From: Thermoplasmata archaeon | GTDB taxonomy: Archaea; Thermoplasmatota; Thermoplasmata; Thermoplasmatales; Thermoplasmataceae | Length of the DNA: 39,154 bases | Direction of reading: 5' to 3' | Assembly (NCBI GenBank): GCA_021806235.1 | Contig: JAJZXU010000008.1 | Coordinates: 1-39,154, forward strand | The notes under the pieces: model-generated | What the model saw: the letters and a program-made list of their open reading frames with translations, nothing else | What the model was told of the DNA's origin: nothing | Database searches by the model: none | In this document: piece by piece, positions 1 through 39,154 of the stretch | Layout of the letters: each line of letters begins with the position of its first letter | Position numbering within the stretch: position 1 is the stretch's first letter | Position numbers and translations under genes: made by a program

Positions 1-66
1 TTCAAGTTCGGTTTTCTCCTTATCTTCCAGTACCACCATTGCAGATGGTCTTCCCAATTTCCCCAT
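1..66 (-). CDS. IS630-family transposase, N-terminal fragment (cut by window edge)
   Basis: Reading leftward from an ATG at 66, the frame stays open to the window edge and gives 22 residues beginning MGKLGRPSAMVVLED. The GRPS motif near the start followed by acidic and basic residues is typical of the N-terminal helix-turn-helix of IS630/Tc1-mariner transposases, which cut and paste at TA dinucleotides with a DDE catalytic domain (outside this window). It sits just past the broken end of the MFS gene at 104-1075, so the element probably inserted there. The IS end should lie between about 104 and 130. Family assignment rests on a short stretch only. Confidence 0.6.
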   Translation of the reverse strand, partial: MGKLGRPSAMVVLEDKEKTELE

Positions 67-103
67 AACAGTATATTTGTTATAAGTATTTAAAATTAAC
101 CGA

Positions 104-1075
104 TTAAGTAATAGGACAGTCTACTAGTAATGTCTTAATGCCTAACCCAGGGAAAATGAATACGGTAAAAGTACCGAAAGTACTTGCAAATAAGCCCCAT
201 GCAATATACATAATTATCATTAATACAAAATATTTACGGAATTTGCCACTTTTTATAAATCCAGAAAATGTCATTTTAGATTCATTAATTATGTTTTCAT
301 CGCTTTTTTCTTTATTTTTTGACGTTCCTGCATATTTCTTAGTCATCTTATTAAACTCTTCTTTTTTACCCCGAAGCAATAGCCATCTAGGTGACTCTAT
401 AACTTGTTTTCTTGTTATAAAAATTCCAAGTGCTATAACGGCTATTATCCACATTAATATTCTAAAGCTGTAAAACCCAGCATGGAAATCCGTAACTGCC
501 AAATCAACAGTAAAGACCACAGGGATAGCCAATACCCACATTGTATATGGTATTGCTATAGAAAAATTACGTTCTTTCTTTGGAGAGAATTCTGCAATCA
601 TACTCCATGATGTCGGAACATCAGCACCAAGAGCTACTCCAGCAAAAAAGAATACTATGATAAACATAAAGGGATTTATGCTAAATCCATCTATCAGTGC
701 AGAGATCGCAAGTAATACCATGTCCCACATAAATACTGGTTTTCTTCCATATTTATCTCCAAATCTTCCTCCAAAAAAAGCCCCAAAAAATACACCGAAA
801 GACAGCGCGAATGGTATAAATCCCTCAGTAATAGTAGACATTGTCGGGAAATTAATGAGTAATAAAGTAATCACGACTCCCGCAGTTACAAAGAGAAAAG
901 CATCTAGGAAATCTGCCATACCTAGCGAAATAATCCATTTATATCTTTCTCTGTCTAACTTATTTTCATCCCAATTATTTAACTCTTCATTAATTGATTC
1001 TATTCCTGTTATATATACCACTCCCAAACATAAATTAATATGAAAGTATATAATGTCAGTTCCAAACAAGTACAC
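104..1075 (-). pseudogene. MFS transporter, truncated by an IS630-type insertion
   Basis: The product resembles the N-terminal 300 residues of a sugar/acid MFS permease in the cytoplasmic membrane. The loop 2-3 signature GGRFGDKYGRKP is clear, followed by helices up to about TM7 and the intracellular loop (ESPRWLLLRGKKEEF) typical of sugar porters. The family usually has about 430-460 residues and 12 helices. Here the frame runs into LVDCPIT and a stop at 104-106, next to an IS630-type transposase start, so the C-terminal half is lost. The first codon of the open frame is a GTG at 1075, but the conserved part starts later (near WDENKLDRERYKW), so the true start is uncertain. It lies 110 nt downstream of the aldolase gene on the same strand, and may once have imported that enzyme's substrate. 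Confidence 0.8.
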
Positions 1076-1185
1076 ATAATTATATCTGAGATCAAAATCC
1101 CAGAAACTATCACGTTTATATTATCTAACAGTTCCAGAAAGGTCTATTTATACGCAATAACAAAACCCATACAGATTAAAAAAAT

Positions 1186-2088
1186 CTAAAAATTGAGGTT
1201 TTTAGAAATTGCCAGTAGAAGTTTATTGAGTTTCCGTTCCATGAATTGCGGTGGGTAACTCGTCGGGGATCTGCATACTGTGCTTTCAATTACACCTCTG
1301 TGTTTTAATATAATCTTCTCAAGATGGACAAAGTAATCAAAGTTTTGAACCTCGAACTGCAATACAGGAAGAATTCCAGAGAAACACTCATTCTTTTTTC
1401 CTATCAGGGGCATGGTTTTTTTACTTCTATGAGGAAAATAATCAACCAGTGATGAACCAGGTATTACCCCGGATGACCCGGCAGCGAACTCCCTCACAAT
1501 GTTCGCACCGAGCATCCCTCCTAAAATGGAAACGGAGGAGCCAAGGTCTTTCCTCAGTTGCTTTATCCTATCAATGATAGAATTAAAATCTTTCCCCTCT
1601 ATTTTTATTCCGGAAAAATTAGAATACTCCTCCTTGAGTTTTACGAAGAACTCTGATGGCAAGCTAAAATTATAATCCTGCACAATGAATGGTATTTCAA
1701 CGCTTTTTGCGATCATGCTGAAATACTTTTCCATATTCTTTACGGTGAATGTTTCGAATGGATTTTTAATTGGTGGCATCACAATAATAGCCGTAACACC
1801 AGCATCTTCAGCTGCTTTTGACAGCATGATAGCAGGCTTCAGTCCGGTATGCGTTACCCCTGCATACACCTTCTTTCCTTTTTCAATATGTTCCATTGCG
1901 AGAGAGTAGAGGCTTACTCTTTCGACGGATGAAAGCTTGTAGAACTCTCCACCAACCATGGAAACAGCTATACCGGTACAACTCGTACCGTTGAGGAATT
2001 CAATAACCTTTGCAGTCTCATCAGGAGATATTTCCTCTTTTCGATCAAAAATTGTAGGCATAGCAGGTATAACTTCAAATTCATCCAT
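1186..2088 (-). CDS. DapA/NAL-family (dihydrodipicolinate synthase-like) class I aldolase
   Basis: A 300-residue TIM-barrel aldolase or lyase of the DHDPS/N-acetylneuraminate lyase family. The Schiff-base lysine is K162 in GIKIEG, and the catalytic tyrosine is Y139 in QDYNFSLP. The N-terminal GTSCTGIAVSMVGGE loop corresponds to the carboxylate-binding GTTGE loop of the family, but it is altered, so the substrate is unlikely to be simply pyruvate plus aspartate semialdehyde. Other members are 2-keto-3-deoxygluconate aldolases or 2-keto acid hydrolyases; I cannot choose. The start at 2088 has a GAGGTG ribosome site 7 nt upstream and a TATA box around 2122-2134. The truncated MFS gene follows on the same strand. 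Confidence 0.85.
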   Translation of the reverse strand: MDEFEVIPAMPTIFDRKEEISPDETAKVIEFLNGTSCTGIAVSMVGGEFYKLSSVERVSLYSLAMEHIEKGKKVYAGVTHTGLKPAIMLSKAAEDAGVTAIIVMPPIKNPFETFTVKNMEKYFSMIAKSVEIPFIVQDYNFSLPSEFFVKLKEEYSNFSGIKIEGKDFNSIIDRIKQLRKDLGSSVSILGGMLGANIVREFAAGSSGVIPGSSLVDYFPHRSKKTMPLIGKKNECFSGILPVLQFEVQNFDYFVHLEKIILKHRGVIESTVCRSPTSYPPQFMERKLNKLLLAISKNLNF

Positions 2089-2094
2089 ACTGGC

Positions 2095-2135
2095 ACCTCA
2101 GTTCTCAATATGTATAATGCAAGTATATATATAAC
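2095..2135 (-). promoter_or_regulatory. Promoter and ribosome site of the DapA-family gene
   Basis: On the minus strand a TATA element (TTATATATATAC) lies near 2123-2134, followed by a GAGGTG Shine-Dalgarno at 2100-2095, 7 nt before the ATG at 2088. Most first genes here appear leaderless, so this short-leader arrangement is worth noting. Confidence 0.55.
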
Positions 2136-2521
2136 CTATGAGTTGCATCACAAAAACTTGACCATCTTTCATCATCTTTTTATTTCTCTTAATTTATTAT
2201 TTTTCATGTGGGTTCATGGATTAAGTTCTAAATTATCGAATCTAAAATATATTGTACTCTTTTTAGGATCCCTGTTTCTGTATCTGAATGTTATCTTTTT
2301 CATTGGTATAATTTTTGAGTTGATACCCCCCCTTGCATTAGTTATGCAATGAGCTAAATAATTCTGAGATACATAAATATTATTGTAGCAATATACCAAC
2401 AAAATATATAATACATTCAGTGAAATGAAAGATTTCAGAATATCAAGTTATCATGATATGCCCAATAATTCACAAGGAGTATAAAAAGGTTAATATACTG
2501 TTTGATACATACAGCCACTAT
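2136..2521. other. Intergenic region, no convincing gene
   Basis: About 390 nt of AT-rich DNA. The plus strand has an 80-codon hydrophobic open frame (2110-2352) and the minus strand a 62-codon frame (2214-2402) containing a KIIPMKKITFRYRNRD stretch. Neither looks like a complete protein. The minus frame could be a decayed transposase end, but I cannot show this. A TATA-like TTAATATAC at 2490-2498 serves the next gene. Confidence 0.4.
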
Positions 2522-2653
2522 ATGGCTAAAACGCGAAAAAGAATCTTAAATCCTGTTACCGGCAAGTATTATGCTGTAAGGCAAAGGACAACCTCAGCAG
2601 GCACAAAGGGTCAGATAAAAGGGCTCTGGAAAAATAAAAATAAAAAAAAATAA
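2522..2653 (+). CDS. Small basic conserved protein, 43 aa
   Basis: The protein begins MAKTRKRILNPVTGKYYAV and ends in a lysine/asparagine tail (KNKNKKK). It is very basic, with no helix-breaking membrane segment and no cysteines. Such short basic proteins with a KTRKR start occur in Thermoplasmatales, and nucleic-acid binding is a reasonable guess, but I do not recognise a named family. The open frame extends upstream to 2453. I place the start at the ATG at 2522 because a TATA box (TTAATATAC, 2490-2498) lies about 25 nt before it, as expected for a leaderless transcript, and because residues before it look random. Confidence 0.6.
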   Translation: MAKTRKRILNPVTGKYYAVRQRTTSAGTKGQIKGLWKNKNKKK

Positions 2654-2680
2654 AGTGGAAATGGTAATATTACACAAAAA

Positions 2681-3184
2681 TTATTTTTTAGCTACATCCG
2701 GGACAAAATATACATCGGTTGGGCTGAATTTCTGATTTCTCCTGAACTTTGCCTTCACCGGCATACCTATGTACAGATCCTCTGCATCAGCACCGATAAG
2801 CCTTGCCATAAACAATGAATTGACGCCTTCAAATTCAATCATTGCCAGATTAAACGGTGTTTCAGAAAGAAATTCCTCCCCTCCAAAAAAGCATGTTGTA
2901 AATGCATGAACCTTTCCATGATTTGGCAATTCATACCATTCTGTTTTGGATCCGCATATCATGCAGTGGCCCCTGGGTGTTGCATAAACATATCCACATT
3001 TTTTATTTGTGCATTTGCTTCCCATCAGCTTTTTCTTTCCAAGAGCCCTGAAAAACTCTGAATCCTGTGCGTAGCTATGTATATAATCTATTTCATAGTG
3101 TGACTTTACAATTAATGGGTCAACATTATAAATTTCAGCTCCTTTCTGTGTCTCTTCCATTTTTGCATCGGGATTTAATGTCAC
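2681..3184 (-). CDS. DUF35 OB-fold protein with rubredoxin-like zinc ribbon (thiolase partner)
   Basis: A 167-residue acyl-CoA-binding scaffold protein. The zinc ribbon is formed by C58, C63, C74 and C77 (KCTNKKC and CMIC), followed by an OB-fold with the typical GKVHAFTTC strand and a C-terminal GMPVKAKF segment. In archaea DUF35 proteins bind thiolases and HMG-CoA synthase and help pass acetoacetyl-CoA between them. Its gene overlaps the end of the thiolase-like gene by 4 nt (3181-3184), so the two are translationally coupled and probably form a complex. The early residues (about 1-30) are a helical extension typical of the family. Confident in family; the physiological substrate depends on its unusual partner. 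Confidence 0.9.
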   Translation of the reverse strand: MTLNPDAKMEETQKGAEIYNVDPLIVKSHYEIDYIHSYAQDSEFFRALGKKKLMGSKCTNKKCGYVYATPRGHCMICGSKTEWYELPNHGKVHAFTTCFFGGEEFLSETPFNLAMIEFEGVNSLFMARLIGADAEDLYIGMPVKAKFRRNQKFSPTDVYFVPDVAKK

Positions 3185-4455
3185 TGTACCGCCTCCATTA
3201 TTGAAACCGCCACATATGTTCCAGTTCCTGCATGGCTGTGTATTAAGCCTCTTTTTGCATTTTTTACCTGTAATGTATCATCTTTAAAATGCTTCTTGAC
3301 TGTGTGCTGAAGTTGCCAGAACATGAACACTGCCTGCATAATTCCTGTTGCACCAACAGGGTGGCCTGCAGCAAGGAGTCCACCCGAAGGATTTACTGGA
3401 ACCTTTCCATGAAGTTCAGATTTGCCTTCATCTATAAATTGCCCGCCCTCTCCATATTTACAGAGGCCAAGGTCCTCATAGGTCTGTATTTCAGAGGATG
3501 TATATGCATCATGCAGTTCTACCAGATCCAGTTCATTTAGTGGATCTGTTATACCGGCACCTTTATATGCTTCCTTTGCTGCAGTTCTACCTGCCCTGAA
3601 TGAGTGAATTCCCGGGTATTTCAGGTTCTTATAGTCCGACTCCTTTTCATTGGAAAGTAGTGGCACCTTGCCGAATGGCCTATCCGACAACCTCATGGTA
3701 TCCGTACCTGTTCCTATTGAGGCAATTTTTACAGGTTTTGTTCCTTCCCTGTCTGCAATTTCAAATGCCTTTTCCTTGGAAGCAAGAATTGCAACGGCTG
3801 CCCCATCCGACATTGTGCAGACATCAAGCCTTGTTAACGGTGTTGACACCATTGGAGAGTTTCTAACATCCTGAACTGTAAGTTTCATAGGGCTCTGGGA
3901 ATATGGATTGTGAATTGCGTTTCCATGGTTCTTTACCGAAACCTTAGCAAGCTGTTCAACAGTTGTGCCAAATTCATGCATGTGCCGGTTAGCCATCATT
4001 GCATAATATCCGGTATAGAAACCTCCAACAGGGTAATCAAAATTTGTATCACTTGCAAGTGCTATGAATTCATTTCCCTTCCATGTATTGACATGTGACA
4101 TCGTCTCGAATCCGTATACAGCACATGTATCCATCCTTCCGGATGCTATTTCCTCAAAACCAGTTTGAAAAGCAAGGCCACCTGTAGCTCCGCCACCCTC
4201 AATTCTCTTGCTTGGTTTTGGGGATAGGCCTAAATAATCATTGACCATAATGCCCGCCATAAGCTGCCTCTGGAAATGATCTGAGAAATATGAAGCAACA
4301 GAACCATCAATTTCCTGGAGGGTAATGTTGGCATCATTTAAAGCATAATCAAACGCTTTTTTCACCCGCAATCTAAAATCCATATCAGGAGACGCCTTTG
4401 CAAACTTTGTCACACCCCCTGAAACCATATATACATCTCTTCCTTTATAACTCAT
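3181..4455 (-). CDS. Thiolase-superfamily protein (SCP2-thiolase-like), nucleophilic Cys apparently absent
   Basis: A thiolase-fold protein with ELHDAYTSSE and GHPVGATG (the catalytic His loop) well preserved. The position of the acyl-accepting cysteine, normally in a C-(A/S)-S-G motif, reads EGGGATGG, placing Gly (residue 99 of the longer frame) at the Cys site. The second cysteine region reads HSHAGTGTYVAVSI, also without Cys. A normal Claisen condensation is therefore doubtful, and an acyl-CoA-binding or DUF35-linked structural role is possible. The frame opens at 4485, but I prefer the ATG at 4455 (424 aa) because the AAATATAATA TATA element sits about 23 nt before it and the family begins near MSYKGRDVYMVSGG. 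The DUF35 gene overlaps its 3' end. Confidence 0.85.
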   Translation of the reverse strand: MSYKGRDVYMVSGGVTKFAKASPDMDFRLRVKKAFDYALNDANITLQEIDGSVASYFSDHFQRQLMAGIMVNDYLGLSPKPSKRIEGGGATGGLAFQTGFEEIASGRMDTCAVYGFETMSHVNTWKGNEFIALASDTNFDYPVGGFYTGYYAMMANRHMHEFGTTVEQLAKVSVKNHGNAIHNPYSQSPMKLTVQDVRNSPMVSTPLTRLDVCTMSDGAAVAILASKEKAFEIADREGTKPVKIASIGTGTDTMRLSDRPFGKVPLLSNEKESDYKNLKYPGIHSFRAGRTAAKEAYKGAGITDPLNELDLVELHDAYTSSEIQTYEDLGLCKYGEGGQFIDEGKSELHGKVPVNPSGGLLAAGHPVGATGIMQAVFMFWQLQHTVKKHFKDDTLQVKNAKRGLIHSHAGTGTYVAVSIMEAVQ

Positions 4456-4621
4456 AAAAATCAAATTATTATATTTATTTAACATATAATCTTTTTTATG
4501 AGAACTTTATTTCACCCTATCACCGGTTTTTTTACATTCTGAAACCATGCACTGGTAAAATTTTATGGGGGATAATGGCCATACATTTCGGTTATGGCAT
4601 TTGTTATATATTATAGATAAT

Positions 4622-4993
4622 CTATACAATATTTTCTATTTTATCTATGGCATCCGGATAAAATGCTACATAATCCCTTATTTTTCTAAATTCTCTGCTT
4701 GAATTATTGTATCTCCACACCTTATCCTTTTCTATAATGTTATCATATTTCAGTGAATAATAGGAGGCCCGTCCCTTATAGGGGCATATGCTATGTGCAT
4801 CTGATGGCTCTAGGTATTTCTCAACATCGTTAAATGATATATAATATACAGGATCATGTCCATCTTCCTTTAATAAAAGGGCATTTGAAGTTTCTATAAT
4901 TGATTTTCCATTTTTTATTAACCTTATTTTGCCATTAACCTTTTCAACAAATATTTTATGTCCATTTTTTGAGTAAACTATTATTTTTTCCAT
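4622..4993 (-). CDS. DUF427 family protein
   Basis: A 123-residue protein with the DUF427 hallmark SICPYKGRASYYSL (about residues 72-85) and the C-terminal DYVAFYPDAIDKI strand-turn. DUF427 is a small beta-rich fold of unknown biochemical function. The ATG at 4993 (MEKIIVYS) is favoured over the frame's upstream codon because a TATA element (TTAATAATATTT, about 5010-5022) lies 20-25 nt before it. It is a single gene between the thiolase-like pair upstream and the deacetylase on the same strand, with about 150 nt on either side. Confidence 0.85.
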   Translation of the reverse strand: MEKIIVYSKNGHKIFVEKVNGKIRLIKNGKSIIETSNALLLKEDGHDPVYYISFNDVEKYLEPSDAHSICPYKGRASYYSLKYDNIIEKDKVWRYNNSSREFRKIRDYVAFYPDAIDKIENIV

Positions 4994-5144
4994 GGAATAC
5001 AATGTGTAAAATATTATTAAGTTTTATGAACATTAACCACACGATTTTTATCAGTAAAAACTGTGATATCCTGAAATTATAATGTTATATGCAATAATTT
5101 TATTAATTTTTTTTAACGGTATCCTTATTTATTCTGATGTTTGT

Positions 5145-6023
5145 CTAATCTTTAAAATTTTTTATCCAGAATTTTGCTATTTCCTCTCTCGTTGTTATCC
5201 AGATATCATCATATTTCATTATATAATCCATAAATTTTATAAGTGCTGGAAATCTGCCCGGCCTGCCAGTTACTCTTACATGGAACGCTGCTGTCATCAT
5301 TTTTGGCTGTTTCTGTGCTTCATCATGCAGGGTATTAAATGTGTCTATCAGGTATTCTAAAAATTCATTTGAGGTTGAAAATCTATTCATTGGCGATAAA
5401 AAATGAAAATCATTTGCATCCGGTGTATATGGCAAAATTAATAACCTGTTGTAAAAAAATGGTAAATCATCTGCATATGAATCAGAGTCATATATAAAAT
5501 TATCAAATTCTGATAATATGTCTACTGTATTTTCAGTCGGTTCACGTGCATAAAAACCCGCTGGTTTTTTACCCGTTAATTTTTCAATTAAATCTATTGA
5601 ATTTTTAATCTCATTATATTCAGCACTGTAACCCATGTTATACAGTTCTGTCCAGTAGTAGCCATGATCGCATATTTCATGTCCATTTTCTATTATGTTT
5701 TTTGTGGCATACATATTAGTTTCCAGTGCTTTTGCCGTTGCAAAGAATGTAGCCTTTATATTTCTTGAATTAATAGCATTAAGGATTCTCCATATACCGG
5801 ACCTCTGGCCATATTCATATACTGTTTCATTGCCTATATCCCTTCTATTTGCATCCACGGGTAAAAACTCACCTATGCTTTCAACTACTTTGTCCCTGTT
5901 ATAGGAATGTTCCGATCCCTCCTCATAATTAAAAACCAGTGAAACTGCTAAATTTTTATTTTCTGGCCATTTAAAATTCGGGTAATCATTATGATAGCCA
6001 GTAAAGTCTCTTTTATATACCAT
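5145..6023 (-). CDS. Polysaccharide deacetylase-fold protein, PuuE-like (putative allantoinase family)
   Basis: A 292-residue NodB-fold hydrolase. It matches the pattern of cofactor-independent allantoinases (PuuE): FNYEEGSEHS near residue 31, VYEYGQRSGIWRI near 69, GHEICDHGYYW at 114-124, and FIYDSDSYADDLPF near 176. In classical deacetylases the first motif carries an Asp metal ligand; here it is the NYEEG form seen in PuuE-type proteins. The substrate could be allantoin, another ureide or a cyclic amide. It follows the APC permease by 31 nt and also has its own TATA (TTTATATTAA, about 6041-6050) 23 nt before the ATG. That pairing suggests uptake and hydrolysis of the same compound. Confidence 0.8.
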   Translation of the reverse strand: MVYKRDFTGYHNDYPNFKWPENKNLAVSLVFNYEEGSEHSYNRDKVVESIGEFLPVDANRRDIGNETVYEYGQRSGIWRILNAINSRNIKATFFATAKALETNMYATKNIIENGHEICDHGYYWTELYNMGYSAEYNEIKNSIDLIEKLTGKKPAGFYAREPTENTVDILSEFDNFIYDSDSYADDLPFFYNRLLILPYTPDANDFHFLSPMNRFSTSNEFLEYLIDTFNTLHDEAQKQPKMMTAAFHVRVTGRPGRFPALIKFMDYIMKYDDIWITTREEIAKFWIKNFKD

Positions 6024-6054
6024 ATATAATCAATAAAAATTAATATAAATATTT

Positions 6055-7641
6055 TTACGCTGTACTTTTATTATTTTCCGGTTTCATATAATAATATCCA
6101 CTGTACAGACCTATGAAATAAAATATAATGGAAATAATGACAAAGGTAACAATATCAAATGGATAATGGATTAGATTTATTCCACCAAAATAAGTACTTC
6201 CAGAATAGGACATTAGCAGTACAAATATCAAATAAAATGGATACCATATACCACCTTTTATTTCCTTTTTATCTATTTTGTTCTTCCTTTTTGAAAATAA
6301 AAATAATATAGCGATCACAAGAACAGAGGGTAAGGCAATTCTCAAATATTCGAAGCCTGTCCAGTATAATAATAAACTGCCTACAATGAAACCTGCAGGT
6401 GCCAGTATATCTGCAAAGGGCAATCTAAAGCTATTGCTTTTTTCTACCTTTAAATATTTTCTGAAAACAAGCAGGCTTATTGCCGCAGGTGCATAAGAAA
6501 CTAGAGAAGCATCAACAAATACCAGTGCCACACTTATAAATACCGGTATTAAAAATGTATAAAATGCACTTATTATTAGAACAACTATAACGGAAATATA
6601 CGGTACACCTTTTTTATTAATTTTTGCAAAAATTGCTGGAATATAGCCATTCTCCCCCATAACAGCAAGAACCCTTGCAGCACCACCACTATACACAAGG
6701 CTTGATGAAGCGGATGAATGTATAGATGTAATAAATATAAAATATCCCATTACAACTAAACCCACACCAAAGGCCACAGCGGGCAGTGGGAATGTTAACG
6801 TTGATAACTTTGACCAGTTCCCCTCGGTTATACCAAGATATGACCAGTTTATGTCACCTATAAAAATTATGGATAGCACTTCATATAAAATAAACGATAT
6901 TACTATTGATAATATAACGGCTACTGGAATCCATTTTCTTGGATTTTTAATCTCTTCTGCGTATTCAACAGGTTGCCTGAATCCGGCATATGCATACACC
7001 GTTGTTGCAATTGCGAACAGCAAGCCTGTACTTCCATACGGTATAAACCCTCCGCGGAACCTGTAAAAATTTGCAGGATGGAAATAAAAAGCTAAAAAGA
7101 ATATGCCTATAAATGCCAGTGATAATAATTTAAGCCAGGTTAAATATATATTTGATTTGTTTAAATATTTAACCCCAAAATAATTTCCAAGGAAAAATAG
7201 AAATACAATTATTACCGTTATAATCTCACCATAAATTGTAAGGGTTCCCACTGTTAAATTAAACAACGGCGGAAAAAAGAAACTTAAATATTCCACCATG
7301 CCAACAACTTCAGAAACCGGTGCCAGAACGTATCCAAGGAAAACACCCCATGCATTGAATAACCCTGCTATCGAACCATTGGAGATGTGTGGATAAGCTC
7401 CAGCAGCACCTGATCTGGGTAAAACAGTTCCAAGCTCCACATAAATTAAACCAATAACCAGCATCATTAATGCACCAATTAACCATGCAACTGTACCTGC
7501 AGGTCCTGCAGCAGCCAGTACTGTTACAGGTATAAACAGTATTGCGGATCCAACTATGGCACTTATTCCCATGAATGTTGCACCGAAAATGCCAACTTCC
7601 TTTTTATATGCATTGCCCCTTAATTCGTCTATATCTACCAT
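6055..7641 (-). CDS. APC-superfamily amino acid/polyamine permease
   Basis: A 528-residue polytopic membrane protein with about 12-14 hydrophobic helices. The N-terminus (GIFGATFMGISAIVGSAILFIPV) holds the unwound TM1 substrate motif of APC transporters (G-S/A-G region), and the ELGTVLPRSGAAGAYPHIS segment is the conserved TM2-loop. The C-terminal helices are less conserved. It probably takes up an amino acid, amine or ureide by proton symport. It precedes the PuuE-like gene by 31 nt. Its promoter is covered by a perfect 22-bp palindrome at 7648-7669, which implies tight ligand-controlled repression. The start at 7641 is supported by the TATA at about 7665-7674. Confidence 0.85.
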   Translation of the reverse strand: MVDIDELRGNAYKKEVGIFGATFMGISAIVGSAILFIPVTVLAAAGPAGTVAWLIGALMMLVIGLIYVELGTVLPRSGAAGAYPHISNGSIAGLFNAWGVFLGYVLAPVSEVVGMVEYLSFFFPPLFNLTVGTLTIYGEIITVIIVFLFFLGNYFGVKYLNKSNIYLTWLKLLSLAFIGIFFLAFYFHPANFYRFRGGFIPYGSTGLLFAIATTVYAYAGFRQPVEYAEEIKNPRKWIPVAVILSIVISFILYEVLSIIFIGDINWSYLGITEGNWSKLSTLTFPLPAVAFGVGLVVMGYFIFITSIHSSASSSLVYSGGAARVLAVMGENGYIPAIFAKINKKGVPYISVIVVLIISAFYTFLIPVFISVALVFVDASLVSYAPAAISLLVFRKYLKVEKSNSFRLPFADILAPAGFIVGSLLLYWTGFEYLRIALPSVLVIAILFLFSKRKNKIDKKEIKGGIWYPFYLIFVLLMSYSGSTYFGGINLIHYPFDIVTFVIISIIFYFIGLYSGYYYMKPENNKSTA

Positions 7642-7647
7642 TAACAG

Positions 7648-7674
7648 ATAAATACCACGTGGTATTTATAAACG
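7648..7674 (-). promoter_or_regulatory. Palindromic operator over the permease promoter
   Basis: Positions 7648-7669 are a perfect inverted repeat: the half-site ATAAATACCAC is followed directly by its reverse complement, centred between 7658 and 7659 (core CCACGTGG). Read on the minus strand, the outer arm forms the TATA box (TTTATAAATA, about 7674-7665) and the inner arm covers the expected start of transcription, with the ATG at 7641. A repressor dimer bound here would block TBP/TFB or RNA polymerase. The cognate regulator is not identified in the window. Confidence 0.7.
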
Positions 7675-8063
7675 TTCCTTTATAAATTGAACAGCATTTC
7701 AATTTCAATGAATATTCCCGTAAATACTTTATACATTATTAATAATTTGAATGTTGTCGGTATAATTTTCTGTAAATAATAACAATCTGTAGTCAATAAT
7801 ATTAATGCATCGTATACTGGCAATTACTTATCTGTATTATCCTTCATGGAATATTCCACACTGCAATATTCAACGGTGACATAGCATTATAATTATAAAT
7901 ATGAAACACCGTACTAAAATAGTAGAATAAGCATTTCTGTGATTATTATAAACCGTATATATCAAAATGAATAAAACGACATAAACAGGCAAAAAATAGT
8001 TATAGATATACTGCATTATTAGAGTTTCCAGTAATTATTTATATGCCGGAATCGATGTTAATG
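7675..8063. other. Intergenic AT-rich region without a recognisable gene
   Basis: About 390 nt, very AT-rich, with stops in all frames at short intervals. I see no RNA-like fold, repeat array or coding remnant. It separates the permease promoter from the SDR debris. Confidence 0.5.
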
Positions 8064-8340
8064 TTATGGTCTCCAGCAACCCTTATTATTTATCAAAAAT
8101 TCCACCGTTTTATTAATATCTTCAGATGGATATCTATCCCTATATAATAATGCCTCATTTTTATATTCATGTTTTGATTTATCGATAAATCCCGGTGCTA
8201 TCCCATTTACCTTTATATTATAATTTAGTAATTCCCTTGCCAGTGACTTTATAGGGGGGGCACTTCAGAAGTTACGCCTGAGGAGACTGGGGCTCTACCC
8301 GCAAGGGCAACTCCCGTTATTATAACATTTTTGCTTATAC
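8064..8340 (-). pseudogene. Short-chain dehydrogenase (SDR) remnant, internally deleted
   Basis: Reading leftward, 8340-8312 gives SISKNVIITG, which matches the start of the SDR nucleotide-binding TGxxxGxG region. About 8250-8064 gives KSLARELLNYNIKVNGIAPGFID and then about 37 more residues to a TAA at 8064-8066, matching the region after the YxxxK active site. Roughly 130 central residues are missing, and the join contains a run of seven G (8254-8260) that shifts frame. The GC-richer junction (8262-8320) resembles a transposon end. The gene is dead. Which enzyme it was cannot be said. Confidence 0.65.
8262..8320 (+). repeat. IS200/IS605-type terminal sequence remnant (tentative)
   Basis: The stretch GGGCTctaCCCGcaAGGGCAAC (case marks shared and different bases), within about 8290-8311, matches the corresponding part of the IscB-element left ends (14366-14387 and the complement near 37395-37416) at about 17 of 22 positions, and its GC content stands out from the surroundings. 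It lies exactly between the two SDR remnants. On the minus strand it also reads as GVALAGRAPVSSGVTSEVPPL, which could be a TnpB C-terminus or altered SDR sequence, so the origin is open. Confidence 0.35.
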
Positions 8341-8578
8341 TTTCAAAATTCTTTTATTACTATTTAATATTATTATGAAAACAATAGTCTTTGATGAAAA
8401 ATGCTGTTAAATTATAATTTTGCCATTCTATGGTATAACCAGTTATTTGGCAATTATAACAGGCATGTTATACTAAATAATGCCCATGTTACCGGTAACT
8501 GCATTATCCGCATTACTTATAGCTATTGGCGTAAATATGAGTAAAATTTATATATAATACCATTAAAAAATTTTCATT
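8341..8578. other. Short intergenic segment with no supported gene
   Basis: AT-rich. A plus-strand ATG gives MKTIVFDEKCC and then a stop, which vaguely recalls the first residues of Zn alcohol dehydrogenases, but it is too short to call. Confidence 0.3.
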
Positions 8579-8947
8579 TTACTTTTTTAGCTCATTTTTA
8601 ATATTTTTTAGCAGTAATTTAGAAGCGGAGTTAAATTCACCCTCCTTTTCATGGATGAGTAAGTTTATCTGGTCCACACTCACCCTTGAATATGTAAAAT
8701 AATAACCACCCTTGTCTATTGTATTCTTTTTCTTTATGACAAGACCTGTGCCTACGAGTTTCTGCAGGCATCTATATGCAGTTGTCCTGTCTTTTTTTAT
8801 TGTGCCTGCTATTTCATCCAGGGTTTCCATTTTATCAGGGCACAGGCTATATAATATATTTACATCATTGGGCGACAGGTCGAAGAAATATTCAAACAAA
8901 TCCTTACATGTAGCATTGTTTCTTAATATCTGGTTGAAAGAACCCAT
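8579..8947 (-). CDS. Winged helix-turn-helix regulator (TrmB/MarR-like), divergent from trx
   Basis: A 122-residue DNA-binding protein. Residues about 24-78 form a winged HTH: LSPNDVNILYSLCP, then METLDEIAGTIKKDRTTAYRCLQKLVGTGLVIKK (recognition helix and wing). The C-terminal part (INLLIHEKEGEFNSASKLLLKNIKNELKK) is a helix suited to dimerisation. No effector or Cys-rich sensor domain is seen; Cys14, Cys56 and Cys80 could sense redox, which is speculation. A TATA (CATTATATACAA, about 8978-8967) lies 25 nt before the ATG, so it is leaderless. It is divergent from thioredoxin, with an inverted repeat between the two promoters, so it probably regulates itself and the trx-trxB operon. Confidence 0.75.
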   Translation of the reverse strand: MGSFNQILRNNATCKDLFEYFFDLSPNDVNILYSLCPDKMETLDEIAGTIKKDRTTAYRCLQKLVGTGLVIKKKNTIDKGGYYFTYSRVSVDQINLLIHEKEGEFNSASKLLLKNIKNELKK

Positions 8948-8965
8948 ACTATCATAATCCCATTA

Positions 8966-9039
8966 TTGTATATAATGGTATTGCATAATAAATACAATAC
9001 CATACAATATCCTTATATAATATATATGCATTATATAAA
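8966..9039. promoter_or_regulatory. Divergent promoter with inverted repeat between regulator and thioredoxin
   Basis: ATGGTATTG at 8975-8983 and its exact reverse complement CAATACCAT at 8995-9003 are separated by 11 nt. The left arm abuts the minus-strand TATA of the regulator (about 8966-8978). A further TTATATAAA at 9031-9039 is the TATA of thioredoxin, with GGAGG at 9063-9067 as its ribosome site. The geometry suits a dimeric winged-HTH protein controlling both directions. Confidence 0.6.
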
Positions 9040-9075
9040 TACAGAAGAATTTCATAGCTTCTGGAGGCAATTAAG

Positions 9076-9414
9076 ATGGAAAGCAATAGGGGAAAAAACA
9101 ATGTAAGGGTTTTAACCGATAGTACATTTGATTCGTTTGTAAGGTCGCCTAAGTTGTCAGTTGTTGATTTCTGGGCAGCCTGGTGTGCACCGTGCAGATA
9201 TTTATCACCGGTTGTCGAAGAGTTGTCCGGTGAGTATTCGGATAAAGCAAATTTTGGTAAACTGAATGTTGATGAAAATCCAAGTATATCAACACTATTA
9301 AGAATTGAGAGCATACCAACACTTTTATTCTTCAAAAACGGTAAAATAGTAGATGTGTCAATAGGTGTTGTGCCAAAGGAGAAGCTTATACAGAAAATAA
9401 AATCGCTGGCCTAA
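9076..9414 (+). CDS. trxA: Thioredoxin
   Basis: A 112-residue cytoplasmic thioredoxin with the redox motif W36-C37-A-P-C40 (classical WCGPC with Gly replaced by Ala), the buried Asp region VVDFWAAW, and the cis-proline loop SIPTLLFFKNG near residue 79. It reduces protein disulfides with electrons from the next gene, thioredoxin reductase, which starts 2 nt after its stop. GGAGG at 9063-9067 fits the start at 9076. The first ten or so residues are a polar extension relative to minimal thioredoxins. Confidence 0.95.
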   Translation: MESNRGKNNVRVLTDSTFDSFVRSPKLSVVDFWAAWCAPCRYLSPVVEELSGEYSDKANFGKLNVDENPSISTLLRIESIPTLLFFKNGKIVDVSIGVVPKEKLIQKIKSLA

Positions 9415-9416
9415 AT

Positions 9417-10382
9417 ATGGAATACGATATTGTTGTTATTGGAGGAGCAGCAGCGGGCCTTACAGCTGCTTTATACTCTGCAAGGCAGGGAATGAAAACT
9501 TTAGTTATTACCAAGGATATCGGTGGCCAGGCGCTGCTAACAAACGAAATACAGAACTATCCCGGCTATGATCTTGTTGATGGCTTTAGCCTGTTAAATA
9601 AATTCAAGGAGGAAGCCGAAGCATTTGGATCAGAATTTTTATACGATGAAGTAACATCCATAAAAAAGGAAAATGATAAATTTATCCTGAAAACAAACGA
9701 TAAGGAAATAATCTCTAGGGCAGTTATTCTTGCATTCGGCAAAACACCAAGAGATTTAAATGTTCCTGGGGAAACCAGCTTTAAGGGTCACGGTGTATCA
9801 TACTGTGCAATATGTGATGGCCCATTATTCAGGAACAGGGATGTTGCAGTTTATGGCAATGGTGAGCATGCAATACAGGCTGTTATATACCTCTCATCGG
9901 TTGTAAAAAAGGTTTATTTTATAACAAGGGCAAAAAAGATTATCGGTGATGATGAACTGGTCAGTACACTGAATAGCCTTAAAAACGTTGAGATATTTAA
10001 GGACTCATCACTGCTTAGCATATCCGGTGATGCATCTGTTAAAAGTATAAAAATTAAGGGCAATTCATCTGGCATAGAAAGTGACATTAATACAGGTGCC
10101 GTATTTGCAGAAATGGGGTATATAGCCAGAACGGATTTTGTAAAGGGCATTGTAAAACTAAATGAATCAAATGAAATCATTGTAGACACTTACTGCAAAA
10201 CTTCTGAGGAAGGCATTTTTGCATGTGGTGATGTCACGAATACACCATATAAACAGGTAGTAATATCTGCAGGCCATGGTGCAACAGCAGCATTATCCGC
10301 GTATAACTATGTTCAGAATAAAAAAGGGAAGGTTGCATCAAAAAGTGACTGGAAACTTGTGAATACAGTTAAGGCAAAATAA
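9417..10382 (+). CDS. trxB: Thioredoxin reductase (low-molecular-weight type), atypical NAD(P)H motif
   Basis: A 321-residue flavoprotein. FAD binding is by GGAAAGLTAALYSARQG at 9-25, and the redox-active pair is C130-A-I-C133 in YCAICDG. The C-terminal FAD motif GIFACGDVTN is intact. The pyridine-nucleotide domain is unusual: the Rossmann loop reads YGNGEHAIQAVIYL instead of the usual GGGDSAxE type, and the NADPH-selecting HRRxxxRA motif is replaced by ITRAKKIIGDDE. The Thermoplasma acidophilum enzyme is known to lack NADPH use, and this one appears to share that trait. It forms an operon with trxA (2-nt gap) and reduces it. Confidence 0.93.
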   Translation: MEYDIVVIGGAAAGLTAALYSARQGMKTLVITKDIGGQALLTNEIQNYPGYDLVDGFSLLNKFKEEAEAFGSEFLYDEVTSIKKENDKFILKTNDKEIISRAVILAFGKTPRDLNVPGETSFKGHGVSYCAICDGPLFRNRDVAVYGNGEHAIQAVIYLSSVVKKVYFITRAKKIIGDDELVSTLNSLKNVEIFKDSSLLSISGDASVKSIKIKGNSSGIESDINTGAVFAEMGYIARTDFVKGIVKLNESNEIIVDTYCKTSEEGIFACGDVTNTPYKQVVISAGHGATAALSAYNYVQNKKGKVASKSDWKLVNTVKAK

Positions 10383-10498
10383 ATATATTCTATTTTTAAA
10401 TTATTATATATGCAACCCACAGATAAATAATACTGGGGCAGTTTAGGAAGTACCAGACCAGTGACATATGTTTTTATAATTATAATGTATATATTTTT

Positions 10499-11221
10499 AT
10501 GATTACATATGACCAGTGCAACGCCATCATGGAGAAATATAATGAAAACATAAGTTACGGCTTCTATGTAAATTTCGATGCTGAATTTGTAATAAACCCG
10601 GATAAAAAAATGATATCTGCCAGTATAATAAAATTATATATACTGTATTATATACTCAAAATGAATTTTAATATCAAAAAAATACATAGTTCTGAAATTA
10701 TTAAAACGGAGGATTCTCTTCTAAATTTTATGGATGCAGATATAAACATGGATTTTTTAATTTCTATGATGATCGATGAAAGTGATAATGCTGCATCTAA
10801 TTTCTTTATCGATAAAATTGGCATTTTTAAATTAAACTCCTTTATAAAAAATAATGGTTTTAAAAACACGGTTCTGGAAAGGAAATTCCTGGATTATGAG
10901 GCAATTAAAAACGGTAAAAACAACTATACATCTGTAAATGACATTAAAAAGTTATTCTATGATGTTTTGCATTCAGATTATGAAAAAGATTTTATGAAAT
11001 TCCTCTATATGCAGAAGGATAAATCTAAATCCGCATTTTACCTTAATAATATAAGAACTGCAGGTAAAACCGGTGAACTATACAATGCACTGAATGATGT
11101 AATCCTTTATGCAAAGGGCGATAAGAATGTATTAAGCATTGTATTTATCAACAATGTTCCGGATATAATTGCCAGGGATTTCATTACATCCATGTCCTAT
11201 TATCTTTATAATAAGTTATAA
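10499..11221 (+). CDS. Class A beta-lactamase-fold serine hydrolase
   Basis: A 240-residue protein carrying the full set of penicillin-recognising motifs: SxxK as S42-I-I-K45 (ISASIIKLYIL), SDN as S95-D96-N97 (MIDESDNAASNFF), and KTG as K190-T191-G192 (RTAGKTGELYNA). The omega-loop region ERKFLDYEA (about 127-135) lies where class A enzymes carry Glu166. No signal peptide is visible, so it is predicted to be cytosolic, unlike bacterial relatives. It is about 25 residues shorter than the class A norm. A TATA at 10470-10480 gives a leaderless start. It converges with the S13 peptidase (6-nt overlap of 3' ends). Substrate unknown; D-amino-acid peptides or esters are plausible. Confidence 0.85.
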   Translation: MITYDQCNAIMEKYNENISYGFYVNFDAEFVINPDKKMISASIIKLYILYYILKMNFNIKKIHSSEIIKTEDSLLNFMDADINMDFLISMMIDESDNAASNFFIDKIGIFKLNSFIKNNGFKNTVLERKFLDYEAIKNGKNNYTSVNDIKKLFYDVLHSDYEKDFMKFLYMQKDKSKSAFYLNNIRTAGKTGELYNALNDVILYAKGDKNVLSIVFINNVPDIIARDFITSMSYYLYNKL

Positions 11222-12232
11222 TTTATCTATCCTGTATTTTAATAATTTATCTATTTTTAATTCCCCCTCATTTTCACTTAAATTAGAATTGTTTATGGAT
11301 ATGCTAAAACTTATATTTTTATCCTCAATTATTCCTGAAAGCAGTGAGCAGTGGTCAAGTGTGCCTGTTTTTGCCCTTATGGTATAATTCTTAATATCTG
11401 TAAATCGATTTTTGAGTGTACCATTTCCCGTTCTAGAATCAGGAAGTAACTGCAAAAATCCATCATCCTGCCTATAAATTTTGTTGACAAACTCTGATAA
11501 AAATAGGGTATTAATCAGATTTAACCTTGATAATCCCGATCCATCTGCTATGTATAAATCATTTTTGCCATAAAATTTTTCAATAAAATTTTTAATTATT
11601 TTTGAACTTTCACTGGATATGCCTGTGCCGTTTTTTACATATGATAGATATTTAAACATCACCTCAGCAGAAAAATTGTAGCTCATAACCTCCATATGCT
11701 TTAATATTTTTTTTATATCCATCCCATAAATAATATTATCATTTATGCTATTATTACTGTTATTTACATTATATATAAGAAAATCCGAGAATAGTTTCCT
11801 GTGGGCATTATAGGGGAACATGTTGCTGTCATGGGGATTGTGGAATTCATGTGATTCAGGCATATAATTATCGTATATGCACCCCTCATTAACTGTATAG
11901 GGTTCTATTTTCTGTGAATAGCAGAATTTAACATCATCCATTGACCATCCCCTGCCATAATAGTTATTATCAAAGATCTTCTCGAATTCTACACTATTTA
12001 TTTTCTGTTTTCCCCTTAAATTTTCTGATATTTTATATAAATCCTCAAGGGTTAATAATGGTGTTGGGTCACCACTTACGTGTATTTTATCATCATTTAT
12101 ATTAAAAATTGTTCTGAGAGTGTAATCCCTGCCGGGTATGGAATATAATGCATAACCCGTTAGCAATTTCATATTTGAAGCTGGCAGTATATTTGAATTT
12201 TCATCGACAAAACAGTATAATAGTGTTTACAT
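11216..12232 (-). CDS. Peptidase S13 (DacB/PBP4-like D-Ala-D-Ala carboxypeptidase), start codon followed by a stop
   Basis: The motifs are all there: PASNMKLLTG (SxxK), GDPTPLL, SYNFSAE (SxN), DGSGLSRLN, GTLKNRF and RAKTGTL (KTG), in the S13 order. The first ATG that leaves a long frame is at 12172 (318 aa), but it is the Met inside SxxK, so that product would lack the catalytic serine. The frame continues upstream as TLLYCFVDENSNILPAS back to 12226, where it is preceded by TAA (12229-12227) directly after an ATG (12232-12230). So either codon 2 mutated to stop, an unusual start is used, or the gene is decaying. E. coli DacB is longer because of its signal peptide and insertion domain; this one looks cytosolic. 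It converges with the beta-lactamase-like gene. Confidence 0.8.
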
Positions 12233-12316
12233 TAAAATTCTTTGTATTCTTTCTTTAACTTAAAACCTAAACAGTTTTTATATTTTATTGATTTTATCAT
12301 AAACTGTAAATAAATA

Positions 12317-13006
12317 TTAATATTCAAATCTTCCTATTTTTTCCATTATATCCAAAAGCCTTTTAGAATATTCACTTTTATCATTCAGATCATTATATGT
12401 TATTCTTGAGTATGTTCCATTTGCATGTAATATTTTATAATTGCCAAGATAAAATGCAACATGCCCGGTGAAAAATATCAAATCTCCCTTTTTTGCATTA
12501 TCAAAGCCATCTACCGTAATTGATTTATCACACTGCTGTTCGGAATTCCTTGGAATCTCATACGATAATGAAAACCGTATCATTCTCTGGGTTAAGCCTG
12601 AACAGTCGAAGCCAAAGTTTGATGTGCCTCCCCATAAGTATGGTGTTCCCACAAACTTCTTTGCCATTTCAACAGGATCATATTTTTTATTTACCGGCCT
12701 TATTATTGATTCCGGTATACTGAAATAATTTATATCATGGCCATCTATATACGATCCTAACGGCAGGATAAAAGTTCTGGTTCTAAACATCCTTATAATT
12801 TTATATTTCCTTTCCCGGTATTCCCCCACAAGTTTCTTTTTGGTATAACCGGTAACACCATCTGGGCATTTTACTTTTATATACTCATCACCATCTTCCA
12901 GTATACTGACCTTCTCGCCATAAATAAGCTGTGAATAACGCTCTGATTCGAATTTTGGCTCTTTCCTTATATCGGCAACACCTGTTATAATCATTCCAGA
13001 ATCCAT
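12317..13006 (-). CDS. NlpC/P60 cysteine peptidase with N-terminal SH3b-like domain
   Basis: A 229-residue protein (from the ATG at 13006). The N-terminal half is an SH3b-like fold (GVADIRKEPKFESERYSQ, GEKVSILED, GYTKKKLVG). The C-terminal NlpC/P60 domain has the nucleophile C135 in FDCSGLTQ, then H182 in GHVAFYLG and H194 in ILHANGTY, with PYLWGG before the cysteine. In bacteria this architecture cleaves gamma-D-Glu-diamino acid bonds in murein peptides. The frame opens at 13039, but the TATA (TTTATATATTC, about 13023-13033) favours 13006. No signal peptide is seen. With its two neighbours it suggests handling of scavenged muropeptides, or another D-residue peptide, inside the cell. Confidence 0.88.
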   Translation of the reverse strand: MDSGMIITGVADIRKEPKFESERYSQLIYGEKVSILEDGDEYIKVKCPDGVTGYTKKKLVGEYRERKYKIIRMFRTRTFILPLGSYIDGHDINYFSIPESIIRPVNKKYDPVEMAKKFVGTPYLWGGTSNFGFDCSGLTQRMIRFSLSYEIPRNSEQQCDKSITVDGFDNAKKGDLIFFTGHVAFYLGNYKILHANGTYSRITYNDLNDKSEYSKRLLDIMEKIGRFEY

Positions 13007-13039
13007 ACATATAAAATGGTATAGAATATATAAAATCAT

Positions 13040-13401
13040 CTTTTAATTATTTTAGAATAATTTCTGGCATCTGTACATGACAGTGAGTGCCACATATGAA
13101 TGGAGAGTTTTTTTGAGAATTACAGGTATTGAGAAATCAGCAATCAATGCTGGTATTATTGAATGGTTCAGGTGTGATAATTACAGTATTGAATTAGATC
13201 AATATTTTTTCTGCCAGGTGCTGTATTACCAATTTTTATTTCTACCACATACTTCTGTAATTCATATGGGAACAGAATAGTTTTCTTTCTAATTGCGTAT
13301 GCTCCACGATGTCCTTACACGATTTGACTTATGTATTATATACAAAAATAGCATTAATCTCTATTTAAAAAAATTTTAATATGCACACATATTACATTAT
13401 T
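13040..13401. other. Intergenic region with promoter of the dehydrogenase
   Basis: About 360 nt. A plus-strand open frame (13077-13280, 67 codons) has no recognisable features and is probably chance. TTTTAATATG at about 13374-13383 lies roughly 24 nt before the ATG at 13402 and is the likely TATA. A GC-richer patch (about 13290-13320) may be decayed mobile DNA, but I cannot assign it. Confidence 0.4.
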
Positions 13402-14340
13402 ATGAGAATACTTGTAATTCTTCCGGCATTTTTACCTGTGGAAGATATAAAGAAAACAGTAAACCAGATAATGCCTGGAATAGAAATAAGGACGAATATG
13501 GATTTTGAGAAGGATGATGCTGAAGTTGTTGTGATAACCACATTTACACAGTTTGGGAAAAATGAAATAGATAAGTTTCCAAATTTAAAGTTTTTACAGG
13601 TTTCAAGCACGGGATACAACAATGTTGATGTAAAATATCTGAAAAGCAGGAATATTATACTGTCAAATATTCCCCGGGCAAATAAGGATGCTGTAGCCGA
13701 GCATGTAATTGCGATGGTTCTGGCATTTTTAAAGAATTTAATATTCTTTGATAGGGAAATACGTAACGGCAACTGGCCTGTGCTCACAAATTCAACCGAA
13801 TTAAATGGAAAAATCTTCGGAATTATCGGCATGGGTGCAATAGGAATTAAACTGGTACAGAGATTAATACCCTTTGGCCCGGGAATTATATACTATGATG
13901 TAAAGAGATTGCCGGCTGAGGATGAGGAGTTGTATGGATTAATATACATGGAACTTGATGATGTTATAAAGAGTTCAGATATACTATCAATACACCTGCC
14001 ACTGACAGAGGGTACATTAAACTTGTTTGATGATAAGCACTTCTCCATGATGAAGGATAATGCAATTTTTATAAATACATCCCGTGGAGAAATAATGGAT
14101 GAAAATGCACTGGTTAAGGCAATAAAAACAAAAAACATATTTGCGGGTATTGATGTATACAGTAAGGAGCCACCGGATTTTTCATCGGAACTATTTAAAC
14201 TGGGCAATGTAATATTCTCACCGCATATTGCCGGTGCAACCATTGAAAGCCAGCAGAGATTCCTGCAGGAAACTATAGGCAATTTAATAAAATACACACA
14301 GGGTTTAGATCCATTATACCAGATAAAAGAGGAATTGTAG
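13402..14340 (+). CDS. D-isomer-specific 2-hydroxyacid dehydrogenase
   Basis: A 312-residue NAD(P)-dependent enzyme interconverting a D-2-hydroxyacid and a 2-oxoacid. The Rossmann motif GIIGMGAIGIKLV is central. Catalytic Arg is in NTSRGEIMDE, Glu in IDVYSKEPPD, and His in SPHIAGAT. The frame opens at 13381 (MHTYYIIMRIL), but the ATG at 13402 starts the conserved beta strand (MRILVILPAF) and has a TATA-like element 24 nt before it. The stop TAG at 14338-14340 is 4 nt before the IscB-type element. Without that element the next gene (ThDP decarboxylase) would start almost immediately, so the two were probably one operon: oxidation of a hydroxyacid, then decarboxylation of the oxoacid. Glyoxylate/hydroxypyruvate or phosphoglycerate activity is an alternative. 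Confidence 0.9.
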   Translation: MRILVILPAFLPVEDIKKTVNQIMPGIEIRTNMDFEKDDAEVVVITTFTQFGKNEIDKFPNLKFLQVSSTGYNNVDVKYLKSRNIILSNIPRANKDAVAEHVIAMVLAFLKNLIFFDREIRNGNWPVLTNSTELNGKIFGIIGMGAIGIKLVQRLIPFGPGIIYYDVKRLPAEDEELYGLIYMELDDVIKSSDILSIHLPLTEGTLNLFDDKHFSMMKDNAIFINTSRGEIMDENALVKAIKTKNIFAGIDVYSKEPPDFSSELFKLGNVIFSPHIAGATIESQQRFLQETIGNLIKYTQGLDPLYQIKEEL

Positions 14341-14344
14341 TCAG

Positions 14345-14577
14345 CTACCCACGACTAAAGGCGTGGGCTTGTCCCGTGAGGGCAACGCAAGAGTTGATTA
14401 GGGGGCTTTGAAAATATGAAAGAAAAGCAGAAGTTAGATCGGAGAAATACATACACACCCACGGGTGCTCCACAAGCCCGTGGCAGCTGTGACCATGCAT
14501 TAAACAGAGAGGGAACTCTCAGTGTGCATGGCTTAAAAACCTCTTCTAACAACCCCGATGTGGACCTACAGTCAGGC
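14345..14577 (+). ncRNA. Putative omega RNA (IscB guide-RNA scaffold)
   Basis: In IscB loci the omega RNA is encoded between the transposon left end and iscB, with the guide derived from the flanking DNA at the 5' side. Here the segment holds successive stems: CCACGGG/CCCGTGG (about 14459-14484), an outer CCATGC/GCATGG enclosing GAGAG-GGAA-CTCTC (GNRA loop, about 14494-14532), and TACAGTC/GACTGTA running into the start of the frame (about 14567-14586). The second copy keeps the first stem with a G-U pair and the GAGAG-GAAA-CTCTC hairpin. Such preservation of pairing despite changes supports an RNA function. The guide would come from the end of the dehydrogenase gene (about 14325-14340). Transcription is inferred. 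Confidence 0.65.
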
Positions 14578-15053
14578 ATGACTGTACGGGACCTGAGAGT
14601 CCCCGTTTTAAACATGCGAAACCAACCACTAATGCCAACAACACCCGGATCCATAACAAAGATGAACCGCATTGCATCGGGAATAGAAAAAACCCATGCA
14701 AATGATGCATTTGTCATAGCCGGTGGATCAGTACAGAAGAGAACACCACCGTTTATGGTTTCCCAGAGAAGAAGGAACAACCGCTGCCTGCAATTGAACA
14801 GAAAGGGCTTTAAACCCTCTATACGGAAGAGAAGGTATTCATTGCAGCCAGGGGATACTGTTCTCTTCCAGAAAGAGGAGTGTAACGTAATGGGAATTCA
14901 TAACGTTGGAAAAAGTGTAATTATTAAAAAAGGTGAAAAAAGGATGGATGTAAGTGTAAAGAAAGTAGAGTTAAGAAGATATGGTAAAGGTTTGAAGTTC
15001 AACCTCCAATTCCTCCCACCCCTGAAGGGAGGGGGAGCCCTGGGGGCGGTCAG
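14345..15053 (+). mobile_element. IscB-type IS200/IS605-superfamily element, internally deleted (copy 1)
   Basis: A non-autonomous element of about 710 bp. The left end has a perfect hairpin (CCCACG...CGTGGG, about 14347-14367) preceded by TCAG (14341-14344). The right end has the imperfect palindrome CCCACCCCTgaAGGGAGGGG near 15016-15035 and again ends in TCAG (15050-15053). Between them lie an RNA-like scaffold and a mini-IscB frame. No TnpA transposase is present. A second copy occurs on the minus strand at 37014-37437. Both copies continue as TCAG-R-TGAA, so the exact right boundary could be 4-5 nt further. It lies between two genes of a catabolic operon. Confidence 0.8.
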
Positions 15054-15057
15054 ATGA
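14578..15057 (+). CDS. iscB: Mini-IscB: PLMP segment fused to RuvC-III and C-terminal domain
   Basis: The 159-residue frame starts RVPVLNMRNQPLMPTTPGS, which contains the PLMP motif (17-20) that names the IscB N-terminal domain. It then jumps straight to EKTHANDAFVIAGG (H40, D43), which fits RuvC-III, followed by QRRRNNRCLQLNRKGFKPS and the C-terminal SH3-like segment YSLQPGDTVLF...GVHN-type. RuvC-I, the bridge helix, RuvC-II and HNH are missing, yet the frame is intact. Full IscB is about 400-500 residues, so it cannot be a nuclease, but it might bind the RNA. The open frame extends upstream to 14416 through scaffold sequence; I prefer the ATG at 14578. Its TGA overlaps the ATG of the next gene. 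Confidence 0.75.
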   Translation: MTVRDLRVPVLNMRNQPLMPTTPGSITKMNRIASGIEKTHANDAFVIAGGSVQKRTPPFMVSQRRRNNRCLQLNRKGFKPSIRKRRYSLQPGDTVLFQKEECNVMGIHNVGKSVIIKKGEKRMDVSVKKVELRRYGKGLKFNLQFLPPLKGGGALGAVR

Positions 15058-16595
15058 AGGGCTATGAAATATTATATAATGCATTAAAGGAAAATAAAAT
15101 AGATTTTGTATCTGGCAATCCGGGAACAACCGAAATACCCATGCTGAGATCTATAAATAACTATTACCTGGCACTGCATGATTCAATTGCACTTGGGATG
15201 GCTGATGGTTATTCTCTATATAATTCAGAAGCTTCAATGGTTAATCTGCATACTATGCCGGGTATAGGAAATTCAATGGCATTTTTATTTACAGCAAAAA
15301 TGAACAGGTCCCCGGTAATAGTAACTGCAGGCCAGCAGGATACAAGGCATCTGGTTTATGATCCATTATTATCCGGAGATACACTGTCTATGGTTTCAGA
15401 TTTTGTTAAATATAAATACGAAATAAAAAGCCCCGAGGATATACCTGTAGCATTGAAAAGGGCAAGGGAAATTGCATTAACACCACCCATGGGCCCGGTA
15501 TTTTTATCATTTCCAATGGATGTAATGGATTACAGTGGGGAATACTATAAAAATTTCCACTCAGAACCGAATTATAATATCGCGGATGAAGATGCAATTA
15601 AAAATATATGTGAGAGAATAAACAGTGCAAAAAATCCGGCAATTGTTTTCGGTTATGAAATAGACCTGTACAATGCCTTTACTGAAGCAGAAGAGTTTGC
15701 AAAAAAACTGGGTGTTAAGGTTTATTCAGAGCCATTAGCATCGAGGTCCACATATAATACCAGCAATGATAATTATATGGGCGATCTGCTTCCGGCATCA
15801 ACCTTAATGAATTTAAATTTCCTCGAAAATGATTTAATCATATTCATTGGTGGTGATATTATATTTTATCCATATCTGCCGTCAAAGCCATTTATAGATA
15901 AGGATGTAATTTTTATCGGTACTGATTTATCACACAGGACTGGCGAATCATATTACATAAATCCTAAAATATTTTTAGAAAAGGCCAGAAATTTAATAAA
16001 TAAAAAGAGTAATTTTCACAGGGGGAAAGACCTGACATTTCCAAACAAAATAGCAAGGGAAAAACTTACAATGGGTGTTGATTATGTGTTATATAACGCA
16101 AAGAAAATTTTCGGTGATTATACTGTAGTTGATGAGGCAATTTCTGCAACAGAAAGTGTCAGATCAATGTTTGGCTATGGCCATAAAAAATATTTTACAG
16201 CAAAAACAGGCCAGTTAGGATGGGCAATGGCAGCATCTCTCGGCATAGCTGTAAAAAATAATAAAACCCTGGTTATTATCAGAGATGGTTCATTTATGTA
16301 TACGGTACAGAGCCTATGGACTGCAAAAAGATATAATCTGCCTGTAAAATTCCTGGTTTTAAACAATGGTGGCTACAACATTTTAAGGAGCTTTGCAGAT
16401 TCATATTATCCCGAAATGGAAAATAAGGATTATCTAACATTAAATCTGGACATTGAAAGCATTTCTAAGGGTTTTCATATAGATACAATGGTTGCATCAA
16501 ACGATTTAAATGAATTAAAATGGTTAAGGGAGGGAGATGAACCAAAAGTTTTAATTGTAAACACAGATAAAAAAATTGAAAAGATGTTTTTATAA
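15054..16595 (+). CDS. ThDP-dependent enzyme, benzoylformate decarboxylase-like
   Basis: A 513-residue three-domain ThDP enzyme (Pyr, middle, PP). It follows benzoylformate decarboxylase closely: GNPGTTE (21-27), NLHTMPGIGNSM with His66 (the BFDC His70 equivalent), and SPVIVTAGQQDTRH. The PP-domain ThDP-Mg motif reads IRDGSFMYTVQSLW...FLVLNN near the C-terminus. The glutamate that activates ThDP (usual HE/QEA motif) is replaced by Asp43 in ALHDSIALGMADGY, which may slow ylide formation or alter the reaction. It decarboxylates a 2-oxoacid to an aldehyde, which the downstream alcohol and aldehyde dehydrogenases could process. The ATG directly follows the right end of the IscB element, so its native promoter or operon link was disturbed or re-made by the insertion. 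Confidence 0.88.
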   Translation: MKGYEILYNALKENKIDFVSGNPGTTEIPMLRSINNYYLALHDSIALGMADGYSLYNSEASMVNLHTMPGIGNSMAFLFTAKMNRSPVIVTAGQQDTRHLVYDPLLSGDTLSMVSDFVKYKYEIKSPEDIPVALKRAREIALTPPMGPVFLSFPMDVMDYSGEYYKNFHSEPNYNIADEDAIKNICERINSAKNPAIVFGYEIDLYNAFTEAEEFAKKLGVKVYSEPLASRSTYNTSNDNYMGDLLPASTLMNLNFLENDLIIFIGGDIIFYPYLPSKPFIDKDVIFIGTDLSHRTGESYYINPKIFLEKARNLINKKSNFHRGKDLTFPNKIAREKLTMGVDYVLYNAKKIFGDYTVVDEAISATESVRSMFGYGHKKYFTAKTGQLGWAMAASLGIAVKNNKTLVIIRDGSFMYTVQSLWTAKRYNLPVKFLVLNNGGYNILRSFADSYYPEMENKDYLTLNLDIESISKGFHIDTMVASNDLNELKWLREGDEPKVLIVNTDKKIEKMFL

Positions 16596-16648
16596 AAGCA
16601 TAATGTTTATTTAATAATCTTTATATATATTTTATTGTTATAATTACT

Positions 16649-17059
16649 ATGGCAAGTTTTCCAGGCCCCGAATGGGCAGATGAATATGTAAAGGCTTTAA
16701 ATGGCAACAGTGAATATAAGGATGCAGGCAAAACATGGGAGGGAGACATAACCTTCGTTGTGCAGCCTGATGATAGGTATAGCAAAAAATGGTACCTGTA
16801 CCTGGATTTATTCCATGGTGAGTGCAGGTCATACAAAGCTTCAGACAATGAAAATGATATAAAGAAATCGGAATTCAGGTATACAGGCCCATATTCAAAC
16901 TGGGTTAAATTAATAAATAAGGAAATAGACCCGATACAGGGTTTAATGACCGGCAAATTCAAACTTGAAGGGCCCATGATGAAAATTATGAGATACACAA
17001 AGGCAGCAAAGGAAATGGTAAATACCGCTTCACTGGTAAAAACTGAATTTGAGGCGTAA
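16649..17059 (+). CDS. SCP2-like (sterol carrier protein fold) small protein
   Basis: A 136-residue protein with the shape of an SCP2-fold domain: an N-terminal helix (GPEWADEYVKALNGN), the strand block WEGDITFVVQPD and KKWYLYLDLFHGEC, and a C-terminal KFKLEGPMMKIMRYTKAAKEMV helix resembling the ligand-tunnel helix. Such proteins bind acyl-CoAs or other hydrophobic ligands. It has its own TATA (TTTATATATAT, about 16619-16630) about 24 nt upstream, so it may be co-regulated with but not dependent on the upstream gene. It is followed at 1 nt by the Fe-ADH, suggesting it presents or sequesters the aldehyde or acyl intermediate. The family call is from the pattern only. Confidence 0.65.
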   Translation: MASFPGPEWADEYVKALNGNSEYKDAGKTWEGDITFVVQPDDRYSKKWYLYLDLFHGECRSYKASDNENDIKKSEFRYTGPYSNWVKLINKEIDPIQGLMTGKFKLEGPMMKIMRYTKAAKEMVNTASLVKTEFEA

Positions 17060-17060
17060 T

Positions 17061-18191
17061 ATGTGGTTTTTCCGATCACCACAGATTGTATTTGGTGAGG
17101 ATTCATTATCATTTTTAAATACACTTGATGCAGGCAGAATTGTTATTGTAACAGATAAAAATATACTTGGATCCGGACTTATAGATAGGGTTAAAAAAAA
17201 TCTGCCTGAAAATGCTGAAACATTTGTAATCTCCGATATTTTACCGGAGCCGGACTATGATAACATGCTACTGCACCTGGACGATGTAAAAAAATTTAAT
17301 CCGGATTTATTTATAGGTGCTGGTGGTGGATCTTCAATGGACACTGCCAAAATTTTATTTGCACTATATGAAAGGCAGGATATCAAGGTTTATGATATTA
17401 CACCACTGGTAAAATTAAATTTAAGGAAAAAAAGCCATTTAATTGCAATACCTACAACAAGCGGTACAGGATCAGAATGTTCATGGGCTGCAGTTGTATC
17501 TGAAAAAAACGAGTACAGGAAAAATGAGCTGGCATCACCTGAGATATTGCCGGATTATGCCATTTTAGATCCGGAAATGGTTTTATCATTGCCCAGAGAA
17601 CAGACAATAAATACATCGGTGGATGCAATGACACATGCAATAGAATCATACGTTGCAAAATGGGCAAACCCATATTCTGACGCACTGGCGGAGAAGGCAC
17701 TGGAACTAATATCAAACAATATTTTAAATGTTCTAAGCAATCCAGAAAATGTTGATTCAAGGAACAATGTGCATATCGGTGCATCCATGGCAGGCATGTC
17801 ATTTTCAAATTCCCAAATAGGTTTAGCCCATGCATTAGGGCATTCCTTTGGGGCAGTTTTTAAAATAGCACACGGTAAAACAGTTGGATTGTTCCTGCCC
17901 GAGGTTATCAGGTATAATTATAAATCATCAAAAAACAAATATGATAAATTAAACAGTATATTTCCGGATAATATAAGGAAACCATCACTGGACATGACCG
18001 TTGAAAATTTATTTAAAAAAATTGGGCAGCCCGTAAAAATGAATGCCATGAGTATAAATGAGGATTATTATAGCCAGAACTTTGATTTGCTCGTGGAACT
18101 GGCAGAGAATTCAACAGGAATAATAACCAATCCAGAGGATATAGATAGAGAGGGTATAGAAACTATTTTTAAGAAGGTCCATGGTGATTGA
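17061..18191 (+). CDS. Iron-containing alcohol dehydrogenase
   Basis: A 376-residue group III dehydrogenase reducing or oxidising an alcohol/aldehyde pair with NAD(P). The N-terminal GAGGGSSMDTAK (87-97) binds the cofactor, and PTTSGTGSE is also intact. Metal ligands are D188, H192 (DAMTHAIE), H257 (GLAHALGHSFGA) and H271 (AHGKTVGL). A TTG at 17049 opens the frame 12 nt earlier, but the ATG at 17061, just after the TAA of the SCP2-like gene, gives the usual family start MWFF. The aldehyde dehydrogenase starts directly after its TGA, so three genes are tightly coupled. Role in the run: removing or making the aldehyde produced by the decarboxylase. Confidence 0.93.
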   Translation: MWFFRSPQIVFGEDSLSFLNTLDAGRIVIVTDKNILGSGLIDRVKKNLPENAETFVISDILPEPDYDNMLLHLDDVKKFNPDLFIGAGGGSSMDTAKILFALYERQDIKVYDITPLVKLNLRKKSHLIAIPTTSGTGSECSWAAVVSEKNEYRKNELASPEILPDYAILDPEMVLSLPREQTINTSVDAMTHAIESYVAKWANPYSDALAEKALELISNNILNVLSNPENVDSRNNVHIGASMAGMSFSNSQIGLAHALGHSFGAVFKIAHGKTVGLFLPEVIRYNYKSSKNKYDKLNSIFPDNIRKPSLDMTVENLFKKIGQPVKMNAMSINEDYYSQNFDLLVELAENSTGIITNPEDIDREGIETIFKKVHGD

Positions 18192-19679
18192 ATGGAAAAA
18201 ATTTTTGGCAATTTTATAGATGGCAGAATAAATGAGGAGGGAGAGAAAATAGAGATGATCAGCCCGTCGGATGGTTCAACTGCAGGTTACTGCATGGAAA
18301 CTGATAGGGATACCACAGATTATGCAGTCAATTCATCACTGTATGCCCTCGATAAGATATCAAAAATCAATTTAAAGGAAAGGCAGAAATTATTATTAAA
18401 ACTGGCCGATATAATAGAATCAAGATCAGAAATATATTCAAATTATGAATCACTGAATACAGGAAAAACAATAAGGCAGAGCAGTTTTATGGATATACCA
18501 TTAGGCATAGAGCATATAAGATATTTCGGCACAGTTCAGGATTTCAAGGAATCACGGGAAATAGAGCACCCCGAATATCCCGGAACAAGGGGAATAATAC
18601 AGTATGTTCCCATGGGTACTGTGGCGGCAATAGCACCGTGGAATGTACCATTTTTAATGGCAATATGGAAGGTAATTCCGGCACTTTTAGCGGGCAATTC
18701 CATAGTTTTAAAACCTTCTCATTATACCCCACTTACAGCACTGGAACTGGCCAAGGATATAAAAAATGCTGGCTTTCCAGATGGGTCAGTAAATGTAATT
18801 GCCGGAAAAGGAGAGACAACGGGAAATTATTTAATAGAAAATGAAAAAATAAATATGATAAGCTTCACCGGTTCAACATATACCGGAAAACTTGTAATGG
18901 AAAAGGCCGCAAAAAATTTAAAGAAAATTACACTCGAACTCGGTGGTAAATCGCCCAATATTGTTTTTGATGATGCTGATATTGATAGATCGGTTAAGGG
19001 GGTTTTATTCGGCATATATCTGAATTCTGGGCAGTTGTGTGAATCAGGAAGCAGATTAATATTAAGCAATAAAATAAAGGATAAATTTATGGAGAGAATG
19101 AAATATTATTTAAGCAATATGGTAGCCGGCAATCCGATGGACTTTAATACGGATATAAGTGCAATTACAAATAATGATCAACTGAAGAAAATAAATAATT
19201 TAATGGAATCCGGAATAAATGAGGGTGCTACAGTATATTATTCCCGGGATTTAAAAAATAAAGTCCCGGAAAATGGATTTTATTATCCACCAACACTGTT
19301 AATGGATGTAAAACCTGATATGAAGATATTCAATGAAGAAATATTTGGTCCTGTTTTATCTGTTACAACCTTTGACACCGATAATGAGGCAGTAGAAATA
19401 GCCAACAATACAAAATATGGTTTAGCAGCAGGCATATGGACAGATGATTTAAACAGGGCATACAGGGTTGCAAGCAATATTTTAGCAGGAACTGTATGGA
19501 TAAACGATTACCATTTATTATCTGCTGCAGCACCCAGGGGAGGCTTTAAAATGAGTGGCATTGGCAGGGAATTGGGTTTAGAGGGAATATATGAATTTAC
19601 CCAGACACGGCACCTATTCTACGGCGATCCCGACAGCGGATTATCCGATGCTGCATATCAGTTATTAATAAAGGAATAA
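18192..19679 (+). CDS. NAD(P)-dependent aldehyde dehydrogenase
   Basis: A 495-residue ALDH-superfamily enzyme oxidising an aldehyde to an acid. The catalytic nucleophile is C283 in SGQLCESGSR, the general base E249 in TLELGGKSPN, and the oxyanion Asn N151 in APWNVPF. SFTGSTYTGK is the cofactor loop, and EEIFGPVLSV and the C-terminal GGFKMSGIGRE motif are complete. Length is normal. It begins immediately after the ADH stop codon, is translationally coupled to it, and ends the catabolic run. If the ThDP enzyme forms benzaldehyde or another aldehyde, this enzyme would give the corresponding acid. Confidence 0.94.
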   Translation: MEKIFGNFIDGRINEEGEKIEMISPSDGSTAGYCMETDRDTTDYAVNSSLYALDKISKINLKERQKLLLKLADIIESRSEIYSNYESLNTGKTIRQSSFMDIPLGIEHIRYFGTVQDFKESREIEHPEYPGTRGIIQYVPMGTVAAIAPWNVPFLMAIWKVIPALLAGNSIVLKPSHYTPLTALELAKDIKNAGFPDGSVNVIAGKGETTGNYLIENEKINMISFTGSTYTGKLVMEKAAKNLKKITLELGGKSPNIVFDDADIDRSVKGVLFGIYLNSGQLCESGSRLILSNKIKDKFMERMKYYLSNMVAGNPMDFNTDISAITNNDQLKKINNLMESGINEGATVYYSRDLKNKVPENGFYYPPTLLMDVKPDMKIFNEEIFGPVLSVTTFDTDNEAVEIANNTKYGLAAGIWTDDLNRAYRVASNILAGTVWINDYHLLSAAAPRGGFKMSGIGRELGLEGIYEFTQTRHLFYGDPDSGLSDAAYQLLIKE

Positions 19680-20313
19680 TTTATTTTTCTTATATTATAA
19701 TGTTTAGAATAGGCTGTAACTTTATTATAAATTTTCCCTGATATGTTTAAAATAAAGTTTTTAGCCCCATCAAAATCTGGCATTTTTATCCGCAATACGG
19801 GTTTTAGCTCTATTTTCCATATATCCCTCTTTTTTCAATTGCTCCCAGAATTTTTAATATGAAAATGTTAATCCATAATAATCGAGTTTACTGTTTATAA
19901 TATTTTTATCAAGATACTGGCAATGCTATACAGGGATATATATATTATCTGCTATTATTATCAACAATTTTGTTCATAACATATTACAATAATATATAAT
20001 TAAAAATATTTAGTATTAGGCCTTCCGTAACCACTGGTTTTGGGATAAAATTATTTATGGGTTCCGCCACGGATTTTTTCATTGCCGGAAGTTAGTTTAA
20101 TTCCAGCATGGAGATCTGTAGGCATCTTACAATATAATAAAGAAAGCAGTTCCTGAAGCTTTTGCGAACGGGCTCGAGGGTACTGGGTTGTGCACAAGGA
20201 GTTTAAGCATCCCGCAGTTCTGTGAAATGATAACTTCCAAAGATGTATATTAACACAGTTAACATAAATCATAACCTAATTTATTGGCTCCGATGCCATA
20301 AATTCAAAAAAAA
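19680..20313. other. Long intergenic region with possible IS debris
   Basis: About 630 nt. The first 350 are plain AT-rich DNA. At 20132-20252 the plus strand keeps a frame that reads IIKKAVPEAFANGLEGTGLC and then RSLSIPQFCEMITSKDVY to a stop, and the local GC is higher. It could be the decayed C-terminus of a transposase, but I cannot identify the family. The opposite strand has a 73-codon frame (20051-20272) that I take as a shadow. Confidence 0.35.
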
Positions 20314-20457
20314 TTAATTTTCACCTGCGTCCTTTGTATATTTTCCCTCATTTAATTCGGTAGTTGTAAACCCATCAAGAATCCAACCACCCCAGGCCGT
20401 ATAAATCGCAGGCCAGTTAACATCATGCCAGGGAGTTTTCTGAACATTTTTATTCAT
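20314..20457 (-). pseudogene. MFS transporter remnant (N-terminal end)
   Basis: The 47-residue frame starts MNKNVQKTPWHDVNWPAIYT and continues AWGGWILDGF, which matches the first helix of MFS acid/sugar permeases (W-x-V-x-W...GWxLDGF). It then ends after TTTELNEGKYTKDAGEN, which looks like a polar C-terminal tail. The simplest reading is an internal deletion that removed nearly all twelve helices. A TATA-like CATATTTTAATT lies about 15-20 nt before the ATG. It lies just downstream of the CoA-transferase gene on the same strand, so it may have been that gene's transporter. Confidence 0.55.
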
Positions 20458-20519
20458 AGATAATTAAAATATGATTTCATATCTATATCTTTCTAAGTTG
20501 ACATAATTAATATAATTAA

Positions 20520-21689
20520 TTATTTAACAATATTTTTTTCCTTAAAATTTTTTATTTCCTGTTCAGTATATCCAATATTTTTTAATATGCTATGAGTATC
20601 CTCACCCAGCTTTGGTGGCAATTTCCTTATATTTCCTGGTGTTTCTGACATTTTAATGGGAGAATTCAACAGTGTTAGCCCGTCAAAGTTTTTAAACATA
20701 TCCCTGAAATTAATCTGGTCATCGTTAATAACATCACTGATATTATTTACCTTAGAGCATGGAACACCATAATTATCCAGTATATCGATTAAATCCTGAA
20801 CATCTGTTTTTGATAGTTGGTTATTAAGTATACCAATCAGTTCATCCCTGTTTTTTAATCTATTTCCATTATCTCTAAATTTCTCATTGTTTATTAAGTC
20901 CTCCCTATGTATGGCTGTACAGAACAATGACCACAACTTCTCTGTACCCACAGTTATGGCAATATAATCGTCCTTAGCCTTAAAAACCTGATACGGTACA
21001 ATACTTGGGTGTTTTGATCCCTCCCTCTCAGGATTATTCCCTGTTGCAATATAGTTCATAAACTGGTTTACAAGCAAAAAAGTGTTAATGTCAAGCATTG
21101 ACAGGTCTATATACTGCCCTCTGCCAGTTTTTTCCCTGTAATAAATGGCCGAAAGTATAGATATTGAAGCAAAAAGGCCACTTGTTATATCTGTTATTGG
21201 AACGCCAAATTTTACGGGTTCACCGTTTTTTTCCCCGGTTATGCTCATTAAACCTGACCTGGCAAGTGCAATTAAATCATAGGCAGGTTTGTCCTTATCA
21301 GGGCCTGTTTGCCCGAATCCAGAAATGCTGCAGTAAATAATTTTATCATTATATTTTTTTAGTGTTTCATAATCAATATTTAATTTTTTGGCTATGCCGG
21401 GCCTGAAATTTTCTATTATTATATCTGCACTGCCTGCCAGTTTTCTAATTATTTCAATAGATTCCGGGCTCTTGAGGTCTATGCATATATCATTTTTATT
21501 CCGGTTAAGTGCGGAAAAATATGCAGATTCATTATTTATAAATGGTGGGGCCCATTTTCTTGATTGCTCTCCTGTAAATGGCTCTATTTTAATTACCTCT
21601 GCCCCCAGATCCCCAAAAATCATTGTTGCTATTGGCCCTGCCATTGCCTGGGTGAAGTCTATTACCTTAATTCCATTTAAAGATGACAT
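20520..21689 (-). CDS. Family III CoA-transferase (CaiB/BaiF)
   Basis: A 389-residue enzyme moving CoA between carboxylic acids. The N-terminal GIKVIDFTQAMAGPIATMIFGDLGAEVIKIEP is the family Rossmann-type start. The catalytic aspartate lies in PAYDLIALARSGLM (about residue 160), and GYxxxLHS-type C-terminal elements are recognisable. The frame opens at 21710, but the conserved protein begins at the ATG at 21689, with TATA candidates at 21710-21720. It is divergent from an acyl-CoA dehydrogenase, so one plausible path is activation of a branched or aromatic acid to its CoA ester followed by alpha-beta dehydrogenation. Substrate not determinable from sequence. Confidence 0.9.
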   Translation of the reverse strand: MSSLNGIKVIDFTQAMAGPIATMIFGDLGAEVIKIEPFTGEQSRKWAPPFINNESAYFSALNRNKNDICIDLKSPESIEIIRKLAGSADIIIENFRPGIAKKLNIDYETLKKYNDKIIYCSISGFGQTGPDKDKPAYDLIALARSGLMSITGEKNGEPVKFGVPITDITSGLFASISILSAIYYREKTGRGQYIDLSMLDINTFLLVNQFMNYIATGNNPEREGSKHPSIVPYQVFKAKDDYIAITVGTEKLWSLFCTAIHREDLINNEKFRDNGNRLKNRDELIGILNNQLSKTDVQDLIDILDNYGVPCSKVNNISDVINDDQINFRDMFKNFDGLTLLNSPIKMSETPGNIRKLPPKLGEDTHSILKNIGYTEQEIKNFKEKNIVK

Positions 21690-21832
21690 GGTATGTAAAT
21701 TTATAAACATATTAAAAAGTATGCAAATTATAATTTACCGGTTTTTATATATATTAATATTTATAATTTTTAAAACAAATTTCCAATCAATGCTGTTTAT
21801 ATACGTTTAAAATATACTTAAATGGTGATACA

Positions 21833-22966
21833 TTGGATGAGGAATATGATATCCTGAGGGAAAATGTAAAGTTATTTTCGGAAAAGGAAATAATGCCACT
21901 GTCGAGGAAAATAGATGAGAATAATTACTTTCCTGTAGATTTATTTAAAAAAATGGGCAAAATGGGTTATCTGGGCATAACTGTACCTGAGGAATATGGT
22001 GGTTCGGGTTCAGATTATATTTCACAGGCTATTATAGAGGAGGAAATAAGTTATGCTTCAGGGTCTCTGGGTTTATCATATGGTGCCCACAGCAATTTAT
22101 GCCTGGATAATTTATACAGGAATGGATCAGAGTATATCAGGAAAAGTTATGTGGAAAAATTATGCTCTGGAGAATTTATCGGTTCTTTAGGCATGACAGA
22201 GCCTTCTGCAGGATCCGATGCATTATCATTAAAAACACTGGCTGAAAAACATGATGAGAATTTCATAATAAATGGCAGTAAAACATTTATAACAAATGCA
22301 CCGTATTCCGATGTGTTTCTGGTCTATGCAAGAACGGACAACGGTATTACAGCATTTGCAATAGAATCAAAGGATGATGGTTTCTCACGTGGAAAAGAAT
22401 TCAATAAATTGGGCATGCGTGGTTCACCCACGGGAGAAATCTATTTTGACAATATTAAGATAAATAAAAATAGAATTATTGGTGAATATAACAGGGGAAA
22501 GGATGTAATGCTGGGTGGATTAAATATGGAAAGGTCTGTACTGGCCTTTAACTCAATAGGCATAGCAAGGCGGGCACTGGATTTAGCAGTAGAATATTCC
22601 ATAGAAAGAAAACAGTTCAATAAGCCTATACACGAATTTGAGTTAATACAGGAAAAACTTGCATATATGTATACAAAATTTGAATCCTCCAGACTATTTG
22701 CCCTTGAGGCGTTAAAGAGGGTAAATGATAATAAAATGGATGCACTGGATGCAGCATCATCAATATTATATGCCTCCGAATCCTCAGAGTATATTGCAAG
22801 GGAGGCGTTGCAGATATTTGGTGGATATGGATATATTAAGGATTTTGATATAGAAAGGGTATTCAGGGATTCAATACTGCTGACAATAGGTGCAGGAACA
22901 AATGAGATAAGGAAAAAGGTTATAGCTGAATCATTAATTAAAAAATATAAAAATGGTGGATTATAA
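21833..22966 (+). CDS. Acyl-CoA dehydrogenase, isovaleryl-CoA-dehydrogenase-like
   Basis: A 377-residue FAD enzyme making the 2,3-double bond in an acyl-CoA. GSLGMTEPSAGSDA (118-130) and TFITNAP bind flavin. The usual C-terminal catalytic Glu (YEGT motif) is replaced: the sequence reads TIGAGTNEIRKK. As in isovaleryl-CoA dehydrogenase, the base is predicted to be E233 in NMERSVLAFNSIG, so a branched short-chain substrate from leucine breakdown is likely. The start is a TTG at 21833 with GGTGAT 4 nt upstream. No ETF genes lie nearby. It is divergent from the CoA-transferase, with promoters in 21690-21832. Confidence 0.92.
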   Translation: MDEEYDILRENVKLFSEKEIMPLSRKIDENNYFPVDLFKKMGKMGYLGITVPEEYGGSGSDYISQAIIEEEISYASGSLGLSYGAHSNLCLDNLYRNGSEYIRKSYVEKLCSGEFIGSLGMTEPSAGSDALSLKTLAEKHDENFIINGSKTFITNAPYSDVFLVYARTDNGITAFAIESKDDGFSRGKEFNKLGMRGSPTGEIYFDNIKINKNRIIGEYNRGKDVMLGGLNMERSVLAFNSIGIARRALDLAVEYSIERKQFNKPIHEFELIQEKLAYMYTKFESSRLFALEALKRVNDNKMDALDAASSILYASESSEYIAREALQIFGGYGYIKDFDIERVFRDSILLTIGAGTNEIRKKVIAESLIKKYKNGGL

Positions 22967-23080
22967 TATAGGGAGTTTATACGGTATCCGGGTTTACCAC
23001 AATTTAAAAATATAACCATGAAATCGATTCTGGTTAAATGCTAAAATCTCTCCTGATTATGCATTACCCGGAATTTTTTA

Positions 23081-24097
23081 TTACAGGGGTGGTTCAAAGC
23101 CCTCATTAATTTTATCATCCTTATCAATTACATATTTAGAAAATTTTGTTATATAGCATCCCTTATCCAGGGTTAATATTTCAGGCATTATTGCATTATG
23201 GCCATTTAATTTTATTTCATTTAAAACCTTTCCCCTAAAAACCGTATCTATTGAGCTTAAAAATTTAATTTCCCTGTTTACTTCCAGTTTTTTATTGAAA
23301 TATAAATATGCAAGATGTGCAGAACTTCCAGTTCCGGAAGGGGACCTGTCAAGGATTAGCCTGTCCCTGGAGCCGAAGAATAATATTCCATACATTGAAT
23401 CCCTATCAATTATTGATTGAAATCTAACACCATATAAACCATTAATATTGCTATTTAATGGATGCACTATATTTTTGCTATACAGTTTTTCCATTACCTG
23501 CAATGCAATTTTATGTAATTCTGGCAGTATGCCCCTTGAATATTTCAAATTTAAATCATCCAGATCAATAATTGCATAGAAATCACCACCAAAAGCAACT
23601 GTTACTTCAATATTTTTTCCATTCAATGGTATGCTGTAAACAGAATAAATAAATGATGGGACGTTTTTAAGGGATGCATTTTTTACAGTGCCGTTTAGTG
23701 AATTTACGTTTACCACAACTCTTCCGGCCGGTGCATCTATTTTAACCTCTGTAATGCCATTATCACTGGAATTTACAAGTTTTTTCTGGACCAGATAACT
23801 GCCTAAAAACAGTGTTGCATGGCCACACATATCATGCCATCCAGATATATCAAAATATATTGCGGATACATCACCGTCATCAGATGATTTTGATGTTACT
23901 ATTACACCGTAGGAATCTGAAGCTGATCTGGGTTCGTAAGTTAAAAGCTTTCGTATATAATCAAGGTTTTTTATGCAATAATATTTTTTATCGTTTATAT
24001 TCTTTCCGGGGATATCAGGCAAAAAGACTAATTTAACTGGCATTCCAACATTATGTCCCTCAATGGCCTCGACACTTTTAATAAAATTGTTCTCCAT
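23081..24097 (-). CDS. Proline racemase superfamily, Cys/Ser type (trans-3-hydroxy-L-proline dehydratase-like)
   Basis: A 338-residue two-lobed proline racemase fold. The first catalytic residue is C91 in DMCGHATL. The second, normally Cys in SPCGTGTSA, is S254 in DRSPSGTGSSA. In this superfamily Cys/Cys enzymes are racemases or 4-hydroxyproline epimerases, while Cys/Thr or Cys/Ser forms are 3-hydroxyproline dehydratases. Dehydration of trans-3-hydroxy-L-proline is therefore the best prediction, not racemisation. It is divergent from an amidohydrolase (24337). A TATA-like TATTATACATT lies about 20 nt upstream of the ATG. No hydroxyproline transporter is obvious besides the APC permeases. Confidence 0.85.
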   Translation of the reverse strand: MENNFIKSVEAIEGHNVGMPVKLVFLPDIPGKNINDKKYYCIKNLDYIRKLLTYEPRSASDSYGVIVTSKSSDDGDVSAIYFDISGWHDMCGHATLFLGSYLVQKKLVNSSDNGITEVKIDAPAGRVVVNVNSLNGTVKNASLKNVPSFIYSVYSIPLNGKNIEVTVAFGGDFYAIIDLDDLNLKYSRGILPELHKIALQVMEKLYSKNIVHPLNSNINGLYGVRFQSIIDRDSMYGILFFGSRDRLILDRSPSGTGSSAHLAYLYFNKKLEVNREIKFLSSIDTVFRGKVLNEIKLNGHNAIMPEILTLDKGCYITKFSKYVIDKDDKINEGFEPPL

Positions 24098-24336
24098 ATT
24101 TTCATATAAATGTATAATAATTAAAGATTTTTATGAATACCATACCGGTCGGATCAGTAACCGCATCCGGTTATAAGTTTTATACAGGATCAAAAAAAAT
24201 ATCTGCACACCCCGGTCACTGAACTGCAGTATATGTTACGTTTCCACATGCTGCGATTATTGCAGTGCTATAAAAAACCTGGAAAAATAGATACCCCTAA
24301 ATACAATAATCCTATTTTCACAGAGGAAAAGCAGGG
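24098..24336. other. Divergent intergenic region
   Basis: About 240 nt between two divergent genes. A CCGGTCGGATCAGTAACCGCATCCGGT stretch (two-part, about 24144-24170; related CCGG ends) is GC-rich and could pair weakly. I see no convincing operator or small gene. GAGG at 24322-24325 may be the ribosome site of the amidohydrolase. Confidence 0.3.
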
Positions 24337-25950
24337 ATGGTAAATATGATACAGAATTTAATTACAGACAGTTTTTTTGATGGCATACATATACATAATC
24401 AATGTACTGTAATAGAGGTGGAGAATGGAAGAATACTGAATGTAAAAACTCCAGAACCCGGAAGTGTTAAGGAGCTGCTGAAACACGGCAATACATTTGA
24501 TTTCAGGGGAAAATTTCTATCTCCAGGATTAATAGATTCACATAATCATTTCACACTGACGTCCCTGAAGATGGCATACCAGGTGAATTTTGGTAGTTTG
24601 GGGTCATTTGGTGAACTTAGGGAATTACTCAGCAAAAACAGGGGAAGTATAATTCATGGCTGGATCCAGGGATACGGGTTAAATGAATACATAATGAATG
24701 AAAGAAAACTTCCAGACAGGCATATTATAGACAGTGTTATAAATGATACACCAGTATTTATTACACATGTTACAGAACACTATGCAGTGTGCAATAGCAG
24801 GGCACTGGATATTGCCGGCATAACCAGCAGAACGGATGACCCACCAAATGGCAGGCTGGGCAGGGATCCTAATGGTGACCCAGATGGAATACTGTATGAG
24901 GCAGGGGCAATGGATCTTGTCAAAAAATTCATACCGGAGTATAATGTTGATGATTATGAAAATGCAATTATATATGGATCTGAAATGTATATGAAATCAG
25001 GTTTAACTGCAGTAAAGGATACTGGTGGTACAGGAGCTGATATCAATGAGGAAACCAGGATCATGGCATTCAATAATCTATCAACCGGGAAAAGAATTAA
25101 TTTAAGGTTAATGATTGCACTGCCAGTATATTCCATAGAGGATGTTGATAACAAAATATCAATGTCTAGAAAAATTAAGGAAAATGCCCTTCTGAAATTC
25201 GCTGGATTTAAGGTTTTTCTGGATGGTTCTATCATGTCCAGGACAGCGTGGATGAAGAATCCATATAAAAAAATGGGAGAGTCTGATAAAACTGGGAAGG
25301 GCATGCCACTCTGGGATACTGACAGTTTTCGTGAGGCTATACACCGGCTTGCAAAAACAGGCAATCATATAAGCATACATGTAATTGGCGATAGGGCAAT
25401 AGAGGAGGCCTTAAATACAATTGAGGATGTACAGTCAGAAGGAATGAAATCATCCTTTGCCCTTGTCCATGCATACAAGCTAAACGACGGTCTTATAAAA
25501 AGGATAGAAAAACTTTCAACTGACATTGAAACCCAGACAGCATTTATCTATTTTATAGGTGATGTACTGCAACAGAATCTTGAAGATAGTGAGAGCAGGT
25601 GCATGTTTCCAGTAAAAACCCTTATAGAAAAGGGGGTCAATATTTCAAATGGGTCAGATAGCCCGGTTACTCCATATCCCCCTGTATATGGCATATTCTC
25701 ATCCATTTACCGGATAGTTAAAAGTGGTAGGAAAAAATCGGTATTCAGCAATAATGAGAATATTACACCTGAAGAGGCACTCAAAATCTATACGTCTATG
25801 AGTTCCACAGTCATTGAATGGAATGATATAGGTTCCATAAAACCCGGATCCTGTGCTGATTTTTCCATCTGGAACATTAATCCACAGAAACTTGATGCAG
25901 ATATAGGAAAATGGCTGAATATAAAATTATATGCACTTGTTTTCAGGTGA
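24337..25950 (+). CDS. Amidohydrolase family 3 (YtcJ-like) metal-dependent hydrolase
   Basis: A 537-residue TIM-barrel amidohydrolase. Metal site elements are in order: GLIDSHNH (HxH, about residue 65), the bridging residue region FAGFKVFLDGSI, H in ISIHVIGDRAIE, H in FALVHAYKL, and the final Asp in NGSDSPVTPYPP. The family removes acyl or carbamoyl groups or deaminates a wide range of small amides, so the substrate is open. An ATG 9 nt further downstream (24346) is an alternative start. It stands alone between a divergent proline-racemase-like gene and a convergent permease. Confidence 0.88.
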   Translation: MVNMIQNLITDSFFDGIHIHNQCTVIEVENGRILNVKTPEPGSVKELLKHGNTFDFRGKFLSPGLIDSHNHFTLTSLKMAYQVNFGSLGSFGELRELLSKNRGSIIHGWIQGYGLNEYIMNERKLPDRHIIDSVINDTPVFITHVTEHYAVCNSRALDIAGITSRTDDPPNGRLGRDPNGDPDGILYEAGAMDLVKKFIPEYNVDDYENAIIYGSEMYMKSGLTAVKDTGGTGADINEETRIMAFNNLSTGKRINLRLMIALPVYSIEDVDNKISMSRKIKENALLKFAGFKVFLDGSIMSRTAWMKNPYKKMGESDKTGKGMPLWDTDSFREAIHRLAKTGNHISIHVIGDRAIEEALNTIEDVQSEGMKSSFALVHAYKLNDGLIKRIEKLSTDIETQTAFIYFIGDVLQQNLEDSESRCMFPVKTLIEKGVNISNGSDSPVTPYPPVYGIFSSIYRIVKSGRKKSVFSNNENITPEEALKIYTSMSSTVIEWNDIGSIKPGSCADFSIWNINPQKLDADIGKWLNIKLYALVFR

Positions 25951-26128
25951 TATTATTCCACAGTAATGCTTTCAAATATACACATAAATTTTCCTTTTTG
26001 CCTCAAAAATTATTATCTAGCATCTATTAGAGTGCCCTCCTCTATATATTACATTTATACTGCCATAGCAGTATTGAAAACTATTTTTAAATGTTTGGAA
26101 AATATTGAAATAAAAAATATACGTAGTT

Positions 26129-27556
26129 TTAATTCTCTACCTCCTCATTTTTATCTATGCTTTCTATTTTTGTTTTGCCTATAGTTTCCATGTCGTTACT
26201 GGATTTTTTAATGTATACTGCAACTGTTAATAAAACTCCTGCAACAACAACTGCTATTATTGCCCACGCACCATATGCATATGCCCCTGATGGAAATGGA
26301 ACAAATTCACCGTATATTGCAAATGCATATACTACTGTTGCTGCCAGAGGGCCGAGTGCAAGTGGTATAAGGTTTTTTACTTTATATTTCAATGTTTTCT
26401 TTCCATATATTGGCAGTGAAAAATTAGCCAGTATATGAACAATATACAGGGAAACTCCATTAACTGCGGTTATAAGGGTAGCACCTAAAATTGGGCCAAA
26501 TTCTAATCCACCTGCCAGGGTTAATGCAACTATTACTATCCATTCCACAATTATTATTTTATGGGGAGAGTGGTACTTATCATGCACCACCGCCATACTC
26601 TTTGGAAATAATATATTATCACGGGCAAGTGCGAACCCTTCCCTGCTAAAAGCATTTCCCTCAGCTATGCCGTTTGATAAAAAGCTATTTAAGGTAATTA
26701 ATATAAATGCAATCATCACAACAGGCCCAAAATATCTATCTACAAGGATAAATCCAGGATTGGTTGCTGTGTTGAATGACTTCATTTTTGTTATTCCCCA
26801 GCCAACAACAAAGGAATATGAAATAAGTAAATAAACTGCACCTGTTATTCCCATAGCTATAAATATGGATCTTTTTACATTCTTTTTAGGCTCTCTCAGT
26901 TCTTCAGAAAGTGTTATAACGGATCCAACTCCAACAAATCCCAGTATTGAAAATATTGTTGCAAGCCCAAGATTGCCAAGGCTGTTGCCATCTGGTGTAA
27001 ACGGTACAATTGTATTTGAGGGGCCGGCCTTGATTATAAGTAATATTGATATTACTGCCAGAAAGGCTATTTCAACACTTGCACCTATTATAGTATATAA
27101 TAATGAGGGATGTAAACCGCGGTATAATAACACAAGAATTAAGGTTAACGGTATAAATGCTAACGGGATCCAGCCATATGAATTTGATGCTAATTGAGGT
27201 ATCAATGGCCATAAGACTCCAGCAAAGAATAGAACTGCAAAACCACTTAAAGCACCAAGTACATTAATGAAATATAACCATCCAGAGAATACGCCAAATT
27301 TTGGTCCCAGGCCTGCAGAAACGTATGCATAGTAACCACCTGCATGTGCTATCCGTCCGGCAAAAACATAGTTCATATACATTGCAGAGCTTACACCTAT
27401 AATAGCAAATAAGAATACAAAAGGTGCAGAAGCACCAACATAACCCGTCTCAACAACCAGAAATGATGCTGCTACTGCAGCCGGTGCAATAAACGCAATG
27501 GACTGGAATGTACCCGCCCATAATCCCCCAACGTTTTTTTTCAGTTCATCTGCCAT
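26129..27556 (-). CDS. APC-family amino acid permease
   Basis: A 475-residue membrane protein with about 12 helices. The TM1 motif is GTFQSIAFIAPAAVAASFL, TM2-3 include YYAYVSAGLGPKFGVFSGWLYF, and TM6 has IFSILGFVGVGSVITLSEELREPKKNVKRS, typical of the AAT/APC group. The C-terminal tail is charged (IGKTKIESIDKNEEVEN) and cytosolic. The first frame codon is a GTG at 27565, but that GTG is part of a GAGGTG ribosome site, and the ATG at 27556 (spacing 6 nt) is the true start. It overlaps the 3' end of the aminotransferase gene by 11 nt, forming a coupled operon; it likely imports that enzyme's amino acid. Confidence 0.9.
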   Translation of the reverse strand: MADELKKNVGGLWAGTFQSIAFIAPAAVAASFLVVETGYVGASAPFVFLFAIIGVSSAMYMNYVFAGRIAHAGGYYAYVSAGLGPKFGVFSGWLYFINVLGALSGFAVLFFAGVLWPLIPQLASNSYGWIPLAFIPLTLILVLLYRGLHPSLLYTIIGASVEIAFLAVISILLIIKAGPSNTIVPFTPDGNSLGNLGLATIFSILGFVGVGSVITLSEELREPKKNVKRSIFIAMGITGAVYLLISYSFVVGWGITKMKSFNTATNPGFILVDRYFGPVVMIAFILITLNSFLSNGIAEGNAFSREGFALARDNILFPKSMAVVHDKYHSPHKIIIVEWIVIVALTLAGGLEFGPILGATLITAVNGVSLYIVHILANFSLPIYGKKTLKYKVKNLIPLALGPLAATVVYAFAIYGEFVPFPSGAYAYGAWAIIAVVVAGVLLTVAVYIKKSSNDMETIGKTKIESIDKNEEVEN

Positions 27557-28871
27557 ATGATTCACCTCTTAAAACTTCATCAAAAATATTAATTCCCGTA
27601 TCTATTAATTCCTCCTGCATATTTAAAGCACCAATATACCTAAAAACATTTCCCCAATGGCCACATGTATGCATTAATAATCCATTTTCCAGCAACCTAT
27701 GCTTTATCTGCATTACCTTTTCTGCATTCATAGGCCTATTGTTTTCTATTAATTCTATGCCTATCATATAACCTTTCCCGCGAACTTCACCTATTAAATC
27801 CGAATCAATTTTCCTGAATTTATTTATCATATCATCACCATTTTTAACTACCCTGTCTAAATATCTGGGTACTTCATTAATAACTGTTATTCCTGCAGCC
27901 AGTGCCAGTGGATTGGCCCTGTATGTACCCATATGGAATGGCTTCGGCAGTTTCTTATCATAGTCCTCCCTGTAATAAACAAGGGATACAGGCAATCCAC
28001 CACCGATACTTTTGCTTACGCAGACTATGTCAGGTGTAATATTTTCATATTCAAAGGCCCACATTTTTCCTGTCCTGCCAACACCACTCTGTACCTCATC
28101 CACAATCATGGTTAAATCATAATCATCGCAGAATTCCCTGATTGCTTTTAAAAATCCATCCGGGGGAACTATATATCCGCCCTCACCCTGAATGGGTTCA
28201 ACTATTACAGAATCAGGTTTTTCATATCCCGATTCATCATCATCCATTATTTTTTTCATCATTGATATTATATCCGGGGTATCATAGCCATACCATAATT
28301 TATATGGGTATGGAACCCTTATAATTTTAAACCCATCGCTATATACTGCATTCCTATATTTACTACCCGCAGTTGCGGATATTATTCCTCCAGATATGCC
28401 ATGATAGGCACCTTCAAAAGCTATTGTGGCAGCATTTTTATTCCTTACTGCATGTGCAATATTTATTGCTGTTTCACATGCATCTGCACCGCTTATCCCA
28501 AATATTGTTTTATAATTTCTCATGTTTGCCGGAAAACTCTTCCTTAAGGTTTCAAGGAAATTTATTCTTGTCTCTGTTGGTATCTCCAGTGCATGCCATA
28601 TATTATCAAGTTGGTCCTTAATAGCATTCCTTATATTACTGTTATATCCAAGATTCAGAACACCGACCCCAGAAACCCAGTCAATAAAAATATTTCCATC
28701 AAGATCCTCTATTAAGGAATTTTCTGCCCTTTTTATGGCTATCGGGAAACTATCAGGATATATTACCGTCTTTGATTCCATATCTTTCTGTTTCTGTAGT
28801 AATAATTTACTTTTTGGTCCAGGTATTTCTGTAATAATTTTTGGTAAATTTTTATATTCATTTAATTCCAT
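27546..28871 (-). CDS. Class III aminotransferase (4-aminobutyrate-type; possibly an amino-acid racemase)
   Basis: A 441-residue PLP enzyme. The PLP lysine is K287 in VCVSKSIGGGLPVS, the pyridine-N aspartate is D258 in MIVDEVQSGVGRTG, and FGISGADACETAINIAH (124-140) is the phosphate cup. The archaeal-type N-terminus LPKIITEIPGPKSKLLLQKQ is also present. The family includes GABA, ornithine and lysine aminotransferases and, in archaea, class III-fold amino-acid racemases, and I cannot decide between these from sequence. A TATA (TTATATTATTT) lies about 24 nt before the ATG. It is divergent from an Lrp regulator, with the permease gene overlapping its end. Together: uptake and first step of catabolism of one amino acid. 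Confidence 0.9.
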   Translation of the reverse strand: MELNEYKNLPKIITEIPGPKSKLLLQKQKDMESKTVIYPDSFPIAIKRAENSLIEDLDGNIFIDWVSGVGVLNLGYNSNIRNAIKDQLDNIWHALEIPTETRINFLETLRKSFPANMRNYKTIFGISGADACETAINIAHAVRNKNAATIAFEGAYHGISGGIISATAGSKYRNAVYSDGFKIIRVPYPYKLWYGYDTPDIISMMKKIMDDDESGYEKPDSVIVEPIQGEGGYIVPPDGFLKAIREFCDDYDLTMIVDEVQSGVGRTGKMWAFEYENITPDIVCVSKSIGGGLPVSLVYYREDYDKKLPKPFHMGTYRANPLALAAGITVINEVPRYLDRVVKNGDDMINKFRKIDSDLIGEVRGKGYMIGIELIENNRPMNAEKVMQIKHRLLENGLLMHTCGHWGNVFRYIGALNMQEELIDTGINIFDEVLRGESYGR

Positions 28872-29030
28872 AACAAATGTAAGATTTTAAATAATATAAT
28901 CATTTCTATAATTCTTCTATATTGCAAATTTAAAGAAAAATATTCTTGTAATTTTATATCTGGCAATATTTATAGCTATAAAATAGACAATTAAAAGAAA
29001 AATATTAATATAAAATTTATATATTTGTTC

Positions 29031-29483
29031 ATGGACAACTTTGATATAAGAATTTTAAAAGAAATTTCAAAAAATTCAAGAAAGCCATTAAGGGATATAG
29101 GAAAATCTATAGGAATATTCTCTCCATCAGCAATAAGCCGGAGAATACGGGAAATGCAGGAAAACAGTATAATAAAAGGTTTTAAGGCAGAGATAGATTT
29201 CAAGAAACTGGGTTATAATTTTATTACAGTAACCTTTGTAAGGGCAAAATATGGAACCCAATACCACGATGTTGTTGCCGAAAAAATAATGAAAATAAGG
29301 GGTGTAATAGATATTTTTTTCCTTCTTGGTGATATTGACTTTTATTTATTCTGTGCGACCAGGGACAAAGACGATTATGTAAATATACTAAACGAGCTGG
29401 AAAAAATAACCGAAATAGAAAGAACCGATACACATACAGTTTTGAACATGTATAAATATCACGATATTTCTAACATTTTTTGA
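29031..29483 (+). CDS. Lrp/AsnC-family regulator
   Basis: A 150-residue feast/famine regulator. Residues 1-55 are the HTH (DNFDIRILKEISKNSRKPLRDIGKSIGIFSPSAISRRIREMQENSII), and the rest is the RAM ligand-binding domain (YNFITVTFVRAKYG...VIDIFFLLGDIDFYLF). It usually binds amino acids as octamers and controls adjacent metabolic genes. The frame opens with a TTG at 29025, but the ATG at 29031 is preferred because TATA-like AATATAAAATTT lies about 20-25 nt before it. It is divergent from the aminotransferase/permease operon, which is its probable target. The 28872-29030 gap contains both promoters and AT-rich repeats, but no clear palindrome. Confidence 0.92.
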   Translation: MDNFDIRILKEISKNSRKPLRDIGKSIGIFSPSAISRRIREMQENSIIKGFKAEIDFKKLGYNFITVTFVRAKYGTQYHDVVAEKIMKIRGVIDIFFLLGDIDFYLFCATRDKDDYVNILNELEKITEIERTDTHTVLNMYKYHDISNIF

Positions 29484-30027
29484 CCTAACCGCGGAGGCTC
29501 TCCTCCATAAGGGGTTTAAACTATGTGAATGCTATACAGGCAAGCATTGAAGCAGGAAGCAAGTTTAGTTTGTATATCACCATATGTGCATAATTATAAT
29601 AATTGCTGTTATGGTAATAGGGAATATTACAATGGATTTAAGCATTTTTTCATAGTAAGATGCTATTATCTTACTGTCTATATATTCCTTGCGTTTCAAC
29701 AGCCTGTACAGCCCTGATGCCTGTATTTCTATCTACACTATTGAATACCCCAGGATGGATAAAAGGTCATGCCAATAATAGACCTTAACCACATTGGACC
29801 ATATTTTGGGGCATACCATACATTAAACCTGTTATTCATTACCTCTTATATTTATATAATATTAGAAATATTTATATTATACATAAAAAACATTCGTATT
29901 ATACGGGTTAACGTAGAGAAATGATGAAAATGGCAGGTCAGGCTATAAATAAATGGCGTATTATTTTATTTTTTAAAAATATTCTCAGTATTCGGAATAT
30001 ATCTCTATGCCAGACCAGAACTGAGAA
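29484..30027. other. Intergenic region with a stem-loop, possible mobile debris
   Basis: About 540 nt without a supported gene. A perfect 5-bp stem with 4-nt loop (GGAGG-CTCT-CCTCC, 29493-29506) follows the Lrp stop and could be a terminator or an IS end. Just after it, a short frame reads AIQASIEAGSKFSL, reminiscent of the EAGS tail of TnpB proteins, but this is weak. Small plus frames at 29529-29717 and 29921-30199 look accidental. Confidence 0.35.
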
Positions 30028-30924
30028 TTATCTGCTGTTAACCCTGTCTTTATTATTTTTCTCAAGTTCCAGCAGAAATTTCTTTTTATCCTCTCCAAGG
30101 GCATACCCACCCATTGCCCCATTTTTCCTGATAACCCTGTGGCACGGTATAATTAATGGCACGGGGTTAGATCCGCAGGCATTGGCTACAGCACGATAGG
30201 CTTTTGGCATTCCTATATCCTCTGCGATATCGCTGTAAGATCTTGTCTGTCCATACGGTATTGTCCTTATTGCTGTCCAGACCCTTAACTGGAATTCAGT
30301 ACCATGGAGAGCCACGGGCATATTGAGATTGTCACCATTAAGATACCCCAGTATTGCATCAACCCTTCCCCTTAAATCGCTGGATTCTATTAAAATAGCG
30401 GATGGATATTCATCATGCAGTGACTTTAATAATATTTCACTGTTATCAGCAACATTAAGGCTGCAGATTCCCATATCGGTTTCTGCCACAAGAAGCATAC
30501 CAATATTTGATGGTGATATCAGGTATTTTATTGTAATGCCCTTACCACCATTACGGTATTCCCTTGTGCCCATCCCGAGTTTTGATGAAGTCGAAGTTGA
30601 AAGCCAGCTCTGTGAATTCTGTCCGGTCATATACACTGCTTTCGGTACCGGCATTCCCATTTTAAGGTTATTTTTTAGAAGAATTATCCGGCATTCCTCC
30701 ACATATTTCTTCGGTGTAATTCCCATAATTTCCTTAAAGGTTTTCTGAATCTGATACCTGCTTATTTTAAACCGGTCTTCAAGTGCATCCAGTGATAGAT
30801 CCGCATCCGGATTTAACCTGATAAAATCACATATGGATGATACAAGTTTCATCTTATTTCCGGGTTTATCATTATTATTGCCATAATGTTTCTTATTAAC
30901 CATGCCTGAATTCTGGTCTTTCAT
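30028..30924 (-). CDS. AraC-type HTH fused to O6-methylguanine-DNA methyltransferase (Ada-like, no zinc domain)
   Basis: A 298-residue repair protein. Residues about 28-125 are an AraC-like double HTH (LSLDALEDRFKISRYQIQKTFKEIMGITPKKYVEECRI). The rest is the MGMT domain: the ISPSNIGMLLVAETDMGICSL N-lobe, then VWTAIRTIPYGQTRSYSDIAEDIG and the alkyl-accepting C261 in IPCHRVI. It repairs O6-alkylguanine by transfer to that cysteine. The N-terminal Ada zinc domain that senses methylphosphotriesters is absent, so activation must differ. The architecture is common in bacteria and unusual in archaea, suggesting transfer. TATA (GATTATAAG) lies about 24 nt before the start. It is divergent from an MFS gene. 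Confidence 0.92.
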   Translation of the reverse strand: MKDQNSGMVNKKHYGNNNDKPGNKMKLVSSICDFIRLNPDADLSLDALEDRFKISRYQIQKTFKEIMGITPKKYVEECRIILLKNNLKMGMPVPKAVYMTGQNSQSWLSTSTSSKLGMGTREYRNGGKGITIKYLISPSNIGMLLVAETDMGICSLNVADNSEILLKSLHDEYPSAILIESSDLRGRVDAILGYLNGDNLNMPVALHGTEFQLRVWTAIRTIPYGQTRSYSDIAEDIGMPKAYRAVANACGSNPVPLIIPCHRVIRKNGAMGGYALGEDKKKFLLELEKNNKDRVNSR

Positions 30925-30997
30925 TAAAATTAATTGTGTACTAACTTATAATCATTTTGCCGGATTCTTGCTTTTTTAATTTTTATCTAATAGACCC

Positions 30998-31054
30998 TGA
31001 TCTATCAACACAGTTATAAATTTGCAAGATTCAGACAAAATTGTTAATAGATCA
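30998..31054. promoter_or_regulatory. Inverted repeats flanking a TATA box between ada-like and MFS genes
   Basis: TGATCTATCA at 30998-31007 and TAATAGATCA at 31045-31054 are inverted copies differing at one position, and a GTTATAAAT element (31013-31021) lies between them. They sit in the divergent space of the repair gene and the MFS gene, so a regulator binding both could shut or open the transporter promoter. Spacing (37 nt between arms) is long, so looping or two dimers would be needed. Confidence 0.4.
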
Positions 31055-31070
31055 CCGTTAATGTTCGCAT

Positions 31071-32246
31071 ATGTCTATCAGAATGAAATTGATAATCATG
31101 TGGCTATTGCTATGTATTTTAATGATCGGGGCAAATATACCGGCACCGTTATATGAGATGTATTCTATACATTTTCATTTCGGTACATTTCTGGAAACTC
31201 TTGTATTTTCCATGTATGTAATAACATTAATTCCATCCATGCTATTTTCCGGCAGATGGTCGGATAAACATGGAAAACGCAGTATCATAATATCGGGAAT
31301 GGTTCTTGCAATTTCAGGGTCATTATTATTCATGTTTGCGGAAAACATTACATCATTATTTCTGGCAAGAAGCATTCAGGGAATTGCAGCAGGAATGGTG
31401 GTAGGTCCAGCAACGGCATTTATTGGAGAATTAACAGAAAGCAACCACACAGCACTGATCGGTGCATCGGCAACCAGCAGTGGAACAGCAATAGGACCAT
31501 TAATGGGTGGAGTTATTTTCCAGTATTTACCGTATAAATTCCATTTTGTGTATTTAATTTACCTCGTTATAATAATCTCTATAAGCATTGTATTCACAGG
31601 TATAGGGGAAAATATACACAATGCTAACAGTAAGGATTTTCACGGTATACATTATGGCATTCCGAAAAAAATAAGGTCTGTATTTGTTACAGCATCCACG
31701 GGTGCATTTATTGTATGGTCTATAACCGCATTTTATATGTCTTTAGCATCAACATTTGTTTATCAGTTACTGCATATTACTGATGTTTCAATAACCGGTG
31801 GCATAGTATTTTTAATGCTTATAATTTCATTTATTACGCAGATGTTATCAAGGAATTTTAATTCCAGAAAAATGTTAATTTCAGGACTAATTATCTCGGT
31901 AATGGCATTATTATTTATTGTATGTTCAGGAATATATAATAATGTTATATTATTTCTGATTGCCACAGTTATGGCAGGCACAGGTCAGGGGCTTACATTC
32001 CTCGGCAGTATGGGATTGATTACTGGAAGTGTTTCACCCTCAAACAGGGGGTATATAATTTCCATGTTTTACATTACCATATATCTCGGTGTTGGAATTC
32101 CCGTGGTGGTTATCGGCTTATTCTCGGAATTAACCGGAATAATAAATTCTATGATTATATATTTTATATTTATACTAATATTATCGGTTTCGGTAATTAT
32201 TATGATAGGTACGGAAAGAAGAAGAGAAGGGATTACGGCAATATAA
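31071..32246 (+). CDS. MFS transporter (drug/proton antiporter-like)
   Basis: A 391-residue, 12-helix permease. Motif A is LFSGRWSDKHGKRSI (loop 2-3), and motif C-like GIAAGMVVGPATAFIGEL and GTAIGPLMGG occur in TM4-5, as in DHA1-type exporters. Helices continue evenly to the C-terminal IIYFIFILILSVSVIIMIG. Length is close to the DHA1 norm. ATG codons at 31071 and 31083 are both possible starts. Efflux of an organic toxicant is the family-level guess. It is divergent from the alkylation-repair gene, so it could be part of a stress response. Confidence 0.88.
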   Translation: MSIRMKLIIMWLLLCILMIGANIPAPLYEMYSIHFHFGTFLETLVFSMYVITLIPSMLFSGRWSDKHGKRSIIISGMVLAISGSLLFMFAENITSLFLARSIQGIAAGMVVGPATAFIGELTESNHTALIGASATSSGTAIGPLMGGVIFQYLPYKFHFVYLIYLVIIISISIVFTGIGENIHNANSKDFHGIHYGIPKKIRSVFVTASTGAFIVWSITAFYMSLASTFVYQLLHITDVSITGGIVFLMLIISFITQMLSRNFNSRKMLISGLIISVMALLFIVCSGIYNNVILFLIATVMAGTGQGLTFLGSMGLITGSVSPSNRGYIISMFYITIYLGVGIPVVVIGLFSELTGIINSMIIYFIFILILSVSVIIMIGTERRREGITAI

Positions 32247-32444
32247 CATTGATTAATAAACTTCTATTGTTTTCCTGAAATGGGGGAATCACGTTAATTT
32301 ATACTGATCTTTTCCCTACGTATTGGGCTAGCCTCCAGCCATTTTTTAAACCACCAAACATGCTAAATTATTAATCCTGCCTGTATAAAAGTTTTTATAA
32401 AATTACCCGCATTATTACTGTGGTATTTATGATATATTTTTTAT

Positions 32445-33197
32445 TTATATATCTTCGATTTCTGAAGATACTGTTTCTATAATCTGGGCTATATCCGGAA
32501 TCCTGTCCATAACTATATTCTTTAACTCTGTGCTAAAAGTTTTATGCTGTTTTTCTATTTCATTTAAAAATAAGTTTTTTCGAAATTCAATATTATAATA
32601 TCCTAATTTTTGATTTATCAAACCTGTATTGAATTTAACGTTTTTATATGTTATTAGAAAATATATATCGTAAATATCCCTGGCCTTTTTGCGAGTATAA
32701 ATAGCCCTTACCTTTTCTGCAAGAACCTCCTCTAAATTCATGCCTGATAGTATCCGCACCGGTAAATTATATTCCGGGAAATCGAACTTTAATGGAATTT
32801 TTTCCATAATTACCTTTTCCCTTTTACTTATTTCCACATGAACAGGAGCCCTATCAAGTACTCCTGTATTTAAAGGCCCATTTGAGATTATCCTGAATGA
32901 CAATGTTACATCGTTGTTTCTTATAATTTTAAACTGATTGTTTATGCCAATTAATGAAAGGTTCCGGGAAACGGTTTCAGCTAAATTATTATCCGGTGGA
33001 GAACCTGCTGTAAAATCCAGATCCACGGAAAATCGCCTCAGTCCGTGGAAAAGCCATAAATATGTACCGCCTTTAAATATAATATCCTCATTATACAGCG
33101 AATTGAGTATTAAAACCTGCATATACCTAAGTTCCTCCTGCCATGGACGTATACCATGTAATTTTGATAGCCCAATTATCTCATCCTTGCCTATCAT
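32445..33197 (-). CDS. AbiEii-type nucleotidyltransferase toxin
   Basis: A 250-residue protein of the AbiEii/AbiGii family. It has the nucleotidyltransferase site FKGGTYLWLFHGLRRFSVDLDF, with D59 and D61 as metal ligands and GG at 43-44 as the nucleotide-binding turn. The later LEEVLAEKVRAIYTRKKARDIYDIYFL motif is also typical. Family toxins transfer nucleotides to RNA or tRNA and stop growth, and the pair can act as phage abortive infection. The start overlaps the AbiEi-like gene end by 4 nt, giving coupled translation. It may still act as an addiction module. Confidence 0.9.
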   Translation of the reverse strand: MIGKDEIIGLSKLHGIRPWQEELRYMQVLILNSLYNEDIIFKGGTYLWLFHGLRRFSVDLDFTAGSPPDNNLAETVSRNLSLIGINNQFKIIRNNDVTLSFRIISNGPLNTGVLDRAPVHVEISKREKVIMEKIPLKFDFPEYNLPVRILSGMNLEEVLAEKVRAIYTRKKARDIYDIYFLITYKNVKFNTGLINQKLGYYNIEFRKNLFLNEIEKQHKTFSTELKNIVMDRIPDIAQIIETVSSEIEDI

Positions 33198-33775
33198 GAT
33201 AATGCCCCCATTATGCCGGAAATTTTTTTATCATGTAGCATGCCTAAATCATCGATTAAACCGGAAAAATCTATTTTTTCCTTAAATTCCCTTATATCAT
33301 CCATGGAAAATATTCCATAATACAGACCATCAAATACGGCCTTTTCAGGGTTTGCAACAAAGATATAACTTCCCTTCTCCATATATCTTTTATAACCAAA
33401 GAACAGTTTGGGTTTTATTTTATGGTATACTATTCCCAGGTTATAATAATTCATTGAATTAACTGTTGTAATACACTCCACATATCTTGCAACCTGTTCT
33501 GTCATGTTATGGAATAATAATGCAGAGTTCATAGATATATACGATGGAAAAATCATCTGTGATGCTATAATAAAATTATTATCAATAAATGAAATTCTGC
33601 CGTTGAAAAGTTTAATTGCCAGGCCATTATGAACCATTCTGTTCATATAAACCCTTGATATATTTTTATCCCTGTTAATTAGATTTGAAAATTGCTGCAC
33701 ATTATATACATATATTCCCGAATTCAGGGCCAGATCCCTGATTTTATATAACGACAGCCCTTTTATCATTCCCAT
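33194..33775 (-). CDS. AbiEi-type antitoxin
   Basis: A 193-residue antitoxin candidate immediately upstream of the AbiEii toxin (4-nt overlap). The N-terminal 60 residues form a winged HTH (YVYNVQQFSNLINRDKNISRVYMNRMVHNGLAIKLFNGRISFID). The middle carries the AbiEi MNSALLFHNMTEQ block (about 81-93), and the NPEKAVFDGLYYG segment matches the conserved C-terminal part. AbiEi proteins repress their own promoter by binding inverted repeats, and a matching ATATAAC/GTTATAT repeat lies exactly at this start (33774-33793). The start at 33775 is the first ATG after that repeat. Confidence 0.88.
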   Translation of the reverse strand: MGMIKGLSLYKIRDLALNSGIYVYNVQQFSNLINRDKNISRVYMNRMVHNGLAIKLFNGRISFIDNNFIIASQMIFPSYISMNSALLFHNMTEQVARYVECITTVNSMNYYNLGIVYHKIKPKLFFGYKRYMEKGSYIFVANPEKAVFDGLYYGIFSMDDIREFKEKIDFSGLIDDLGMLHDKKISGIMGALS

Positions 33776-33793
33776 ATAACTATATTGTTATAT
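33774..33793 (-). promoter_or_regulatory. AbiE operator: inverted repeat at the start codon
   Basis: ATATAAC (33774-33780) and its exact complement GTTATAT (33787-33793) are separated by 6 nt. They cover the transcription start and overlap the ATG at 33775. This is the expected place for autoregulation by the AbiEi winged HTH. Confidence 0.6.
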
Positions 33794-34047
33794 CCATATG
33801 ATATATAAAATATTACTTTTTAAAAATTCTACTGCTTTAAGAGTTATATACACTCTTTTGCAAATAAAAAATATATGACTATAGTATTCAATTAATTTAC
33901 TGTAATTTATACTTTTACTGAGATATGCCGTACCATTCAATGCTGGGGATATAATTGCATGCTCATGGCCCCACATTGGTCCGAAGAATGTTAGAGTATC
34001 CTGGTTTATACAGTAAATATTCTTTATTAAAAACTGTAAATAAATAA
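33794..34047. other. Intergenic region, no gene seen
   Basis: About 250 nt, AT-rich. A minus-strand 62-codon frame (33788-33976) has no recognisable features. Confidence 0.35.
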
Positions 34048-34746
34048 TTATTCTAATTTTTCAGATTTTTCTGCACGGGATGCACTGATATAAATAAAAA
34101 TCGGGGCAAGTATATCTGCAAATGGTATTATATAAAGAATTGCACCAACCTTTCCTATACCCTGATTATATATTTCCGAAAACCTGAATAATCCTATAAT
34201 TAGATATACAAAGCCAATCAGGGACATTATGCTAAAAATTAGGACTATAAACGCCAGCACAATCATAACAATAGCAGCATCGATATTGAAGCCATGAACC
34301 GTAGGGGCAATTGTTATATGGAATACACTAAAACCATTTAAAAGTAGGAACAACATTGCTATTATCATAACAAATAAAAATATAATGATATATTTAGAAA
34401 ATGAATATGGTCCGGAGAAGCTCTTATCAACCGCCATAATATCCCTGAAGCCGTTTCTATAATTTATTATGCTCAGAAGATATGGTATAAATGATAATAA
34501 CGTGAGTATTATGAATATATCATATATGATGAATGCATTAGCCGGCAATTTTACCGGATAAAAATTTGCATCTATCATCCCTGTTATATCATGTAAATAT
34601 ATAAGGTCAATAAAATATCCCGGTATGACCAATATTACTTCTATAATGCCAAGAAATGCACCTCTCTTTATGCTGGAAATGCCACGATCACCCACTTTTG
34701 AATCACTTCTCATACCGGAATTGCCACTGTTTGTGTTTTCATCCAT
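34048..34746 (-). CDS. Archaeal multi-span membrane protein (DUF973-like)
   Basis: A 232-residue protein with a polar N-terminus of about 30 residues and five to six hydrophobic segments (near 31-55, 70-92, 118-136, 154-186, 208-225). The last part, FRFSEIYNQGIGKVGAILYIIPFADILAPIFIYISASR, resembles the C-terminal block of DUF973/DUF996-type archaeal membrane proteins. No catalytic motif is visible. The function is unknown. The ATG at 34746 has no obvious strong TATA, but TTTAAATATTTGCG lies about 25 nt upstream. A same-strand coding remnant lies directly upstream (34839-35159). Confidence 0.7.
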   Translation of the reverse strand: MDENTNSGNSGMRSDSKVGDRGISSIKRGAFLGIIEVILVIPGYFIDLIYLHDITGMIDANFYPVKLPANAFIIYDIFIILTLLSFIPYLLSIINYRNGFRDIMAVDKSFSGPYSFSKYIIIFLFVMIIAMLFLLLNGFSVFHITIAPTVHGFNIDAAIVMIVLAFIVLIFSIMSLIGFVYLIIGLFRFSEIYNQGIGKVGAILYIIPFADILAPIFIYISASRAEKSEKLE

Positions 34747-34838
34747 ACCATTTTATAAAACTACTATATTTAAATATTTGCGTTTTATTTTTAAACTATT
34801 GGTTGATGTGGTGGATTATAAACTAACTGGCGTTGATA

Positions 34839-35159
34839 CTACCGTTTACCCGTAAGAAATTCCCCGTTCTCATTATCTGCCATAACTGCAAATAATACAA
34901 TAGCACCTGCTGCTGCAGATAAGCCTGCAGTTGCGTCACCCGTAGTGGTTTCGCTCATAATCTCTATAATAAATGATAACTGGCCATAACTTATGGACGG
35001 AACGCTTATTTTTGCGACTACAGGTTCAGCTGCGTAATATTTTGAGAATTTAATATGTACACCTGTTGATGATAAAACACTGAAACCGGGTGGTAATAAT
35101 GTAGAAAACCATCTGGCAAATAGCAGTATGGCAGGTTCATTTTGCGAAGAGACATAAAA
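34839..35159 (-). pseudogene. Unidentified coding remnant without a start codon
   Basis: On the minus strand an open frame of 106 codons runs from 35159, just after a TAA, to a TAG at 34839-34841. The translation is protein-like (WFSTLLPPGFSVLSSTGVHI, KFSKYYAAEPVVAKISV, AAAGAIVLFAVMADN) but contains no ATG, GTG or TTG near its beginning. It could be the C-terminal part of a membrane or extracellular protein related to the neighbouring DUF973-like gene. No family is recognised. Confidence 0.45.
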
Positions 35160-35188
35160 TTAAATATTAGAAACGTTATTGAATATCT

Positions 35189-36346
35189 ATGGAATCAGAT
35201 AAAACGGTATATATAATTGATGCAAAACGAACACCCATTGGAAAACGCAATGGGTCATTAAGCGACATTCACCCCGTTGACCTTTTAGGCAATTTGATAA
35301 AGGAAACTGTAAAAATGAATAGCATTAATCCTGAGAACATAGACGATGTTATTGCAGGATGTGTGGACCAGACCGGCAACCAGGCCATAAACATAGCAAG
35401 AAATGCATGGTTATCGGCAGGATTTCCTGAATCAGTGCCTGGAGTTACAGTGGACAGGCAATGTGGCTCTAGCTTACAGGCACTCCAATTTGCAGCAAAT
35501 GGAATTGTAGCAAAAGATTATGGCATGGCAATTGCATGTGGTGTGGAATCTATGACAAGAGTGCCCATGTTCAGCACAATAAAGGAGGCTACTCCGATTA
35601 CTGATTCACTGCGCAGCAGGTATGGACTTTCGGACGAATGGTTCAGCCAGGCAAATGGAGCTGAACTTATAGCAAAAAAATATAATATATCCCGGCAGGA
35701 CATGGATCTTCTGAGCTATAACAGCCACATCAGGGCCAACAGAGCCAGGGAAATATTTGCCAGGGAAATTATTCCCGTCAAAAGCAATGAAAAGGTAATA
35801 CTAAGTGAAGATGAGGGCATAAGGCAAAACCCGGATTTAGAGAAAATGAATTCACTGGCATCGCCATTCCACGGCATAACTACGATTACTGCGGGCAATT
35901 CCAGCCAGATATCTGATGGTGCCAGTGTGGCAATACTGGCAGGCCAGGAGGCTGTGGACAAATTTAATTTAAAGTCACGGGCAAAAATAGTGGCTACTGG
36001 TGCTGTGGCCGTTGACCCTGTAACCATGCTGGAGGGTCCCATACCGGTGACAGAGAAATTGTTAAGGCGTTCGGGCAGGGGTATGGAAGACATAGATGTT
36101 TTTGAGGTAAATGAAGCCTTTGCATCTGTGGTCCTTGCATGGGAAAAAGAATTGAAGGTATCGCCAGAAAAGGTAAATATTAACGGAGGTGCCATCGCAC
36201 TTGGGCACCCCCTTGGAGCTACTGGCACACGTATTATTTCCACAATGCTGAACACTCTTGAAACGGAGAAAATGAAGACCGGGCTCATAGCAATATGCGA
36301 GGGTGGTGGGATGGCCAATGGTGCCATAATTGAGCGGCTTGACTGA
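35189..36346 (+). CDS. Acetyl-CoA/3-ketoacyl-CoA thiolase (canonical)
   Basis: A 385-residue thiolase II. All catalytic elements are in place: C92 in VDRQCGSSLQA, the His of EVNEAFA and of GGAIALGHPLGATG, and the second Cys in AICEGGGMANG. It therefore differs from the other thiolase-like protein in the window, which has lost both cysteines. It condenses acetyl-CoA or cleaves 3-oxoacyl-CoA. A leaderless start is supported by AATTAAATATTAG about 25 nt upstream. Base composition is a little GC-richer than the neighbours. No partner genes adjoin; a crotonase lies 2 kb downstream on the opposite strand. Confidence 0.95.
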   Translation: MESDKTVYIIDAKRTPIGKRNGSLSDIHPVDLLGNLIKETVKMNSINPENIDDVIAGCVDQTGNQAINIARNAWLSAGFPESVPGVTVDRQCGSSLQALQFAANGIVAKDYGMAIACGVESMTRVPMFSTIKEATPITDSLRSRYGLSDEWFSQANGAELIAKKYNISRQDMDLLSYNSHIRANRAREIFAREIIPVKSNEKVILSEDEGIRQNPDLEKMNSLASPFHGITTITAGNSSQISDGASVAILAGQEAVDKFNLKSRAKIVATGAVAVDPVTMLEGPIPVTEKLLRRSGRGMEDIDVFEVNEAFASVVLAWEKELKVSPEKVNINGGAIALGHPLGATGTRIISTMLNTLETEKMKTGLIAICEGGGMANGAIIERLD

Positions 36347-36381
36347 AATTATTTCTTAATTATGCCGGTTTTCAGCGCATT

Positions 36382-36516
36382 GTGGTCTTATGGTACCCAG
36401 ATAATGATAACTATAAGCACTGGCATAGAGAAAATAACACCATTCCAGAGGTGCTGGTTATAATGTCCGGTGTGCCATATTATATTATTGCCTATTACCC
36501 GGAATCAAATAAATAA
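36382..36516 (+). CDS. Possible small protein or remnant, 44 aa
   Basis: A GTG at 36382 begins VVLWYPDNDNYKHWHRENNT and runs to a TAA at 36514-36516 (tail VPYYIIAYYPESNK). The frame is open upstream into the thiolase end, and the residues look natural (aromatic-rich), so it may be the end of a lost gene. No TATA or ribosome site fits, and I recognise no family. Confidence 0.3.
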   Translation: MVLWYPDNDNYKHWHRENNTIPEVLVIMSGVPYYIIAYYPESNK

Positions 36517-36526
36517 AAAAATATAT

Positions 36527-36747
36527 TTAAATCCATATCCTTTTTATTCCCTCAATATTATTAAAATCCGAATTTTCTGATAGCATTATGTTAATGTTAT
36601 TGTTAACCATTGAGGCTACGTGTATTGAATCGCCGGGCTTTAATTTATATCCTGTAATTATTTCAACTGCTTTATTATACGTATCCGCAGTTATATCCAG
36701 TATATTAACAAATGGCAATATTGAATTGTTTATAAAGTCAAATGTAC
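36527..36747 (-). pseudogene. vapC: VapC PIN-domain toxin, C-terminal half
   Basis: The frame reads FDFINNSILPFVNILDITAD, then KAVEIITGYKLKPGDSIHVASMVNNNINIMLSENSDFNNIEGIKRIWI to the stop. KPGDSIHVA is the third acidic motif of PIN RNases (D in xxDxxH), and the N/S-D-F before the last strand is the fourth. It lacks the N-terminal DxN motif, which is found 0.7 kb upstream on the same strand (37472-37644). The two halves join sensibly as YNKT-FDFINN, so one vapC gene was split by inserted DNA. A product starting from the TTG at 36718 would not be active. Confidence 0.8.
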
Positions 36748-36780
36748 CGCCTGCAAATTCGCCAAATTGTTTGATGATAA

Positions 36781-37017
36781 CTACTTATCAGTATTCCTTC
36801 CTAAATACACTAATTTTGATTTCACAGGTTCTGTCTGATCAAGTTCAGGAACTTTGCATTCACATTGCCACTTGCAATCCACGGTGATTACATGCCCGGA
36901 TGGCCAGTGTGGAAAGTTTAGGAGCATGCTTCTGGTAATGTGATGCAACCATAATGAATCTTTCATAGCCAGTTGATGCCCACAATTTTTACATACACCA
37001 AAATTTAATTTTTTCAC
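36781..37017 (-). CDS. Cys-rich small protein (possible zinc ribbon) inside the inserted DNA
   Basis: A 78-residue frame from a GTG at 37017: VKKLNFGVCKNCGHQLAMKD, then five histidines, then DCKWQCECKVPELD. Cysteines at 9, 12, 48, 52 and 54 could hold zinc. It begins exactly at the right end of the IscB-derived element (TCAG then GTG), and the longer frame from the ATG at 37041 reads through that end. It lies within the DNA that splits vapC, so it could be cargo of an insertion or a captured gene. No family recognised. Confidence 0.45.
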   Translation of the reverse strand: MKKLNFGVCKNCGHQLAMKDSLWLHHITRSMLLNFPHWPSGHVITVDCKWQCECKVPELDQTEPVKSKLVYLGRNTDK

Positions 37018-37437
37018 CTGATTATCTCCAAGGCTCCCCATCCCTTCAGGGGTGGGAGGAATTGGAGGTTAAAAATCAACCCGTTGCTATACTTTCTTAT
37101 CTTTACCTTTCTTATAATTGCATCCATATTTTTTCACCTTTATTTAAAATAAAAACCAGCAAATCGGCTTTAAGCCCCCCTGCTGACCGGGGTAGGCCCA
37201 CATCGGGATTGTTAGAAGGGGTTTTTAAACCTGGCACACTGAGAGTTTCCTCTCTGTTTAATGACTTTAATACCCCATTCTGGTGCGGGTCACAGTTGCC
37301 ACAGGCTTGTGGAGCACCCGTGGGTGTGTATGTATTTCTCCGATCTAACTTCTGCTTTTCTTTCATATTTTCAAAGCCCCCTGAGCAACTCTTGCGTTGC
37401 CTTCACGGAACAATCCCACGGCTTTAGTCATGGGTAG
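37014..37437 (-). mobile_element. IscB-derived element without nuclease (copy 2), MITE-like
   Basis: About 420 bp. The left end hairpin (CCCATG...CGTGGG, 37434-37414) is followed by GGCAACGCAAGAGTTG and about 90 nt almost identical to copy 1. The right end palindrome CCCACCCCTgaAGGGATGGGG ends near 37035, then TCAG. Only the last 37 codons of the IscB C-terminus survive (37127-37014, FNLQFLPPLKGWGA shared with copy 1). It interrupts vapC, together with the small Cys-rich ORF. It has no transposase, so it would need TnpA in trans. Confidence 0.75.
37128..37437 (-). ncRNA. Putative omega RNA scaffold (copy 2)
   Basis: Homologous to 14345-14577 (plus strand). Preserved stems: CCACGGG/CCTGTGG (one G-U relative to copy 1) and GAGAG-GAAA-CTCTC with a GNRA loop. 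It differs 3' of this: CCCCGG...GGGGGG and the palindrome GGCTTaAAGCC replace the TACAGTC/GACTGTA stem of copy 1. If transcribed from vapC into the element, the guide would be the flanking end of the vapC N-terminal part (about 37440-37455, complement). Expression unproven. Confidence 0.55.
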
Positions 37438-37471
37438 TTAACGCACTTTACCTCTTCGCTGATAACTTAAC

Positions 37472-37644
37472 GTCTTATTATATATAATATTATTTTTTTT
37501 ACTGGATATATAAATTAATCTATCAAAGATGAGAATATTTGCATACCGGTCATATTTATTATTGATCTTAATGTATTCTGTACTGTATTCATCCGTAAAG
37601 CAGTTTAAACAGGTAAAAAAGTTTGCATCAATAAACAGATTCAA
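37472..37644 (-). pseudogene. vapC: VapC PIN-domain toxin, N-terminal half
   Basis: The frame starts with a TTG at 37644 that overlaps the TGA of the vapB gene. It reads MNLFIDANFFTCLNCFTDEY with the first PIN Asp in FIDAN, then RYANILIFDRLIYISSKKNNIIYNKT. It then continues SYQRRGKVR to a TAA inside the left end of the IscB-type element (37438). The C-terminal half lies at 36527-36747. The full PIN protein would be about 115-130 residues. The toxin is inactive unless the element excises. Confidence 0.8.
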
Positions 37645-37898
37645 TCGAATTCATCCTCCAGTGAATAATTTTTATCTGATTTTTTAATTTTATATTTTTT
37701 TATTAACGCTTCATGTGATTTCAAAGCATCTATTAATTTTAATAAATCCTTATTTTTTTTATTCTTTTTAAGTGTTATGCCATCATTTACCGATATTTCA
37801 AGTATGTCGCCCTCATTTATTCCTGCATCCTCCCTGATAGATTTTGGTATAATGATGTATCCTCCTTTTCCAACTTTTACTTTCGTAGTTAAATTAAT
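37641..37898 (-). CDS. vapB: AbrB/MazE-type antitoxin (VapB), no standard start codon
   Basis: The translation LTTKVKVGKGGYIIIPKSI, then REDAGINEGDILEISVNDG is the AbrB swapped-hairpin DNA-binding domain. A helical tail (KNKDLLKLIDALKSHEALIKKYKIKK) then ends EDEF near the toxin start, which is the toxin-binding part. The stop TGA overlaps the vapC TTG. The frame has a TAG just upstream (37901-37899), and no ATG, GTG or TTG occurs before the domain; the first codons are ATT AAT TTA. A TATA (TTTATACTA, about 37915-37907) lies upstream. It may use a rare start or have decayed with its toxin. About 85 residues. Confidence 0.65.
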   Translation of the reverse strand: MNLTTKVKVGKGGYIIIPKSIREDAGINEGDILEISVNDGITLKKNKKNKDLLKLIDALKSHEALIKKYKIKKSDKNYSLEDEFD

Positions 37899-38095
37899 CT
37901 AACATTAGTATAAATAGTTTTTTCGAAAATGTAACCAGCCAGTATTATGTACATTGGAAAAATTAAGCTCTTCCCGCAGTACTGTCTTTACCAGTTTTCT
38001 GTAGCATTTCTATATTTCCAATTGGTAACCATGATAGTACTTCTATGTATGGAAATCCCGGCATTTACATTTTACTTTAAATACAATACAAAAAT
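37899..38095. other. Short intergenic region
   Basis: About 200 nt between the convergent vapB promoter side and the crotonase 3' end. Nothing beyond the vapB TATA was seen; a plus frame at 37947 is a shadow of the crotonase. Confidence 0.35.
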
Positions 38096-38830
38096 TTATT
38101 TTTTATCCATAAATCTTTTTTCTCTCTCTTTTGCTGATGGTGCCATGGCCATAAAAGAGAGTTCTATAATAGCCTTTTTCAATAGTTTTTTATCCTTTCT
38201 TGTCCATGATTTGATGGATTTTATAGACTCTGGAGCAATTTTATTTATAGAAGATATTACTTCATTAAGTTTGTCATTAAGCTTTTCTTTAGGTGATATA
38301 TAATCCACTATTCCTATTTCCTTTGCCTCATCTGCATTTATTTCTTCACCTGTTAGTAGTAGCCTCATAATTTTTCTACCAAGTATTTTATAACCTATTG
38401 TTACGGCCATTGGCGGTATTAGTCCGAGTTTTCCCTCAGGAATTGAAAATTTTGCATCACCTGAAGCTATGACTATGTCTGATAAAAGCAGAATCTCACA
38501 GCCACCACCATAGGCTAGGCCATTAACCAGGGAAATAAGTGGTTTTTTTAAATCTATCATTGCCTCTACTGCATTAGATATGTTATTAAAAAATTTCTTA
38601 CTCTGCTGGGCCCCATCGATACCGTACATTGCACTGATATCATCACCAGTGGAAAATGCCCGTCCACTTCCGGTTAAAACTATGATTTTTGATCCATCAT
38701 TACCTACCCTTATCAATAAATTATATAACTGATTCCACGAGTCATAATCCAGTGCATTTAACTTATTTGCCCGGTTTAATATTATCCAGGATATATAACC
38801 ATCATTTTTATAAATCACTTTATCTTCCAT
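38096..38830 (-). CDS. Enoyl-CoA hydratase/isomerase (crotonase family)
   Basis: A 244-residue crotonase. The oxyanion-hole strand GRAFSTGDDISAMYG (about 53-67 of the trimmed protein) and GLAYGGGCEILLLSDIVIAS provide the first acid residue (E of GGGCE). FSIPEGKLGLIPPM has the second Glu region (PE-x-KLGL). It hydrates or isomerises 2-enoyl-CoA. The frame opens with a GTG at 38857, but the ATG at 38830 has an AGAGG ribosome site and a TATA (AATTATATATT, about 38861-38870), and the family starts here (MEDKVIYKND). It could work with the acyl-CoA dehydrogenase and thiolase elsewhere in the window in short-chain acyl-CoA breakdown. Confidence 0.93.
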   Translation of the reverse strand: MEDKVIYKNDGYISWIILNRANKLNALDYDSWNQLYNLLIRVGNDGSKIIVLTGSGRAFSTGDDISAMYGIDGAQQSKKFFNNISNAVEAMIDLKKPLISLVNGLAYGGGCEILLLSDIVIASGDAKFSIPEGKLGLIPPMAVTIGYKILGRKIMRLLLTGEEINADEAKEIGIVDYISPKEKLNDKLNEVISSINKIAPESIKSIKSWTRKDKKLLKKAIIELSFMAMAPSAKEREKRFMDKK

Positions 38831-38969
38831 AAGCCCTCTATGATCATGAGATAACACAATATATAATTTTTTTGATTTATGGAATATCTACTTTATAGAA
38901 TAATCAAAAAATAATTCTGCCTCAAAACCAGGTACATAGAAAAATATTTACGGTGTAATTAAATGTATA

Positions 38970-39154
38970 ATGGATAAACTAATGGTTAAAGATTTACTTA
39001 TTCTTACAGTTCTTACGGGTTTAACGTTAATATCATTTATTTACTATATATTAAATGTCTATTATTCTACAAATTATAAACAGGTAAAAAACTCAAATAA
39101 TATTAATTTAAACAATTCAATGATCCTCATTCCTGTATATAAGGAGGATGTAGA
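38970..39154 (+). CDS. Family 2 glycosyltransferase-like protein, start only (cut by window edge)
   Basis: The frame starts MDKLMVKDLLILTVLTGLTL with one transmembrane helix (about 9-31) and then reads MILIPVYKEDV, the beginning of a GT-A glycosyltransferase fold (IPVYKE, with the DxD motif further on, outside the window). It is membrane-anchored with the catalytic domain after the helix. A TATA-like AAAATATTTACG is about 24 nt before the ATG at 38970. The call is limited to the first 61 codons. Confidence 0.6.
   Translation, partial: MDKLMVKDLLILTVLTGLTLISFIYYILNVYYSTNYKQVKNSNNINLNNSMILIPVYKEDV

Follow-up and report, generated by a model that had tools for sequence, protein, structure and literature searches.

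The three adjacent peptidoglycan-type genes in the window, by which we mean the whole 39,154-nucleotide stretch analysed (contig JAJZXU010000008.1 of Thermoplasmata archaeon GCA_021806235.1), are very probably the decayed remnant of a murein-scavenging gene island derived from bacteria. In related Thermoplasmatales, which lack murein, such islands are predicted to encode almost all of the pathway by which bacteria recycle muropeptides. It is these islands, more than the decayed genes in the window, that are of main interest.

The three genes encode members of the families named in the earlier note, Beta-lactamase2 (PF13354, E=1e-25), Peptidase_S13 (PF02113, E=3e-33) and NLPC_P60 (PF00877, E=4e-22), the last with an additional SH3_16/SH3_3 domain, which confirms its description as an SH3b-NlpC/P60 peptidase. 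They do not form a single operon. The class A-like gene (10499 to 11221, 240 aa) is on the forward strand, and the S13 D-Ala-D-Ala carboxypeptidase/endopeptidase gene (11216 to 12172) and the NlpC/P60 gene (12317 to 13039, 240 aa) are on the reverse strand. They are flanked by a thioredoxin reductase gene (trxB, 9417 to 10382, forward strand) and by a 2-hydroxyacid dehydrogenase gene (13381 to 14340, forward strand) that occupies the same position in the closest relative (G002). The longest NlpC/P60 open reading frame begins with 11 odd residues confined to this genus, and the start at position 13006, as first proposed, is the better and probable one. The reported lack of signal peptides was also borne out, as no hydrophobic export signal was found in any of the three proteins or in their archaeal relatives. 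Elsewhere in the window are a gene in which an AraC-type helix-turn-helix is fused to an O6-methylguanine-DNA methyltransferase domain (30028 to 30924, reverse strand), an Ada-like arrangement of bacterial style in an archaeon, an AbiEii-type nucleotidyltransferase gene (32445 to 33775, reverse strand) that likely forms a type IV toxin-antitoxin pair with an adjoining 193-aa open reading frame, and a proline racemase family gene amid amino-acid catabolic genes and permeases (23081 to 24097, reverse strand).

Presence and absence of the genes were scored by genome searches in 61 genomes, comprising 60 related genomes of the order Thermoplasmatales and the source genome itself (1.93 Mb in 37 contigs, 99% complete). 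The NlpC/P60 gene was found in 16 genomes and the S13 gene in 15, with both in 14. The class A-like gene occurred in only three of the 61 genomes, all of a single genus, and we regard it as an accessory gene and not a core part of the island. Strong matches to MurQ were found in 13 of the 61 genomes and NamZ in 12, always within the set that carried NlpC/P60 and S13. Thirteen of the 60 related genomes, two of them single-contig, encoded NlpC/P60, S13 and MurQ together, and 12 of these encoded NamZ as well. Pairwise Fisher tests for co-occurrence of the four genes gave p values of 1e-9 to 7e-12, uncorrected for kinship.

We read 20 loci, in which the same neighbor genes recurred in varying order, and most of the genomes with co-occurrence carried an island of 20-plus genes. 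The island comprised NagZ, NamZ, MurQ, a GlcNAc/MurNAc-type kinase or AnmK, NagA, a NagB-II-like SIS protein, an L-Ala-D/L-Glu epimerase and a diaminopimelate (DAP) decarboxylase. Some islands added DppA, a D-lactate-type oxidase and a peptide ABC transporter, so that the peptide transporters suggested as something to look for nearby are indeed present in relatives. Family scans identified, on the sugar side, MurQ, NagZ-type GH3, NamZ, AnmK, a BadF-type NagK-like kinase, NagA and a GlmS/NagB-II-like SIS protein, and on the peptide side an L-Ala-D/L-Glu epimerase-like enzyme of the enolase superfamily, DAP decarboxylase and an M55 D-aminopeptidase. They also identified a class C-type serine hydrolase, a GlcD/GlcF oxidase, Opp/Dpp permeases and ATPases accompanying a family-5 solute-binding protein, and GNAT and DUF218 proteins. 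AnmK, M55 and GlcD/GlcF were each found in about four loci or fewer, and no gene set was uniform across loci.

Several of these assignments exceeded family cut-offs. MurQ scored 288 bits against NF003915 (cut-off 168), although in every island locus it fell short of the more stringent cut-off of TIGR00274. NagA (TIGR00221) and the decarboxylase LysA (TIGR01048) were above cut-off, both domains of NamZ were matched, and AnmK (PF03702) and M55 scored 266 and 265 bits. The best match of the island epimerase was L-Ala-D/L-Glu epimerase, and the GH3 protein was NagZ-like, slightly under cut-off. In relatives, MurQ, NamZ/NagZ, the epimerase, a gamma-D-Glu-DAP peptidase and NagA are encoded together. 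A clear cytoplasmic MurNAc-L-Ala amidase was not identified in the island. Contamination of metagenomic bins was ruled out as the source of the island because it is present in two single-contig genomes, G017 and G020, of which the former matches CP009479.1 ("Uncultured archaeon clone ASS_A1").

The known biochemistry of these families points to muropeptide recycling, and in an organism without murein such a pathway could serve only for scavenging. Substrates, flux and transporter specificity in the following scheme are predicted from family membership. A Dpp/Opp-type ABC transporter would bring fragments of bacterial peptidoglycan into the cytoplasm. There the sugars would be converted to GlcNAc-6-P and D-lactate by NagZ (acting on GlcNAc), NamZ (acting on MurNAc), MurQ and either AnmK or a kinase of the GlcNAc/MurNAc type, after which NagA and the NagB-II-like enzyme would pass the sugar to glycolysis and the GlcD/GlcF-type oxidase may take the D-lactate. 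The signal-less S13 enzyme would trim or split stem peptides containing D-Ala, the SH3b-NlpC/P60 enzyme would cleave the gamma-D-Glu-diaminopimelate bond, the epimerase would convert L-Ala-D-Glu, DppA or M55, where present, would split D-Ala peptides, and LysA would decarboxylate DAP to lysine. Against this scheme, the kinase, SIS, GlcD/GlcF and ABC transporter families are not specific for muropeptides, and the pathway is almost entirely missing from the source genome. Relative to the recycling loci of bacteria (nag/mur/mpa in E. coli; nagZ-namZ-murQ and ykfABC/dpp in B. subtilis), the archaeal version occurs in hosts that make no murein and combines a signal-less S13, a D-lactate-type oxidase and DAP decarboxylase in the same island, and in the window genome only a remnant of it is left.

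Other genes in and around the islands were also observed. In the island of G005, a 1050-aa protein (L069:13355-16507, reverse strand) carries a signal at its N terminus, domains of the fn3 and PEGA types, and a sequence (YDIDWEP) that resembles the GH18 active-site motif; encoded beside an ABC transporter, it is possibly an exported glycan hydrolase. An exported, C-terminally membrane-anchored protein (EDCAHFVSE ... GHAMLYIG) recurs in islands (L069:6217-7425, forward strand; also L046, L042 and L056). Its Pfam similarity to NlpC/Amidase_6 is sub-threshold and its AlphaFold model was unusable (mean pLDDT 41.8), and we consider it a candidate extracellular murein peptidase. A sugar-transporter gene within the G005 island is split into two open reading frames (L039:7044-8174), and transposase-like open reading frames are present at L069:3225-5276, which together suggest that the island is under reshuffling. 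In acid-mine metagenome-assembled genomes (MAGs) labelled Nitrososphaerota (L083, L085, L086) or archaeon (L092, L090), the NlpC/P60 gene adjoins LysA, in most cases with a Dpp-type transporter, and neither MurQ nor NamZ was found within 10 kb of it. This arrangement is possibly a peptide-only version. Beyond the order, NamZ was also present in a few more distant members of the phylum (G079, G088, G276 and G300; L162, L164-L166).

The island was likely transferred from bacteria. In a quick tree with SH-aLRT support, 23 archaeal NlpC/P60 sequences, including those from the Nitrososphaerota-labelled acid-mine MAGs, formed one clade (SH-aLRT 99) among bacterial YkfC-like enzymes. A Calditrichia MAG (L153, JANQQU010000012.1) encodes MurQ, a BadF kinase, epimerases, S13, LysA and NlpC/P60 side by side in one 20-kb stretch, with part of NamZ at the edge, a gene set like that of the archaeal island. 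The Calditrichia S13 protein has a lipoprotein-like signal, whereas the archaeal S13 proteins have none. The suggestion of acquisition from bacteria is therefore well supported, through the island and the NlpC/P60 clade in relatives and not through the window itself.

The NlpC/P60 protein is most similar in profile and fold to dipeptidyl-peptidase VI and YkfC structures (PDB 3h41, 3npf, 3pvq/4r0k). Like them it combines SH3b and NlpC/P60 domains and retains the equivalents of Tyr226, Trp228, Asp237, Cys238, Ser239, Arg255 and the catalytic His, but one SH3b domain was detected in place of the two in YkfC. Its catalytic residues are Cys146, His193 and His205, and Y134, W136, D145, C146, S147, H193 and H205 are invariant in 14 archaeal sequences, thus including the catalytic Cys/His dyad and the residues corresponding to Tyr226, Trp228, Asp237 and Ser239 that define the YkfC subfamily. 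The subfamily is further defined by Tyr118 and Asp256 (PMC2954226). At the Tyr118 position in the SH3b domain, placed by alignment with 3pvq, the Thermoplasmatales proteins have Val or Leu where nearly all bacterial relatives have Tyr. The Asp256 equivalent is Asn165, which is invariant in the Thermoplasmatales set; almost all bacterial relatives have Asp at this position, as do archaeal L084 and L085. Proteins labelled Nitrososphaerota mostly keep the Tyr, with Asn or Asp at the second gate position. The Thermoplasmatales enzyme thus appears to be YkfC-derived yet falls outside the subfamily as defined, and without either gate residue it is predicted to have an altered substrate choice. Its substrates may include stem peptides that remain joined to MurNAc through their L-Ala.

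The S13 gene in the window is probably broken. The annotated open reading frame starts at the Met within its own SxxK motif (S-N-M-K), and the annotated protein therefore lacks the nucleophile Ser. In the in-frame upstream region, back to the stop codon, there is no ATG, GTG or TTG before this Met; the frame is open without a usual start to 12226, and the decayed 5' end (12173 to 12226, reverse strand) still encodes ...ILPASN ahead of the ATG. G002 has an intact copy (348 aa, MEILSYCFVDENSNVISSKYENLNILPASNMK...), and alignment with this 94%-identical sequence shows that the window is missing 24 nt carrying the start codon and, further into the N-terminal region, another 30 nt. A CTG codon was considered as an alternative start (giving P-A-S-N-M-K), but it is rare and the product would be short of approximately 25 residues at its N terminus; we therefore favor a broken gene. 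Stops were found when reading from the upstream frame, and assembly error is an unlikely cause, as the two deletions relative to G002 are clean and look real. The description of this gene as a DacB-like S13 carboxypeptidase therefore stands for the family and not for an intact gene. As in DacB/PBP4-type enzymes (B. subtilis DacC 1w5d, Actinomadura R39, E. coli PBP4), the SxxK, DGSGxSxxN and KTG blocks are kept in the archaeal relatives, and SxxK, SGxSxxN and KTG were found together in 11 of these and in one bacterium. The archaeal proteins differ in being approximately 320-380 aa rather than approximately 460 and in lacking a signal peptide, they score 86 bits against TIGR00666 (cut-off 108), and the window copy, unlike the DacB/PBP4-type genes, has no start codon ahead of the catalytic Ser.

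The surroundings of the trio also point to a remnant. In G005 the island lies directly beside trxB, which also borders the trio of the window and that of G002; the remaining island genes of G002 are at a second locus (L040, L068). The window keeps only the trio, the trxB neighbor and, between the S13 and NlpC/P60 genes, a 50-bp epimerase relic (12229 to 12278, reverse strand). The relic matches, at 90% identity, the 3' end of the G002 gene for L-Ala-D/L-Glu epimerase (L040), and G005 carries a complete epimerase gene at this place. Searches of the source genome found none of MurQ, NamZ, NagZ and NagA, no close epimerase, and nothing matching the exported hydrolase-like protein of the island. 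Apart from the window NlpC/P60 gene, a DNA search of that genome with the G002 island returned only short relics and part of a large solute-binding protein at 68-70% identity. Two short matches were seen between the loci: at its second island locus, next to the epimerase gene, G002 carries a 55-bp piece of the 2-hydroxyacid dehydrogenase gene (L040:8748-8802, matching window 13843-13897), and window 13219-13247 matches 29 bp within the epimerase gene. These may be traces of recombination between the two loci. In the window organism the island would have been deleted down to the class A-like, S13 and NlpC/P60 genes beside trxB. With the pathway lost and the S13 gene probably broken, a functioning trio in this genome is doubtful. 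Digestion of imported muropeptides, one of the functions first suggested, is well supported through relatives, where NlpC/P60 and S13 lie within a near-complete pathway island, and not from the window.

Whether the window genes are by now dying DNA without present function concerns only their present state and is compatible with an origin in a scavenging island; we put this at close to an even chance, slightly on the unfavorable side. The lost S13 start codon, the reduction of the epimerase to a relic, the disappearance of the other pathway genes, and the substitutions R170C and F94L at conserved positions of the window NlpC/P60 all fit such decay. In contrast, the NlpC/P60 and class A-like reading frames are intact, with dN/dS of approximately 0.09 relative to G002 and no excess of derived changes in the window lineage, indicating either that the losses are too recent to show or that these two genes still serve, the latter being something that a view of the trio as nothing but a relic would not predict. 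Given the S13 and epimerase damage, at most the NlpC/P60 enzyme and the serine hydrolase could still act; both may remain in use, perhaps on peptides from other importers.

A use of the enzymes as weapons, delivered to living bacteria for lysis, is improbable. Secreted archaeal peptidoglycan hydrolases do kill bacteria, hydrolase homologs are prominent in Thermoplasmatota, and signal-less hydrolases might travel in contractile injection systems (PMC12352652). Some islands also carry the exported, anchored protein with its weak NlpC/amidase-like signal. However, none of the three proteins has a signal peptide, which leaves the earlier suggestion of antibacterial defence unsupported, and the downstream sugar and amino-acid catabolism of the island would be useless for killing. 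Woldo and Danwoldo (PMC12352652) are likewise archaeal, of bacterial origin and murein-directed, but these are exported and kill, whereas the trio proteins lack signals and are associated with catabolic genes. Killing and scavenging are nevertheless compatible, as an exported hydrolase could feed the island.

The class A-like protein shares a fold family (PF13354) and the SxxK (SIIK), SDN and KTG motifs with class A beta-lactamases (KSG replaces KTG in G005), and to this extent its original description holds. The deacylating Glu166 is missing: where class A enzymes have RxE, this protein has RKFLDYE, with Phe aligned at the Glu166 position (RKF versus RYE). It is therefore not a normal beta-lactamase, and it scores 28 bits against the class A profile (cut-off 200). 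Class A-like serine hydrolase is a better name. Hydrolysis of beta-lactams for resistance is very unlikely on the same evidence, and the protein has no signal peptide and its host, without murein, offers no beta-lactam target. Equally far-fetched is action on an endogenous murein-like or other D-amino-acid polymer, as also proposed earlier: D-Ala-type and gamma-D-Glu-type peptidases are present in the archaeon and some dedicated function seems conserved, but the trio genes are patchy (missing from seven of nine same-genus relatives, including three single-contig genomes), the co-occurring MurQ, NamZ and AnmK are specific for MurNAc catabolism, and the loci that we read showed neither Mur ligases nor transpeptidases.

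Returning to scavenging, a fuller version appears plausible to us, if a little less than evenly balanced: Thermoplasmatales would have acquired, by horizontal transfer, a complete pathway for importing and eating murein. Its YkfC-derived peptidase would have been rebuilt at the free-amine gate (Tyr118/Asp256) to cleave stem peptides not yet released from MurNAc, its S13 enzyme would have moved from the bacterial envelope to the cytoplasm, and the window would record the stepwise loss of this diet. Our literature search, confined to open-access papers, turned up no publication on MurQ, NamZ or muropeptide catabolism in archaea. A 2025 study of archaeal peptidoglycan hydrolases that kill bacteria left open whether competition or feeding (scavenging) is the driver (PMC12352652). 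An island that would turn muropeptides into a glycolytic sugar phosphate, lysine and glutamate would be direct genetic evidence for feeding, and with it the question of feeding versus competition becomes testable in defined strains. Murein scavenging would also mean that, in acid mine drainage, bacteria and archaea are connected by a further flow of nutrients.

What the first reader, a model, noticed from the sequence alone, without database searches (positions are those of the whole stretch)
14341..15060. Internally deleted IscB (PLMP joined to RuvC-III) kept as an open frame
Seen: PLMP motif (NMRNQPLMPTT) followed without a break by EKTHANDAFVIAGG (RuvC-III like) and the IscB C-terminal block, giving 159 residues with no stop, flanked by a hairpin left end and a palindromic right end. 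Known: IscB carries PLMP, RuvC-I to III, bridge helix and HNH, and is RNA-guided. Inference: this mini-protein has lost its nuclease but may still bind RNA, giving a non-cutting OMEGA unit. The deletion is precisely in frame, which would be a coincidence if there were no selection.
Basis: partly seen in the sequence, partly recalled or inferred. Interest (0 to 1): 0.75.

Follow-up and report, generated by a model that had tools for sequence, protein, structure and literature searches.

The report
Gutted IscB transposon keeping guide RNA
This is a shortened, non-autonomous copy of an archaeal IscB "jumping gene" that lost its nuclease in a deletion but kept its ends and its guide RNA; the leftover open frame is most likely a passenger, not a new protein.

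Summary
An open frame (159 aa, 14578-15054; 213 aa from 14416) joins the IscB PLMP motif directly to RuvC-III and the C-terminal TAM-interacting (TI) region, between a hairpin left end and a palindromic right end. The element is 14340-15053, inserted without target duplication directly before the next gene's ATG; four orthologous sites in relatives are empty.

What is intact is the omega RNA: Rfam HEARO, 118.9 bits, the best of ten copies in this genome. The protein keeps about 20 residues of the PLMP domain, RuvC-III and the TI region. In the AF2 model only the TI barrel folds. The junction lies at a short in-phase repeat (Thr-Thr-Pro on both sides), so an in-frame deletion needs no selection. 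A 90%-identical copy elsewhere shares it by descent. The genome holds one assembled full-length IscB and other derivatives, some open, some frameshifted or stopped. Low dN/dS between the same-junction copies (0.15) reflects mosaicism with other copies; private changes match those of broken copies.

Best reading: a PATE-like non-autonomous derivative of an IS200/IS605-type IscB element, whose omega RNA could serve the full-length IscB in trans.

The parts
14340..15053 (+). whole element: non-autonomous, internally deleted IscB/HEARO element
   Evidence: boundaries from empty sites in G002 (two contigs), G003 and G006 and alignment of the copies
14340..14569 (+). omega RNA scaffold (HEARO, RF02033), complete 1-211 of 211
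   Evidence: 118.9 bits, E 5e-24, gathering score 83; best of 10 copies in the genome
14347..14367 (+). left-end hairpin CCCACG-ACTAAAGG-CGTGGG, part of HEARO
   Evidence: sequence; HEARO alignment
14324..14339 (+). expected guide (16 nt of left flank just 5' of the omega RNA); its target would be the empty site, followed by TAM ATGA
   Evidence: inference from IscB biology (16-nt guide at the 5' end, PMC9640706); empty-site layout; no exact copy of guide end + ATGA in the genome
14578..14640 (+). start of the IscB frame with PLMP motif (about 20 residues)
14629..14646 (+). deletion junction around codons ACA ACA CCC (Thr-Thr-Pro); 777 nt missing relative to L032, 720 relative to L089 (which has small in-frame deletions of its own)
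14647..14727 (+). RuvC-III remnant (EKTHANDAFVIAGG)
14728..15054 (+). C-terminal WED/TAM-interacting region; SH3-like barrel predicted at about residues 90-135 of the 159-aa frame
   Evidence: assignment to the TI domain by position, after PMC9640706
15012..15032 (+). right-end palindrome CCTCCC / GGGAGG
15042..15053 (+). Shine-Dalgarno-like right terminus (GGGGG..CAG; family consensus GGAGG..CAG) abutting the ATG of the next gene
15054..16595 (+). downstream gene (TPP enzyme, benzoylformate decarboxylase-like); insertion target ATGA at its start codon
37013..37442 (-). second, shorter derivative of the same family in the window (C28b), junction ILNK|GEK followed by a 1-nt frameshift

Best explanation
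It is a non-autonomous deletion derivative (PATE-like) of an IscB-carrying IS200/IS605-type element in a Thermoplasmata archaeon. A core deletion between two short in-phase repeats removed most of the PLMP domain, RuvC-I, bridge helix, RuvC-II and HNH, and left both ends, the complete omega RNA and a fused open frame. The shortened form was later copied to another locus, presumably by a Y1 transposase in trans (inferred). The fused frame is most likely a passenger. The retained omega RNA, with its guide taken from the left flank, could be used in trans by the full-length IscB of the same genome to cut empty sites (guide + ATGA) and so help keep the element in place (inferred, not shown).
For: Complete HEARO hit of 118.9 bits; some 20 family members in one genome with different deletions; a copy with the identical junction at an unrelated locus (L031); a full-length IscB with RuvC and HNH motifs (L032); seven intact Y1 transposase genes; four empty sites in three relatives with no target duplication; an in-phase short repeat at the junction; another deletion (C15b/G2b) shared between different loci of two species, so deletion derivatives spread; only the TI barrel folds in AF2; Haloquadratum PATEs arise from IS605-type elements by repeat-mediated core deletion (PMC3119063).
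Against: The fused frame is free of stops in both same-junction copies, and C-terminal dN/dS between them is 0.15; private changes include somewhat more synonymous ones than a neutral null (P about 0.02). There is no evidence of transcription, omega RNA processing or transposition in trans. Which Y1 transposase recognises these ends was not tested. The repeat at the junction is imperfect (about 7 of 10 bases against sampled parents).
Confidence: 0.8

Rival explanations
1. A functional non-cutting OMEGA unit: the 159-aa protein binds its own omega RNA and guide, occupying targets without cutting.
For: omega RNA intact and adjacent; frame open in both same-junction copies; low C-terminal dN/dS.
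Against: Most of the PLMP domain, the bridge helix and the RuvC core are absent; published structures place omega RNA and heteroduplex contacts there (PMC9640706, PMC9581776); N half of low confidence in AF2; private W-to-C and L-to-P changes in the window copy.
Confidence: 0.04
2. The truncated C-terminal protein (TI barrel) is retained as a small DNA-binding regulator or competitor that recognises the TAM/insertion motif ATGA, for example damping full-length IscB or transposition.
For: Three different junctions in the genome (C28/C23, C8, C10) keep an open fused frame ending in a complete TI region; the barrel is the only confidently folded part; slight excess of synonymous private changes.
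Against: Other derivatives are frameshifted or stopped (C15, C28b, C15b, C5); private changes are not different from those of broken copies; the end of the TI region overlaps the right end, which must be kept for mobility anyway.
Confidence: 0.07
3. A simple dying pseudogene with no activity of any part, RNA included.
For: Nuclease destroyed; many degraded relatives in this genome and in related ones.
Against: Complete HEARO with the best score in the genome, intact ends, and a second locus with the same deleted form, so it was copied after the deletion.
Confidence: 0.09

Closest known systems
IscB / HEARO OMEGA elements (ISC, IS200/IS605 superfamily)
   Same: omega RNA of the HEARO family 5' of the IscB frame, PLMP and RuvC-III motifs, C-terminal TI region, ATGA at the right flank (NTGA/ATGA TAMs known for IsrB, PMC9581776)
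   Different: lacks most of PLMP, RuvC-I, bridge helix, RuvC-II and HNH; cannot be an active nuclease
PATEs (palindrome-associated transposable elements) of haloarchaea
   Same: no terminal inverted repeats, near-terminal palindromes, no target duplication, core lost by deletion, multiple copies (PMC3119063)
   Different: here the parent carries IscB rather than TnpB, and a complete omega RNA is kept inside
IsrB
   Same: an IscB relative without HNH, with an NTGA-type TAM
   Different: IsrB keeps a full PLMP domain, RuvC and bridge helix and nicks DNA; this frame does not
TldR (nuclease-dead TnpB exaptations; own knowledge and PMC13418256 abstract)
   Same: nuclease-dead OMEGA-type protein next to a guide RNA
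   Different: TldR keeps an RNA-guided fold outside a transposon; here the RNA-binding core is deleted and the transposon ends are intact

Membership tests
IscB nuclease | complete PLMP domain (about 50 residues) | tested here: not met
   only the first strand and PLMP motif, about 20 residues, remain
IscB nuclease | RuvC-I, bridge helix, RuvC-II and HNH | tested here: not met
   absent; 259 codons deleted relative to L032
IscB nuclease | RuvC-III and C-terminal TI region | tested here: met
   83% identity to L032 residues 344-481
IscB/HEARO element | omega RNA (HEARO) immediately upstream of the frame | tested here: met
   RF02033 118.9 bits over the full model
PATE-like non-autonomous IS200/IS605 element | subterminal palindromes, no terminal inverted repeats, no target duplication | tested here: met
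   ends and four empty sites
PATE-like non-autonomous IS200/IS605 element | no transposase gene, several copies, derived by core deletion | tested here: met
PATE-like non-autonomous IS200/IS605 element | mobilised in trans by a Y1 transposase that binds these ends | not testable with these tools
   Y1 transposases are present; recognition of these ends not tested
trans-acting omega RNA locus | RNA expressed and loaded into a full-length IscB | not testable with these tools
   full-length IscB present; no expression data
TldR-like exapted regulator | RNA-guided fold kept, transposon ends lost, conserved genomic setting | tested here: not met
   ends intact, fold deleted, and the setting differs between the two same-junction copies

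The most novel reading that the evidence does not exclude
Independent in-frame core deletions in one genome repeatedly leave a small PLMP-TI or TI protein next to an intact omega RNA, and this small TAM-binding protein is kept as a regulator of IscB cutting or of transposition, a counterpart of the repressors made by deleted copies of other transposons.
Probability: 0.08. Interest if true: 0.65.

Novelty: new member of a known kind. Interest (0 to 1): 0.33.

Why it matters
It gives a clean natural series (full-length, partly deleted, deleted but open, broken) of one IscB family in one archaeal genome, with empty sites in relatives. A complete omega RNA above the family threshold survives in at least four deletion derivatives (C28, C23, C8, C10), so the idea that one IscB serves many omega RNAs with different guides in trans becomes directly testable. 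It also shows how easily an in-frame fusion can be mistaken for a selected mini-protein.

Tried and rejected
Pairwise dN/dS between the two same-junction copies (0.15) looked like strong selection on the mini-protein; rejected because 49 of 73 differences between them have both states present in other copies, so most of the divergence comes from exchange with, or inheritance from, coding copies, and because private changes match those of broken copies. Absence of stops: under neutrality the chance of none is about 0.4. Preference for in-frame junctions across copies: the survey shows both kinds, and its low-identity cases are not reliable enough for a test. PDB sequence search with the 159 aa: no significant hit. 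Foldseek: generic SH3/Tudor-like barrels, an IscB chain (9nvu) at rank 24, none below E 0.001. Guide end + ATGA elsewhere in the genome: only chance-level matches. The frame upstream of 14578 (14416-14577) lies in the omega RNA and shows no clear codon constraint (dN/dS 0.4-3), so it is not counted as protein. Two paper searches failed on syntax; one search found nothing on HEARO insertion at start codons.

Full report
Observation. The extra 54 residues lie in the omega RNA and show no clear codon constraint. The frame joins the PLMP motif to the sequence just before RuvC-III. In the same genome a full-length IscB of 481 aa (L032, contig C31) matches on both sides, and 259 codons of it are missing here. 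The full-length copy keeps the expected RuvC and HNH motifs by eye and matches solved IscB structures.

Element boundaries. Four orthologous sites in relatives of the same genus (two contigs of G002, one each of G003 and G006) lack the element; three read ...TATAATGAAGG and one ...CATCAATGAAGG. The element is therefore 14340-15053, with no target duplication. Its first base G turns what was probably an overlapping TAATG stop-start (as in three of the empty sites) into a TAG stop for the upstream gene, and its last bases carry a Shine-Dalgarno-like GGNGG before the ATG of the downstream gene.

What is intact. The HEARO model (RF02033, the IscB omega RNA) matches 14340-14569 end to end with 118.9 bits, the best of ten hits in this genome and second best of 34 in the family. 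The ends are intact. The protein is not: it keeps about 20 residues of PLMP, RuvC-III and the C-terminal TI region. AlphaFold2 with 17 sequences gives mean pLDDT 60 and pTM 0.37, with confidence around 90 only over about residues 90-135; that barrel resembles SH3/Tudor-like folds, and IscB appears among the matches only weakly.

Why in frame. Against sampled full-length copies the breakpoint falls on codons for Thr-Thr-Pro (or Thr-Thr-Leu) on both sides, in the same phase. Recombination between such repeats gives an in-frame fusion without selection. By my reading of the alignment, C10 joins at an Arg-(Ser/Thr)-Pro repeat in the same phase, and C15 at a Lys-rich stretch. Of the derivatives in this genome, C28/C23, C8 and C10 remain open, while C15 (frameshift), C28b (frameshift after the junction), C15b (out of frame, stops) and C5 (stop) are broken. 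Further in-frame and out-of-frame cases occur in relatives. The frame is thus not kept as a rule.

The second copy. C23 (L031) has exactly the same junction at an unrelated locus and is 90% identical. So the deleted form was copied, by transposition or by conversion of another copy; it is not an independent occurrence. C15b in this genome and G2b in G002 share another junction at different loci, so derivatives spread in general.

Selection test. C-terminal dN/dS between C28 and C23 is 0.15. But of 73 differences, 49 have both states present in other copies: the two are mosaics of older variation that arose largely in coding copies. Counting private changes only, C28+C23 have 12 synonymous and 12 replacement changes, broken copies C15+C5 have 7 and 8 (Fisher p = 1.0), and full-length C31 has 6 and 1. 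A neutral null gives about 29% synonymous, so a slight excess remains (P about 0.02), but it is of similar size in broken copies and may come from unsampled donors. The chance of no stop under neutrality is about 0.4. Selection on the mini-protein is neither shown nor strictly excluded.

Mechanism. Shown: deletion derivative, complete omega RNA, intact ends, occupied versus empty sites, presence of one assembled full-length IscB (others may be hidden at contig ends) and of Y1 transposases. Inferred: mobilisation by a Y1 transposase in trans; use of the omega RNA by full-length IscB in trans, with the left flank as guide and ATGA as TAM, so that empty alleles are cut and refilled. ATGA is among the cleavable TAMs of the relative IsrB (PMC9581776), and the guide at the 5' end of the omega RNA is established for IscB (PMC9640706). 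From my own knowledge, not tested here: trans-acting omega RNA loci have been described for a Ktedonobacter IscB, and HEARO elements have been reported next to ATGA/GTGA.

Known kinds. The best fit is a PATE-like derivative. Haloquadratum PATEs were described as IS605-type transposons that lost their core by repeat-mediated deletion (PMC3119063). The IscB parent and the retained omega RNA are the differences. It is not a working IscB, not an IsrB and not a TldR-like regulator.

Host. The window's genome is of the same genus as G002, whose IscB contig has the same length as JAJZZE010000045.1 (Thermoplasmata archaeon TL2-1.bin13). The host is therefore taken to be a Thermoplasmata archaeon.

Noticed in passing
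15042-15056 and the right ends of L031-L050, L089-L107, L146-L165: Right ends of the family sit directly on start codons: 32 of 36 located ends abut an ATG/GTG opening a frame of at least 80 aa, with GGNGG 8-12 bases before it (the search pattern itself required an SD-like motif); in the window only 10 of 484 ATGA sites are first-ATG starts of frames of 100 aa or more. The element seems to replace the downstream gene's ribosome-binding site.
   Followed up: partly
14340 and the left ends of L031, L034, L035, L049: The left end supplies a stop to the upstream gene: TA+G in the window copy; in four other copies the upstream frame reads into the element and ends in ...THD followed by TAA.
   Followed up: partly
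L034 (C15) and L091 (G002): The same insertion site before a DHH-family gene holds different derivatives in two species (1040 bp and 455 bp), which suggests replacement or re-insertion at the same site.
   Followed up: no
37013-37442 (-): Second derivative of the family in the window; it lost the PLMP motif, has an in-frame junction and then a 1-nt frameshift.
   Followed up: partly
L042:615-688 (C34): A derivative holds a match to group II intron RF00029 (49.7 bits) between its left and right parts.
   Followed up: no
G000 contigs C26, C27 (start) and C10, C2 (end): Contigs break inside IscB copies (residue 128 or 404), so further full-length copies may be hidden by the assembly.
   Followed up: no

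What the first reader, a model, noticed from the sequence alone, without database searches (positions are those of the whole stretch)
14345..14577. Conserved RNA scaffold in two element copies with pairing-preserving changes
Both copies (14345-14577 and complement 37437-37180) share about 90 nearly identical nt. They keep CCACGGG/CCCGTGG (a G-U pair in copy 2) and a GAGAG/CTCTC stem with GNRA loops (GGAA or GAAA), and their terminal hairpins differ by a wobble change. That pattern suggests structure conservation of an omega RNA. The guide would be the adjacent host DNA: the dehydrogenase end (copy 1) and vapC (copy 2).
Basis: partly seen in the sequence, partly recalled or inferred. Interest (0 to 1): 0.7.

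Follow-up and report, generated by a model that had tools for sequence, protein, structure and literature searches.

The report
IscB guide RNA in start-codon transposon
The conserved RNA is the known guide-RNA scaffold (HEARO / omega RNA) of IscB, the transposon-encoded relative of Cas9; in these archaea the small elements that carry it sit exactly at host gene start codons, and many are read as one open frame ending in that start codon.

Summary
Copy 1 (14340-14569) matches Rfam HEARO RF02033, the IscB omega RNA, at 118.9 bits; copy 2 (37442-37192, minus strand) at 64.2 bits, below the 83-bit cut-off. Two copies cannot show structure conservation: ten copies of this genome have no covariation excess, but 31 homologues do (105 double-sided changes against 39.3 +/- 5.7 shuffled).

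Copy 1 belongs to a 714-bp deletion derivative (14340-15053). Uninterrupted empty sites in related genomes show insertion without target duplication, directly before the ATGA start codon of a TPP-enzyme gene. Its iscB lost RuvC-I/II and HNH; an intact IscB lies elsewhere in the genome, exactly at the rpoB start codon.

Beyond the finding: in this IscB lineage the iscB frame starts inside the omega RNA and runs through the element to a TGA supplied by the host ATGA. 13 of 16 alignable copies in this genome sit at starts of ORFs of at least 100 codons. I propose a translational relay keeping host genes expressed. The family is known; whole-element frame and start-codon docking look like a new variant. 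Nothing was tested experimentally.

The parts
14340..14569 (+). Copy 1 omega RNA scaffold (HEARO RF02033)
   Evidence: cmscan 118.9 bits, E 3.6e-24, model 1-211 complete; z -3.82; family covariation
14324..14339 (+). Predicted guide (about 16 nt of host DNA, 3' end of the dehydrogenase gene)
   Evidence: Position directly 5' of the scaffold as in IscB omega RNAs; left flank is continuous with the ATGA flank in empty sites. Inferred, no RNA data
14340..15053 (+). Whole element of copy 1 (714 bp), deletion derivative of an IscB element, no target-site duplication
   Evidence: Uninterrupted empty site in G024, G027, G028 at 82-90% identity
14416..15057 (+). ORF of 213 codons: ATG inside the omega RNA, through PLMP and the C-terminal part, stop TGA inside the host ATGA
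   Evidence: NF040563 weak hit E 1e-4, below cut-off
14401..14405 (+). GGGGG: 5' strand of the nexus stem and Shine-Dalgarno-like sequence before ATG 14416
   Evidence: Sequence; in more distant members of the lineage it reads AGGAGG. Function inferred
14469..14474 (+). Nexus pseudoknot, loop strand TCCACA
   Evidence: pairs with 14559-14564 TGTGGA; 96.6% of cells paired over 30 distinct sequences
14559..14564 (+). Nexus pseudoknot, downstream strand TGTGGA
14640..14649 (+). Approximate junction of the internal iscB deletion (PLMPTTP joined to GSITK); same junction in the copy on contig C23
   Evidence: alignment with the intact copy
15042..15046 (+). GGGGG near the right end, Shine-Dalgarno-like, 7 nt before the host start codon
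15054..15057 (+). ATGA: insertion target, predicted TAM, stop codon (TGA) of the element ORF and start codon (ATG) of the TPP-enzyme gene 15054-16595
37192..37442 (-). Copy 2 omega RNA scaffold, with a 21-nt insertion in a terminal hairpin
   Evidence: 64.2 bits, E 7.1e-11, below gathering score 83; z -1.42
37018..37442 (-). Copy 2 element (425 bp): omega RNA plus right end, nearly all iscB lost
   Evidence: no empty site found in 10 genus genomes
37014..37017 (-). GTGA following copy 2, start of a 78-codon ORF (36784-37017)
37443..37458 (-). Predicted guide of copy 2
   Evidence: inferred from position; lies in the 5' part of a split vapC-like gene

Best explanation
The two RNAs are omega RNA scaffolds (HEARO) of a non-autonomous IS200/IS605-type IscB element family in a Thermoplasmata archaeon. 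Shown by sequence: the scaffold fold with its pseudoknot, the insertion of copy 1 directly 5' of ATGA without duplication, loss of the iscB catalytic core in copy 1, and an intact IscB elsewhere in the genome. Inferred: a Y1 transposase in trans moves the element into RTGA sites; the omega RNA is transcribed with about 16 nt of left-flank host DNA as guide; with an IscB made in trans it cleaves the empty allele (guide target + ATGA TAM), so that repair copies the element back. Also inferred: because RTGA is usually a host start codon, the element keeps an open frame from an ATG inside the omega RNA to the host ATGA, with Shine-Dalgarno-like sequences at both ends, so that translation is relayed to the host gene and insertion is nearly neutral.
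For: RF02033 hits; 11 HEARO hits in this genome. IscB at C31: NF040563 378.6 bits against a cut-off of 175, Pfam RRXRR 3.2e-66 and HNH; a profile of six relatives matches solved IscB chains such as 7utn and 7xht. Covariation, 0 of 500 shuffles reach the observed cells. Empty sites for copy 1, for the C31 copy at rpoB in 9 of 9 other genus genomes, and for the C23 copy at nuoB in 8 of 9 (the ninth, G024, breaks at contig ends there). RTGA after 16 of 16 own copies whose right end aligns, 13 of 16 opening ORFs of at least 100 codons, background 85 of 651 RTGA sites, p = 1.2e-9. Nine Y1 transposase matches in the genome. NTGA TAM, and standalone omega RNAs working with IscB, are stated for relatives in PMC9581776.
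Against: No transcript or protein data. Within this genome the scaffold shows no covariation excess. The copy-1/C23 pair is a mosaic: scaffold 14/230 changes, next 95 nt 1/95, rest 57/386, so slower scaffold evolution cannot be separated from gene conversion. Copy 2 scores below the family cut-off and has no empty site. The scaffold's 5' hairpin is also the transposon end, so its conservation need not mean RNA function.
Confidence: 0.8

Rival explanations
1. Dead relics: both copies are decaying IscB elements; the scaffold looks conserved only because the copies are young or exchange sequence.
For: iscB core lost in both; no covariation excess among 10 own copies; mosaic pattern; copy 2 degraded by score and fold.
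Against: Copy 1 still scores 118.9 bits, the highest of the 11 HEARO hits in its genome; an intact IscB is present; 11 of 18 deletion derivatives keep an uninterrupted frame into the host ATGA.
Confidence: 0.4
2. Structure kept for DNA, not RNA: the palindromes serve single-strand DNA recognition by the Y1 transposase.
For: The 5' hairpin and right-end hairpin are the transposon ends, and smaller derivatives keep little else (C34, C1). PMC9581776 says SL1 is dispensable for IsrB nicking and may serve mobility.
Against: Covariation extends to internal helices 8 and 12, and the long-range pseudoknot is kept, all about 120-225 nt from the left end, which an IS200/IS605 end does not need.
Confidence: 0.1
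3. The open frame through the omega RNA and the start-codon location are by-products: the frame is an ancestral accident and insertions inside genes were purged.
For: Codon positions in the scaffold frame vary alike (entropy 0.896, 0.911, 0.966; p 0.22 and 0.52), so no amino-acid constraint is seen; the predicted structure is disordered there (residues 1-62). Per-element chance of staying open with half of the divergence neutral is 0.08-0.45.
Against: Frame open in 29 of 31 sequences with length differences in threes in 27 of 31 and in 20 of 23 loci of the lineage against 0 of 46 others; Shine-Dalgarno-like sequence before the ATG; purging alone would also leave copies at intergenic RTGA sites.
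Confidence: 0.45

Closest known systems
HEARO RNA (Rfam RF02033) / IscB omega RNA
   Same: Same fold over the whole model, same position 5' of iscB, same nexus pseudoknot (PMC9640706 passages)
   Different: Here the scaffold is open in the iscB frame and carries a Shine-Dalgarno-like sequence and ATG; in 46 other HEARO loci tested the frame is open over at most 0.42 of the scaffold
IscB / ISC elements of IS200/IS605 type
   Same: Intact relative in the genome matches NF040563; insertion 5' of RTGA without duplication
   Different: iscB ends in the target's own TGA in 6 of 8 full-length family elements; no tnpA seen in the elements; many deletion derivatives
Standalone trans-acting omega RNAs of IscB (mentioned in PMC9581776, citing a paper that is not held)
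   Same: Scaffold without a working iscB next to it
   Different: Here they are recognisable deletion derivatives with intact element ends
DtIsrB omega RNA with Shine-Dalgarno in a terminal hairpin (PMC9581776, section 6)
   Same: Omega RNA overlaps the translation signal of its nuclease
   Different: There the signal precedes the coding region at the 3' end; here it is the nexus stem and the frame runs through the scaffold

Membership tests
HEARO RNA (RF02033) | Covariance-model score at or above gathering (83 bits) | tested here: met
   Copy 1: 118.9 bits, full model. Copy 2: 64.2 bits, NOT met for copy 2
HEARO RNA (RF02033) | Nexus pseudoknot and conserved stems with compensatory change | tested here: met
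   Over 31 homologues; not shown by this genome's own 10 copies
HEARO RNA (RF02033) | Location just 5' of an iscB/HNH ORF | tested here: met
   Yes for the relatives and C31; in the window only iscB remnants follow
IscB RNA-guided endonuclease | PLMP, RuvC-I/II/III, bridge helix, HNH | tested here: not met
   Window copies: not met; copy 1 lacks RuvC-I, bridge helix, RuvC-II and HNH. Met by C31: PLMP 5, LGIDPGYK 48, RRNRRN 90, IIEIAKFD 143, HNH 198-228, KTHANDAF 285
IS200/IS605-type element | Insertion next to a fixed tetranucleotide without target-site duplication | tested here: met
   Empty sites; RTGA at 16 of 16 own right ends
IS200/IS605-type element | Y1 transposase acting on its ends | tested here: inconclusive
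   No tnpA in the elements read; nine Y1 matches elsewhere, their ends not compared
Guide RNA function | Transcript with 5' host guide, RNA-guided cleavage next to a TAM | not testable with these tools
   Needs RNA and biochemistry

The most novel reading that the evidence does not exclude
In one archaeal-centred IscB lineage the omega RNA is also coding sequence: ribosomes start at an ATG inside the omega RNA, behind a Shine-Dalgarno-like sequence that is the 5' strand of its nexus stem, and read the whole element as one frame until the TGA of the host's ATGA, where they re-initiate on the overlapping host start codon. Folding of the guide RNA would shut off translation and the reverse, giving a built-in switch, while the relay lets an RNA-guided selfish element live at the start codons of essential genes (here rpoB, leuS, ileS, nuoB), even after iscB itself is deleted.
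Probability: 0.35. Interest if true: 0.75.

Novelty: new variant of a known kind. Interest (0 to 1): 0.55.

Why it matters
IscB is the presumed ancestor of Cas9, yet why its elements persist without killing hosts is open. A family whose target motif is the start codon itself, and whose members stay in-frame into that codon, gives a direct test: does a transposon avoid harm by relaying translation? If true it also makes a guide RNA and an mRNA of one molecule, mutually exclusive by folding. Even if the relay is wrong, the family is a rich natural set of iscB-less omega RNAs beside an intact IscB, suited to testing trans use.

Tried and rejected
Slower scaffold evolution in iscB-less copies: win1 and C23 share a deletion junction, but the divergence is mosaic, so the test is void. 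Shared junction as proof of mobility without iscB: gene conversion can also spread a deletion; left as likely only. Amino-acid constraint in the scaffold-encoded extension: not found. A domain in the extension: AlphaFold residues 1-62 and 459-475 have pLDDT under 50; the model is weak overall (mean pLDDT 63.7, 14 sequences); no fold search was made. Other targets of the copy-1 guide: pattern with up to 3 mismatches gives 16 sites against 31 for the reversed control, none with 2 or fewer except itself. Empty site for copy 2: none in 10 genus genomes. IshB/IsrB as labels for the 213-codon product (recalled families): rejected, since it lacks RuvC-I/II as well as HNH.

Circularity to state: right ends were sought with a pattern that itself asked for a purine-rich motif and NTGA, so 26 of 26 RTGA and 25 of 26 Shine-Dalgarno-like are partly built in. 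The independent set is the 16 own copies placed by alignment to copy 1. Of 35 HEARO elements (11 own, 24 relatives), 9 gave no usable right end and were left out: 5 at contig ends, 4 without a recognisable end (G022:C35a, G024:C55, G041:C43, G042:C9); the end given for G053:C116 is doubtful, and one right end (G042:C24) was set from its sequence after the pattern placed it wrongly; four ends of the form CTG|ATGA were moved by 3 bases. In one search (25 other right ends) RTGA was again part of the search. A1 kept 31 of 35 elements (those of at least 50 bits), a choice that favours the Rfam structure. The split into 23 and 46 loci follows the similarity ranking, not a tree. Insertions are not all independent (C15a and G024:C30 are one orthologous insertion).

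Full report
WHAT IS THERE. Copy 1 spans 14340-14569 (+) and copy 2 37442-37192 (-). Rfam names both HEARO (RF02033): 118.9 bits, E 3.6e-24, and 64.2 bits, E 7.1e-11; the gathering score is 83, so copy 2 is below it. The window lies in a 1.93-Mb genome of 37 contigs; it holds 11 HEARO hits and 33 BLAST matches to the element. Related hits in named collections are Thermoplasmata archaea, so I take the host to be one; the genome itself is unnamed.

IS THE STRUCTURE CONSERVED. On 31 HEARO sequences from this family (A1, MAFFT, not fitted to structure, all at least 50 bits), the Rfam structure plus a pseudoknot that I added has 84.6% of cells paired, 26 pairs and 105 cells with both sides changed (shuffled 18.3 +/- 2.3 and 39.3 +/- 5.7; 0 of 500 reach either); slid structures give 35-42% paired. 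The pseudoknot TCCACA/TGTGGA is 96.6% paired; it corresponds to the nexus pseudoknot of OgeuIscB omega RNA (PMC9640706, passages read). RNAalifold on A1 predicts only 20 pairs by itself, 10 of them with double-sided change.

THE ELEMENT. Joining the DNA left of 14340 to that from 15054 gives a query that matches G024 over 240 of 240 bases at 90% without a gap, and G027, G024 (second locus) and G028 at 82-83%; more distant matches exist in G027, G020 and G021. So copy 1 is an insertion of 714 bp between TA and ATGA, with no duplication, between a dehydrogenase gene and a TPP-enzyme gene whose start codon is that ATG (Pfam TPP_enzyme from residue 1). The C31 copy sits the same way before rpoB (empty in 9 of 9 other genus genomes), the C23 copy before nuoB (empty in 8 of 9). 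For copy 2 no empty site was found; to its left is the N-terminal half of a vapC-like gene, to its right a 78-codon ORF and then a PIN-domain half.

IscB. Only C31 encodes a full-length intact IscB in the held contigs of this genome (open frame of 481 codons; NF040563 378.6 bits). Pieces at the ends of C26, C27, C10 and C2 suggest further, unassembled copies. Copy 1 joins PLMPTTP directly to GSITK...KTHANDAF, losing RuvC-I, bridge helix, RuvC-II and HNH; the C23 copy has the same junction, but the pair is mosaic. HEARO occurs in 10 of 77 genomes of the family and 15 of 400 of the class, this genome included in both. Among relatives, full-length iscB is found in G024, G027, G029 and G042, and frameshifted in G053. 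Full length is not proof of activity: the G024 protein has G in place of the RuvC-I aspartate.

A WHOLE-ELEMENT READING FRAME. In 6 of the 8 full-length family elements with a mapped right end, the iscB stop codon is the TGA inside the host ATGA; the other two stop at TAG three bases earlier. Upstream, the iscB frame is open through the scaffold in 29 of 31 sequences, and length differences are multiples of three in 27 of 31. In 80 GTDB loci 69 have HEARO above the cut-off: in the 23 most similar loci (L141-L167) the frame covers 0.67-0.85 of the scaffold in 20, and in the 46 others never more than 0.42. In three of the 23 (L156, L161, L167) the scaffold frame is a separate ORF that ends just past the iscB start. 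The first ATG of the frame mostly follows AGGAGG or GGGGG, which is the 5' strand of the nexus stem; in L141 the first ATG lies downstream of the scaffold (a GTG stands at the usual place), and L149 has none in the scaffold. Of 26 elements with right ends 17 have one frame from the scaffold to the junction stop (open from at least 60 nt before the scaffold end), 11 of them among 18 deletion derivatives (binomial 0.014 against one in three). Strongly decayed copies still do so: C8c, G009:C58 (26-28 bits) and C30.

START CODONS. Of 16 own copies whose right end could be aligned, all 16 are followed by RTGA, and 13 open at least 100 codons there; background in the window is 85 of 651 RTGA sites, or 11 of 651 if it must be the first ATG/GTG of such an ORF (p 1.2e-9 and 4.9e-21). 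The three exceptions are copy 2 (78 codons), C15c and C5 (3 each). The genes behind them include rpoB, nuoB, rad50, recJ, leuS, ileS and an NAD kinase. In 25 right ends outside the family 8 open at least 100 codons and 1 has a Shine-Dalgarno-like motif, against 22 of 26 and 25 of 26 in the family (partly circular, see Tried and rejected). So start-codon insertion occurs elsewhere too, but the motif and the high rate look specific to this family.

MECHANISM. Shown: anatomy, fold, insertion site, empty sites, open frames. From established knowledge: IscB uses the omega RNA with a 5' guide and a 3' TAM; NTGA is reported for DtIsrB and standalone omega RNAs are said to work with IscB (PMC9581776); TnpB-type nucleases cut the excised donor so that repair restores the element (PMC11870625, passages). 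Inferred: copy-1 RNA works in trans with an IscB such as C31's; translation is relayed through the element. The amino acids of the scaffold-encoded part show no codon-position bias and are predicted disordered, as are the last 17 residues, which fits a frame kept open for its own sake but also fits an accident. The neutral simulation is only suggestive: chance of staying open 0.008-0.215 with all, 0.08-0.45 with half of the substitutions, frameshifts ignored.

LITERATURE. HEARO and IscB are one family (PMC9755519, section 9); IscB-HEARO in archaea is noted in PMC12988326 (passage). Eight accepted searches listed no paper that I recognised from title and abstract start as describing an open frame through an IscB omega RNA or translational coupling to a start-codon target; the primary HEARO, ISC and OMEGA papers are not held. 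From recall only: the 2009 HEARO description says the elements precede ATGA or GTGA, so the motif itself is not new.

VERDICT. The finding is correct and its kind is known. The deletion derivatives are ordinary for such elements. The whole-element frame into the host start codon is the part worth testing.

Noticed in passing
window 32448-33775 (-): AbiEii nucleotidyltransferase toxin gene (Pfam 2.4e-26) with an adjoining ORF in the place of its antitoxin, which Pfam does not name convincingly.
   Followed up: partly
window 36546-37652 (-): A vapC-like PIN-domain gene seems split by copy 2 and a 78-codon cysteine-containing ORF of unknown family.
   Followed up: partly
L033 (G000:C15 about 40659-41696) and L133 (G024:C30): Same insertion between rpsO (named by eye) and recJ in two species, with different internal deletions: an orthologous insertion; the upstream product gains a short tail read from the element's left end.
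   Followed up: partly
L156, L161, L167: Methanosarcinales IscB loci where the omega RNA carries a separate open leader ORF ending just past the iscB start codon.
   Followed up: partly
G024:C37 (L118): Full-length IscB with the RuvC-I aspartate replaced by glycine, possibly inactive.
   Followed up: no
G000 contigs C26, C27, C10, C2 (ends): Halves of IscB elements at contig ends, suggesting further near-identical copies that broke the assembly.
   Followed up: no
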